This document shows, piece by piece, positions 1 to 64,000 of a DNA stretch of 64,000 nucleotides. Position 1 is the stretch's first letter; every line of letters begins with the position of its first letter. This stretch comes from Lophium mytilinum (Eukaryota > Ascomycota > Dothideomycetes > Mytilinidiales > Mytilinidiaceae), in assembly GCA_010093605.1 (NCBI GenBank), contig MU004184.1:515897-579896 (forward strand). Direction: 5' to 3'. A program made the position numbers and the translations under genes. The notes beneath the pieces were generated by a model. That model was not told where the DNA came from and did no database searches. It saw nothing but the letters and a program-made list of their open reading frames with translations.

Positions 1-625
1 AAAGGTAAATTCACTTGCTTGCATTCTGCTTTCACGGTACATCAGTTACTGCTGTCTTTAGTAAAACTTCTTCTCGGACATATTCTAAAACGGTGCTATA
101 AAATGATCCAGTTGTGCAGATACAAACAAACCTCTATTCGGCATTATAATATTTGACAGCTATATATAGCGATATTTTCAAAGTAATGTAAATCTACTAC
201 TGTTCTATAGCGGGTCGGCCGGGACGAAGCAGCTAATCAGAGGATTAGATAACACGGGGACTGAAAGGGGGGTGCCTATTTCCTAGCTCCCAAATTATTA
301 GCGCAATTGGGCTCCATTTGCCAATAATTGGCGAACATCGACGAGAATCGCAGATTGATGTTTGGAAGCGCACATATTAATGTCACAGCGTGTCTGTCAC
401 AGTGTGATTTGAGCATAGTAAACAGTTGAATAGTATTATTAGAAGCACTTCAAGACTTGCTAACTACATGGAAACTCCACCCGCTATGCCGAAGAGTGTT
501 TTTTGGGGTTTTTTGTTTGTGATTTGATGTTGTGTTGAGAGAGAGAAAAGGAGTGAAAGACAGGAGGACTGTGCAATGTGATAAGCCGACTCCCTCCCTC
601 ATCCATCCATCCATCCACCCATCAT
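1..625. other. Gene-free left edge
   Basis: No supported gene. This stretch lies downstream of the heat-shock gene and is moderately AT-rich. A short ATCC microsatellite (about 600-619) sits just beyond that gene's stop codon. Nothing else could be identified. Confidence 0.5.
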
Positions 626-1315
626 CTACTCAACCTGAATGCGGCGAACCTCCTGCTTCGCCTTCTTCGGGATGATGACGCTGAGAACCCCATTCTTGAG
701 GCTTGCCTTCACATTCTCCTGATCCACCAGCGTCGGGAAGCTGAACGAGCGATGGAACTCGCCTACCGAGCGCTCGGTGATCCAGTACCTCGAAGTCGGC
801 TTCGGCTTCGGCTTCTCCGCCGCGACCTCGCCAGCCGCAGGCGTCTTCGCGACTTCCGTCTTTTCGGATCCGGTAGCCGGGGCGGTGCTTGATTCGGCAG
901 GGTCGGCGGCGTCTTCGACAGTCGCTTTGTGGTAGTGTGATTCCGATCCGTTCTCAGACTCGTGGCCTTGTGCTTCTGTGGTCTCCCATCCTTCTTCTTG
1001 GACTTTCTCGGGGGCGTCACCCTCGGTGCGGTTGTACTCGGTACGGCCGTGGATGCTCAGGACGTTGCCCTCGGACCACTCGATCTCGACGTTCTTCTGC
1101 TCGATGCCGGGGAGTTCGCCATGAAGCTCGTAGCCGGTCTTGGTTTCCTTGATGTCGAACTTGGGGGCGAAGGTCAAGGTTTGTTGGGTCTCAGCGAGAC
1201 GGCGACGCAGGGACTGCGGGCGGTTCACTGGCTCCTCGAGGAGGTTGAGGAGGGAGAAGAGATCATTTTGGTTGGAAGAGTGGGTGGTATTAAAGAAGGG
1301 GCGGAAGAGAGACAT
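626..1315 (-). CDS. Small heat-shock protein, HSP20/alpha-crystallin family (HSP30-like)
   Basis: ATP-independent holdase chaperone that binds unfolding proteins under stress; probably cytosolic and oligomeric. The chosen start begins MSLFRPFF, the usual beginning of fungal HSP30 proteins, and has A at -3; this gives 229 aa. The alpha-crystallin domain is split: residues about 51-94 (PKFDIKETKTGYELHGELPG) and about 174-221, ending in the conserved NGVLSVIIPK strand. Between them lies an acidic Ala/Glu/Thr-rich insert of about 80 residues, as known for the Neurospora HSP30 type. The frame stays open upstream to an in-frame ATG at 1402, which would add 29 basic, acid-free residues (see findings). 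Heat-shock elements and a TATA box lie upstream. No intron was seen. Confidence 0.93.
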   Translation of the reverse strand: MSLFRPFFNTTHSSNQNDLFSLLNLLEEPVNRPQSLRRRLAETQQTLTFAPKFDIKETKTGYELHGELPGIEQKNVEIEWSEGNVLSIHGRTEYNRTEGDAPEKVQEEGWETTEAQGHESENGSESHYHKATVEDAADPAESSTAPATGSEKTEVAKTPAAGEVAAEKPKPKPTSRYWITERSVGEFHRSFSFPTLVDQENVKASLKNGVLSVIIPKKAKQEVRRIQVE

Positions 1316-1452
1316 TTTGCGTGTTGTTGGTGGTTTGCAGAGAGGTAGTGCTCGTTTGGTAATGAGTTTGATTGTTGGAGTTGAGGCTCGAAGTGATTGC
1401 ATGAGAGGACTTTGTTGTGATGAGGAGGACTTGAGGGCTGGCAAGTGGGTAG

Positions 1453-1544
1453 TTATATACTGGAGGTTGCCGTTCTGGAAAGCACGAGAGGCACCTCGTA
1501 ATCTGGTGACGAAAGCATGGCGAATTGTCGTGAGGGTTCTGGAA
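1453..1544 (-). promoter_or_regulatory. Heat-shock elements and TATA box of the HSP20 gene
   Basis: Two identical inverted half-site pairs TTCTGGAA occur at 1473-1480 and 1537-1544. The second is followed by a further GAA about 8 bases on. This fits the nTTCnnGAAn element bound by heat-shock factor. A TATATAA reads on the minus strand at 1453-1459, between the elements and the start codon. The arrangement supports heat induction; binding itself is inferred. Confidence 0.65.
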
Positions 1545-3644
1545 AGCGCGAGAACTCTCACGATGCTGCCATATCCGTCTGCTTTCTCATCCCAGGCAAG
1601 CACCAGTTGCGTTATGGCCAATAGCAATCATGCCAACGCGACGCCTGGAGCTTACTACACTCAACCAGAAAGTTCCTCCGACTGCTTTAGGGCTGCTTCG
1701 TTGACGAACCATCTCGCCTCCCCCAGCATGTTCTGGAAGTTTCCGTGTATCACGTGACATCCATCACCAACCACCACGCCCGCGTGGAATTCTGGGATGT
1801 CAAACATGAAACGCGGAGTGCAGACACGAACCCACATTGTGCCAGACCATGCACTCAACCGCCGTGGCGGTTTGTGGGTGAGCGCTATTCTGCACGCCCC
1901 CATTCGCTGCCCCATCTTTTGCCACCCCCTTCGAAGGACGCAAGCCATCGAGCCCATCAGCGGGAGATATTGGTGATACCTGGATCGGCGTAGATTTCGA
2001 GTTGCCGGTTGCCGCGGCGGAGCATGTACTCAATAGTCGAGAAGTCTTTCTTGTTGAGGTGAATGTGTTCCCGGAATTCTTTTCTGGGGTGGCTTAGCAA
2101 TCAGATCCATCAAGGTTAGTAGAGCTAGAAAAAGTGAATTCGAACCGTGTGAAGTCTTCAAAGTTCTTTCGAGTTTCCTAGAGTCTAGTTAGCTTGGTGT
2201 TTTGATGGAACAGGTGAAGAGTCGATGACTTCAAGGACTTACAGCAGGCTTCGCTCTCGCCGCCCTTAGGCATTGGCGGTAGAGCGCTAGCACGTCCCTC
2301 TGAAGTCCCGATAGCTTTGCCATTGGAACTCTCCAAGATAGAGACAAAGCAAATAGCAAAATAAGTAGCACAACGCAACAGAAGACGTCTAGAAAATCTT
2401 TAAGATGTGCAGGGATAGGCCAGATGACGCTTCGATAACCTTGCCGAAGTAGCCGACCGGGAGACCCAGCGCGGGCCGCCAGCCGAATAGCCTATCAAGG
2501 GCTGCCGTCACTTCAACACCAAGCACGAAACTCAACACCCTCGCGATAGTAGTCATGAACATTTGCACGTGTTATGCGATATATGGGATTTACTGGTGGC
2601 TGAAGTTTGACATTGAAGTTGAATAAATCTGAGATGATCAATAGCGCACCTCATGCAGCCACGTCTGAAAGCGACGACGACCCCGCTCAGCCTGCAGATT
2701 GTGCGGGTGGCACAGCTGTCCGTGGTGAACGTAGCCTTCAGCTCTTATCTCTGCTTGATCTTCTTTATTCTGCGTGGTTCCTTTGCCGCTGCTGTGAATT
2801 TTGAAAGCAAACATATTGTTTCGTGATTGATATCCAATTCGACTACATTGTTGCGCTTTCTGGTAGCCCTGCCGACATGCGATCTAAAAGACGCTTCATA
2901 AGAGAAGCATTACACGATAGAGTCATAGCGCAAATGCAGAGAGCGAGAATGAGTACGGGGATGCCAGATCCCCGAGCGAAGAACGTAGGAATACACTACA
3001 AGAAAACCACAAATACAGCGACTAGCAAACATGGTTGAAATCAGAACAAAACCAAATGTATGTTTTACAGAACGTTTTATCATTTCGCACGACATAAACC
3101 ACGCAGAAAAGAGAATCAAGAACAGGGTACGGTACAGTGCTCCAGCAGATAGCTCATCTATGTTTTGGGGTTTTCGTTTGGGCATAATGAGTAGGAAAAC
3201 AAATGTAAAAACAACAAGTACGAAGCTGACCAGTCACTAGCCCACTTCAAAACGAACCAGGACTGTTACATCCCTTTTCTCCGACCGACCCGATGCGAAA
3301 CCCTGATTAGAGGAGCCAGTCTCCAATCCGAAAGGAAACAGTGGGAATAAATGCCCGCGGGGATGTTGGAGCGCCAATGAGGGTGGAAGGAAACCACAGA
3401 GGCTTGTGCTAGCAAAGAAAGAGAGAAAGGAGAGAGGTGGTAATACAAGTTCAAGAACAAGAGGCACAATACAAGAAACAGTCGGAAAATAAAGGTGTTA
3501 GGGTCCCGAAAGTCATCAGGTCAAGACGACGAAGACGAGCGATCGGCCACATTATCGTAGAAATGCGTTGATGGGCCATGATACAGTGTCGCATAAGCCA
3601 TCGGTCGTGGAAGGGCGTCAACATGGGTTCCGAAGCGGGCGGTA
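1545..3644. other. Intergenic, no supported gene
   Basis: Only short overlapping reading frames of 60-98 codons without recognisable domains, several of them lacking an ATG. No tRNA-like or repeat structure was recognised. The part next to 3644 is probably the 3' untranslated region of the minus-strand gene at 3645. Confidence 0.45.
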
Positions 3645-4509
3645 TTACTGTCCTTGCTCCCTCCACTCCTGATCATACTCGTTGAGGGTCTTCGGAACAT
3701 TTTGTTGGTTGTAGCGATCATACACGCTAAATGGAAATGGTTCCTGTGGAATACGAGGTGCCGAAAGGTGGAGGCTAGGCTCGTCCTCCTCGTCCTGATG
3801 CGTCAGGTTTCGACTTTGGATCGAGGCGCGAGTAGGGGTATGGCTAGGCGACTGGCTGGGGGTGTAAAAGATGTCAGCGGCGCTGCTGCTGTAGCGATCG
3901 TTGACGCCTGCGTCAGCGATGGAAGAGAGATCAGACATGTCGCCGGGGTATCGATGCTGTGGAGAAGGGGAGGGTTGCTCCTGAGCAGAGTAGTACGATC
4001 GATCGCTGGCGTCCCGTTCTAAGATAAGGTTAATAACTTTGCGATCGATTTGAAAGGAGTACGAAGAGATATCGAGAAAACATACTGGAGCTCGGTGAGC
4101 GACTCGGAGTGCGTCCGCGGCCGGGGCCCAACTTGTTCTGATCTTTGTTCGTTCCTAGGGGATACGGCGTCCACGGGCGGACTCGTTCACTTTCGGGAGT
4201 ATCATTCGGAGTAAGAGTCATCGTGTACTGTGCGACCGGTCGCAGGGGCGTTCCAGTGTTACTGGAGGGTGGAGATAGAGGATCCTGGTGTGTACTTAGG
4301 GCTGACCCGCAGCCATATTCCTCGTCGCTCTCCTCGAGTTCAAGAGGGTACTTGCAAGACTCGAGGGCAGCAGGATCTCCGCAACCACCGTCGGTGTGTT
4401 TGACCTCCCATGAGTCGACCTTCTTCTGAGCCGGAGAACGGGCACGGTACTGCTCGTAGTGGTGCGTTGCAGACTCGAACTCCCGGGCAAAGTCCCCGTC
4501 AGACGACAT
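3645..4509 (-). CDS. Hypothetical Ser/Pro-rich disordered protein
   Basis: Two exons, 4509-4086 and 4018-3645, with a 67-nt intron (donor GTATGT, acceptor TTATCTTAG) that joins in frame to give 265 aa. I do not recognise the family. The sequence is low in hydrophobic residues and rich in Ser, Pro, Asp and Glu, with many SP/TP sites (for example TPSRSPSS and TPSQSPSHTPTRAS) that would suit proline-directed kinases. No signal peptide, membrane segment or domain is visible. An acidic stretch ELEESDEEYG lies near residue 58. It is probably an intracellular, largely disordered protein; the clean intron and ATG support a real gene. Confidence 0.7.
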
Positions 4510-7500
4510 CGTGGAGTGTGGGTTGAAGAGCGGACGCGGAAAGGATGATGATAGGAACCAGCGAAAATCTAGCCCGAAACGATGGTAGTGGTAATATTAG
4601 CAGAAACTTGCAAAGAACGATTCGCCAGCCCAGCTGTCTGCTTGTGTGTAAGCGTGGTCGAGTTGACCGAACAAAGTGAGCGATGTGAAGAGAAACGATT
4701 AGGAGAAGAGAACGGGACGAAGGTAGTAGCAGCAAACACTACGATTAAGATGTCGTTCTGAGAGGAGCGAAGGCAGAGATATTTAAACGAGCGATTGCGG
4801 TCCACAAAGAACAGCCCCTAGTGTAAGTGAGGGCGGTGTTTGGGTCCGAAAGGAGGGTGGCGGATATCACACGCTCGGCAACGGTGCCACTCCTAGGTCC
4901 TTTAAACGCGGCGGAGATGCAAAAGGGGTCGCAGAAGTGCGAACCACCCGCGAGGCAGCGGACTCACTGCCTTCAGAGCCTTGAATAGCATTGAAAGTAG
5001 GCAACCATGGACAATTGCGTTCGCGTTGGCCGAATTTTAGGTCAACGCTGCATGCAGCTGCACGTAGTCGTCGCGTGCCTCCCAGGGGACACCGCCGACA
5101 TTCAAATTTAGGATCTCGATTTGTGTTCTTTTGACGATTGCGTCTTCCAGGCGGTGTTTCACGTTGCTTCTGTCATGTACGGTAAGATGGGCGCGTATGC
5201 GCTGGTGACATAAGCTGCCCGCGCACACACCCTCTCGCGATATTTTTAGTGGTTGCATGTTTCAACATGTTCAAAAATGAGTTCCGATGTGGTAAGATCT
5301 AGAGCAAGCGTGAGAGTTGTGCGCCGCTTGAAGCAATTGGACGCGTGATTCCAATCCGGCTGACATACTGGGCGACTGTGGTGGAAAAGGCTGTATGTCG
5401 ACGTTGTGCAACGCGGATATCAGGCTCCATTCGCTCTTCCAGCTGCGTTTCACAGAGCCTCGTGGGGGAAAACTTTTCGCTGCGTGAAAAGGCCTGCGAG
5501 CTGCGCCCCTGTGTCAAGGTCTTCGAATTCAGGTTGCCTTAGATAGAGGGCTCTCCGTGATGCTTGGCCGGTTGAGTCTGGCGTCACTTAGGTACTTTCA
5601 GTTGCATTAGTGCAGGCCCAACCGTCGCCTGAATTTCACTACGCCGTCCCTGGCTGGACTCCGGGGGAGGCACTGCCATCCTAAGGGCCTGCTAGTGATC
5701 CGATAGCTTCAGGGGGTACCCGTTGCTGTGGAGCGGTGGCAACGTGGGCCCGCTGTATCCAATTGGAAGCATATAGCGGTCTGAGAGCGATTGACGGATG
5801 GCGGACGGCAGTGTAGCGGCGGGGCACGTGCGCCGCCTTTACCTGAAAGTAGGGCTGAGAACCCTGCGCAACCCCGGAAATCCACGTCCATTCGACGCCT
5901 GTTTTAAATGAGCAAAGGTGCTTCAGACGCAAGAAGCGGGCTAACGATGCGGCGGCGAGACCTTGACAGCGTAGCGTCGGCGGTGAAAGCCGATCTGTTG
6001 ATGCAGTGACAAGTTCAAGAACCTCCGCTTTAGTGGTTCCGGAGGGGTTTGCGGCGTGTCCACAGCTTCCAGTAACGGCTGATAGTCGCTCCAACGGGAG
6101 TGTAAAGGCCGTTGAGGCTCGGCCCAACCCGGTCCAATGAGGAAAATTGGTTGCCATTCTCGTTGGTGAGTGGTTCAGCCTCCTCCAATGGCTAGTCGGC
6201 AGTTCTGGCGGTTACCAAGGCTGTCGGTGGAAGACACGTACATCTGTCTCTGTGCGGGGTTGCTGGGCACCGCTGATGGTCTGGTTGACCGGAAGATGCA
6301 TGCAGTATGCACTCCTGACCGTGCAGCATCCCCGGCGGAGCTGGACTTCGTCTCCACACTTCCAGACTAGAAAGAACCTGAGCCTATTAGCAAACAGTAT
6401 GATATCATGAGAAATTGGCGACTCGGCGCTGGGGCATCATGTTGGTGGTGCTCGTAACATGCAGCCAACTCGAAGCACGTTCAGGGTCGATACGCACGGA
6501 TCCTTTGGAATATTCCACTGGAACACCAAGAGCTACACAAGTAGGCCACACCTTGGTGTTTCAACTTGCATGGGGCATGCTCGGGCCTTCCTGTGTTCCC
6601 TGCGCCGTTCCCAGAATCTGCCACTTTCCAATTCAGGGACCATGGCGCGTACGGTTGAGATCGGTGAAAGGCTCCTGATTCGCTTCAACCTGCAGCAAAG
6701 TCGCTTCAGTCCTGATCTTGGGTCGATTCGAGGCTCCGCAACGCGTTTCATTGGCCGTCCGCGTCCGGCACAACGGGCGAGTGGACCAACTTGGGTCGCC
6801 TGATAATGCCTAGAGTCTGCATCTGCGTGTCGTCGCAAGCAATTTGGCTGACACTACCAATAGGCGACCAGGGCAGGGCTTTCGCCACCTGGAAAACGCC
6901 GGGCCATCGTCTTCGAGGGCCTCCCGTCTGCATGGAGACGACGATGTCCCCAGCGACTCGGCCCGCAGCCTCCAGCCTACAGAGGGACCAGTCAATCGTG
7001 ACACCCACTGAGACACCACGTTTTGATCGCTACAGCGTTACATTGACACAAGGCTCGTTTGCCCGGTTCGTTTCTCGATACTGTTTCTATGGTTGGTGTC
7101 GACATAGGTAGGTAGAGGATGCCGAAGATTCCCACAGATGCCGCTCACTTTGGAGCATCAGTGGATCGCCACGCAAAGCTAACACAACATTTCAATTGCT
7201 GATAGTAGCCTTGTCGGTTCACCTTGGCTATGTTCTCGCCACTGTTTGCCGGAAGCAACGCTGGCGTGGGTGCAGGCTGATGATGTCGATGAAAAGTGTC
7301 CACACGTGCCATGCTACATAAAATTAGTGCATCGTAGATCATTCAGCTGGAATGTATCCTTGCAATGGCCTGCCAGATCAGTGTTGGCTCGGACTGGATA
7401 CGTGGGAACTGCCACACACGCTGCGCCTTGTGAGGATCGTGGCACAGAAAAAGGCATTTTGTGCTATGGTTCTGAAGTCGCCGTTGGCCGATTGATTGGT

Positions 7501-8135
7501 ATCGGGGTAGGCGGAGCATGCTGGGGTCTCCATGGTTCGCTGCATGCTCTTCACGTCGTGATGCAGGGCGAGGCACTACGTCTGGATGACTGCAACGTCA
7601 GTGGGAATGGGAAATTTCACAGTACCTGTTACCCAGACTCAATGCTCGCTACCGGTTTCCTAATTGATATTGGTGCATGCGAAGAGACCTGTAGACTGAT
7701 AGAGACCTATGCTCCTCCCTTCATGATTTGCCAAGATCCTGGTCTGGGTGCTGACCGGTGAAATATGTCGGCGATACACACCATGCATATGCTCTCCCCT
7801 GCAAGATGGACCGTCTGATCAGAATTATCGAGTTGTCGAGCGTGTGTACGAGTTTGAAGGACGATCGCGTTGATACGAATGATGCGAAAAAATGCCGGAA
7901 CGGAAAGAGGAATTTTTTAGTACTGTTGCCATCCGAATTGATGCTGCGTATGCACATCTACCACCTTCGTCTTTTATTCGTCGATATCATACCCATGATC
8001 ACATGCTAGCCTTCTAGCTGTCAAAACCCGAACCGGGCCTGAGAAAGCAGAGAACTTTTGGTCTCCGGCATTGCCGACGCCGGACGCCTACTATGCCTCC
8101 GCAACGAGAAGAAGTGATGAGAATCTAGGAAACCT
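4510..8135. other. 3.6-kb region without a convincing gene
   Basis: The first 300 bp are the probable promoter of the minus-strand gene ending at 4509, with a TATTTAAA-like box near 4780. From about 5.0 to 8.1 kb there are many overlapping frames of 60-170 codons on both strands, none with a recognisable domain. The longest (plus, 7246-7761) has no ATG near its beginning. Composition is not obviously AT-biased. The stretch could be a decayed gene or an old insertion, but I cannot name it. Confidence 0.4.
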
Positions 8136-9382
<1,247 letters not shown>

Positions 9383-10272
9383 GATGGATGGGCTGCGAGG
9401 AAGAACAGAAGACAATTGCTCAATGGGTATCAGTTGGACGTCTAGAGGTTAGCTGAGAGTTGTAGAGGGCGTGAAGATATTTATGAGTCGAGAGATGCCC
9501 TTTGACTCCGATGACGGCTTATATTTCCATTGGTTGTCAGTAGTGGGCGAGGTCTCTCCCATCGGATCCGGCCAGGGTTCGCCCAGTGGTGGTTGCACGC
9601 CTGACGAAATCTTTGCGGAAAAAACTCATCCCACGCCACTTGATCACTCCAATTACCTATGTGTGCGGAGAGACGTCTCACTGCCCAATTCCGCCTCAAT
9701 GCAAGGTTACTATTGTCCAGCACGAGTTTCACGCATGTCGTCTCAGAGAACTAATCGCCGTCGTTGCCGACTTGTGGGTGGCGCTCTGACAGCAAGGAAG
9801 TCTCAATTGTGATTGCAATCATAGGCGGGTTTGCGAACTTCCTCGCCGCATCTTGACCGCCTCGCCGAACCCTCTCTACTTGTTTATGCACCGTAGTCTG
9901 CAATGTCAGACAGGCACCAACTGTGGTCCGCCGTCTGGACTGCCCCGGATGTCCCTTGCACAGCATAGTCAGCATTCCTTGCTCCGGAGGACTCTCCCCG
10001 ATGTCATCATCTCGGCCATTATCAGTACATGGCGGATCCGAGGAAAGTTGGGGAAGAGATGCATGGCTCTATACCAACGACCTCGTTAACCTTCCACGAG
10101 AAGAGCTACCGGCATGGGGCGGCCTCAAACTCTTGGGCACTACGCACCCTCGACGTCACTGAGGGGCTTCCAGAATTTGCCTACCAACACCATGTTAAAC
10201 CTCAATTGCTCTATTCTCAGTCTGCTAACAGCTAAATAACACTAACCCGACAAATAGCACAGCACCACAGCC
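9383..10272. other. Shared divergent intergenic region
   Basis: About 890 bp between the start codons of two genes pointing away from each other, the ARO3 gene and the dehydroshikimate dehydratase. Apart from the candidate CPC1 sites near 9.49 kb, no gene or repeat was seen. Confidence 0.5.
9484..9508. promoter_or_regulatory. Candidate Gcn4/CPC1 half-matches upstream of ARO3
   Basis: TGAGTC at 9484-9489 and TGACTC at 9503-9508 each match six of the seven bases of the TGA(C/G)TCA site bound by Gcn4/CPC1. They lie about 100-125 bp upstream of the ARO3 start codon. Yeast ARO3 is under general amino-acid control, so the placement makes sense, but both sites have a mismatched last base. Confidence 0.35.
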
Positions 10273-11376
10273 ATGTCGATCGACCTCGCAACTCTCACGA
10301 ACATCCCCATCAGCTACGCGTCCTGCTCCATCGGAAATTCATCCACTCCTCTTCCCGAGAAACTCGACGCCCTATCCAAAACCGGCTTCGAAGGCATCGA
10401 GCTCTCCTTTCCCGATATACTTGCCTTCGGCAAGCTACATCTAGGCCATGATATCAAGCCCGACAATTACGGTGAGCTCGAGAAGGTTGCCACGGAGATA
10501 AAAGACATGTGCAAGGCGCGGAATCTCAAAATCATGCTACTACAACCCTTCGCGAATTTCGAAGGATGGCCGCAAAACTCCGAGGAGCACAAAGACGCCC
10601 TAGAGCGGGCGGCGGGATGGATCAGAATCATGCAGGCTTGTGGGTGTGATATCCTCCAGGTATAACCACCCTACCCACCATCACAGATACCTATCCTAAT
10701 TATGAATCTCCAGGTCGGCTCCACAGACACTCCCATAGAGAAACTCGACAAAAGCCGCATCATCCCCGACCTCCGCCACCTCGCTGACCTACTTGCCGCC
10801 CAAAACTTCCGCCTCGCATACGAGAATTGGTGTTGGTCCTCCCACGCGCCCGACTGGCGCGACTGCTGGGATATAGTCAAGGCCGTAGACCGACCAAACA
10901 TCGGCCTGTGTCTCGACACCTTCCAAACTGCCGGGGGCGAGTGGGCAGACCCAACAACGTCCTCGGGTATCATCGAGTCCATACCCCGTGAAGAGCTCGA
11001 GGAGAAGTTTCACAAGAGCATGATGGAGCTGGGCAACACAATACCGAAGGATAAAATATATCTGCTTCAAATTTCGGACGCTTACAAGGTACCCCGCCCC
11101 ATCGACCCCTCGCCTGATGAGAGCGGCCTCAGGCCAAGAGGGCGCTGGAGCCACGACTTTAGGCCGCTCCCATATAATGGCGGCTACCTGCCCATAGTAG
11201 AGGTAGCAAGGGGAGTACTGAGGACGGGATTTAGGGGTTGGTTCTCATACGAGGTGTTCGATGGTGGTCCTGAAGGGAAGGACATAGAGCGGGAGTGGGA
11301 TTTGCTTTCGTACGCGAAGACGGCGAGGACTGTGCAGGATAGGCTGATGATGGAATGTGGAGGGAAGTACATGTAA
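10273..11376 (+). CDS. 3-dehydroshikimate dehydratase (QA-4/AsbF-like TIM barrel)
   Basis: Predicted to convert 3-dehydroshikimate to protocatechuate, the quinate/shikimate catabolic branch. Exons 10273-10659 and 10714-11376 with a 54-nt intron (GTATAA...CTCCAG) give 349 aa. The fold is the xylose-isomerase-like barrel. Shared features with fungal QA-4 include GFEGIELSFPDI near the N-terminus, IMLLQPFANFEGW, DILQV across the intron, and RPNIGLCLDTF. Likely metal ligands are Glu166 (LAYENWCW), Asp197 (CLDTF), Gln248 (YLLQISDA) and Glu309 (WFSYEVFDGG). A related sugar-phosphate isomerase/epimerase activity cannot be excluded. It stands alone rather than in a qa cluster, but faces the DAHP synthase gene head to head. 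Confidence 0.85.
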
Positions 11377-11794
11377 GAATTAAGTGCATATCATATGCTA
11401 GGGTATACCAACATTCACCTTGGAATCGTTCTCACTGCAAGAGTAAATTGTCTTCAGAAACTAACATTCACGTGATATTATATTACGTCAGCTACCGCCT
11501 CCGAATCAACGTCCCGTCCAACACAACACAATCCAAAGCCCATAGCCGTCTTTATCATCCCGGCCGTCAAAGTCTCACTCAAACAAGCAGAACATCACAA
11601 TATGTAGCGTGAAAGAACATAACACAAAGCTATTTTTACTATTTTATTGTCTTCCCGAATCACTCGACACTACAAAGGAGAAAACTAAGAAAGAACGCTG
11701 ATCACCTCAAACAAAGGGGCTGCCGACACTCCTACCACCGCCCGAAACAATGACAAGGTCGTCAGATGAAAGATGGCAAAAAGCCAATTAAGAA
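11377..11794. other. Convergent 3' intergenic region
   Basis: About 420 bp between two convergent genes. It is AT-rich and presumably holds the two 3' untranslated regions. No further feature was recognised. Confidence 0.5.
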
Positions 11795-13678
11795 CTAGCA
11801 GTTTTGCCCAGGATACGGGCACCACTTCTTGCTCTTCGTCTCCGTGGGCTCCGGCTTTTGGGAGGGCACGTGGCACTTCTGGCCGGGGTACGGACACCAT
11901 GGCGCCTTCGTGCTCGTAGGCTCCATGGTCGGGGTAGGTTGTGGGGCGTCGCTTTGCTTCGTGCTCCAAGTGATTATATTTGAGGGCTTTGCGGACGAAG
12001 AAGCGGGGGTTGGGGTAGGCTTCTTCGAACTTGGTGCATGGCTTGAAACTGACATCGAACTCGGCGTATGGCTGGCAGCCGACTTCGAGCTCGGCGCATG
12101 GCTTGAAGCTAACTTGGCGCTGGAGGTTGGCTTTAAACTAGCACTATGTGCGGAATTCTGCGTTGAGACGTCAGCAATGCAGGCTTCTGAGGCGGGAGGG
12201 GAGGCGAGTGCGTACCTAGTCACAACAGGGATGCTGGGACTCGGGTTCTCGTCCACTACCAGCCCTTCCCGCACGCGTTCCGCATTCTTGTGGTTGGCAG
12301 AGGGGGTGATGATGGGTTCAGCGGAGTAGTGAAGCCCAGTGAAAGCACCAACGGCCGGTGAGGGCTCGGCCCTCCGTTCTCCGACAATGTGGGTGAGAGT
12401 CCTAGGCGGGACGTACTTGGATGAAGAAGGGGGTGGTGGTGGTGGCGGTGGCGGCGGGGTAGATTTGGGTGGAGGGGGTGGAGGGGGTGTCGACGACGTA
12501 GTAGGGCCCAAGCTGAAGGTATACGAAACCTTCGCCGGCGCGGTGGGTGGGTGCTCCACATGACCTGAGGGAGTTGACAAGTACGTTACGACAGATCCTG
12601 GCGAGGTGGCGATTGGTAGTCCGCACTCGAAGATCGTAGACGGCGGCTTGGTCGACACGATGGTCACTGGCTGCAGGTTTATCGTGGGGACAATTTGGGG
12701 TCCGTTCGTGAAGAGTTTCGAGAGCAGTGGATTAACAGCGTCTGATTTGTCTGCCCTGCGGAAGTCGCGAGGATGGTGAGCCGTAACAGACGCCGCTGGG
12801 ATGTTTATCTTCGATTTCAGTTCCGCAAGGGCACTGCCTGTGACTGGGATAACGACGATGGCTGTGCTGTGAGAGCTAGAGCTACTGTGGGCCGGCGTTG
12901 GTTTTGGGCTCGTTGGCTGTTTGCTACTGGAGGCCATCGACGCGGCAGGGTTGGTATTCGAGGGGTAGAGGATGGTGAAGAAATCACTAGACTGCGTGCT
13001 GACCGGCGGCTTAACTGGGGCAGATGACGGGGGTAGCATAGCACTTCCAAGGCTTGAGCCATGGGATAGAGTCAACCTCGAGTACGCCAGTGGATTGTTG
13101 GCTGCAGGCTTGCTGGAGGCTGAATTGCTGGTTGCAGGCTTGCTAGCCGCTGGAGTGCCGGTCGCAGGCTTGCTAGCCGTGGAGTTGCTGGCCATCGGGA
13201 TGCTTGGGGCTAGTGTCGCCTTCGACGCTTTACAGTAGCTTCGATTCGAAGACTGGGTGCTCGGCTTCCACGTATACTTGGGGAAGGGTAGCGACGACGG
13301 GGTGACAATGGAAGAGGCTGAATAATGAATGCCGGAGAATCCGACACGGGATGCCGACACAACAATTGTTGGTGAGTCGACGATGCTCTTGCTGTTGGAG
13401 TTCACAGATTGAACAGATTGGATGGTAGCCGGGGGAGGCACCTGGAGCTGGCCGTTTGATATTTGAGTCACAGGAAGGAGACCTGCTGAGAGAGCACTCT
13501 GCGAGGCGGTGACGGTTTCAAAGACAGTGTAAAACGATGTCTTCGTTGGCGTCGCGACTGGGACTGTTACTACCTGAGTAACGGTCACAACGGTTTCGCC
13601 GGCTTGTCGGGGCAAAACAGCTGCAGAATTGGCCAACTGAGTGGCCAAGAGGATGAGGGAAATAACGACTAGAAACAT
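11795..13678 (-). CDS. Secreted Ser/Thr/Pro-rich protein with two C-terminal alpha-pheromone-like peptides
   Basis: Single exon, 627 aa, ATG at 13678. Residues 1-20 form a signal peptide (MFLVVISLILLATQLANSAA). The body is low complexity: Ser/Thr/Val tracts, SKPA-type repeats (about 169-197), long proline runs (398-417) and SHAPSSK repeats (526-553). A related block occurs twice: GIHYSASSIVTPS at 116-128 and GLHYSAEPIITPS at 448-460. The extreme C-terminus carries WCPYPGQKC (594-602) and WCPYPGQNC (619-627), the second directly after Lys-Lys and ending at the stop codon. The Trp-Cys-x3-Gly-Gln-x-Cys pattern is that of filamentous-ascomycete alpha-type pheromones such as WCHLPGQGC. Other dibasic sites lie at 307-308 and 435-436. 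Size is large for a pheromone precursor, so it may be a Kex2-processed repeat protein or cell-wall protein. Gene real: high confidence; pheromone role: moderate. Confidence 0.8.
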   Translation of the reverse strand: MFLVVISLILLATQLANSAAVLPRQAGETVVTVTQVVTVPVATPTKTSFYTVFETVTASQSALSAGLLPVTQISNGQLQVPPPATIQSVQSVNSNSKSIVDSPTIVVSASRVGFSGIHYSASSIVTPSSLPFPKYTWKPSTQSSNRSYCKASKATLAPSIPMASNSTASKPATGTPAASKPATSNSASSKPAANNPLAYSRLTLSHGSSLGSAMLPPSSAPVKPPVSTQSSDFFTILYPSNTNPAASMASSSKQPTSPKPTPAHSSSSSHSTAIVVIPVTGSALAELKSKINIPAASVTAHHPRDFRRADKSDAVNPLLSKLFTNGPQIVPTINLQPVTIVSTKPPSTIFECGLPIATSPGSVVTYLSTPSGHVEHPPTAPAKVSYTFSLGPTTSSTPPPPPPPKSTPPPPPPPPPPSSSKYVPPRTLTHIVGERRAEPSPAVGAFTGLHYSAEPIITPSANHKNAERVREGLVVDENPSPSIPVVTRYALASPPASEACIADVSTQNSAHSASLKPTSSAKLASSHAPSSKSAASHTPSSMSVSSHAPSSKKPTPTPASSSAKPSNIITWSTKQSDAPQPTPTMEPTSTKAPWCPYPGQKCHVPSQKPEPTETKSKKWCPYPGQNC

Positions 13679-14818
13679 TTTGATGCGTTGCTGAAATGAT
13701 TAACGAGTGTTGGGGAGTATATCAGATATAGGTCAACTATTACGGACTTGAGTAGGATCAGGAAGAACGACAAGAGGAATGGAGCTTTTTGATGATATAC
13801 GTCTAGTCATGAACAACAATAGGAAGCAGGCCTTTGTCCTCCAGAATACAATCGGCTCATGATTCAATGACATTATGCCCCGCATCGGCCTTCACTGTGA
13901 GATGGTATTCCTTTCAGCCCCAAACGCCTACAAAGAAGACAAAGAGCTGAAGCAATGCCATGTACATCAGCCGAAGCTATATTTGCAACAGCTGGTCGAA
14001 TCGGAATCCTCAAAAGCATCGGGGGTAGGGAAACGCCGCCAGCACCTTTAGAAACCGGACTCCTACCACATTTGCGGGTAGTATAATGAGTGCTATGAAT
14101 GAAGAGCTCAGATGCCAAGGATGCAGCTGCCTCACGCTTCTAGTTCAGATCGCCGCCTTGAATGGCAGCCAGCGGACTGCATGAGGAGCCAATGCCGAAC
14201 AAGAGAAGCACAGCTCACCTAAAAGAACTCGACCATGGCTCGCCATTGTGCTTCACAAGCACTCAATAATACTTGCAGATAGCGGGTGGCGAAGCTTCGA
14301 TAGTCGTGATGAAAGCAGAGTCAACACGCTGGAATGCCGCTAAGGCGCCATCGTAGGCGTCAGTGACACTTCACTTTGGAAACCATGGTCAGATTTGGCC
14401 CTGGCGTGTATGGATCATTCTTATGGTAGAGTTGATCGAGCTGGGAGGTTTTGGGGTGGCACACTAGGCTGGTGAAGGTCGTAGATAGCGTCTCGGGTCG
14501 TGGCAGGCAAGATACAGAATCTAATGCAGGAAACACAAAGCCAAAAGGGACAGCCGTGATGAATGAAGCTGGCGACCGCCTCCCAAATCGATGACAAGCA
14601 CACATTGGTGGTGTTGAGGTGGGTCGCCGTCGGCCAATGAGTGGCACTGCAATGAACTGACCGCCAAGACACGGTAGCGGCAGCGTCGAATCTTGCGAAG
14701 GAGCAAGTGCACCCAACGTCTCTCCTCTAAGCCGAGCCACCTCCTCCACCACGACCCGCCGACCCCCCAATTGACCCTCTCCGCTCCTCTCCCGGCTTTG
14801 AGCCAGCTCGACATCACA
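13679..14818. other. Divergent intergenic region
   Basis: About 1.1 kb between two diverging genes. Reading frames here, including a 208-codon minus-strand frame that overlaps the cytochrome c1 promoter and first exon, show no domain or codon support. No repeats were recognised. Confidence 0.45.
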
Positions 14819-16107
14819 ATGTTGGCCAGATCGTGCCTCCGCTCGGCGCGCTCGGTCGGCCCAGCTGCGCGCAACATCGCCAGCAAAACAGCTTCGGTAC
14901 GCCCCGTCCATCCCATCCGGCCGCAGTGCTGCCTCGCCAGTGCCATCTCGAGCTGAGCGGCATTCAATTGACTCGGGGGCTGACACATTGGCTATCTAGC
15001 GTTCGGCCTCATCATCCAGCTCCTCAGCCGAGGAAGCTGCCTCATCCTGGCGGACGAAGGCCCTCAGCGGAGGCTCCCTCGCTGTCGCCATCGGATCCGT
15101 AGCATGGTACAACTATCAGTACGGCATGAGTGCTGATGCCATGACGCCGGCAGAAGAGGGGTGAGTGAATTGGACGGATACGCGGATCACCGGATCGTGG
15201 GCTGCATTTCACGGAAACCTCGAATACTGACTTTCTGGCCACCAATAGTCTCCATCCTACCGCATATCCCTGGGAACACACCAAATGGAGCAAGACCTAC
15301 GACCATGCTGCGTGAGTGCCTCAATTGAGTGTTTCCGAATTTTGAGACTGACCACCACAGTCTCCGCCGAGGCTTCATGGTCTACCGCGAAGTCTGCGCC
15401 TCCTGCCATTCCCTCGCTCGTATCCCCTACCGATCGCTCGTTGGTGTTGCCATGACCGTGGATGAGGCGAAGGCGATGGCTGAGGAGAACGAATACGATA
15501 CTGAACCCAATGACGAGGGCGAGATTGAGAAGCGACCCGGCAAGCTGTCCGACTACCTCCCCAGCCCATACAAAAACGATGAGGCTGCTCGCGCTGCCAA
15601 CAACGGTGCTCTGCCCCCAGATCTGAGTTTGATGGTCAAGGCCCGCCATGGTGGCTGCGACTACATCTTCAACCTATTGACTGGATACCCCGAGGAGCCC
15701 CCAGCGGGAGCTGTCGTCCCAGAGGGCCTAAACTTCAACCCCTACTTCCCAGGAACTGGAATCGCCATGGCCCGTGTGCTGTACGATGACCTTGTCGAGT
15801 ACGAAGACGGCACACCCGCGTCGACTTCCCAAATGGCCAAGGACGTTGTAGAATTCCTGAACTGGTCCGCAGAACCCGAGGCAGACGAGAGGAAAAAGAT
15901 GGGCTGGAAGGTGTTGGCCGTCACCAGTGTTCTGTTCGGTCTCAGCGTATGGGTCAAGCGGTAATAATATATCCCCAGTTTCCTTCCAGTTTCCTTTGCT
16001 CCGAAATTAAACTAACAATCCCCAGTTACAAATGGTCGACAATCAAGACCCGGAAGCTAGTCTACAACCCACCCGTCGCCGGCGCGAAGAGCCCTTTTAA
16101 GAAGTAA
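14819..16107 (+). CDS. CYT1: Cytochrome c1, heme protein of respiratory complex III
   Basis: Carries electrons from the Rieske protein to cytochrome c in the mitochondrial inner membrane. Five exons: 14819-14896, 15000-15160, 15249-15311, 15361-15960 and 16026-16107; introns 103, 88, 49 and 65 nt, all joining in frame; 327 aa. The N-terminus [19 protein letters not shown] is a typical mitochondrial presequence, followed by a hydrophobic sorting segment ([14 protein letters not shown]). The heme site is CASCH (Cys113, Cys116, His117). The acidic stretch [20 protein letters not shown] and [19 protein letters not shown] (containing the axial Met) are near identical to Neurospora cytochrome c1. 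A C-terminal membrane anchor precedes VKRYKW. Length matches the family. Confidence 0.97.
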
Positions 16108-16714
16108 ACCGGGGATCATGTATGGGAGGCTTAAGGAGATATTTGGGTCGATGGGTTTCATATGCAAGGCACTGGGAGCGATGCCGTGTCTACTACTTGT
16201 ACAGCACTAGAAAAACACTACTGGCTCCACCTTTTTCCTTTGATTGTGCGATAGACACCCGGGGTGCTGCACGGAGAGGTGCGGTTGATTTGTGTACTAC
16301 CAAATGCATGTTGTTTGATCTATCCCGGTGCAAACATTTGTTGTCACTAACTAAAACGGGTGTGGGAGAGTATAAGGTCTAGGTCATCCTATCGGAGTTC
16401 CAAACTCGGTCTATAAGAAGACATTCACTTGGCTAACTAGTGATAAACAGTGAAACAGAAAAATAGGATTCAGCATCCAAGCAACAACCGATAACACAAT
16501 AAGACATCGCAATCTACCGAGCCGCGCCAGTCCACCTAGGGCTCAAAACTCCCCATCTCAAACCAGCACGACCAAACAGTGTAACAGTAACAATAACAGA
16601 AAGAAACCAAATTGAAGACTCGACCGAAAGGTCTTCATTCCTCCAGCAATCCCCCTTCGCCTACGCTGCGCTTTCTAGTCCCCTCGTGGATTCATTTGCC
16701 TAACCTGCTGGAAT
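16108..16714. other. Intergenic, with 3' flank of a duplicated unit
   Basis: The first part is the cytochrome c1 3' untranslated region. From about 16411 the sequence (AGAAGACATTCACTTGGCTA and onwards) is a diverged copy of 17601 onwards. It marks the 3' boundary of the tandem duplication that includes the two small Cys-rich genes. Confidence 0.55.
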
Positions 16715-17128
16715 TCATCGATACCTATTGTCCCGGTACTTTGTGCACTTCTCACTGGGGCAAAAAAAGTTGTCAACCCAGATGCGGCCCGGAACGCCTT
16801 CTCTACTCGTATCGGGGAGGATGCACTCGCAGGGCTTCCCCTCTTTTCGCAAGGGGCACTTCTCTATGTCATCCTCGTTGTATTTTGAGCCTTCCTTCAC
16901 TACACGGATACAGTATGCGCATTTGTACCGACGTATGGAACAGATTTTCTCTTTCTTAAGACTCTTAACCTCGTCCTCCTTTCGGTCTTCGCTTGGTGAT
17001 TGATTTGCTTCTCCTTCTGGAGCTGGAGATTTATCCCGGGTTGGCTTGATCGCCTTCCCTTTTTCGATAGGAGCTGGAGTCTCGAGGGGAGCAGCATCCC
17101 TGACTGGGGCATCTGCAGCTGTCGGCAT
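16715..17128 (-). CDS. Small Cys-rich protein, copy A of a tandem pair
   Basis: Family not recognised. From the ATG at 17128 the protein is 137 aa: a disordered Pro/Glu/Lys-rich N-terminal half, then a cysteine module with spacing C-x6-C-x2-C, a further Cys about 17 residues on, then C-x-C, and a final C-x4-C (FFCPSEKCTKYRD). Eight cysteines in pairs suggest metal binding or disulfides. No signal peptide is visible in this frame; the frame is open about 20 codons further upstream but without an ATG, so a small upstream exon is possible. The neighbour at 18056 has the same cysteine order and both flanks are duplicated. Confidence 0.6.
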   Translation of the reverse strand: MPTAADAPVRDAAPLETPAPIEKGKAIKPTRDKSPAPEGEANQSPSEDRKEDEVKSLKKEKICSIRRYKCAYCIRVVKEGSKYNEDDIEKCPLRKEGKPCECILPDTSREGVPGRIWVDNFFCPSEKCTKYRDNRYR

Positions 17129-17389
17129 ATTGAGTGGCGGATGAGGCAACGAGGTTGTATCTTTGGTCGGGTCGTGAGTAGTCGAGAGTCTGCGTTCACA
17201 TAGTCAGCGCCCAGGGTCAAAGTTAGTAAAACATTTATAAGATGCTGCCTACACTTTAATGGTGCCAGCAAGCTCCTAGATTACTTGTGTTCTCGATAGT
17301 ATTTCCTTAGCTAAGTATATGAAGGAAGCGAGGAATAGATCCTGATGAAAGTGTTGAAGATGGACGTTTATGAAAGTACTCAATCAGTA

Positions 17390-17590
17390 ATTGGTAATTC
17401 GTAGGTGGATGCGGATGGTGGAGGAATATCCCCATCGGCGCGGGTTATATACAGGCTTGAGCACGTCCTCTTCTTGGCTTTCGATGACTATACTTCTACC
17501 CACATCTGTCACTGCTATGAAACATGGCTATTGCGGCGCTGAGTCTTGATGAGTCTCCAGAATATCAAATGACTGACTGCGGTTCTTATC
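17390..17590 (-). promoter_or_regulatory. Promoter of Cys-rich copy A, duplicated upstream of copy B
   Basis: The block GTAGGTGGATGCGGATGG...GGGTTATATACAGGCTTGAG followed by GATGACTATAC and a GAAACATGGCTATTGCGGCG motif closely matches 18535-18720 upstream of copy B. It includes a TATATA box in minus-strand orientation. Copy A has a single example of the TGGCTATTGCGGCG repeat; copy B has three. Confidence 0.6.
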
Positions 17591-18055
17591 AGGGATCAAT
17601 TCAAAAGAAGACATTGACTTAGCTAACTAGTTATAAACAGGCAAGGAGAGAAGCCAAAGCAAGAATAAAAGGAAATCTAATATTCATGCAACAACTACAA
17701 TATCCAAGAAACCCTTCAATCAAGCACCGCCTCCAAAGTTCGCTCCAGGCAAAAGAGATAGCTTCCAAACCAAAGAAATCTAATATTCACGCAATGGCCA
17801 GAATTCCCAAGAAACACTACAGTCCAGTAAGCCCTCCCAGCCCATGTCCTAGTCGAGCAATCCACCCCTCCAAGCACAATCTGATACCAAAGGAAAATAC
17901 ACCCAAGCAACAATACAAATGCTCAAGATACACTACAGTCTAAGAAATCCTCCGAGTCCATCTCCACATCGAACACTTCACTTCTCCCAGTGCAAGCTCT
18001 GTCGAAACCAAGCATTCGGCTCCGCCTGTGCCTAGAGGTTTGAGTAGAACGTGCT

Positions 18056-18298
18056 CTACTTCTTGCAGTGATCGCACTCCGAAGCGTCACGCTTGACGAA
18101 GTTGTCCGTATCTGGATACAAAGGTGTTGTCCCTAAGGCCTCATCATCGCAGTCGCAATACGTGTATTTACTCTGTCTTCGGTTTACGCACGAAGATCGG
18201 GAACCTTCGTCGCCTTTCGATAGTTTGCCGCATGTGTTGCATTTCTTCCAGAAATACCAGCATTGGACTTCCAGGCGCAGGCTGCTGAGTTCGGGCAT
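18056..18298 (-). CDS. Small Cys-rich protein, copy B of a tandem pair
   Basis: 80 aa from an ATG at 18298; family not recognised. Cysteine order repeats that of copy A: C-x6-C-x2-C (CWYFWKKCNTC), a Cys 13 residues later, then C-x-C (YCDCDD) and a final C-x2-C (ECDHCKK). Apart from the cysteines, little sequence is shared, which points to an old or fast-evolving duplication. It lacks the long disordered N-terminus of copy A. Upstream there is a possible 5' untranslated intron (GTGAGC...GATGCTAG). No signal peptide was seen, so the protein is probably intracellular. Confidence 0.55.
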   Translation of the reverse strand: MPELSSLRLEVQCWYFWKKCNTCGKLSKGDEGSRSSCVNRRQSKYTYCDCDDEALGTTPLYPDTDNFVKRDASECDHCKK

Positions 18299-18640
18299 GA
18301 TGCAATGCTCTTAGAAGCTTGGAATAATGGGCGTTCTTGGTATCTACGGTCAGCCTCTAGCATCTAGCTGGTATTGGAGAGCGCTCACTCGTAAGAAGCA
18401 GGGTGAGTTCGAGATAGATTTGTTTTGTTCGTTGATCGCCTGCTGGCTTATGGGATATTAAAGCCGAAGAAGTATGAATGGATGTATCGACGGTTGATAG
18501 TTGTGAATGCTTGCTCGTTCAATTTGGTAGGTTGTAGGTGGATGTGGATGACGGAGGAATACTGCCATTGACGCAGTATATATACATGCTTGAGCTCGGT
18601 CTCTGCTTGGCTTTTCGATGACTATACTGCTCCCAAACTA

Positions 18641-19050
18641 CATGACTGGTATGAAACTTGGCTATTGCGGCGGTTATTCTCAACGACATGAAACCACTGA
18701 CTGCGATCTAGTCATATATGTAGCAGGAGAGATATTTCGCAACCGGCCTCGAGCCTCTATTTCGAATTATTTCTCGACTCGACCGCATGACTGGCATGAA
18801 ACTTGGCTATTGCCGCGATGATTCTGCAAGAATTGAAACAGTTGACTGTAACTCTAGTCATAGATATAGAACGGAAGATATTTCGCAACTGATTCGCAAG
18901 ATCCTTTCTTCAATTGTACTTCAAATCGACCGCATGACCTGTATGAAACGTGGCTATTGCGGCGATGACTCTCGAGGATATGAAACGACTGACTGCGACT
19001 CTAGTCATGAACGCAGAACGAGAGATGTGTCGCAGCATGACGACTCAGAA
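18641..19050. repeat. Three tandem promoter repeats, 145-147 bp period
   Basis: Three copies start at about 18641, 18786 and 18933 (spacing 145 and 147). Each begins CATGAC(T/C)(T/G)G(G/C/T)ATGAAAC and contains TGGCTATTGC(G/C)GCG, then a second ATGAAAC-like motif, GACTG, and CTAGTCAT. A fourth, isolated copy lies at about 17506 upstream of copy A. The array sits directly upstream of the TATA region of the copy B gene, so it probably belongs to its promoter. Confidence 0.8.
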
Positions 19051-19429
19051 TAGGTTGCGTTGCGATTAATAGAGTTTGATTGCTCTTGTCGCTGGGCAGG
19101 TGAATTAAGGAAGAGGCTTTCACGCGATTTGTTTGAACTCTATGAGGTCTTGTCGTTGAGGACTTCACTCTTTCCGTAGGCCAGGGCCGTTACCTCGTTG
19201 TTTGAGTGCTGGTTATTAGCACCTCGATTACAATCTTCACTCTTTCAGTCCCCCTAGTCCAGTCAGAACATCTAGCCGCTCTACGTGCGACTCCCGAGAA
19301 CGCAATTCACAGCCCATCCAAAGCACAAAAATAACTTCTTAAGCCCCTCGGAAGCCGCAGCTCCAGCTCCAGCTCCAGCTCCTCCTCTCTACCCAGTATT
19401 CCCACCGATCCCCTCAACTTCCCCAAAAA
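19051..19429. other. Intergenic with GCTCCA microsatellite
   Basis: About 380 bp beyond the promoter repeats. It ends in a short imperfect GCTCCA run at about 19358-19383. This is probably the 3' flank of the small membrane-protein gene that follows on the minus strand. Confidence 0.45.
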
Positions 19430-19714
19430 TCACGAACCCCCAAAACACTTCCAACACCCCCCTACCGCGTCCTTCACCGAATCCGCCCCTCCAGCTTCGC
19501 GTCCCGCCAACACATAGTTAAGCGTCCGCATGATCCCATCCAGCAGCGTCAAGATCTGCGCCTGAAACAACAGGAGCAGGAAGAACATCGCTCCCGCAAC
19601 AACAGCGATGATGCGTAAAGCCGTGAAATTCGGGGTTGGATTCCGTTTCTGGGCGGAGAGGGATTCGGGGTCGATGCGGTGGTAGGTGGGTGGAGGGGAG
19701 AGGGAGTCAGTCAT
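19430..19714 (-). CDS. Small single-pass membrane protein
   Basis: 94 aa, ATG at 19714. Family not recognised. The cytosolic-looking N-terminus (MTDSLSPPPTYHRIDPESLS) is followed by one strong membrane segment at about residues 33-60 (IIAVVAGAMFFLLLLFQAQI) and a short tail with two cysteines near the C-terminus (CWKCFGGS) that could be palmitoylated. A 107-codon frame starting at 20030 overlaps its start by 8 bases and has no recognisable content; it may be leader sequence. Confidence 0.5.
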   Translation of the reverse strand: MTDSLSPPPTYHRIDPESLSAQKRNPTPNFTALRIIAVVAGAMFFLLLLFQAQILTLLDGIMRTLNYVLAGREAGGADSVKDAVGGCWKCFGGS

Positions 19715-20923
19715 GCTGAAGTAGATTGGAAGATGTGGGTGCGTGATTTATTATTATGTATAGTACGAGGCTGGGGAGGTGGAGCTTTAACTTTCTTTCC
19801 CTGTGGTTTTGGACGTCTGTGGCGAGGTGGTTGAGGTCTAGAGGGCTTGTGTAGGTAGCGGGGGAGATTGGGGTGGCTGCTTGTTGCCTGATTTGGGGTT
19901 CAATGGGTTGCGGGAGGCTTTGTTGTGGTGGAGGGCTTTGACTAGACTTTTTAGCGATGGACAAAGTTCGAGGAGTGATGTTCAGAACTCGCGAGATCGC
20001 GACATGGATATGGCTCATTAGAGAAGACATGATGATCCTACTAATTAATAAGGAGGGTGATACTGGGACTCACGTGTAGCCATACTCTAGAATACTTTCG
20101 AGGCTATCGACAGTAGGCTTAAACGCAAGCATGTAGAACTACAGATATTTCCTCCATGTGGGATAGGAGGGAACAAAGTACGACTCTTCTAATTCTCTTA
20201 ACTTAAATAGTACCCCGTGCAAAATTCAAACATCAAAGTTGAGTACGTACGCTGTCCTCAACTTTCCTATGCAGAATCTTCCTTGTCATAATATTACGGC
20301 GCCTCGAACCCACAACTCCCGAGCGGGAAGGTAACACATCCCTTATCCTCTCAACTCTCCTATTTCCTGAGCTTTCTCCCGCCGCCGGTATACCACCTGC
20401 AACTACTCCGCCCAACTACGGTACCAGATGTTGGAAGACTCCGGCGCCGAAGCCCTGATTGGTCGATTGCAGTCCTTGCAGGGATCACCTACCTGCGATA
20501 TTGACGCGGGACGGCAGAGCTGCAGGAAGGATGTCGTGAAACCGAATCGAGGGCCCAGAACAGCTTGCTTTGGTGGTAGGATGCTCTACGTCCAGGCCAT
20601 CGGTGTCAGCAGAATGGCTTAGCTGCAGGCGGAGTAGGGGATATCTGATATTTTATATCTGCAACCCGGGTGCAGGTAGCTATATCAAGTGGCTCTGCCC
20701 ACATGGGTGGGAAGGTAACGCACCTGGATTGTCTCACCGACCCCATCCGCGTTGATCAATCGATGACGTCGGGTTGAAGTCGCTGTTTCGTTTTCCTCAT
20801 CTGCTTGGAGAGCCGTTGATATCTTCTTCGTTGAGGTTTGACGCGTGTTTCTGATCCATTACTCGTCGTCCGCAACTCCACTCTGGTCATTATAAGCAGA
20901 CCAGGCCGCTCGATCTCGAAGCC
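19715..20923. other. Divergent intergenic region
   Basis: About 1.2 kb with only short reading frames and no domain. A 107-codon frame (20030-19707, minus) is the best candidate for an additional small gene or the leader of the membrane-protein gene, but nothing in it is recognisable. Confidence 0.4.
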
Positions 20924-21982
20924 ATGGCCTCCGCCGAGGTCGAGACTCCAGCAGTGGATCCAACCCCAGCGCTTCCAGACTACCTCACCGACCAGAACGC
21001 TGTCCTCGGCGATGTCGAGGCAACATGGCGATACGGCAAACCACCAGACTACTCGAACACGCGGAAGGTCTTTGAAGAGAGTAAGCAGCCACCTACCTCC
21101 TCTCCAGATCCTTGCCCTCGTTGACATATTCAGCGAAATCCAAGATCCATCCAGCAACCACCCTGCCCGCCCTCGTCCAGAACCTCATCAAGAATTGGGA
21201 AGTCGAAGCCTCCTTCAAACCCGACCTCCGCGACTGGCGCACCATCGACCACGCCAACTATTCCTTCGCGATAAACGGAGGCCCGCCACAGACGGCTGAG
21301 CATATGCTGAAAGTCGGGACGTACAACGCGATCGTGTGTCCGAACGAGTATTACAGTCCCGAGCATAGCGATTTCGCGGCGAGCCATAAAACGTTCAAGC
21401 GTATGATGCCCACGTTCGCGTGGGAGGTGCTGGAGATGTATAGTGGTCCGCCGCAGGTTGCGTTTCGGTGGAGGCATTGGGGGGTTATGGAGAGGGATTA
21501 TGTTGGGTTCAATGAGTGAGTGTACCTAGTGAATTGAATCTTTCTGGAAGAGAGGTGAAGTATTGTAAGGCTGATTGAGCGATAGTAAAGGAGAGAAGGT
21601 CACCGCGAAAGCCCACGGCGGCCCGATTGATATCCAAGGCGTGACGGTAGCGACTGTAGATGAGAGGGTTCGACTGCAAAGAGTCGAGACGTGGTTTGAC
21701 CCTATGGAGATGTTTCGACAGATTGCGCCTAAGGGGGTTGTGAATAAGGAGATTGTTTCTGAGAAAGAGAAGGCGGGGGATGAGGAGGATGAGGAAAGCA
21801 AACCCTCGACGAAAGAAACGCAGGTCTCTCAACAGCACCCGCACAATATGGAAGAGATAGTCAAACCGGCCCCTGGGGAGGCTGTTGTTGCCCCTGTCGA
21901 AAGCGAGGAGGTGAACTTGACGCAGGAAGAGATGTCAAATATTACTCCGGCTGAGTTCCCAAATCTGATGAACAAGGAGTAG
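20924..21982 (+). CDS. Pathogen-related-protein-like, SnoaL/NTF2 fold
   Basis: Three exons: 20924-21080, 21134-21515 and 21586-21982; introns 53 and 70 nt, both in frame; 311 aa. The N-terminus (LPDYLTDQNAVLGDVEATWR then YGKPPDYSNTRKVFEE) is the hallmark of the plant and fungal pathogen-related protein family. The middle (NLIKNWEVEASFKPD, FRWRHWGVMERDYVGF, GPIDIQGVTVATVDE) fits the SnoaL-like alpha/beta barrel seen in polyketide cyclases and NTF2 relatives. The C-terminal 80 residues are acidic and Glu-rich. Biochemical role is unknown; the family name reflects plant homologues and does not show a role in disease. Confidence 0.82.
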
Positions 21983-24900
21983 GTCTTGATTTCTCCATCT
22001 TAGTTGGTTACGGGTCCTAGTGTTTTGAATTGTTGGAAAGAGCTCTTTTTTTATTCATCTGACTGTATACAACATTCATCGCGGCATGAAGCGAATCGTT
22101 ATGACTTAGCGACTTTCCTAGAGCAGGCAGAATTCAGCTTTGCCAGCTGTACAAAACACATCCTATTTAGGCGTTGCTCTGATCCTTCGTGGAGTGGAGG
22201 CATGAATAAGATTGAAATCGGCCTGGGTACTATTCCTACGACTTGGTTGGTTACTGAAAATAAGTAGAAACTCAGCTCTTACTAGTTACAGCTACACACC
22301 GACATTTTAAGGCGTCTTCACGGCCCTCTGTGGTGTTGATAGTGCTTATCTAGCTGAGGTGTGGAGTACCCAACACGAGTCTAGCGCGGAGGAATGGTCA
22401 GCCTTCAGGAATCCATTTTCCCCAGGCTGCTGCGAATTTCTTTCTTCTTTCCTGCTTCTCGAAACGGCCCCCTGATCGCAGCGTCAGCCTCCTACGTTGA
22501 TCCTCCACACCCAGAAGGTGCGAAGTCGCGAGGCCGACGACCTGGCGATCGCGATTTGCGAGTTCGTCGGACTTCGCTCTCGTGCCTGAGGCGACGTCGC
22601 AGCACACCACCTTTTCTCATCCAAAGGACTCCGGCAGCAACCAAGTGCCAGAGCGCGGGCTAGGCATCTTCGCCATCGCCACTTGCTTCTGCGATGATGA
22701 GGGCGATTCCGATCTCGGCGGCAACGTGTCTTTGCCGCCAGCGATGACTGTGACTCGGGAGTTTCACGCCCAGCGCTTGCTGGCGGGTGGTACCCATCCC
22801 ACACAGGCTCCAGCCTCGCATTCGACAAAGCTCTGCCAGTCACGCCGCTGTCAGCGCCATCGCGAGGCCGACGGCACCCGTGGTCAACTGGTCATGCTTC
22901 ACTCATGTGCCCCATTCCTTTGTGGTTGACTGTCAACAAACCGTGTGGCGCATGAAACTCCAAGCAGGCAGAAGCGTCGCAGGTGCCTAGACCCAAATTA
23001 GCGGTAGGGTAGCGCTATCCCGGTGCCCGTGGGAGAGTTGACTCAGCGCGCCACCAATGCCGCCCTTTGACCCTTTCATCCTTTGTGAGATTATTCCCCA
23101 GGGGTCGGCCGAGCTCGTGATCGAGCTGGAGGATGAGAACGAACGCTGGGCTGGGCACAAAAAGGAGGTATCTCGGGTGGTCGGCGCCGATGGTGATGAG
23201 TCTGCGGGAAATCTCTGCAGTGGACTGCTGGACTGCGGTCTGGCTTCAGACTGCATGGCCGTTCTGCCGTTGTCTCACGGGCACCGGCAAAAGTCGGATG
23301 GGGGTTCCAGTTGTCTCCAGACTGCTGTGCCACTTCCAAGGTTTGCTGCTGCGTGTCATGGCCCACTTATTTGAAGACCGGCCCGGCAGCGTCCGCTGGA
23401 TGACCATCGAGCTTTTGAAGTGGCGTCTCCAGACTGCCACTGCATTCGGCTCTCGTTTAATCTGCCGTGTTGATCTTGTTCTCGGTGTCTTCAGACCAGC
23501 AGATCGTGAGTGTCGGCAGGCCTGTTGCAGCGGCAGAAGTACGAGGACCACTGCGCTGATTTGAAGCTTGCAGCACCCTCCGCGTCGCACCGTCGCACGC
23601 TCCACGGAGCACTCAAGGAGGTGTGTCGCGTCCCCAGCGATTGCGGGCAGCTGGGTGAGTCAAATGGCAGCTAATAGTGCCCGAGGTGGCAAGGCTGATA
23701 TGCCAAGGCGGGCAATAGGCACGCTCTGGGCGCAAGCGTTCTCCATTGTTCGTGAATGCATCCACACCAGCCCGGGGAGCGGCGCGAGGAGCGAATGAAG
23801 CTTGAGCACGCATCTGATGAGGGGAAGAGGACGCCATGGTGGCCAGCGGGGGCGCGATAGGCTGCACTACGACGGGCGGTGGACGCTGCGCAGAGGCACG
23901 CAAGCAGAGTGGAGCTGATACCCAGCAAGCCATGGCAGCAATCGTCCAGCTGTTCCCTTTGACTGACGCAACTGCAAACCTCGCAGCCCTGAGGCGCTGA
24001 AGCACGGCGGCGGGAACGACGACGAACTGTCCTCTGCGCTGCGCTCGGCCCGGTGCCTGGCCGTCAGTGAACAGCCACCTTGCGTGCGATCAACCCATCA
24101 CTCAGCCTCGTTAAGCAGGCGGCGGTGTTGCTGCGACGATGGCCTCGAGAGCGCCAGGCTGCCCCAAGACGCACGGGTGCTGCGTTTGATGGCAGTGTCG
24201 CCAGCCCTGATATCGCGGCCGCCGCAAACAGTGCCCCAAACCGCACTGTGGAAGCAAATAATAGACAGCAGCGGAAATTCGGCAGCAATTATTCATAGCA
24301 AATGAGAAGCGCGTGGGAGGCCCAATAGGGCGTTCTCCATTAGAATGGCAGTGAGTGGCCAAATTCTCGGGGGGCAAGGAGGGTGTGGGCGCGGACCACC
24401 AGGCGCTGAGCCCGTCGACTCATCCGCGCTGGGCTGTCTATCATCAAAACCGCCTCTCGCCCCCCTCCCAAGCCCGAACCCATCGCCAAAAATGACCCCC
24501 TCAATACCCAACATCGATCCCTCGGGGACGCAGTAGCTGCAGCCTGCGCACGAACAGCTCCATCACCGTCACCGTCGCCCGCTCTACTCTCAACTCAGTC
24601 TTCTGTTCCGTCCTACGACCTTTGTCCTCTTCTTCTTCTTCAGCCAGCAGCTTTGTCTCGGGACTTTGCCGCCTCGACCCTGCTGCCGCCTACCCCAAGA
24701 CTCATCAGCACACAGTCATTCACTGCGCCGGCCCTTTAATTCCAGCACTGGCCCCGTGCATTCTGCTACAGACCCCCCTCCCGACTCCCTTCGACAGCCT
24801 TGCCGTGCTGCTGTAGCTCTTGCCTCGTTTACTCGATCGCGACCGCCGCACCAGAACGCCATCACCGCCGAGCCCCAACGTCAACCCCAACCGTCACCCC

Positions 24901-25806
24901 AACACCTCGAATCTTCACTCCATCACCCCGTGGCCCTGCCTCAATAATATCTCGCTGCCTATTTCGCCGCGCCGTGTGACTCGTCAGCCGACCGTGAAGC
25001 TGCTCTTTCTGGTGACCTCCCTCGTCATCAACTGAACACTTCTCCCTCGACCAACCAGCTCCACACCATGCACCCCACGTCTCCAACTACTCCAGTCTCT
25101 CGTCGCTCAGATATCACACTCTCAACCGGAAACAAGGCCACCATCATTGGAGGCTCCCGCTATTAGACACCCGCGACCTTCGAATTCCGGCTTTTACGGC
25201 GACACTGTCGTCCTAGGAGCTCTCTCGAAGCGATTGCGGTCCGGTCTTGCATACACAGGTCTTGTTTTTGTGATTCTGAGGCGGACTAGTGACTGGAGTC
25301 ACTATCGGCAAGCGAACGGACCGAACTGAGCAGTTATTGTTCAGCAACCTCTCCAATCGTGCGCCTGCTGCCACCACCTCTCCTACTACACCACCCGCGC
25401 ATCATCTGCTCTCCTCCCGAGTTCCTGCATCCTCTGGTCTTTTTGCCATTCGCTCGACTCCGCACGGCATTTGCTGTCCGGACTCCGTTTGAAAGGCTCA
25501 TTAGCACGTTTGGCCGCTGGAACGAGCTTCCTAAGGAAGAAAGCAGAAGGAAAAATCGCGACTGCATCAGCTGTCGAAATCAGCCCACGCGTGGCTTGTA
25601 GGGCGTCATCCCGAACGGTTCGTCTATCGGTTAATCTCAGGTCACCCCACGACCACTCGATCACGTTTCTCTACCTTACGACTCGTCCCCAGCCTTACCA
25701 GGTTGACACGATAGGGTAATCCAAACAAAAGCTCTATCTCCCCTCAGTCCTTTATCCACTTTCATATCACGGGTTTCTTTTGCCTACTCTTCCACCTTTC
25801 ATCAAC
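21983..25806. other. 3.8-kb upstream region of the cyclin gene
   Basis: No gene supported. From about 22.4 to 24.5 kb it is GC-rich with many overlapping frames of no recognisable content. From about 24.55 kb to the start codon the plus strand is strongly C/T-rich (for example TCCTCTTCTTCTTCTTCAGC near 24630) with several short ATG-initiated frames. This looks like a long transcribed leader, as is common for regulated cyclin genes; a leader intron is possible. Confidence 0.45.
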
Positions 25807-27941
25807 ATGGGCCTCGACCAACAATCAAGTCTTGGCACTTCGCCTCCTCGGAGCCACCCATATGCCTCATCGCTCTCTTCATCGGCATCCTCTTCTATGT
25901 CCTCCGTCTTCTCGGTCGATGCCGCCTCTTCGCAAACAACCACGTCGTCAGTCTCCAGCTCGCAGATTGGCTGGGAATCGGAAGAGGGTTGGAGCTCATC
26001 GCGGCCCGTCGCTGCACCAATCAACGACGTCAATGGTGTGAACAGCTTCGCACCAATCAGCCGTGTCAGCACGTTCCCGCAGTATCAGCCGCAAGCATGC
26101 CACGACTCCGCTGCCGAGCGCGTCCTTCCTCCTCTGAGGTCCGACTTGCCCGTCCCTGCGGAGCAACGCCAGCATCCCCGACGCTCATCAACAGCTTCTG
26201 CACGTCCACCGCCAGCTCTAGTTCGCCAGTGCGAGCGTAGGGTCAACTTCGTGGATGGTCTAGTCGGTAAGCAGTATTCCTGTTCGTGTGTATATTGATG
26301 CGTTTCATTCGCTAAGCCGTTTTCTTCTTTCAAGATTCTGCAACTCAGATGGTCGAGTGCATTTGGCCTCTCTCAGTTCCCTCCAGCCGCTGCGAGGCTG
26401 CTAGTGGCCGTGGTGTCTTGCCTCTCCGGACCTTCATCCAGGAGACCCTTCGCCGCTCCCGAACCAGCTATTCGACGCTCCAGGTCGCACTCTACTACCT
26501 GATCCTCATCAAGTCCCATGTTCCCAAACACGACTTCACCATGCAGCAACCGGAAGACACCCAATCATGCCGTGCGCTCCAGTGCGGTCGACGCATGTTC
26601 CTAGCTGCTCTCATCCTCGCGTCGAAGTATCTGCAAGACCGCAACTACTCTGCTCGCGCTTGGGCCAAGATCTCAGGCTTGAAGGTCTGCGAGATCAACA
26701 CGAACGAGATGGCTTTCCTCACCGCCGTCAACTGGAAGCTTCACATCACCGATCCCACCTGGGAGCGTTGGCAGAAGGTCGTCCTCGACAACACCCCTAC
26801 CCAGCACCCCCCGCCTCCTGGTGCTGGAGCGCTTTCCGTCAGCTCGAACATGTCTTATTGGCGCGCCATAATTCCCAACCTGACTCCAGAGCTGGACGTT
26901 ATCGAGCTTCCTTCCGAGGTACAAGTTCTTAAGCCCAAGCACCAGCAAGAGTTCCACGTCCGCCCTGCTCTGCGAACCCCCACCTGGACAGAAGGCTGCT
27001 CATCCCAGGAGACTACGCCCACTCCGTCGCACTACAAGCTTCCGCGGTTCTTGGAGCCCAAGCCCGACATGCTGCCTCCTACGCCGACTCTGCCTCGCAT
27101 GGGCCCCTTGCCAACACCGAACTTGACTCCTCAATCGATTGCCTCTTCCACTCCTGCTGCGAGTGCCATGGCTTTCGGATCGAGGCGTCCATCCATGTGT
27201 GCAGCAATGGCTCAGGCTCAGAGCGCCTCACTAGCTCGCACTTGCATGGATCAATGGTCTGTGAGGACTGGCTTGGAGGCTTACCAGTTTAGTGGCCGCC
27301 GACCGTCGCTTGCCCCCTCAAATGCTTCTTCCTCATCGTCTCCCGAGTCTATGGTCATGGACACTTCCCGCTCTTCCCGCGCATCGTCGATCTCGTCCGT
27401 CTCATCCGCAGGCTGGGCGCCGGTCCAGGCCAAATTGGCCCGACTGGCGACTTGCCGATCAGCGAGACTGCCGTACCCGGCCATGCAGAAGCTGGAGGTT
27501 ACCGAGTATCCTATGGAGCCCATGTCCTCGCCCAATCTAGACAGCTTCCACATCGACGATGTTGAGATCAAGCAGTTCGACAGCCCATTGTCCATGCGTA
27601 GCACTCACGAGAAGAAGTTGAACGGCCGGAAGCGTGGCCGATCGTCTGTAGACTTACAGAAGAACGTCCGCCATCTACTGAACATTTCCCACTCGGTGTC
27701 CAACCTCCGCGGCTCCAACATGGTGCTGCCCGACCGCTCCGCCGCCACGTCGTTTCTTCTCCCAGACCCAACCAGCAACAGGACCCCCCCTCTGGGCTCC
27801 CAGTCGCCGATGTCCATGTCGCCGGAACGCCGCCTGCCAATAGAGAAGAATTTCGGCCATAAGCGTGCGTGCGCGACGGAGGCTGTGCCAACCTTCCAGC
27901 GTGGTCCGGGTGGCCCAGGAATGTGGAAGGACGTGTTGTAG
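25807..27941 (+). CDS. PCL1/Pho80-type cyclin
   Basis: Regulatory subunit for a Pho85-type cyclin-dependent kinase; cell-cycle and morphogenesis role expected from the family. Exons 25807-26266 and 26335-27941, 68-nt intron (GTAAGC...TTTCAAG), 688 aa. The junction reads DGLVDSATQMVECIWPL, the conserved entry into the cyclin box. The box (about residues 150-270) contains PLRTFIQETLRRSRTSYSTL, LYYLILIKSHVPKHDFT, CGRRMFLAALILASKYLQD and RNYSARAWAKISGL, close to Aspergillus PclA/PclB. The N-terminal 150 and C-terminal 400 residues are Ser/Pro-rich and probably disordered, with many SP/TP sites and a basic patch KKLNGRKRGRSS that may be a nuclear signal. Which PCL paralogue it is cannot be settled here. 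Confidence 0.92.
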
Positions 27942-28379
27942 CACCATTAACAACTACATACACTACCACCAGACCCCCTACAAAATACCCCTTACCGTGT
28001 ACATTGACCAACACAAGCCACAATTACCTCCTTTTCTTTCTTTTTCTTTTTCTTTTAACTACGTGGAGGGGGCCTCTGCGTCTTAATCCGGCGTTCTTGG
28101 GAAACCCTGCGGAGGGCGGGCGAGGGGAACCGGTACCCCGAGCCTGCCCTTCCGCAGGGTTGGGAACGGGCCGGAAATGGCAGTTTTGTAGGTTTATTGC
28201 GAGGGAGAGGGGGAGCTGGTGGGTGGCAGATAGTGAATCAATTAGGGTCGAAGACCTTGTTATATGTACGCGTTGTTGTGACTAGGTGACCTTGTTGTAT
28301 GTTCGTGTTGTTGTGACTACTTGATGTGATGTGGTGTGGTGAGGGAGAAGGGGTTAGATACAATACTGCTTAGACTCTC
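27942..28379. other. Cyclin 3' region with pyrimidine tract
   Basis: Presumed 3' untranslated region of the cyclin gene. It includes a C/T tract at about 28029-28055. The tandem array begins shortly after. Confidence 0.5.
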
Positions 28380-31300
28380 GTCTTGCACACGTGATGCCGC
28401 TGTGAGGAGGGCCCTGGGTGGTAGATGGGTGGGTGGGTAACAGGTAGGCCGATTTTTGTGGTGTTAAGGTTGATATTGACGTGGGGTGCTAATTCTAGGT
28501 GGAGTTCCTAGTGAATGGGTATTGCGCTGCGATAACTTCATCTTTGCGTGTCTAATAGCACTGTGAGGAGGGCCTTGGGTAGTAGGTGCTTGTGCTGTTA
28601 AAACGTATGCTAACTTCCGTGGTGTTGACTTTGACATCACGTTTTCAGGGCCGCAATTCAGCGGATGGATATCACAGTACTAGGGCTTTCCTTTTGCACT
28701 CTTGATGCCAACGTGAGGAGGGCTTTGCCTAGCAGACAGGTAGTCGGCCAAAAGGTATCTTAATTGCCGCGGTATTGACTTTAACATCCCGCTTTTAGGG
28801 CTGCATTTTGGTTGAATGGATATAACAACGCTAGGGCTTCCTTTCTGCTTGGTAGATGCCACTGTCAGGAGCGCCTTACCTAATAGATGCTTGTGTAGGC
28901 AAAAGGTAGGCTAGCTTCCGTGGTGTTGATTCAAATATTAGTCTAATAGAATATCTTAGAGGCTGGGTTTAGATGAATAGATATAGGGCTACCTAAGCTT
29001 CCATTCTGCACGCCAGGTAACACTATTAGGAGGACCCTGCGTAGCAACTAGCTAGTCGGGCAAACGGTAGGCTAATTTACAATATACTAGCGTTGAAATC
29101 GACGTAATATATATTTTTCAAGTGCTGGATCTAGGTTATTAGATATGGCAATACCTAGACTTCTATTTTGCGCTCTAAACGCCGCCGTAAGGAGTACCCT
29201 GCATAGTACCTAGCTAACCGGCTAAAAGGCAGCATAATATACACGGTACGAAACTTTTAACTCTACTTCCTAGTATGTAAAATAGTGCTGGAGATCCTAA
29301 AGACCTCTCCTCATGCTGCAATAAATTTTCTACAGCGGTAAGATTTTGAAGCTGCGTTATAGAGTGCGGCGTAGCCTGAATAAGTAACTTTGTCAAGTGA
29401 ATTGCTAGTAAACTAGCATCCTAAAAGGTCTCCCGGGTTAATCTAAAATCCTGCGCAGTGATGTAAAAGACGTAACGCGGCGAACGAAACTGGTATTATT
29501 CCTCTCTTGAAACACTACAAAGACTAGGATTTTGGATCAGAGACATAGCTACAACGCCGCGAAGGCTATAATCTTGCTTGCGTGATGTCGCTGTTAGGAG
29601 GGCGCTATGGAGCAAGTCGCTGGATAGTGCAAAGGAAGTCTGATTTTAATCGTGGGAATTTTACATCGGATCTAAGGGCTAAAGAGCCCGTAAAATGCAG
29701 TTTGCATAGCTTAGACTTCTCTCTTGTTCGTGCAATAGCACTGTACGAAGGGTCTTGCGAAGTAAGCCGCAAGTTGGTGAAAAGGTCGCCTAATACACGC
29801 TGTATTGACATGGACATTGAGCTAGGGGCTAGAAAGCCCGTAAGTTCGCGATTACGCTGCTTAGACTTTCATCTGGCTCGTCCGATGACGTTGTTAGGAG
29901 GGCCCTAGCTAGTAAGTGGGCTGTCAGCTAAAGTATAGTCCAATTCCTAAGGCGTTGATGTTAGCATCGTAACCGGGGGTCTAGACCGCTGATCAGGTCG
30001 AGATTACACTGCCTGGAATTCTTTCTTGCGTGCTTGTTACTACTGTGAGGAGAGCCTTGGCTAGGAGGTATGATGTTAGCCAAAAGTCAATTTGAACTTC
30101 GCTGTGTTGACTTTGACATCGTCTCCGGGGGTTTGGAAATCCTGCGAGTGTGAAATTGTACTATGTGGATCGCTTTCTTGCGTGCGTGATACTACCGTAG
30201 GGAGGGCTCCAGCTAACAGGTCGTTATTTAAGCAAAAGGTAGTCTAACCTTCACCGTATTGACCTCCACATCGTCCCCGGGGTGTGAAAATTACGTATAT
30301 TCAAGATTACACGACTGCGGCATTTCTCTTGCGTTTTGCATAGCACTGTAAAGGGTCCCCTAGCTAGCAGGTGGTACCGATTTTCCTGATTGATAGTGAC
30401 GTTTGAGAATGTCGTCTTTTCAATCTGCGTTCGTTTCAAGCGTGCAGCCCCCTCCCCTGAGCCAGAATTGGGTCCTCAGGCGAAGAGGCCTCGGATCATC
30501 CAGGAAGCCTTCCATCCCTCCTCCTTCAGGTGGGTAAACGGGAATCTAAACTCCGCTGCGTTGACCTTAACATCGTGTCTAGAATCTTGACAAATCGGCG
30601 GTGGTAAGTGAATACACTTAGGCTTCTTTTTTGCTCGTTCAACGACGCCGTAAAGAGTACCCTGGATAGCAAACAGCATGCTAGTCAATGTACATTCTGA
30701 TTCCGGTTGCATTGGCTTTGGCATCGAGGTCCCGGGTTGAAAAGCATAAGGGCCACAGCACCTCGATGTACCGTTCCGTTTTTGATCACCCGACGCCACT
30801 GTAACGGGTTCCTTGACTATTAGGTGGTCGTCTAGGTAAGAGGTAGTCTGATATGCGCTGTGTTGACCTTAGCATCATGTCTCAAGTCTTAGGAACTAGG
30901 CAGTGACGAATGGTTATACTTAGGCTCCTTATTTGCGCGTTTGATTACACCGTCTGAAGGATCTTGGCTAGCAGATAGCGAGCAAGTTAAATGGCACTCT
31001 GATTTCCGCCGCATTGAATTTAACATCGAGATTGGAGGTTGAATGTCCGAGGAGCCCTAGTACATGGATATACCGTTCCATTTTTGATCGGTCAACACCA
31101 CCGTGAGGCGGACCATACCTAGCATGTGGCTTCTCGATCGAAAGGCGAGTTGATATCCGCTGCGCCAACATTGACAATGTGTTTGAGTTGTTAAAAATCC
31201 CGTGGAGTAACCCAAGCAGTGTCATGTTTTAGGCATACAATTATAGCAAGATGCTGCACGCGTATAGCACCACTCCAGCTTCAATTTTGCTCGCTCGACA

Positions 31301-32430
31301 GCGCTGTCAGGAGTGGTCCAATTAGCAAGCGGCTCCTCGGTCAAAGGTTAGCTTGATCTCCGCTGTACCAACTTTGACATCGTGGTAGAGTTGTTGAGAA
31401 TCCCGTGGAGATACTCTACGCAGTGATAGGCATGGGTACGGACATTTGTAGCAAGACACAGTACGAATACACCACGACTTGGCTCCTTCCTTGCACATTC
31501 GTCACTACAGTAAGGAGTGCCCTGACTAGCAGGTGTTAGTTTAGATTAAAGGCAGTATAATCGTCGCTGTCTTAACTTTAACATCGTATTCGAGATTTGA
31601 AAAGCTTGTGGAGGTACTCCGAGCAGTAACATGCCTATATACCGAGATGTGCGCAAGACACTTCACGTGAATAGTACGACTCGGGCTCCGTCTTTACTCG
31701 CTCGACACGACCGTAAGGAGTATCCTGGCAAGTCTGTACCGGGCTGATCAAGAACTAGTGTAAGAAGTAGCCTAGCTAGCACAAAGCCCATCGGTCAAAA
31801 GATAGCCTGACTTCCACTGTGTAAGCGTTAAGATCGTGTTTAGACGTCTTCGAGGCTAAAGGGGTACTAAATTGCCCGTGTATACCACCGCAAGGAGTTC
31901 CTTAGCTAGCACGTAGCTAGTCCGTTAAAAGAACGCTCATTTCTTAGTGGGTCAGCATTGATGTTGATTTCTCCGCTCCCGCGCACTTGACACCGCTGTA
32001 AGGAAGGCATCAGCTAGCAAGTATCCTATCGGTCAAAAGGAAACTTAGTTCCCGCTACACTGACCTCGACATCGTAGTCTTTCCTTTTGCTCGCTCAGTG
32101 CCACTATGAGGAGTAGTCTAGCTAGCTTGTTGCCAGCCATCCAGGAGCTAGAGTAATTCCCGCTGCAGTGACCTTTAGATCGTCTTCTTTGCTTTTGCAC
32201 GCTTAATAGCGCCATGTGAGGTGTCCCGCGAAGCAGGTAGATGGCCGGCCAAAAGGCTGTCTAACTCCTACTGCATTAGTAATGACCTTGAATCCTCCGC
32301 TCCCACACACGTTACACCACTGTCAGGAAGGCCTCAACCAGGAAGTATCCCATCGGTCCAAAAGGTATCTTGATTCCTACTGTAATGACCATGATATCCT
32401 ACTCGGGGTATCGAAAAGCCCTAGCACGCC
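28380..32430. repeat. Large degenerate tandem array, mostly 151-bp units
   Basis: About 26 diverged units, recognised by an anchor GTGAGGAGGGCC-like box followed by CTAGCAGGTAG, GGTCAAAAGGTAG, TTCCGCTGTGTTGACTTTGA and CATCG. Anchor starts I placed: 28404, 28565, 28715, 28866, 29027, 29189, 29595, 29745, 29895, 30047, 30199, 30350, (30501 replaced), 30652, 30803, 30954, 31105, 31308, 31512, 31715, 31762, 31892, 32000, 32108, 32218, 32324. Most steps from 29595 to 31105 are 150-152; then three steps of 203-204, and from about 31892 steps of 106-110. Units differ at many positions but keep length. No open reading frame runs through it. It fills the gap between the convergent cyclin and SRP-receptor genes. 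Confidence 0.88.
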
Positions 32431-32441
32431 TCGCCTCTACC

Positions 32442-34570
32442 TCAACTCATCAGCAGCCGGCACACGCTGCCCACATTCAACCCCCTCAAATCAGCATAAT
32501 GCTGCCCAACCCCCAAGAACACCACCGGAATACCAGTAGCATGCACCATACTCACCAGCGTGCCCACCATATCCCCAACGGTATCGCACTTGCTAATCAC
32601 AAACCCATCCAAGCCCCTGCCCGCGCCGAACGAGTTATTGAAATTCCGTGCTTGCGCTACCGCATCCGACCCTACGAGCGCCTCGCCAACCATGAGAATC
32701 TTATCTGGCTTCGCTAGCTTCGCGAACTTCTCCAGGGAAGACATGAGGCGCGCATCGTTGTGACGCCGGCCGGCGGTGTCGATAAGCACGACGTCGTACT
32801 TGTTTTCTTTCGCGAATGTGACGGCGTCTGCGGCGATATTTGCGGCGTCTTTGCCGTAGCCCTTCTCGAAGATGTCAACTTCGCCGCCCTCACGCTTTGA
32901 AAGCTCTTTGAGATTCCGAACGTGGACGCGGAGTTGTTCGACGGCGCCGGAGCGGAAGGTGTCGGCGGCGGCGATGAGTACGCGGTGGTGGTTTTGGAGG
33001 AGGAAGAAGGCGATCTTGGAGAGGTTGGTGGATTTGCCCACGCCATTGACGCCGACGATGGATAAGACATAGGGGCGGTTGGTGGATGTAACGGTGGAGA
33101 TTTCGCGGAGGAGGTCGAGGGAGGAGGTTGGGGTGAGGATTTTGGTTAGGGCGCGCTCCATGGCGGTGCGGAGGGTGGACTCGATTGCTGGAAGGGAATT
33201 TGGTCAGTTTAAGGATCTTAGAGAAGGGGAAAAAGAGATGGAAAAGAACATACTTGTGAAGCTGTTCGTCTTGAGACCGATCAAGTCCCGCTCGACACTA
33301 TCACACAGCCGCACTGCTGCTTCCCGCGCGACGTTCTTCTTGAGTAGATGGTCCTCCATACCTTTCAATGGCTTCTCCAGGTCCTCTTTCGTGAGTGTCT
33401 TTCCACCCACAACATTCCTAAAGAGCCCTCCGATAGCACCAAGACTCGATCCTACGATCCCGCCTGCTGCGGTGGAACTCTCCTTCTTCGCGTTCGCAGA
33501 CGCTATTATCTCATCCATCTCCTCGTCCAAATCCTTCAGCACGAACTGCCCCTTGCCGGTTGTCCGACCCCAAGATTCAGGATTAATGGCGTCTGGCAAT
33601 TCGAAATCGGCGGGGTCGTTTGCTGAGACAGTCGAGTAATCCAGATTTATAGATTTATCCTCTTCGTCTGCGCCAAATTCGTTCCACACACGGTTCTTCT
33701 TCTGTTTCCCAGCAGCTTTGCCTTTGCGCGCTGATGTCTCGTCCCCGGAGGACGCGGGCGCCGAGTTCTCGGCAGCCTTCACTTTGCGATCGCGCCGCGA
33801 GGGCTTGCTTCCCGGGCGTGTCTTTCCGGTGAGAATACGTGAAGCAGGAGTAGAGGGGCGGGAGGTATCAGGTGTAGGGACGGGAGTGGCATCGGTCGAA
33901 GTATCGGGATTGTATATGGGCTTCTGAGGAGCTGTAGCTTTTATTAACATTTGTCACCATACTTCACGGGGAAAAACTATACCTTTCCGCAATCCAGGCA
34001 TCGGCGGTGGTTCATCAGCTCCGTGATCTGTCCCCGAACTCGACGGAGGCGTAAACTCAGTATTGGATGTGACTTCGAAGGCAGAGCTTGTGGATGTATC
34101 GTTCGAGGCTTCCACTCTCTGCATTTCTCGATCGAAGTATGGGTCGAATGGAAACTTGGCATTGCTTGTCTCCCCCTTCAGCTGCTCCCCATATAGCCCT
34201 GTGAATAGTGCCGACACATTATCTATGAGCTTGTCTATCCAAGTCAAGTGGACCAGTGATTGGTATACAGCCTGCCTTCAAGTTAGCAATTATTCACAAC
34301 CAAGAACGACAGTCCTGAGGCATCGTATCTCTGTCCCTCACTCACCACGAATATAAGCCCAAAGTCCTTTGCCAAATTCCATTTCATAATATACCCATCC
34401 TTGCGGTACGTTGGCTTCGTGGTACCGTCGCCGTACGCGACTTTGTTGGTGCGCTCTTCGATGAGCACCTCGCGGATGAGGCTGTTGATGACATAGCTGT
34501 GGACAGGGACGTAGGTCCGTGACCAGAGCACGACGCCCGAGGTCGACAGGATCTCGAAGGTGTCGAGCAT
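32442..34570 (-). CDS. SRP101: Signal recognition particle receptor, alpha subunit
   Basis: ER-bound GTPase that docks SRP-ribosome complexes for co-translational secretion. Four exons: 34570-34346, 34271-33983, 33937-33254 and 33187-32442; introns 74, 45 and 66 nt, all in frame; 647 aa. The start MLDTFEILSTSGVVLWSR is the conserved SRX domain (about 1-150) that binds the beta subunit. A basic Lys/Arg-rich linker follows (for example RRDRKVKAAEN). The C-terminal NG domain has GVNGVGKST (P-loop), DTAGRRHND (G3) and ISKCDTVGD (G4), then FLGVGQHYADL. The 45-nt intron is near the minimum for fungi. The array at 28.4-32.4 kb abuts its 3' end. Confidence 0.96.
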
Positions 34571-35691
34571 GGTGGTTGTTGGGGTTGTGGTGGGCTGGTC
34601 GGACTGCGGCCGGCCGCACAATGACGAAGGAGCATTGGGTCGGGATTGGGTGCGGTGATCGGCAGGGTTGTTGCCAGATTGCTGCTACAGCGACGGTAAG
34701 AACGACAACGACGTAGAATCAATGTCGAGGACGAGGTTCTTCACGGTGAAAGTAGAGCAGGGGTTTGTTCACTGATATGAGATATTATTCGATTTATTGT
34801 CGATGGCTTGGGTGATAGAGTTCTCCGAATGACTGTTCTGGCACGCACGATTTCACAACTATGCACCGAAAAAGTTGCGTCTTGAGTGCTACTTTCTTAT
34901 ACTGATGCCCTTTTAAGAATCCGGTGAGTTTAAGTAATATCAGTCTTACCATAGTGCAGCGTTGAGGATGGTTTCTCATCGTCCTTTAGAGCTTTATCGA
35001 GAGGAGCCTATTTCTAGTCGCCGCTTTGGGTGCAGCACTCTCTCTTCCTGTCCCGTTGCTCAATTCTAGTCTTTTCAGGAGCTTTTTGTATCCCGAGCGA
35101 ATCTTTATGCAAAGCTCTTTGTTATGTGCTGCTGAACTGATGAGGAGGATTCTGAATTTACGCATTCCTCATTCTCAGTTTCCACCCTCAGTCCGTCTCC
35201 TCGAGGGGGCCAACATTCTCCGACGATATATTATAGAGAGAGGTTCGCGGCTCTCTATGACGAGAGTCTCCATAAAGATTACTCAGTGAGAAACAGCGGA
35301 GAGCCTTAAACCAAATCACTCCACTAAGAATCTCTAGTCAGCGTAGATACGTCGCTACTTTACCCCGTTTTGGTACCAGCTTTGGATATTAAATGATGGG
35401 GTCAGATTCCCCCCTGTCGAAGGAGCTCAACAAATTTACTCCACTCAGAAGCTCTGCTCGGGCCCACACTGCTGATTGCGGCGTTTTTGGCATGTTGATT
35501 TGCCCTGTACGCACGATTCGGCCCTGCATTAGCGTTTGGGCTTGCGCGGGTGCAAGAACACTCTTAATACAACATGGAGAGGACGCACTACTATTGCCCT
35601 TCTATAACGCATCTAAGCATCAAGGCAAAGAGGTTATCCCTAACGATCAACTTTTCCCGCCATTTTTCAGTCTATCTCAAGCCTTGAAGTC
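34571..35691. other. Divergent intergenic region
   Basis: About 1.1 kb. A short diverged direct repeat is visible (AATCACTCCACTAAGAATCT near 35317 and a related copy near 35435, about 118 bp apart). No gene was recognised. Confidence 0.45.
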
Positions 35692-37290
35692 ATGGCCGAC
35701 ATGAAGCAGAGTCCTTTTCGGGTGATCGTTGTAGGTGGGAGCATATCAGGTCTCACCATGTCACACTGTCTACAGCAAGCTGGCATCGATCACGTTGTCC
35801 TGGAGAGACGGAGCACCATCATTCAATCAAACGGCGCCTCTATCAATCTCTGGCCACAAGGTTTGCGCTTGATGGAACAGCTCGGGTGTCTAGAAGCTAT
35901 CGAGGAGACGTGTGCGCCGATGCATGCCAACTACTTTCGACGACCTGATGGCACCCCGACTATCGTCAGCCCTCTATTTAAACAGATAATCGAAAGGTGT
36001 GCTTATCTCTCGAGCGAAATGACTGCTGCCTATCGACTGCGCTTACGATTCGTACAGACATGGGTATGGATTCCTTGTGGTTGACCGTGAGAAGCTTTTG
36101 CGAATTATCTACGAACACTTACCGTCGAAATCGTACATCAAAGGAGGCTGTAGCGTTGTCCGTATCGAAGAGCACGAAAACGGAGTCAAAGTACATCTAG
36201 AAGACGGAAGTGTTGAGACTGGCGACATCGTCATCGGAGCGGATGGAGTCAACAGTGTTGTGCGGAAAGCTATGTGGACAATTGCAAACGACCGATGTCC
36301 TGGAACATTCTCTCAAAAGGAACAACAAAGTAATGCCCATCCTGCTCAGCCTTCAGACCCTTACTGATCTGTCACAAAAGCACTGAACACAGCATACAAA
36401 TGTCTCTTCGGAACATCCACACCGCCTGCTGGGTCAGTCCCCGGCGAGATGATTCTAACGCACAACCACGGCTTCTCCTTTCTGACATTGACCCAACCGA
36501 CGCGTGTATACTTCTTCGTGTTTATCAAGCTCCCTAAGGCTATGAGATGGCCAGATCGAGCAAAGTACACTTCTCAAGATGCAGAGCTAGAATCAGTCAA
36601 ATACATGAATTGTCGTATCAACGAGATTTTCACCTTTGGTGACCTTTGGGAGAACAAGCTCTGGTTTTACCTTTCTCCTCTAGAAGAGGGCGTCTTCGAA
36701 CAATGGCATTGGGGAAGAATAGCGCTGGCTGGAGATGCTGCCCACAAGGTTAGCAAAAACTGTGGTTTTTGCTGAACGGAGCTAATCAGTGAGCTCAGGT
36801 GACCCCTAATCTAGCATTCGGCGCCAACAGCGCCATGGAAAGCGTCGCAGCGCTCTCGAATGGCTTGAACCGAGCGCTTGAGAACCAACTAGACTCGAAA
36901 CTCAGCCGAAAGCAGATTAGCATGGTGTTTCAAGACTATCAGCGAAAGAGAATAGGCCGCGTGACCAAGGCCTATAACTTCACAGGCGGATTCACGCGGA
37001 TTTCAGCTTGGGATGGACCACTGAACAGGTTCATAGCCTCGTGGATCCTGCCCGTTACTGCGCATGATGTAATAGCAGACAAGTTTACTCGCTTGATTAG
37101 GGGCGGGGTGAAGTTGACTTACGTGCCGTACAAGGAGACTAGGTCTGGTTCCGTGCGTTGGGACGATGAATCAGAAGAGTATCCTAGTGCCGCAGTTAAG
37201 CTGACATCCGTGTCTGTAGTCAGCATTCTTGTATCATGTTTAGGTATCGGCGCATTAGTCCGGTGGCTATTCTGGAATCTCATGACCTGA
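35692..37290 (+). CDS. FAD-dependent monooxygenase, PaxM-like
   Basis: Group A flavoprotein monooxygenase of the type that epoxidises prenylated or aromatic natural products. Four exons: 35692-35996, 36058-36329, 36381-36748 and 36799-37290; introns 61, 51 and 50 nt; 478 aa. Motifs: the FAD-binding GGSISG in RVIVVGGSISGLTMS (residues 10-24), the DG motif GADGVNSVV (162-170), and the GD motif GDAAHKVTPNLAFGANSA (310-327). A C-terminal membrane segment (about 450-470, SVVSILVSCLGIGALVRWLF) matches PaxM-type enzymes. The acceptor of intron 2 (CACAAAAG) is not a strong one. No prenyltransferase, terpene cyclase or P450 gene lies in the window, so the substrate is unknown. Confidence 0.88.
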
Positions 37291-38310
37291 TTCAGAACAC
37301 GATGTTCTCTCGTGGTGAGGCTCAGGCGAGCAAGAAGCCGGCCAAGGAGATCCGACCTATCTCTAGGAAATTGATGCACCGCTGGGTCCTCGTGAACTGC
37401 AACGACAACAATTTCTCCGTCTCTTCCGCTCGACGCGACTCTCCGCGCCCTACTAGTATGTGCCTAACACGCTTGATAGCCATATCTTCTCGTTACCCCC
37501 CTTTCAGTTCCTTCCTTGGTCAGGTTCTGAACTTGACGGCATAGGTTTCCCACCTGCTACGTATCATCTCGTCTTTGCCGGCGAATGCTGGGTGTTGAAC
37601 GCTGTTGGTACCTCCGAGAGCATGAAGAAAGACTTCTAGGTACTCTACAAGCCGGTTCCACATCTAGCATTTGCAACGTCTCCTAGGGGTACAAAGAGTC
37701 GAGATTGGTTCGCGAATGCGGCTTGATATAGAAGGCGGTTATCTGGTAGCTAGCTGATGAGTTCGATGATATAATTATAGAGATCATTGGTTGCTTGCTT
37801 ATCACATGTACCATCCATTGCAACAAGACATACTAATCGCGTGGATGATTCGTGACTGTAATAGTACTGAGCTGACGAATATGATAGTTTCGTCCACGCA
37901 GTTGAAGCTGTATTCTCACCTGCGATGCTACCTATTGCCTTCTTCATGAATGCTTCCATGGCCTTTGGGAAAGAGCAGTTTGCGAGACTGGTTCAGTATG
38001 CTTGGAGTACACGGAACTGAAGTTAGCGGTCATGGTAGTCGCCACGCTGTAGCTGGCGTTTACGGCGGGAACGACAATAATGAACTCGTAGAAAGTGAGG
38101 TCTATTTCAACTCAGCTAGGGATTCTAGAACAAGAACAAGACGAGACCAGAGAATGGACGTGGGGTAGCGACGAGGGAGCGTTAAAAGGTCGCCGCTAGT
38201 CGCCACGACTTTCGTTAACTTCCAAGGATCAAACGCGACCAAGCTCTACATCACCGCCCTAAACCCAAACACTACTCGGGGCTTTACAACCCCCCTACGT
38301 AGTAATCGTC
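37291..38310. other. Intergenic, nothing recognised
   Basis: About 1 kb between two plus-strand genes, with only short frames. The last 150 bp are the probable SAD1 promoter. Confidence 0.45.
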
Positions 38311-40005
38311 ATGGCAAAGAGACGAGCCGCCGATTCACTTGAAGACTTCACCGCCGCAGATTCCCCCGCATCGAAACGAGCTCGTGTCGAGGATGAAGTC
38401 AACGACCGGAAGCCTACCAACGGCGCAGCCAGCAACGGTGACATGATGCCCCTACGCCCGCGGGATCGAGACAAGATAGACATACTAGGCGCGGCAGATG
38501 TAGAGCATGCAGAGCTAGAGGAAGCTGGCGCGACACCTGCTGCTGCAATGGATGGTGATGAGGAGGACTCCGCGCTCACAGCTCCTATGCGACAGGAGGC
38601 GCCAGAGGAAGGATACACAGATCTATATCTGGACACCATAGATCGCGGAGTGCTAGACTTTGACTTCGAGAAGCTGTGCTCGGTCACACTCTCAAACATC
38701 AATGTTTATGCATGTCTAGTCTGCGGGAAATACTACCAGGGTCGAGGACCGAAGTCACAAGCATATTTCCATGCGCTGGAAATAGGCCACCACATCTACG
38801 TCAACATGGAGACCAAGAAGATCTACGTTCTTCCCGAAGGATACGAAGTCACATCGAAGTCCCTCGATGACATCAAGTTTGTGGTTGATCCTCGACTCTC
38901 CCCTGACGAAGTGTCTATCCTGGACAAGGAGCAGAAGCAGGCATGGGATCTCCTGGGCCGTAAATACACACCTGGCTTCGTTGGCATGAACAACATCAAG
39001 GCAAATGACTACTTCAATGTCGTCGTCCACGCCCTGGCGCACGTTGTTCCGCTTCGCAACTACCTCATGCTTGAAGATCTCTCCAAGCGGCCGCAGCTCG
39101 CACAGCGCTTCGGCATTCTTGTCCGTAAGATTTGGAATCCACGAGCCTTCAAATCCCACGTCTCGCCGCATGAGCTCCTCCAAGAGATTGCCCTTCGATC
39201 CTCCAAACGCTACACCCTCACTGAACAAGCCGACCCTGTCGACTTCCTTTCCTGGTTCCTTAACAACCTCCACTTAGCCCTCGGGGGTTCCAAGACGAAA
39301 CCAGGCTCTAGCATCGTTCAAAAGGTCTTCCAAGGCAGTCTCAAGATCGAATCGCAGAAAATCACCGCCCGCGCCGACGCTGGCGACCGACTTCGTTTCG
39401 AAGACGCCACCGTCCAGACCGAGATCTCGCGCTTCCTCGTCCTCACCCTCGACCTTCCTGCGGCGCCCCTCTTTCAGGACGCGTTAGACAAGAACATCAT
39501 TCCTCAGGTGCCTCTAACGAGTATTTTGAGTAAGTACGACGGTATCCGGGCCCAGGAGCGCAAAGATGCCCGTGTGCGTTACCGACTCTTGCACCCTCTC
39601 CCACCATATCTGCTCTTCCACATCAAACGCTTCAGCCGGAACAAGTTTGTGTCAGAACGCAATCCCACCATCGTCACATTCCCCGTTCGGTCGCTCGATA
39701 TGTCGCCATACATTGAGCCTAACCCGAAATTGTACCCGCCCGGCGAGCCTGTCTGGTACGATCTCGTCGCCAACATCACCCACGAGGCCGTGCGTGTGAG
39801 AGATGATAGCGTAGAAGGAGAACAAGAGAGCAAAGTGTGGCGAGTGCAGCTGAGAGATCGTAGCAGGGAAGAATGGTCGGAGGTGCAAGATCTGTTTGTC
39901 GAGAGAGAGCGAGCTGAGACTCTATTCACCAAGGAGAGCTATCTGCAGGTCTGGGAGAAGAGGAAGAAAGCCAAGGTGAACGGGAAGGGGAAGGAGAGGG
40001 TTTGA
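38311..40005 (+). CDS. SAD1: Sad1/USP39, U4/U6.U5 tri-snRNP assembly factor
   Basis: Nuclear splicing factor needed to load and maintain U4/U6 in the tri-snRNP. Single exon, 564 aa. After a disordered acidic N-terminus with a basic ASKRARVEDE patch comes the UBP zinc finger (CLVCGKYYQGRGPKSQ with Cys135 and Cys138, then HALEIGHHIYV). The rest is a ubiquitin-peptidase fold without protease activity: the catalytic-Cys position reads NNIKANDYFNVVV, with Asp233 in its place, exactly as in known Sad1/USP39 proteins. LLFHIKRFSRNKF and the final EEWSEVQDLFVE block also match. The absence of the catalytic Cys is normal for this family. Confidence 0.96.
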   Translation: MAKRRAADSLEDFTAADSPASKRARVEDEVNDRKPTNGAASNGDMMPLRPRDRDKIDILGAADVEHAELEEAGATPAAAMDGDEEDSALTAPMRQEAPEEGYTDLYLDTIDRGVLDFDFEKLCSVTLSNINVYACLVCGKYYQGRGPKSQAYFHALEIGHHIYVNMETKKIYVLPEGYEVTSKSLDDIKFVVDPRLSPDEVSILDKEQKQAWDLLGRKYTPGFVGMNNIKANDYFNVVVHALAHVVPLRNYLMLEDLSKRPQLAQRFGILVRKIWNPRAFKSHVSPHELLQEIALRSSKRYTLTEQADPVDFLSWFLNNLHLALGGSKTKPGSSIVQKVFQGSLKIESQKITARADAGDRLRFEDATVQTEISRFLVLTLDLPAAPLFQDALDKNIIPQVPLTSILSKYDGIRAQERKDARVRYRLLHPLPPYLLFHIKRFSRNKFVSERNPTIVTFPVRSLDMSPYIEPNPKLYPPGEPVWYDLVANITHEAVRVRDDSVEGEQESKVWRVQLRDRSREEWSEVQDLFVERERAETLFTKESYLQVWEKRKKAKVNGKGKERV

Positions 40006-40752
40006 ATACTAGCCAAAAAGGTGGTTGGTCGGGTCTGATATGAAGGTTCAGCTGTAGTTCCTTCGGAGAATCAATCGGTTTCTCCCTCTTTCGCTTCTCT
40101 GTCTTTATATCGTGATGTTGCCTGCTGTGTGATGCTGGTGTGTTGCTAGCGTTTGAGGGTTTAGCATGGTTTAATATTCGAAACAGGATGTTAAGAGTTG
40201 TGGTGTTTTAAATTGGGTATATAATTTCCGAAGCACGTATGTTAGAGCACAAGATACGTGCAGGTCTATACTGTTACTATATTATAGTATTGCTGGCGTA
40301 GTAATATTGCTGTTAGAGGTGTCTTAGCAGTGCGGAAAACCCCAGCATAGGATGTCACAAGCTACGGTGTTTAGATTAGGAATGTAACTTCCACGACACG
40401 TATATTAGACTTTAAGATATGTGTGCTATGCATGTTAGAACATTGTATATCTCCATTGCTATCGTGCTATGTGTTACGCTTGTTTAGCACCGTTTGCGGT
40501 CCTCCAGTATGCTATTGATATTCATGAAATACCAGCTTTAGCAAGCCTGATAGCTCTCCGGGCCACCTTAGACGGTGCTGAACGAGTGTACTACTTTTTT
40601 CCTGTCTAGCGTAGCTGTGAGCGCGGGCGTTGTTGACTTTCCCGAAGCTTAAACAAAGAGCCGAGGCTCCCCCCAAATTTATGGCATATTCGTACAGAAC
40701 AGCACCGCCAAACAACGGTGCATCACTCATCATCACCTCGACTGATATCAAA
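40006..40752. other. Intergenic containing a short tandem repeat
   Basis: SAD1 3' untranslated region, then the 160-bp tandem repeat listed separately, then the promoter of the GST kappa gene. No additional gene. Confidence 0.5.
40140..40520. repeat. Tandem repeat, about 2.3 units, 160-163 bp period
   Basis: Diverged direct repeat in AT-rich sequence. The motif TTTAGCA/CTTAGCA occurs at about 40161, 40324 and 40484 (steps 163 and 160). The motif CACGTAT...TTAGA...AAGATA(C/T)GTG occurs at 40234 and 40397 (step 163). It lies immediately downstream of SAD1. Confidence 0.6.
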
Positions 40753-41904
40753 ATGGCGAAGCCGAAGATTACTCTATATGTAGATATTGTGTCCCCGTTT
40801 GCCTACTTGGGGTTCTATGCGCTGCAGGTGAGTGGTCTGCGTTTATTGCGTCATAGGAGGGGAGAGTGTGATTCGTTGGAATTGCTGCATACTGTCTGTA
40901 TAGGTGTTCTTTACAATGGGCTGGCATATATGAGATGTAGGCTGTTTGCCATTGGTTTACTCGGCGCAATTTCTAAAATTCACTTCCTTCGCATTCATAC
41001 TTTGTTCGTTTCTACGTCGAGAGCCTTACACATCCTAGTTCTCATTCACTTGATCTCTTACCGTCAAAGTCAATGTCTCTACCTAAAAGTTCTTGAAGAT
41101 TTCAGGCTAACGAATCAAACAGAACTTCCCAGTCTTCAAGCAATGCGAGATCACTTACATCCCCATCTTTCTTGGCGGACTGATGAAGGCTTGTGGTAAC
41201 ACGGCACCCATCAACGTGAAAAGTAAGTAGAAGCCCTTCCAGAGAAGCCGCTAGGCGGAGCAAGAGTATGAACTGACACCCTCCCAGACAAAGATAAATG
41301 GATAAACCTCGAACGAGCTCGCTGGTGCCGACAGTTCAACGTGCCAATATCGGAGAACGCACCCCCAGGCTTCCCTATTAATACCATCCTAGTAAGTCGA
41401 GGATATCCATAGATCATCGCCCAAGAACCTTGAGGTATCAGAGCTGACTATTTAGATCCAACGCACCCTTACAGCATTATCTGTCTCTCATCCAGATCTC
41501 ATTCCCGCCGCCATTGCGGCGCTCTACCAAGCTTTCTGGGTTGAGTTTGACCACCCTGAGAAGCCAGAGAACTTGCTCCGGATTCTCAGCGCCGCTGTTG
41601 GAGAGGCAGCAGCCACAGAAGCCGTTGAGAAGAGCGGGAGCAAGGAGGTCAAAGATGGCTTGATGAAACGAACCGAGGAGTCGTTTGCCGAAGGTGCTTT
41701 TGGGTTGCCATGGTTTATAGGTGAAACTCACTCATATCACTCAACCCCAAATGCTGTGGTGTACGGCAAGGCTGACTTTCTTGCTTAGTAACAAATTCCA
41801 AAGGAGAAACAGAGTCCTTCTGGGGATTCGACCATCTCGGGCAGGTCGTTGATCACCTGGGACTTGCGAAACCGACTGATGGTGGTTGGAAGGCCATGCT
41901 TTGA
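40753..41904 (+). CDS. Glutathione S-transferase kappa / DsbA-like isomerase
   Basis: Thioredoxin-fold enzyme of the GST kappa and 2-hydroxychromene-2-carboxylate isomerase family; homologues are mitochondrial or peroxisomal. Five exons: 40753-40827, 41123-41222, 41288-41391, 41456-41720 and 41789-41904; introns 295, 65, 64 and 68 nt; 219 aa. The start MAKPKITLYVDIVSPFAYLG holds the catalytic Ser14 of the SPFAY motif. ITYIPIFLGGLMKACGNTAP and NKDKWINLERARW are family signatures, and the C-terminal GLPWFIVTNSKGETESFWG contains the cis-Pro region. An in-frame ATG at 40681 would add 24 residues but the shorter start matches relatives. The first intron is unusually long for this window. Confidence 0.93.
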
Positions 41905-42301
41905 AGTCTCGTGGCGTTGCAGCAATCTTAACGGGAAACATAAAGATTACCTTCATTCCGCTTTGAATACACAGTCGTGTGGTACAATATTAGGACTAAA
42001 GCTTTTTTACATGTAACACTGCTATGGTGATTCAGGTTACAAGTAAAAAGCTAGATCAGCGGATCAATGGTCCGGTCTGTGTACACCTGCTCACAAGTGC
42101 TTGAGATGACTCGGTAAGGCTTTAGGCTTGGTCAATCGGTAGACCTGAGTCGCCTTCGGATTTCGAACGAACTTCAAGCGGCGTTACGAAGGTATATGGA
42201 GAGCTTTGACCCACAAGGAACCAAATGACTCCTACAAGTACTACCTACCATATTTCACCCATGGGCCACCCTGTACTTCGCTCGTGCCACTAAAATCTTA
42301 G
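41905..42301. other. Convergent 3' intergenic region
   Basis: About 400 bp between convergent genes. No feature was recognised beyond the presumed untranslated regions. Confidence 0.5.
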
Positions 42302-43577
42302 TTAGTATCTCAACGAGCCATGAAAGGGATCGTACCCACATCCAACACTCCTCTGGTCGAAATCCAGAACAGTATAATATCCCCTCAAAAACGGCGTTCC
42401 CAGAACAATGAAGTCCTTCTCATCCTTATCCTCTTTAGCCCACGGCAGTAACCCCACCACACACCTGACCCCTAAGTCTCCAAACTCCATCTCCAGCGTA
42501 TAATCAAAAGGGCTCAGGACGAACTCGTGCCCCCCAAGATCAAACATTAACCCCGGAAGCTCACCCACTCTCTCGCAGCTCACAGAGTCAGGCCAGTCAG
42601 GAATACGCTCCGGCCGAATAACCTCTTCCAACCTCTTAAACGCCGCCTCTGGCAGCCAAACAAACGGCTCCGCAGTATCCAACCGCGCCGTAAACCCCGC
42701 CAAATCCACCGACTTACCCTCCCCCTTCCCCCACGATAACCCGCGCGTTTCCACCCGCCACGTCCCATTAAGCAGCGGCGGCCCAACCTCAAACGGATCC
42801 TCACTCCCCGGCTGCGGATCCGTAACATTCGACAACGGAATCTCCACCATCTCACCCGCCTCAAACATCTCCGCATTAACGCCCCCAAACATAATCTCCC
42901 CCGCCACCTTCACATCCCCCTCCGTGCGCCCCAACGCGATCGACACCACATTCCTTGGCAGCAACCCCAGCCGCACCATCCCCGCAAACGGGCTCTCGAT
43001 CCCTAGCAACGACCACGCCTCAAGCGGCGGCGCGAGGCCGAGGACGGAATCGAAATCGCGGCGCCAGAAGCTCGTCGGCACGCTCTTCACGCGGTCGAGT
43101 TCGTGGAAGAGCTGGTTCGGGACGTCGAGGCCCGCGACGCTGAGGGTGTCTTTGCTGAGGTGGCCGGCGGCGCGGAGGCCGGTGTAGATGAACTTTGAGC
43201 GGGCCGTGTCGCAGCTGTGGGTGTGAGAGGCGGAGGCGGCGTAGTGGTGGTGGTTTTGGCAGGGGCCGTCGGCGCAGGTGGCGGAGAAGGCGAAGGTGTC
43301 GGACCAGGAGATGTCGATTAGGGCAAGCAGGGGCTGCGGGGGCGTGCCGATGGTGATGTTGGTGAGGTATTGCATGTTGTCGAGGTTCTGGGGGTTGGAT
43401 GGACGCTTAGTATATTCATGTGTAGTTGGAGAGTTGAGGACTCACGGTGATTGGCGCAGAAAATGATTTGGGGGATGAGTTGTCGTTTGGAACTAGAAGT
43501 GGTTTTTGGAGGACTTCTGCATGTCCTATGCTTGATGTGCATGCTAGCAGCGCGATGAGAGGGGAAATTCTATGCAT
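42302..43577 (-). CDS. Secreted aspartic-protease-like protein (peptidase A1 fold)
   Basis: Exons 43577-43446 and 43387-42302, 58-nt intron (GTGAGT...CCCCCAG), 405 aa. Signal peptide at about 1-20 (MHRISPLIALLACTSSIGHA). The entry to the fold, NMQYLTNITIGTPPQPLLAL, is typical of pepsin-like enzymes, and the C-terminus FIVLGTPFLRGYYTVLDFD is the conserved final strand. However, the two catalytic triplets are altered: LIDISWSDTF (Asp69-Ile-Ser rather than DTG/DSG) and RLDTAEPFVW (Asp281-Thr-Ala). Both aspartates remain. It may be an atypical or inactive member, or a binding protein. No GPI signal is obvious at the C-terminus. Confidence 0.85.
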
Positions 43578-44054
43578 GTCGAGTTTATGGAGTGATGCAA
43601 TGAGAACGTGAAGCGAGTCTGTAACAAGAAATAAACAATAGGAAAAATAAACTTGAAGACGAGTACAAAGAACAGCCCTTCTACCCCTAGGAAGCCGATT
43701 CAAGATAAGAAAGTAGAAGGAAAGGCAGAGAATCGCTTCTTTCATAGATGAACTATGAGTTCTCACGTGACTGAGGCAGTGATGCGGCACAGTTCACGGC
43801 GCGTACTGTAGGCGCTCACTGTACGGAAATAGTATTCAATCCTTGCATTTCAGGGATCGCTTCAATGAACTCACCTTGGCGTATGTATTTCAGTAGATTT
43901 TGCTATCATCTTTGATGTGCTTTCCGTTAATAGCTTAACTGATGATTGTCATGATCGCAAATCCTACACACACAGACCTGAAAAATCAGGCTGTCGTCAG
44001 ATAGCGCCAAAGTAAGGGGCAGATACAGGATCGCGACACAACATAATAATACAT
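43578..44054. other. Intergenic, nothing recognised
   Basis: About 480 bp between the aspartic-protease-like gene's start and the PEX1 stop. It is the presumed promoter of the former. Confidence 0.5.
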
Positions 44055-47000
44055 CTACATCAAACTTGACCGGCCCCCAATCTCGCTTCCTCCTTGTCCA
44101 CTAGGCATTTCCCCATTCCTCCCGACCACAAACTCACGGTATATACCTGCCAGTCGTCTCCTCTCCTGCTCTGAAATACTACTCCTTGTGCTTGCAAGCG
44201 AGCTTTTGATATGCGGCCACTGAATCTCAGGCTCCTTGTTTTCAGGCTCCTCCTTAGATCCAGTCCCATCCGCATCCTGCTGCCCATGCAAATGATTCGC
44301 CAGCTTCTGCTTGCGTCGAATAGCCTGGAGGCTCGCGAGTTTGGCCGCAATAGCCGCACGTTCAGAGAGCGCCACAGAAGACGGCATCGCGTTATCCCCC
44401 GTAGCAGCGATAGCGTCACCGAAGCGGAAGTGAACAAAGTCGGGCGCGGAGCTCTTGTCTGATTTGCCAGACTTGGATGTCGTGCCGTTCACGGCTTTCT
44501 TGGCCTTTGAATCCTCGCCGATCTCAGGTACATGGTCACCAAGGACGTCGTGGATGGCCTCGAGTTGCGCGTTGTAGACGACGGCTTGGAGGTCGGCACC
44601 TGAGTAGCCCTCGGTGCGTTGAGCGATTTCGCGGAGATTCTCGCCTTCATGACCGGTTGTGAGGACAGAGGGCGCGAGACGAAGCTTTCGCGTCACAGCT
44701 GTGAGGATGTCTATCCGCTCCTCCAGGCCTGGCAAGTCGCATATGAGGCTCTTGTCTAAACGTCCTGGTCGAAGTAAGGCTGGGTCTATAAGGTCTGGGC
44801 GACTGGTGGCGGCAAGTACGTAGACGCCGGACAGGCCCTCGGCACCGTCCATCTGTGTGAGCAGCTGATTGACCACTCGGTCTGTGACGCCGGTGGAATC
44901 GTGTCCACGCTTTGGAGCAATACTGTCAAACTCGTCAAAGAACAAGACACAAGGCCGTGCGGCTTCAGCGCGCTCGAAGAGGTCACGGACCGACTTTTCG
45001 GAAGCGCCGATGTATTTGTTTAGGATCTCGGGCCCCTTTACGGAGATGAAGTTGAGGCCACATTCTCCGGCTACAGCTGATGCGAGAAGAGTTTTTCCGC
45101 AGCCGGGGTACCCGTATAGGAGTAGACCGGACCGCAAACGAAGAGGGCACTGGGCAAATATAGGAGCATAGGTGGTCGGGTACTGAAGAGTTTCGAGGAG
45201 AGTTTGACGGGTTGAGTGAAGACCGCCTATAGAGTCCCAGCGTGTTGTCGAGGATTGAAGGGTAACATTGCGGAGCGAGGCTGGTGTAAAGCCAGCTAGG
45301 GCGCTAGTAAAATCATCTTTGGAGAGCACGATGGATGTAGAGGATGAGCCACGAGAGTCGGAGTGCGAGTATGTTTCACTGACTGATCGAATTAGAGCTT
45401 CGCTGCGAGCGCGGGAACTGAGCAAGACCAAATCACCAGGCATGTAGCCATCGGTAAGGCCGGCTAGGTCGAGGAAGTCAATGCTGGGATCGACAACGAA
45501 CCCATCGGCGTCAGAAGCAGGCTGGGATTCGTATTGACCGGATGTACTAGGCCGACTGCCAGAGGTAGAGCTGCCAAGGAAAGAGTCGTCGTTATTTGAA
45601 TATCCGTTCAGTCTCGAGTCGTCTGCTGCTGGTTTTGCATCTTTATGCACTAGCATCTCTAGTACTCGCCTTCTGCCTTCTTTATTAGGTGCCTTGAGGC
45701 TGACAATTTCCCGAACGACGTGGCCGCCAATAATGACGTTATTTAGAGCTTCCTTGCTCTGGGCTGTTGCAAGGAGAACCACCCCGGAGTCTATCGAGCA
45801 GTACTGCTTCACAATAGAGCAAAGACCCTCACTAATGTGGCGGCTTCGGCCGTTTTCTCCTCCCACCTGAAGCTCGGTCTCCACTGGACAAAGCCTGTCG
45901 AGATCATCAAGGATCACTAAAGCTCTGCCCCCTAGTCGGGCACCCCATGATGCGCACGAAAAAAGGCGATTCAGGGTATCTTTGATTGTTGATACTCGTG
46001 TCTCGTCCGTCACGAGCTTGCGGCATGGATAATAGGTGACGTTGAAAAGACGCTCGGATCGCAGACTGTGTGCCAATAGATGGGTAAGGCTGGATTTGCC
46101 CGCTCCGAGCCCTCCAGTCAACAACACTGATGAATTGTGGGATAGATGCCCAGTGAGTTGTTCGATCAATGGATCAATTCCCACCATTGTCGGCGCAGAG
46201 CTTGGTATTGGCTCACCAGGAGATAAACCCTTCAGGGCATTCGAGGGTCTTATAATCTCAGGCAGGACTTCGATGGAAAACTTCCTCTCGGTGCCCAGAA
46301 ACCAAGCTGGGGGAGCTTTGATCCCGTCCGCTGGTTGCTGTTGCGGCGGCTCAAACCTCACAATTCCACCCTGCCAGCCCTTTTCTGCATCATCCAAGGA
46401 TGACAGAATCATACCGTCCGTAATCGGGCCATCCAGAAGTCCAACCCCCTGTGGGCTTTTGCCATACATTCTCTTGATTCCTTGGGAGGCTTCTTCTCGT
46501 TCCTGTTTGGACTCGCCCCCGAATTTGAGAGTTGAGCCTGGCTGCGAGTTTGTCGATGCAAATGGCAACACCTTTATAGCTTTTACGCCAGCATCCTTGG
46601 ATCCGGGAGGTTTGACCATAGACGACGGCTTGGCGGCTTGGGTGGGTGCTCCTTCAATCCGTACAAGTCCGCCCACGAACTGTTCAGAGCAAAGCACTTT
46701 GCAAAGAGGTGAGGACAACGCAACGTGCCGACTATCAGGAGCGTCCTCCCAGGCCTGGATGCGCGCAACGACCCTGTTGGCTGGTTTCTCGGTCTCTTGT
46801 TCCTTCTGCACGTCCACAGGCTCTTGTAGACCTGCTGGCTTCACAACAGAAACTAGAACCCATGTTACGCCTCTTAATTCCCTCGTCAGAAGCATGTCCC
46901 GATCCACCCAGACTTTGAGGCCCTCGTTCCTTTCATCTTCTTCCTCATCGAACCATTCCCCTGCTAGTTCTCTATCCACCCCACGTAGAAATAGGGCACC

Positions 47001-47959
47001 TTTGCTGGATGATTCATCTCTACCACTTCGTCGCCGTACAGTACTTGCAGAGCTTTTCCCACCCGCACTTCTGCGGCTTGTTCCACCGACACTCCTGCTT
47101 GCTCGATCGGAGTTCCGCTCTGATTTCTGTCGCGTTTTAGGTGCTACTATGACCTCGGCGTCGGGGGATATTTTGACAAAGGCTGACGAAGGAGGAGGCG
47201 CTGGGCTAACAGAGGTGACAGTTATATTGGCAGTAGTCGTAGGCGATAGATGGAGCGTCAATGGGTGTGGAGGCTGGCGCTGGCTTTCTGATGAAGGAGT
47301 ATATGCTGGATTTGGTAGCGCACGTATTTGGGCGAGGAAGTTGAGTTCCAAGAATTGAGCATGCAGTTCAATCACTGAGTGGGAGTGGTCAGTAAGTAGT
47401 CTTATAGAAGAGCAGTGCGGAGAACATACTTTCCCAGTCTGCAGGAGTCAAAGGCTCAATGTTGATAGTATGCGCCTGAGGGGGGTCTACATGGAGTAAA
47501 ATGCCGACCTTTTGGCCCTCGACGAGTCCTAGTAGCCGTCCATACGTTGCATCTACTTCCACAACTGCCACGTCTTGGTCCCTACTCACAGCACTTCCTC
47601 TGCTGCCACTCAGGCCATCCCTACCCACGACCGACGCAAGTTTGCGCTTGCTCTGCATGCCTGTCCATCCCGCAAAGACTGACTTTTGGACCGGAGAGGT
47701 ACCCTTGGCGTCTGCACCAGGAGGGGGAGGTTGGCGATAGTTGAGCTCGAGGACGACATTCTGCGCGATCTGTATTGCATAAGTTTGTGCGCATTCAATC
47801 CCATGGTTCGTGTGAGAGCAGTAGACGTACAGTATTCGCATTCACCAAGACCGAGACGAGGGAACCAGGGAGATTGACCAGACAGTTCTTTAACGACTGG
47901 ATGAGAGCAACCTCAGCTTGCACAGCCTGGCCGCCCGGCCTCTTCGCCGCTGGAGCCAT
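44055..47959 (-). CDS. PEX1: Peroxisome biogenesis factor 1 (AAA+ ATPase)
   Basis: With PEX6 forms the hexameric motor that extracts the ubiquitinated import receptor PEX5 from the peroxisomal membrane. Three exons: 47959-47831, 47769-47430 and 47374-44055; introns 61 and 55 nt; 1262 aa, usual for the family. The N-terminal domain has LKNCLVNLPGSLVSVLVN and VVLELNYRQPPPP. The first ATPase domain has GGLGAGKSS at about 577; the second has GYPGCGKTLL at about 911, Walker B LFFDEFDSIAPKRG at about 967, and the second region of homology ATSRPDLIDPALLRPGRLD. Junctions (ADWEMIELHAQFLELN) match fungal PEX1. Its start codon lies 312 bp from that of MCM7, pointing the other way. Confidence 0.96.
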
Positions 47960-48271
47960 GGTGTTGTAGACAGCAGAGCTGGCGGCGCAAACGAAGATAT
48001 TGCGAGCACAGAGGGACTGCCGAGGTCTTGAGCGTGAAAGCAGCTCACAAGCAGGCCGGCGCTGATTCGCAGGCCGAAGCAGGGGAGAAAGCGACGGCAA
48101 GGCGGTGGCGGGGCGCGAAACTGAAGCGCCCGAGCGCGTTGAATTCGTCGCGTCTCTTTCCCAGCCCCCGACGGCACTCCAGTTCTCCCTCTGCAAAGGT
48201 ACCTTAGTCACTTCACCCCTTCTCGCAGAACCACTGTCGCTTCCCATACGCGATCCGACATAAGACGCGCA
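47960..48271. promoter_or_regulatory. Bidirectional promoter of PEX1 and MCM7 with MCB-like ACGCG cores
   Basis: 312 bp between divergent start codons. Three ACGCG cores of the MluI cell-cycle box type occur: 48135-48139 and 48149-48153 (reverse orientation, as CGCGT) and 48265-48269 (forward). In yeasts such boxes recruit MBF for G1/S transcription of replication genes, which fits MCM7. None is the full ACGCGT, so regulation is inferred. Confidence 0.4.
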
Positions 48272-50934
48272 ATGGCGCTTTATACCTACCCCACCCTTGT
48301 CCACTATGGAGAGCAGCAGAGTGAGTTGGGCCAGCTGTGCGCGTTCGACGTATAGCACTCTACTAATCGCAACTCCACTGCAGCCGCATTCGAGGACTTC
48401 CTGAAGACGTTCAAGTCGACGACAGTAGAGGCTGCCGATCAACTAGAAGGCCTGAACATTGGCGAAGATGGGCTCAGCGACGAGTATGATTTCATGGACG
48501 AAGACGACGATGGTGCAGCGAGGACGCGGAGACAGGCCCGCGATCGCAATCCGAAGCAGAAATATATTCAGATGCTGCAAGACGTTGCAGACCGCGTGAG
48601 GTCAGAAATCCAGATAGATCTGGATGACCTGGATACTGTGCGTACTCTCTACGTTGGGGGTTTGAGGGCACTTTAAAGCTGATTGCGCAATGAACAGTAC
48701 GAAAAAGGGCACGAGGGAGAACTCAAGCTGGTTTCTTCCATAGAGCAAAACGCCAATCACTATATCGAAGTCTTTGCGAGAGCGGTGGACAAGGTCATGC
48801 CAGAACCGGCAAGGGATCCAACGTCAGTTCTCTCTGAGCAAAATTGGATGACCGATGATTGACAAACAGACAGCTTCAAGGACGACGTTCTAGACATCAT
48901 AATGAGCCAACGATCCAAGCGAAATGAGCACATGCGAGAGTCGCAGCCACAGGATGAGGGCGCTCAGGTTGTGCCTGACTCCATCTTCCCTCCAGCACTC
49001 ACCCGCCGCTATACTCTAAACTTCAAGCCAAGGATGCCCTCAGGCTCAAGCAGCGACCGCTCCTCCAAAGCACTGGCTGTCCGGAACGTTCGAGGAGAGC
49101 ATCTTGGGCATCTCATCACTGTGCGCGGAATCGCGACCCGAGTGTCTGATGTAAAGCCCTCTGTGCAAGTCAATGCCTACTCCTGCGACCGATGTGGAAG
49201 TGAAATCTTCCAGCCCGTCACGACCAAGCAATTTACCCCTATGGTAGAATGCCCGTCAGAAGACTGCAAGAGGAACAACACGAAGGGGTCCCTCTTCCTC
49301 TCCACGCGGGCGTCCAAGTTTCTGCCGTTCCAGGAGGTCAAGATCCAAGAGATGGCTGATCAGGTCCCGGTTGGTCACATTCCTAGGATGCTGACGATAC
49401 ACTGCCACGGAGCCCTGGTCAGACAGATCAGCCCCGGTGATGTGGTTGATGTAGCTGGTATCTTCCTCCCAACCCCTTACACTGGATTCAAGGCAATCCG
49501 AGCAGGTCTGCTCACGGACACGTATCTCGAGGCTCAGTACGTCAATCAGCATAAGAAGGCATACGATGATATCGTACTCGCACAGCCCACGCTACGGAGA
49601 ATGAACGAGCTCGAACGATCAGGACAGCTTTACGAATATCTCTCTCGCTCGATTGCCCCTGAAATTTTCGGTCACGCTGATGTCAAGAAAGCACTCCTCC
49701 TCCAGCTTATTGGTGGTGTGACTAAAGAAATGGGGGATGGTATGCGCATCCGTGGTGACATCAACGTCTGCTTGATGGGTGATCCTGGTGTGGCCAAATC
49801 CCAACTCCTCAAATACATCACTAAAGTTGCTCCTCGTGGCGTCTACACCACAGGCCGCGGTAGCAGTGGTGTTGGTCTCACGGCCGCGGTCATGCGTGAT
49901 CCAGTCACAGACGAGATGGTGCTTGAGGGCGGTGCTCTAGTCCTAGCAGACAACGGCATGTGCTGCATCGACGAGTTCGACAAGATGGACGACAGCGACC
50001 GAACCGCCATCCACGAAGTGATGGAACAACAAACCATCTCCATCAGCAAAGCCGGTATTACCACAACTCTCAACGCCCGCACATCTATACTCGCCGCTGC
50101 CAATCCTCTGTACGGCCGCTACAACCCACGCATCTCCCCCGTCGAGAACATCAATCTCCCCGCCGCTCTACTCTCCCGTTTCGACGTCCTCTTCCTAATC
50201 CTAGACACCCCTTCCCGTGACTCGGACGAGGAGCTCGCCCGCCACGTCACCTACGTGCACATGAACAACAAGCATCCCGAGCCCGCCGGCGGCGTCATCT
50301 TCTCCCCCGCCGAAGTCCGCCAATGGGTCGCCCGCGCCCGCTCCTTCCGTCCCACCGTGCCCCAGGAGGTCTCGGACTACATGGTCGGCGCATACGTGCG
50401 CATGCGGCAGCAGCAAAAGCGCGACGAGGGCTCCAAGAAGCAATTCACCCACACCTCGCCGCGCACGCTGCTCGGCGTGCTACGCTTGTCACAAGCACTC
50501 GCTCGCCTACGCTTCGCCGAGACGGTCATCACCGAGGATGTCGACGAAGCGCTCAGGTTGACGGAAGTCAGCAAGGCGAGTTTGTACGCGGATGACAGGA
50601 ACCGCGACGACCATACGCCGAGTAGCAAGATCTATCACCTTATCCGCGGTATGGCGGCTAGTGGCGCGGCGGCGGTGGGCGACGGGAGCCGTGGGGAGTT
50701 GGATCTTAGACGGGTTAGGGAGAGGGTGCTGGCGAAGGGCTTTACGGATGATCAGTTTGAGCAGGCTATCGATGAGTATGCCTTGCTGGATGTGAGTTTT
50801 CCGTTCCCGTTCGGGCGTCGAATATGTTTGCTAATCTTGTGGAATAGGTCTGGCAAACGGCCGCAGAAGGAACGAGGTTGGTGTTCATTGAGGCTGGGGA
50901 TGAGGATGAGAATATGGATGATGATGACTTTTGA
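48272..50934 (+). CDS. MCM7: DNA replication licensing factor MCM7
   Basis: Subunit of the MCM2-7 replicative helicase. Five exons: 48272-48320, 48384-48637, 48698-48822, 48874-50791 and 50848-50934; introns 63, 60, 51 and 56 nt; 810 aa. Zinc motif CDRCGSEI...CPSEDC from about residue 247; Walker [10 protein letters not shown] at about 445; Walker [16 protein letters not shown]; arginine finger SRFD. The segments [17 protein letters not shown] and [17 protein letters not shown] identify MCM7 among the six paralogues. The C-terminus ends in an acidic run ([11 protein letters not shown]). The third intron has two adjacent possible acceptors (AACAG and ACAG); only the second keeps the frame ([13 protein letters not shown]). 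Confidence 0.96.
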
Positions 50935-51467
50935 GGGGCTGCAGGGGCGGGGATGAGGTTTTCATGATATCAATGGGTTCACGGGACGAGAGTGATGGCG
51001 TTGCGTATAGCATTGGTGTTTTGTACATTACACCGTATGCCGGGAAGCTATGTTCACGGGACTGTAAAACGCGTTCAGAACGAGCAAAGTCCCCTTTTCT
51101 TCACATGAAGCTGTCATATGCAACGTGTCTTAGCTTGACCATGCAAGCCCATGCCCAGATTCGTTGTGAATATGATGAGCATAGGCTCAGGACATTGTCA
51201 CACCAAAGCACTGAAAGCTGACATGAGTATCACTACACGCACGCACTCACAAAACCACAACCGCAAAGCACCGAAGTTCTCCCAAAGTCCAAAAAGTGAC
51301 CCAAAATGCCCACTGTATTAAGTTTCTACCCCAGCAAGACTCAAAACTACTTGTTACAGGGCAGGCAGAACCAGAAAGCCGCTTAGCGCCGTTAGGAAGT
51401 TGGAACTGGAATCGGAAGACACGCATGATTATTGCAGCAACTCGTCATCGTCCCCGAACTCGGTTTA
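50935..51467. other. Convergent 3' intergenic region
   Basis: About 530 bp between MCM7 and MPC1, presumed to hold both 3' untranslated regions. No other feature was recognised. Confidence 0.5.
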
Positions 51468-52378
51468 TCACTTCCCAAGCGCCTTCTGCACCGTCTCCTT
51501 TGCCTGTGTCGCGACGTCTGTCACTTTAGATTCCGCCTCGCTCGCTTTCGCCTTCAGGGCTTCGCTCTTTTCTCGGCCGCCGAAGCTGGGAGTCTGTGTT
51601 AGCAATTGACTTGACCTGGTCGAGACGAGTTTCTAGTAGTGTGCATTTGGCTCGCGTCTGCTGCTCGCAGTGGCGGAGAACAGGGAGGTTTGAGGGGGTG
51701 GTGGTAGGAGAACTAGCAGTGTACGTACTTCCAGTAGTTCAGGTACCGGTATCCTTGTGTCAGCTGCGACCCGCAGTTGATGAAGTGGCAGCCGAACAGC
51801 AGGTAGTTCGCCGGCGTGACGGCGAGGGAGTAGCGCATGAAAACGGCGCTGTAGGTGGAGAGGGCGAGGGTCATGGGGCCGGAGATGCTGTTGGGTTTGT
51901 GGCTTGTCAGCGTTTGCTCGTTTTCGGGGGTATTGAGGGTGAGCGGCGTCGGAGGGATTGGTGGGGATAAGAGGCGGGAGGACAGCAATTCGACTCCGGT
52001 GGTGTTTATGAGGAGGCATATTGCGGGTATGGGAAGGTATAGTTCGCGCGGGTTGCGGTGTATATTGTCGTTGCGCGGGTCGCAGGCTTAGAGTCATCAA
52101 GACGGAGAAGACACCCACATCTCAGGATCCTTTTGCATGTCCGCTACGGCGGCAATCGGTATGCCAAAGTTACTCGCCGGGCCCCAGAAGTCTGTATAAA
52201 CACCATTGTGATCAGCTCAGCTCGTTCCGAGGTCGATAATGTATTCCCCGGCGTTACAGTCTACAGCTCCGAAGCCGGAACGGAGGCGTTTGGAGCGTCA
52301 CCTACGGGTCGAGCAGAAGTAGTCGAGGTATTTGTTCGACCGTATCTTCGCATTGAGGGCTTTCACTGCGGCCGCCAT
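51468..52378 (-). CDS. MPC1: Mitochondrial pyruvate carrier subunit MPC1
   Basis: Forms a heterodimer with MPC2/MPC3 in the inner membrane and imports pyruvate. Four exons: 52378-52306, 52191-52119, 51887-51725 and 51593-51468; introns 114, 231 and 131 nt; 144 aa. The reading [20 protein letters not shown], then [20 protein letters not shown] and [17 protein letters not shown] is the MPC1 signature; [20 protein letters not shown] is the second conserved block. The last exon adds a Lys/Glu/Ala-rich amphipathic tail of about 40 residues not needed for transport in shorter homologues. The donor of the third intron (GTACAC) is non-consensus but is the only one keeping the frame. Confidence 0.92.
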
Positions 52379-53073
52379 GGTGAGGGATTGCGGATTGAGC
52401 GTGGGGTGGTGAAGTTGGTGGTTGGGTTGTTGGATAGCTTGCGCCGACTTTCTTTGGCGTTGAGGTCCGGCCCGAGCTCGCGGTTCGGTCGGAGCGCCTT
52501 GTGGAGAAGCTTGCCAAGTGCGCCTCAGGAACCAATCCGAGTCACTACAATTCTATACAGTGCCTCGTTATAGTCTTACGCGTGTGTTCTAGCTTGCCTT
52601 TGTCATGAGTGTCTCAACAAGCTGCCCGGAATCTACATAGGACGCAACTGAATCATCTCAAACGATAAGTCCTGAGGCCATATCCGTCTCGTGAGGGACC
52701 TATTAGTACAATAAAGGCCCAGAGGCAACGGCCGAGAAATGGGCATATATTTTTGACGACATTGTTGATGAAGGTTTGTTGGATTGCATTATTCCTGCCT
52801 TATGCATGGTATCATTCTCCGACAACACCGCACGACTTTTGGTCCCTCTCGTCGAAGGCAGGCAGATTCCACTGCTAATAGGTGACCAAGCCGGTCGACC
52901 TCGTTCCAATCAACCCTTCTACCACTGTACCAGGTGTGCGGCTTCCTAAACCAGACAAAATGCCATTCGTGAGCATACCTTTGGGTGGCCCCCGCAAAAT
53001 TGTCTCGCTGACTTTGATACCATTCCATCTTTCATCGAGCTTCTGACTGAACCTACTGACCTTAAAACTCGGT
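52379..53073. other. Intergenic between MPC1 and SmB
   Basis: About 695 bp between two minus-strand genes. It holds the MPC1 promoter and the SmB 3' untranslated region. No additional gene was recognised. Confidence 0.5.
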
Positions 53074-54030
53074 CTACCGACCACCGAATCCTGGGGGTGG
53101 GTACCCGCGACCGCCGGGTGGCTGGAAGCCTCCTGGCGGTCCTCCGAATTGAGCTGCGATTTGTTAGTATGTTTAGGAGCAGCGGGAACAGGTGCTCTTT
53201 GACTTACGAGGTCCGCCTGGGGGTCCTCCAAAACCTGCTGGGGGGAAGCCGGCTGCGATCTTATTAGTATCTCAGATGCATGAAGACTAGGTGTCAGTCG
53301 ACTTACGGGGTCCGCCTGGTGGTCCTCCTCGGCCGGGAAAACCTGCAGGTGGTCCAAACCCTCCGGGAGGTCCAAAGCCTGCTGGCGGTCCTCCAAAGCC
53401 TGGTCCTGGTCCTCCAACTCCAGCGGCAGGTCCAGTAAGACCAATCGGTAGGCCTCTTCCTGCGGGTTTACTGATGCCTGCACCTGGTTGTAGAGCCGCG
53501 GCCGCTCCTCCAGTCGCCGGTCCGCCCAGTCTTGCGGAAGGATCGTGGGGTGGGGGACCCTCTACGGATAGCGAGACGATGTGGGTGCCGCGCAGGATGA
53601 TCAGCCCTAGAGTTCGCTTCTCTTCCGTCTCGACTGCTGCAGAGCTAGAACTGCCAGGCGCTTGGGAGCCCTTCGCGGCCTTCTTCGTCCGTCGAAATTC
53701 TTCGGTATCGGCAAGTACGAGATTCATATGCTGCGAGAAGATCAGCAATCTTGCGCCAGAAAAGCTTGTCCCATGAGTGCCCTTACCTTATCGAAGGCCA
53801 GCATCTGTCCCACCATCTGCCTTGTATCGGTCAAGGTGGCTCGCATTTTGTAGTTGAGCTAGAACTGTCAGAGCCTTGTGTGGTATTTCTTGAGCGGGAT
53901 GCTTACTAGATTTTGCTGTAGGTCGAAGAGTTAGCTGGAACTATAGTCGGGTATCTTTCAGGGCTGCGAATGAAGTAGAGCGGGACTTGCGAGTACTTAC
54001 GATCTTGCCTTGCCTATTTGCCGCAGCCAT
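53074..54030 (-). CDS. SMB1: Small nuclear ribonucleoprotein SmB (Sm core protein)
   Basis: Part of the heptameric Sm ring of U1, U2, U4 and U5 snRNPs. Six exons: 54030-54001, 53915-53907 (a 9-nt microexon encoding Gln-Asn-Leu), 53858-53787, 53730-53307, 53252-53208 and 53153-53074; 219 aa. The joined start reads [20 protein letters not shown], as expected. Sm1 motif: [20 protein letters not shown]; Sm2: [20 protein letters not shown]. The rest is the Gly/Pro-rich tail ending [11 protein letters not shown]. Exon 5 (45 nt) with its intron is a duplicate of the end of exon 4 plus its intron (both introns 54 nt). Divergent from RPL11, with 348 bp between the starts. Confidence 0.93.
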
Positions 54031-54378
54031 AATGATGCGGGTGCGTGCGAACACGACTGGTCCTCCTTCGAAATTAGAGTTCCAGTAGTTCGGCGGAGGG
54101 AGAGGTGAGTGCGCAGTGGAAAGCACTGGTCACTGGGCGGGGTGATGTTGCGGTGGGAGCTCGAAGTTCAAGAAGCTTTCCGCGCGCGCCAAGACAATTC
54201 GCTTACTAGCGCGCACTCTCGCGCAGGCCGTAGCCAACCTCACTCCAAACTCAGGAGAGTCCTCCACTTCACGAAATACTAACTCCAGGCCCCGCCACGA
54301 CGCAACCGGTACGCAGCACTTCAAGCTCCCATCTCGTGGATGCTATTCTGACCGATTGCTGCAGTGACATTCTTCAAG
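54031..54378. promoter_or_regulatory. Bidirectional promoter region of SmB and RPL11
   Basis: 348 bp separate the two divergent start codons. Apart from a CGCGCGC run at about 54182 and C/T-rich stretches, no known element was identified with confidence. Confidence 0.4.
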
Positions 54379-55341
54379 ATGGCCGAATCAGGAAAGGACA
54401 AGTCAGGTATGTCTCGCCCAAGCAATTCTTCCTGTGAGCATTGGCTAACTGTCGCAGCGAACGTGAGCTACCCATTACAAGCAGAATCGAGCCTATGAAA
54501 CTAATCATCTCGCCATCTAGCCCATGCGAGAGGTACTTCCCCCAATCCAGATTATGCCTTCCAGCGATGCCAATCCGCGCAATACCTACTCGAACCCTTC
54601 AACCACTTGCGCAAGCATATCACAACATGGCTACACCTCAAACATCCGAGATACCGCTCTCGGACAAGGACACAAATGGAATTGGGCTGACAAGCAGTTT
54701 AGCTTCGAATCAGCAAGCTGGTTCTGAACATCTCGGTGGGAGAGGTACGAGATCTTGAACATCGGGAGATACATGGACAAAATAGCTGACTTTGACAGTC
54801 TGGTGATCGCTTGACTAGGGCCGCAAAGGTCTTGGAACAGCTTTCCGGTCAAACTCCTGTCTACTCCAAGGCACGATACACCGTCCGAACCTTCGGTATC
54901 CGTCGTAACGAGAAGATTGGTGCGTTCCTCGCAACCAAGTCACTAAGCCATTGACTGACCTTGCGTCTAGCCGTCCACGTCACTGTCCGAGGACCAAAGG
55001 CTGAGGAGATTCTCGAGCGTGGCCTCAAGGTCAAGGGTGCGTTAGCTGCCTGTCTCTGAGCTCCACAACCGCTAATTCATGTAGAATACGAACTCCGCAA
55101 GAAGAACTTCAGCTCGTCCGGCAACTTCGGATTCGGTATCTCGGAACACATCGACTTGGGCATCAAATACGACCCCTCCATTGGAATCTACGGAATGGAC
55201 TTCTACTGCTGCATGACCCGCCCCGGTGCCCGCGTTGCCAAGCGTAGGCGCTGCACCTCTAAGATCGGTGCCGCTCACCGCATCAACCAAGCCGAGACCG
55301 TCAAGTGGTACAAGAACCGATTCGAGGGCATCGTGCGATAA
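54379..55341 (+). CDS. RPL11: 60S ribosomal protein L11 (uL5)
   Basis: Binds 5S rRNA in the central protuberance of the large subunit. Seven exons: 54379-54406, 54458-54462 (5 nt), 54521-54532 (12 nt), 54703-54744, 54799-54919, 54971-55036 and 55085-55341; introns 51, 58, 170, 54, 51 and 48 nt; 176 aa. The joined product [20 protein letters not shown] then [20 protein letters not shown] matches the family without gaps, which is the evidence for the two microexons. Later blocks: [20 protein letters not shown] and [20 protein letters not shown]. No snoRNA boxes were seen in the introns. Confidence 0.95.
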
Positions 55342-58220
55342 ATGGGGAGAGGTTTCCGGAGGGTCTATTTCGGCATCAGGGCATGCATACCCGACTTTCA
55401 GTGCTGACTCGATTGTTCACTCACGGCGTCTCCATGTAATTTCGATACAAAAATCAGGAATTGAGGCCTATCAATGGAGCTAGCCTTGCTCTTCAAGAGC
55501 GGGTGTTGATCACAATACAATGGAGACTTCACGAGGGTGATGATCGCTTAACCATTGGTGATCTTGTTCTATGCTGGGTACTTGCGGCGAGGCGAAGTGT
55601 GATGTCTGAGTATACGTCCCCGTACATAATCCTCTGCAATGGCTCAAGGTAGGTCCTAGAGAACAGTCACTCCACAGTCCATCCCATATGCGCCCACAGC
55701 CTTCCCTACGCTGTTCTTTATATGTTGAGCTCCTAGCTGTTCTGATACAACTATTTTATAGAATAAACCAATACATCCCTACCGAAACGTTCTCTGATCC
55801 CCCCTATCATTGACGTATGCCTCCTTACTTCACATAAGCTATCTCGGGGATACCAACTCACCACTAACTAGTACTTCCACATCTAAGGATATCAAGTCAA
55901 TGCCAAGTAACCGCAATGAATTCTCTCGCCCAGTCCCACCTTAAAGCGACGAGAACAATCAACAAAACCATGATTAACCCGAGCAAGGTCCTTCGCTTAC
56001 GCGAAGTCGCATCCTCTGTGCTCGCCGCCATTACTCGAGGTACCTAGAACAGGAAATCCCATTCAGCTACAGTGATCCCTTACGGGTCTATAAATCACGC
56101 GGAATTACTCCCTCTAGACTCAACGCTTCTCCCCTCGGAGTTCCCATCAGGAAACGTTCGAGATTGAAACCTGCGACACTCGGAACAAACTCCGGTAAGA
56201 GGGCTGAGATATGAGGTATTGAGATGTAAATGGGAGAAAGTCTGTGCGATTTTGAGACGGTGATTTTATATAGCACTGTACACACCTAGGTAGGACAGAC
56301 TACACTCGTGATGCCGAACTCGGACACGCCAAATCAGATCATGCCCATAGGGTAAATTACAGTGTTATAAGATGTACAAACGGGAGCCAGTCCGTGCGAT
56401 TTGCCCTCGTGACGTGAACGGCACGGGTTACTGCCTTTAGGGCTACATAGCGAATTAGGCGAGAAATGTGAAGGACGTCATCGAAACACACGGATCGCTG
56501 GTAGGAGACATGGGAGGTGAAGGGCCGCGGACGGCAGGAGATTAAGCTAGAGAGGATCCGAGAATGTATTGGAGTATTGAAAAGGGAAAACAAGGCAGCA
56601 TGCGCGCACAATATGGTCCTACAAAGCGGAAGTGAGATACAATGAGAGTCCTTCTATCTAGCTACGTGGTCGTGTTCTGAGTGATAGTCGAGGTCAATGG
56701 CAACAATGTATGCTGGATCGCTTTCTCGGCGTGTCACGCTGAAGCGTAGTATACGTGCGCAGCTACGCGGCAATGATTCTCCACATGCTTCTCAACCTCT
56801 AGCCAGATTTTGGCACCTAAAGCGCTTGAAACGCACGTAGCAGGAAGCTCATCGTAAAGGAGCTACTGGATACACATCAGCGCTGACAGAACCCGCGCCG
56901 CCTACGTGCGCAGCTGCGTGGCAATGACGTTTCACATCCCTTGGAACATCTAGCTAGATTTTGGCACCCAGAGTCCTCGGAGCGCACGTGGAACGGGTCT
57001 CGGCGTAAAAAGGCTGGTGCCTCTGCGCGGCGTGGACTGAAACCGCTGATTACCTAGGTGCGCTGCTAGGCGTCAACTGTTCTTTGCATCATCTATATCT
57101 TCTGGCCAGACTTTGGCACCTAGGAACTGGCAGACGAACCTGGAATGCACAGAAATAGGGGGACGTTGGGTGTGAGAAGCATAAAACCAAGCATATTCGA
57201 AGTATCTTACAAGCGCAGTGACGCGGCAACTGTTCTTTATTGGGTTATGACCTCTGCGCAAGATTTGGCACCTACAGACCTAATAGCGCACGTAGATCGG
57301 GCGAGGGGAAGGAGAGTGCTTACTTGAGGAATGTGAAAGTAGCCGGCAACAACCTCACTTACGCGGCAACTACGCGGCAATGACTTCTCCCTCGATTGCT
57401 AATATCTGGTTAGGATTTACGCACTTGGATTTCTAGGAGCGCCCCTAGATAGTACCAAGATAATGAAGCGCTGTTTGAGTCTGATACACGCGCATACACG
57501 CTACAAATGGTTTTTCAGGTCGTAGGTCTCTTTCCAGTATTTACGCTCCTATTTCTTATAGTGCTGGTAGGCTGAACAGAAGCGAAATATCTTTGTGGGT
57601 CCCGAGCGCCGAGTTGTTCTGGAAGCCAGCCGTTTGGAGTCCTGTCTACATCGCGAACGTTCCTTGCGCGGCTTGAATAACATTCCATGACGAATTCAAA
57701 GTGGAGGAGGACTATAGGGCCTTGGGGCGAATCTGTGGAGAAGCAGTGACTGAACCCAAGAGGCGTTATGAAGATGAAGATGAGTGCCGTTTTGGATCCC
57801 TAGGCGACGAAAGATAAATAGGGTATGAGTTTGGACACACGAAGATCACGATGCTTGCGCCCCAATCTTGCTCGTTGCATGTATTCGGGCTGCCAAAACG
57901 CAGTCTGATATTCATCTTACCAACCTTTACATCCTTTGTAGTCTCAAAGACCTACGAGACTACGTATGGAGATAGAGAGGGTTCCACGCAGTCCAAATGA
58001 TACTCAGAAATCACGGACGACGAATTTGAGTGGAAAGTCATTGATTAGACCCATCTAAGTTTACCTCAGGCCAATGGAACCAACATCTTGGAAGGGAATG
58101 AAGGCCTTTCACGCTCAGTCTGGTGTAAGAGGACATGAGTATCGAACCACACCGATACTTACAGTCTTATTCCCGTAGTCTCCACCTTCAAAGACTCGCA
58201 GGGGCTCTCGCCGCTCTGCC
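55342..58220. other. 2.9-kb gene-free region
   Basis: RPL11 3' flank, then AT-moderate sequence with only short frames, then the five-unit array at 56.7-57.4 kb (listed separately), then the 3' flank of the BTB gene. No gene was recognised. Confidence 0.5.
56745..57445. repeat. Five-unit tandem array, 151-152 bp period
   Basis: The core motif (CCAGATTTTGGCACC-like) places units at 56810, 56961, 57113, 57265 and about 57416: steps 151, 152, 152, 151. Other conserved points are TACGTGCGCAGCTACGCGGC upstream of the core and AGCGCACGTAG downstream of it. Units are clearly diverged (the last one strongly) but hardly vary in length. The sequence is unrelated to the 28.4-32.4 kb array. Confidence 0.85.
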
Positions 58221-60736
58221 CTAATGAAATGCGGACGCCGGCAATCCATGAGCGATTGCAACGTCCCTCAAGCAGTCGCACATGCGCACAGCCGGCCCCA
58301 TTGCAATGTTGGCTGGCAAGTACGGCTGGAAGTCGTGAAGAATACCCATATTAGTGCTGCATTTGTAGGCAGATCTCACTTCGGCTTCGACGAACTTTGA
58401 TCCTTCGAAGTATTGCTTCACCTTTTCCAGCGTCAACTCAGCCAGGCCCGGAATCTCGTATCCCATACCCGCAGCGAAGATGCAGAGATGCTCCAGCAGC
58501 GACAGCTTCCTCTTGGTGAGTGGGTCGATTGTGAAGCCAAATTTGACGTCCGCAGTAGTGTCTGGCTCCACATAAGTATCGTAGTCACCGGAATAGATGA
58601 ACTCGATGACACGGTCCATGACGATACGGTCCCAGCGTTCGTATCTCACGGTTCCGCCCGACTATTCAGAACAGATTAGTCAGAACTATAAGGTATGTAT
58701 TTAAGTGAGCACTTACCGCTGCATCCTTGGGAATGAGATCACCAGCTTTGGAGGCAATGACGGCCATGTGAACATTCCACTTGTGGGCCTTCGTCGTGAT
58801 CGTGTAATCGCTGTATTTGCCAGTTTGGAGAAGCTGAAGGAATGAGCTAGCAAAGTTAGTAAAGGCCTCCATTGGAGATAGCTGCGAATGACTTACTCCT
58901 TGGGATGATCATCCTTGAGCTCGTTTTTCTTGCCAGGGGGTCCCACCCGGACAGGTGCTACTCCGGAGTTCGCAGAAGTTGTAGGCTGAGACTGGAAGAT
59001 ACCAGAGCTCGGAACTCCACGATGGGGCATGAGGGGAGTAGTATTTGATCCTCCGAAGTTGCTAGAATGCTGTTCTCTGAAGAAGTCGCTAGAATACAGG
59101 GGCTGACAGGACGCCAAAGGAATGCTCCACTCTCCAACCTGAGGGCGCGTCTGTCCCTGGCCGAAGAGATTACTAGACTGATGTCCGTGGCCTCCATACC
59201 CTTGTCCGCTGAAGGCCCCATAGTGTGGTCCGTAGCTATCATATGGTGTTCCAAAACGTCTAAACTGAAGCTGGGCCGCCTTCATTCGTGCTTCCCGCTC
59301 CTGGTCTACTTCAAGCGCACTCTGCATAGAAGTCCTGAAGCCTCCAAAGCCCGTACCTGCTTGATATTGGGCCTGTCCGTCGTTCAGCTCAGAGCCAGAA
59401 GAGTATCCAAAGCGGCTACCCGGCTGTTGTCCTCCGAAGAGACCAGAAGACTGTGCTGCGTTCGTAGGGGCATAAGAGCTGAATGCGCCAAAGACACCCT
59501 GTCCATGGTACTCGCGGGGTGCTGCTGAGCCAAACAGGCCGCCGCCAGACTGTCGTCCTGCCGCAACTGTAGACGGGGTGCCAAAGAGACCACCGCCAGA
59601 ACGTTGTCCTGCCGAAGCCGTAGATGGGGCACCAAATCCGCCAAAGAGACCACCGCCCTGTCCCTGACGATCGCGAGATACTGCTGAGCCGAACAGACCG
59701 CCACCAGACTGTTGTCCTGTCGAAACTGTAGACGGGGTGCCAAAAAGCCCCCCGGAGGATTGGCCCTGTCCCTGGTTCTCGCGGGATGTGAACAGGCCAC
59801 CACCAGACTGTCGTCCAGTCGAAGCTGTAGACGGAGCGCCGACTGTAGAGCCAAACAGGCCGCCGCCAGACTGTTGTCCTGTCGAAGCTCTAGACGGGGC
59901 GCCGAATGCGGAGCCAAAGAGGCCGCCGCCAGACTGTGTCCCTGTCGAAGGTTTAGACAGGGCGCCAAATCCGCCAAAGAGACCACCGCCCTGTCCCTGG
60001 TTATCGCGGGATGCTCCCGAGCCAAACAGGCCGCCACCAGACTGCCGTCCTCTCGAAGCTCCAGGCGGAAGGCCAGAAAGACCGCGCTTTGGGTTTGAAG
60101 GATCTCCGAAGAGGCCCCCTCCTGGCTGCCTATCATGAGTTTGAGGGGCTGGCTTGACCTTCGACTCCGGCTTGGATGCCGCGTGTTTGGACTGCATTAG
60201 AGACGGCAAGAGTGTATTCTCCGCATGCTTAGACTGCATCGGAGCAGAAGAGAGGGTAGAATTCGCGCCACTCATAGCGCCGGTGATGCCTTGACCACAA
60301 CCAGCTGCCGCGGGATGTGAGGCGATGTTCTGCGAAGGTCCACCTGCCCGATCGCTGTAATGGCATGGCATGCCGCTTCACGATGTCAGCGCCTGTGTTC
60401 AACGGAAGAATTGTTTAACGGCATCACTTACTCTTTTGCACATTCTGTACACTTTTCACCACCACCTGAACACTGGATTCCCGCACTGTGGCACGTGTCG
60501 CATGCCATAGGAAGGAACTGTCCCTGATTCACTCCATCGGCGCCAACAGTGGTCTTTGTGACGTGATTGGCTTCGTCATTGGTAACTCCCGCGACGCTGG
60601 GCATAGTAGGGCCATTGAGTTGGCTGCTGGGCTGCGGGGAAGCCATCTTTGCAGTGCCGTCGGTGGAGGGTGTCGGGGGGGAAGTGTCGGAGCTTGTGGA
60701 CTCGAGGTCCTCGACAAACGCTGGCTTGGGTTGCAT
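58221..60736 (-). CDS. Zinc-cluster-like / FG-repeat / BTB domain protein
   Basis: Four exons: 60736-60432, 60354-58897, 58846-58717 and 58661-58221; introns 77, 50 and 55 nt with good donors (GTAAGT in all three) and a TACTAAC branch point in the second; 777 aa. Residues 79-99 carry C-x2-C-x6-C-x6-C-x2-C (ACDTCHSAGIQCSG...CTEC), five of the six cysteines of a fungal Zn2Cys6 cluster; no sixth Cys lies at the usual distance. Residues about 180-500 hold some dozen GGGLFG-type repeats separated by Ser/Gln/Arg spacers, like GLFG nucleoporins. From about 589 a BTB/POZ fold begins (FLQLLQTGKYSDYTITTKAH, later RVIEFIYSGDYDTY). Function unknown; BTB suggests dimerisation or a Cul3 adaptor, and FG repeats suggest nuclear-pore contact or phase separation. 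Confidence 0.8.
59500..60080 (-). repeat. Coding repeats (GGGLFG modules) within the BTB gene
   Basis: Imperfect repeats of about 80-110 bp encode modules of the form STGQQSGGGLFGS and GQGGGLFGGFGAPS. DNA identity between neighbouring modules is high (for example CCGCCAGACTGT and CCAAAGAGACCACCGCC recur), so copy number may vary between strains. Confidence 0.75.
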
Positions 60737-61935
60737 GTTTGCGGTTGTGGTATGTGGTTAAGAAGAGGAAGATAGATTCAAGTCCTCGAGAGACCGATCA
60801 AATAGTGAGGTTGGCCAAAGCTGCGGTCTGTAGGTGAATGATGATTTATAGCTGGCAACTTTTGCATTCGTCTATGCCAGGCACCAAACTAGTCAGATGA
60901 CGATCTTACGGTGACAAGCCATAAGTCTGGGCACACTGGTTCGCCACTGCTTATGGCGCCCCAACTGGCTTTCGGAGATTCAAGGGCGATCTCGCTTCCA
61001 AGCAATGTAGATTAGACTGCCTCTTGACTGAATGGCTCCTCAGCTGCCAAGCTACCCCCGACAGTGGTGTCAACTGAGTAACATTGGAGCTAAGCAGTGA
61101 CAGAGTCGTATGTCCAAACTTATAGCCTATTCCTGTACGTTTACCTCCTCTAGAAGTGCTATGAAGAATCGCTTAGATGCCGAATACAAAACTGTTTGGA
61201 GTGTCAGCTTCCGAAGTTGTAACATTGGGAGCGTGGTTGTGACTTGCGCTTGATACTGTGAGGCCTCCCCCTAAGCGTATGCCCTGAACGGGACAGTTGA
61301 TAGCATGATAGAAGGCTTTTGAATATAAGAGGAACAGTCATCACGTCACAAACGTCCCAATACTCCGATGCGCAAGCACATTAATACCTGACTCTTTTTT
61401 TACCTGAACGGAAGGAGATTCTAGCGGCCCTGATCTGAAATCTTACAGTGCCGCAACGAGTATTTGTGGATATAGGTGTTGATAAAGTGCTTAATGTAGC
61501 AAGCCTTAGCAGTATAGAGGGTAAGTTCCTTTCCTACTTTCATCAGGTGCCACGTGACTAGGGCTAAACTAGAAAAAGGTTTGCAGGTGATAAAAGTGGG
61601 GAAACCTCTGTCCTCTATACTTTGATAACCTTGGAGCATCTTCAATGTGTCAAGACCTGCTACAAGACCATGACAAGTTCTAAGATGGAACATAGGAATC
61701 AAGAAGATATGATATTGATGAACGGGAATGTAGCGATAGTAATTAAGAAATGCTTACACCTAAATGCAATGTAAACGCTAAACGAATGCGCAGTAAAAAG
61801 CAGTGGTATCTGTTTCCATCCAGCCAAAACTCCAATATAAAACCCAAACACCCGCTTGCCCATGCTAAATGCAACGCTAACGCTTGAGACAAAAGGAAAT
61901 ATGACGCTGAGAAAAGACTGTCCGAGTGCTCCGCA
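60737..61935. other. Intergenic, promoter of the FG-BTB gene
   Basis: About 1.2 kb between two minus-strand genes. A 90-codon minus-strand frame at 61421-61693 (beginning MFHLRTCHGLVAG) has no recognisable domain and was not accepted as a gene. Confidence 0.45.
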
Positions 61936-63234
61936 CTATACACCCCTCCGCGGACTCACACCACGAACTCCTAGACCGCCAAGATCTCTACTATCCCTAC
62001 CGAATCCTGCGTCCTCCATCAGCCTTGTGAATGTCGTCCCACCAGTCAGTGGTCGTCCGTTGGCACCCGTGTCCGAATTTGGCACTCCTAGGAAGCTCGG
62101 AGCGGGCATCAAGACGTCAATCGTCTCAGTGCTGCCACTCCTCTCAGGCCCTGCTCTTCGCTTAGATCGGGATGAGCGAGATGAGCGGGAAGTAGGTGTG
62201 CGAGTTGGGGTGGTATAAGGATCGCGCGCCGCAGAGCCACCTGGGCCGAGCTTAGGAGATTTAGAGAAGAGAGCACGAACTCGCGGAGTTGTTGTCTGAG
62301 CGCGAGGCGGCGATGGAAACTGGTTCATTTTGCCGCCGGTGGTATTGCTACGATTCATGTTGATGTTCGCATTCGCGAGAGACATGCCGACCGTGCCCAT
62401 TTGCATCTCCGTGTCGCGTGCGGGTGATTGTTGGCTGGCTACACTAGCGCTTCCACGACGCAGGAAGTCGGTGCGTGCTGCATAGACAGGATCGTAGATG
62501 GGATCGGAGACAGTGCGAGCGACATGGCCAAAGTCACCACTGTAGCGATTCTTGGCTGCTTCGCGGCGTTTGTTGATGAGCCAGATGATAGCGACGGCAA
62601 GGATAGCGCCGAGAAGCATGCCTGGGAAAAATCCGGCTACGACTGCTTTGGCAGGGAAGCCAGAGTTGGAGGGGGGTGCGGTGGTGGGGATGGGGGGACC
62701 GGATACAGCGGTCTGGGAGGACTGTGGAAGAGCAGTGCCAGTGCCAGTTGCAGAGGCAGTAGGTGATAAGGAAGAAGATGCAGAGGCTGCAGAAGATGGT
62801 TTGGAGACGGCGCACATGCCACCTTGGCATCCGTAGCCCAACGGACAGCATGAGCTACCGCATGTCTCGAGCTTGAGGTCGGTAGTGTTGGCCGTGTGTA
62901 TTTGATTGTCGGGATGTTTTGTTGCGTCGAGCTGGGTCACATCACATGTGATGGGTTGGATGAAGCCGCAGTCCTGGCCGGCAGGACAACAGATGGCGGA
63001 GATTGAGACAGTATTATTGATCGAGAGGCATTTCGAGTCGGTAGGACAGCAGAACTCGGAGGGAAAGGATGCTCCGCATTGCGAGAGGCCAGAATTCCCT
63101 CCACACACTGTCTCTCGCTGTATTAGACCCACGGACTGGGCAGCGGAGACGGCGGCGGCGAGGGCGGAGGTAGCGGGGACGGTGGTGGATATTAGACAGA
63201 TGAGAGATAGCTTCTGGAGATTGGACGAGAACAT
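61936..63234 (-). CDS. Cys-rich single-pass membrane protein, possible surface sensor
   Basis: 432 aa from the ATG at 63234 (MFSSNLQKLS...); the longer open frame upstream starts with GTG and is not used. Signal peptide about 1-26. The ectodomain (about 40-145) has some 18 cysteines, several as CC pairs (EFCCPTDSKC, AICCPAGQDC, SSCCPLGYGCQGGMC), then a Ser/Thr-rich stalk likely to be O-glycosylated (145-190). One membrane helix lies at about 196-219 (GFFPGMLLGAILAVAIIWLI), and a 210-residue basic, Ser/Thr/Pro-rich cytosolic tail follows. The layout resembles fungal wall-stress sensors of the WSC/MID2 kind, but the cysteine pattern is not WSC and the family is common and uncharacterised in Pezizomycotina. 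Confidence 0.8.
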   Translation of the reverse strand: MFSSNLQKLSLICLISTTVPATSALAAAVSAAQSVGLIQRETVCGGNSGLSQCGASFPSEFCCPTDSKCLSINNTVSISAICCPAGQDCGFIQPITCDVTQLDATKHPDNQIHTANTTDLKLETCGSSCCPLGYGCQGGMCAVSKPSSAASASSSLSPTASATGTGTALPQSSQTAVSGPPIPTTAPPSNSGFPAKAVVAGFFPGMLLGAILAVAIIWLINKRREAAKNRYSGDFGHVARTVSDPIYDPVYAARTDFLRRGSASVASQQSPARDTEMQMGTVGMSLANANINMNRSNTTGGKMNQFPSPPRAQTTTPRVRALFSKSPKLGPGGSAARDPYTTPTRTPTSRSSRSSRSKRRAGPERSGSTETIDVLMPAPSFLGVPNSDTGANGRPLTGGTTFTRLMEDAGFGRDSRDLGGLGVRGVSPRRGV

Positions 63235-63792
63235 GTTGGCAGCAGGACAATAGCCCACGAGTATGATTATAAGAAGAAATATATGAACAAAGACACAGAC
63301 ACAATGGGATTTTTCTGTCTTAGGGCGATGATAGTCGAGGTCGAAACACGAAACGATCGAGAAAGAACATGGCGGGCAGCACAGCAGTATATAGAGATAC
63401 GAAAATAGAGTCGACCTACCTCACGGCCGTGGCATCAGGCTCTGAATGACGGTCTGTCGCGCGATGTGCAGGCCCAATAGGCCGCCGGATGTTCTGGAAA
63501 TAGCCCATTCTTCGCGCCGAGTGGTGTGCAGCGTCTGGAGAGCGAAGCAGCTAACCGTGCACCAGCGGCAGGTGACTCTTCACATCGTGTGGCTATGCTT
63601 TTGCAGGTCGCTGAGAGGGTGAAACGCTGGCACCGCGGGCGGCTCTGCTGTATCATGTTGTTTGCAGCGAACAGCGACGACGCCCCGTGAGTGGCCCGCA
63701 GCTCTGGCGTCTCATCCCGAGTCGGCTAGCGCAACCTGGGACGACCAGAAATTGTTGCATCGCGACTCTAACCACCACAGCACACCCACGCC
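63235..63792. other. Divergent intergenic region
   Basis: About 560 bp between the membrane-protein gene and the rightmost gene. No element was recognised. Confidence 0.45.
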
Positions 63793-64000
63793 ATGATAAT
63801 ACAGCCTACCCTCCGCCTGCCCCGGCACCTGTTCCGATCCGCAGATCGTGCTGCAGTACGTCTCCCGCCCAATGCAATGCGGCCGCTGTGGTGGCCGCCC
63901 TCTGGAGCCCGACTGACGCGGCTACGTTTTAGAGATGCTTCTCGCAGAGCGCCCCGGCGCGGGCCCACAAGATGCCTGAGTTGAACCATGACAAGGACAT
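63793..64000 (+). CDS. 5' end of a probable mitochondrial protein (partial)
   Basis: Exon 1 at 63793-63855 encodes MIIQPTLRLPRHLFRSADRA plus one Ala. After a 77-nt intron (GTACGT donor, CTGAC branch, GTTTTAG acceptor) exon 2 runs from 63933 to the window edge: RCFSQSAPARAHKMPELNHD and onwards. The Arg-rich, acid-poor beginning and the RCFSQSA sequence resemble a mitochondrial presequence with its cleavage region. The product cannot be named from this much. Confidence 0.5.

Follow-up and report, generated by a model that had tools for sequence, protein, structure and literature searches.

The locus and its open reading frame

The window analysed here is a stretch of 64,000 nucleotides on contig MU004184.1 (positions 515,897 to 579,896, forward strand) of Lophium mytilinum, whose genome is assembled as 43.18 Mb in 24 contigs; unless stated otherwise, coordinates are positions in this window. 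L. mytilinum is a dothideomycete of the order Mytilinidiales, placed in the Pleosporomycetidae, to which the Pleosporales also belong. On the minus strand, the single open frame described in an earlier note on this DNA was borne out, and it encodes a protein of 627 amino acids (P0001).

11795..13678, minus strand: putative alpha-type pheromone precursor P0001, an open reading frame of 627 codons plus stop
13622..13678, minus strand: signal-peptide-like start MFLVVISLILLATQLANSA, assigned by inspection of the sequence

The start codon is surrounded by ATCAAAATG. On inspection, the N-terminus MFLVVISLILLATQLANSAA resembles a signal peptide, in line with the earlier proposal, and the public gene model starts 50 residues further upstream. 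The body that had been called rich in serine, threonine and proline proved to be so by count, with 111 Ser, 94 Pro, 65 Ala and 63 Thr among 627 residues.

The protein gave no match to Pfam at E-values up to 1 and none to NCBIfam, and in the 43.18-Mb genome its own gene was the only match at E-values up to 1. A protein search in which the best 7,986 candidates by shared words were scored returned one match, its own shortened public model (BU16DRAFT_261838, hypothetical protein, L. mytilinum), and no homologue beyond it among those candidates; a second search yielded two candidates, neither of which matched at E-values up to 10.

The neighbours with Pfam matches are ordinary genes, including HSP20, DAHP synthase, an AP_endonuc_2 TIM barrel, cytochrome c1, cyclin, SRP54, ubiquitin hydrolase, an aspartyl protease, a PEX1-like AAA protein, MCM7 and an FG-nucleoporin, while 18 of 30 neighbouring frames have no Pfam match at 1e-3. 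We know of no pheromone synteny that these neighbours would support. Elsewhere in the window, a 440-codon open frame without a Pfam match (46036-47355, plus strand) lies antisense to the PEX1-like AAA gene (44058-47447, minus strand).

Two nonapeptide copies and their possible release sites

The C-terminal end of the frame holds two nonapeptides, at the residues where the earlier note had placed them and preceded by the dipeptides that it had named.

11873..11899, minus strand: copy 1, WCPYPGQKC, residues 594-602 (translation and genome motif screen)
11798..11824, minus strand: copy 2, WCPYPGQNC, residues 619-627, the C-terminus (translation and genome motif screen)
11900..11905, minus strand: Ala-Pro, residues 592-593, possible dipeptidyl-peptidase (Ste13-type) site ahead of copy 1 (sequence)
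11825..11830, minus strand: Lys-Lys, residues 617-618, possible Kex2 site ahead of copy 2 (sequence)

Both copies conform to the pattern W-C-x3-G-Q-x-C, which is thus present in copy number two. Neither flank of copy 1 has a dibasic site. Copy 2 has Lys-Lys directly ahead and abuts the stop codon, with no Ste13 dipeptide; Lys-Lys is a lesser Kex2 site by the site rules given in the survey of Kex2-processed repeat proteins, KEPs (PMC6339444). A clean candidate site for Kex2-type release is found only at copy 2. The protein contains only four dibasic sites in 627 residues, at 307, 435, 552 and 617, of which one adjoins a copy. It therefore lacks the regular Kex2-separated units of a repeat protein of this kind, and the alternative raised in the earlier note is not supported in that form. 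That the peptides come from a Kex2-processed repeat protein and signal outside mating is, in our view, very improbable. Non-mating KEP peptides and pheromone-like KEPs of Basidiomycota are described in the survey (PMC6339444), but here there are two copies only, with one flanking dibasic site, and the motif is that of alpha pheromones.

The two copies differ at 6 of 27 nucleotides, five of the changes being silent and one a Lys/Asn replacement. In a neutral simulation with six changes placed at random, the chance of at most one replacement was 0.0006, 0.0013 and 0.0024 at kappa 1, 2 and 4, respectively, figures that are uncorrected for the fact that the stretch had been picked beforehand for its similarity. 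Since five of the six differences are silent, the comparison points to selection for the peptide. The hexapeptides EPTSTK (residues 586-591) and EPTETK (610-615) ahead of the copies are alike at 14 of 18 nucleotides at a one-residue shift, and among 19 offsets tried for the 48 nucleotides ahead of each copy, the best gave 26 of 42 alike; the copies thus belong to a longer duplication that includes the hexapeptides. Eroded flanks, as suggested by the strict register (13 of 48 nucleotides alike), were ruled out by the 14 of 18 at the one-residue shift. Because the flanks are not eroded, there is no need to assume an old duplication, and the silent changes alone carry the case for constraint.

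Repeats within the body and the tail

11873..11899 and 11798..11824 are not the only repeated units of the gene.

13292..13339, minus strand: internal repeat unit 1, FSGIHYSASSIVTPSS, residues 114-129 (sequence comparison)
12296..12343, minus strand: internal repeat unit 2, FTGLHYSAEPIITPSA, residues 446-461 (sequence comparison)
12025..12107, minus strand: 10-residue (30-nt) tandem repeats in the Ser-rich tail (repeat scan)

The two HYSA units, 332 residues apart, differ silently in eight codons and by replacement in six, and their differences at the first, second and third codon positions number 6, 1 and 11. Judged from this pattern, the body seems to hold a kept module of its own, as would suit a structural protein bearing a pheromone tail. 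The gene has two arrays of 30-nt tandem repeats, in which the differences by codon position are 4, 6 and 10 in the tail and 10, 6 and 6 in the body.

These repeats bear on the possibility that the protein is a cell-wall or adhesive glycoprotein, in which C-terminal WCPYPGQxC hairpins would be small disulphide modules that bind or cross-link the wall, with nothing excised and a merely convergent likeness to pheromones. The chain is mostly low-complexity Ser/Thr/Pro/Ala sequence with 10-residue tandem repeats, the unrelated HYSA repeat is likewise rich in silent changes, copy 1 lacks dibasic flanks, and dibasic sites are few, all of which such a protein would accommodate. Even so, we regard it as unlikely, given that the pheromone motif is matched at every fixed position in both copies, that Ala-Pro or Lys-Lys abuts the tryptophan, near the Ala-Pro and Lys-Arg of canonical precursors, and that the genome has a Ste2 gene, yet gave no other precursor in the motif screens described below.

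The public gene model, its intron and the coding status of the tail

The public model (P0002) has 545 amino acids and neither nonapeptide. It is identical to residues 1-488 of the open frame, continues with IPHIVLV, and carries 50 further residues upstream.

12158..12215, minus strand: 58-nt intron of the public model, GTACGC...GCTGAC...CAG (model comparison and splice-signal scan)
12144..12215, minus strand: alternative 72-nt in-frame intron that shares the donor and ends at acceptor CATAG (computed, found by the loose rule only)

The 58-nt intron has the donor GTACGC, a branch-like GCTGAC and the acceptor CAG. The peptides are lost from the public model because removal of 58 nt shifts the frame and the protein stops seven residues on. 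The acceptor of the 72-nt form lies 14 nt further along, and by computation this form would yield 603 amino acids with both peptides kept. Applied to 12,030 nt of Pfam-backed open frames, the strict intron rule found one site and the loose rule five acceptors; since such signals are this rare, the 58-nt site could well serve as a true intron in some transcripts. Splicing usually takes the first AG after the branch point, which favours the 58-nt form if the intron is spliced. No other finding weighs as heavily against the pheromone reading as this well-signalled intron, whose removal drops the tail; with the tail spliced out of the public model, its translation is doubtful.

At the other end of the public model, an intron-like stretch with TTTCAG at its end links the 50 extra residues to the remainder (approximately 13679-13990, minus strand). 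The extension would hide the signal peptide, and the stretch may be a 5'-untranslated intron.

On balance, the silent changes between the nonapeptide copies, together with the composition and openness of the tail, suggest that the tail is coding, short of proof. Its frame is open for 139 codons, with a probability of 0.012 by composition shuffle, and one antisense frame is also open across it. Ser, Pro, Thr, Ala and Lys make up 68% of the tail in the frame of the protein, whereas the two remaining sense frames have 43% and 33%, and the composition of the tail matches that of the body. The codon score was 0.010 for the tail frame and 0.012 for the body; another sense frame scored 0.159 despite its three stops.

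If the 58-nt intron were always removed, the protein would end at residue 495 and the peptides would be absent from it, the tail being 3'-untranslated sequence or the decaying remnant of an older pheromone gene. The use of this intron in the public model speaks for such an arrangement, as do its good donor, branch-like site and acceptor, given that strict signals occur once per 12,030 nt of Pfam-backed frames. It is nevertheless rather unlikely in our estimate: the tail is open for its 139 codons, though with the open antisense frame, it has the residue bias just described, the differences between the peptide copies are mostly silent, and the model that uses the intron also has the N-terminal extension that hides the signal peptide.

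A further idea, which we hold to be doubtful, is that, through a shared donor and two acceptors separated by 14 nt, splicing sets whether the protein carries a mating signal. Use of the 58-nt intron would then give a 495-aa wall-type glycoprotein without the peptides, and the unspliced transcript (627 aa) or the 72-nt intron (603 aa) would give a tail-bearing pheromone precursor. A structural glycoprotein would in that case double as a pheromone precursor.

Genome-wide screens for other precursors, the receptor and mating-type genes

The DNA pattern for W-C-x3-G-Q-x-C occurs at 10 places in the 43.18-Mb genome, compared with 3 in the reversed control, and the only closely spaced pair among the 10 is formed by the two copies of the present gene, 75 bp apart in the same frame. 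The excess over the control and the single close pair in one frame place the pair beyond chance. The remaining eight places comprise four with a stop inside the motif (L002, L004, L009 and L010), three in short single-copy frames (L003, L007 and L008) and one, L006, where a single WCCYSGQNC lies in a Cys-rich frame of 78 aa whose start is hydrophobic. This last frame (positions 1351-1587 of L006) is a small secreted-looking Cys-rich frame in its own right, and its match to the pheromone motif would be by chance or convergent.

The earlier note had proposed a search for further proteins of this pattern and had regarded a separate canonical precursor elsewhere in the genome, together with loss of the peptides in close relatives that keep the gene, as evidence against a pheromone role. 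Run genome-wide, the search found no other multi-copy frame in the 43 Mb, and the motif screens, to which intron-split motifs and pheromones of a different shape are invisible, gave no separate canonical precursor. Related patterns added none: W-C-x3-G-E-x-C had 9 places (5 in the reversed control), C-x3-G-Q-x-C-K had 6 (3) and C-x3-G-Q-x-C-W had 2 (2), none in a multi-copy frame, and the Pleosporales core PYGxPxG, searched as PYG[LM]P[IV]G, had 0 places in the genome. The loose pattern W-C-x3-G-x2-C had 200 places, compared with 126 in the reversed control, from which no cluster count was drawn. A made-up multi-copy pheromone query gave no candidates in the genome and missed the present gene itself, and is thus not a valid negative.

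The Ste2 receptor gene is present as two adjoining segments without stops, which match PF02116 with E-values of 7.5e-84 and 3.7e-5 and cover model positions 1-244 and 245-279 of 280. The yeast alpha-factor repeat profile MF_alpha (PF04648) matched neither the 627-aa protein nor the genome; this is not telling, because the control genomes were silent too and two multi-copy precursors compared below (P0003 and P0004) also had no match. The MATalpha_HMGbox profile likewise found nothing in the genome or in the control genomes.

Discussion

We propose that the product of this gene is secreted and serves L. mytilinum as the precursor of an alpha-type mating pheromone with two cysteines, a reading to which we give a probability of roughly 0.57. 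An alpha-type precursor, oddly long and with few copies, is the best available reading. The pheromone precursor suggested in the earlier note is supported in part, by the motif, the silent changes, the lack of a better candidate in the motif screens and the presence of Ste2; the release of copy 1 and the translation of the tail stay in doubt.

From a tail-bearing transcript, the signal peptide would take the chain into the secretory pathway, where the long Ser/Thr/Pro-rich body may serve as an O-glycosylated pro-region or as a cell-wall stalk. A Kex2-type protease would cleave behind Lys-Lys 617-618 and release WCPYPGQNC, presumably closed by a disulphide, whose C-terminus would need no additional trimming. 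Copy 1 would be freed less cleanly, perhaps with dipeptidyl-peptidase trimming at Ala-Pro, or may act uncut, or may not be freed. The peptide would then signal via the Ste2 receptor of the partner.

If this reading is true, the gene provides a candidate alpha pheromone for Lophium, for which none turned up in open-access papers and one protein set. It would also mean that alpha precursors may take the form of long, mucin-like proteins whose signal sits at the extreme end, and that such signals can be lost to splicing in automatic gene models. Lophium is not a member of the Pleosporales, where the pheromones have a quite different core, PYGxPxG, and the evolution of pheromone and receptor in this part of the Dothideomycetes would become testable with one peptide and one receptor.

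Comparison with known pheromones

Neither WCPYPGQ or its variants nor Lophium mytilinum together with a pheromone was found in the open-access literature; the accessible main text of the KEP survey does not name Lophium, and its supplement may list relatives of the peptide (PMC6339444). A paper covering the Mytilinidiales reports, in the part available, genes of the pheromone response pathway in Cenococcum and Glonium.

A protein search with a made-up multi-copy query, in which 228 candidates were scored, found two precursors of 336 amino acids each, with nine (P0003) and eight (P0004) copies of WC-x3-GQ-P/T-C; the latter is JDV02_003504 of Purpureocillium takamizusanense, named in part 'Clock-controlled phe'. 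In both, AP, EP, DP, EA, SP or KR stands ahead of the tryptophan, and KR, RR or RK behind the copies. They resemble the L. mytilinum protein in the signal-like N-terminus (by inspection), in the WC-x3-GQ-x-C copies and in the Ala-Pro before the tryptophan of one copy each, as in copy 1 here. They also share a dibasic pair ahead of the tryptophan of the last copy, Lys-Arg there and Lys-Lys here. They differ in having 336 residues with nine and eight copies, each with a dibasic site behind, as opposed to 627 residues with two terminal copies, the first of which has no dibasic flank.

The alpha pheromone of Paracoccidioides and Histoplasma is WCTRPGQGC, present in one copy, although most species have two or more; the Paracoccidioides gene contains an intron and was unannotated as such in public models, and a receptor assay with the peptide in yeast has been done for Paracoccidioides (PMC3464258). 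The likeness lies in a nonapeptide of the same pattern in few copies, and the difference in a Lys-Arg site, as opposed to Lys-Lys here, and in the absence of a long Ser/Thr/Pro-rich body from the descriptions in the available part of that paper (PMC3464258). In the Sclerotiniaceae the peptide is WCGRPGQPC, and typical Leotiomycete precursors are reported to have 89-446 residues and 2-18 copies (PMC10569646). With 627 residues and two copies, the present protein falls outside this size range, in accordance with the unusual size remarked on in the earlier note. Atypical Leotiomycete precursors without adjoining Kex2 sites exist (PMC10569646), and HPP1 of Trichoderma reesei, another pheromone precursor and an a-type relative, still supported fertility once its Kex2 sites had been removed (PMC3068285). 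Since HPP1 without these sites retained fertility, a poor Kex2 site does not rule out function.

Within the Dothideomycetes, the alpha pheromones of Pleosporales are described as carrying the PYGxPxG core (PMC6339444); they are alpha-type pheromones of other members of the class, and their core has no place in the L. mytilinum genome. In 13 dothideomycete species, the KEP survey found two-Cys pheromones, which belong to the same class as the peptides described here, with two conserved cysteines (PMC6339444).
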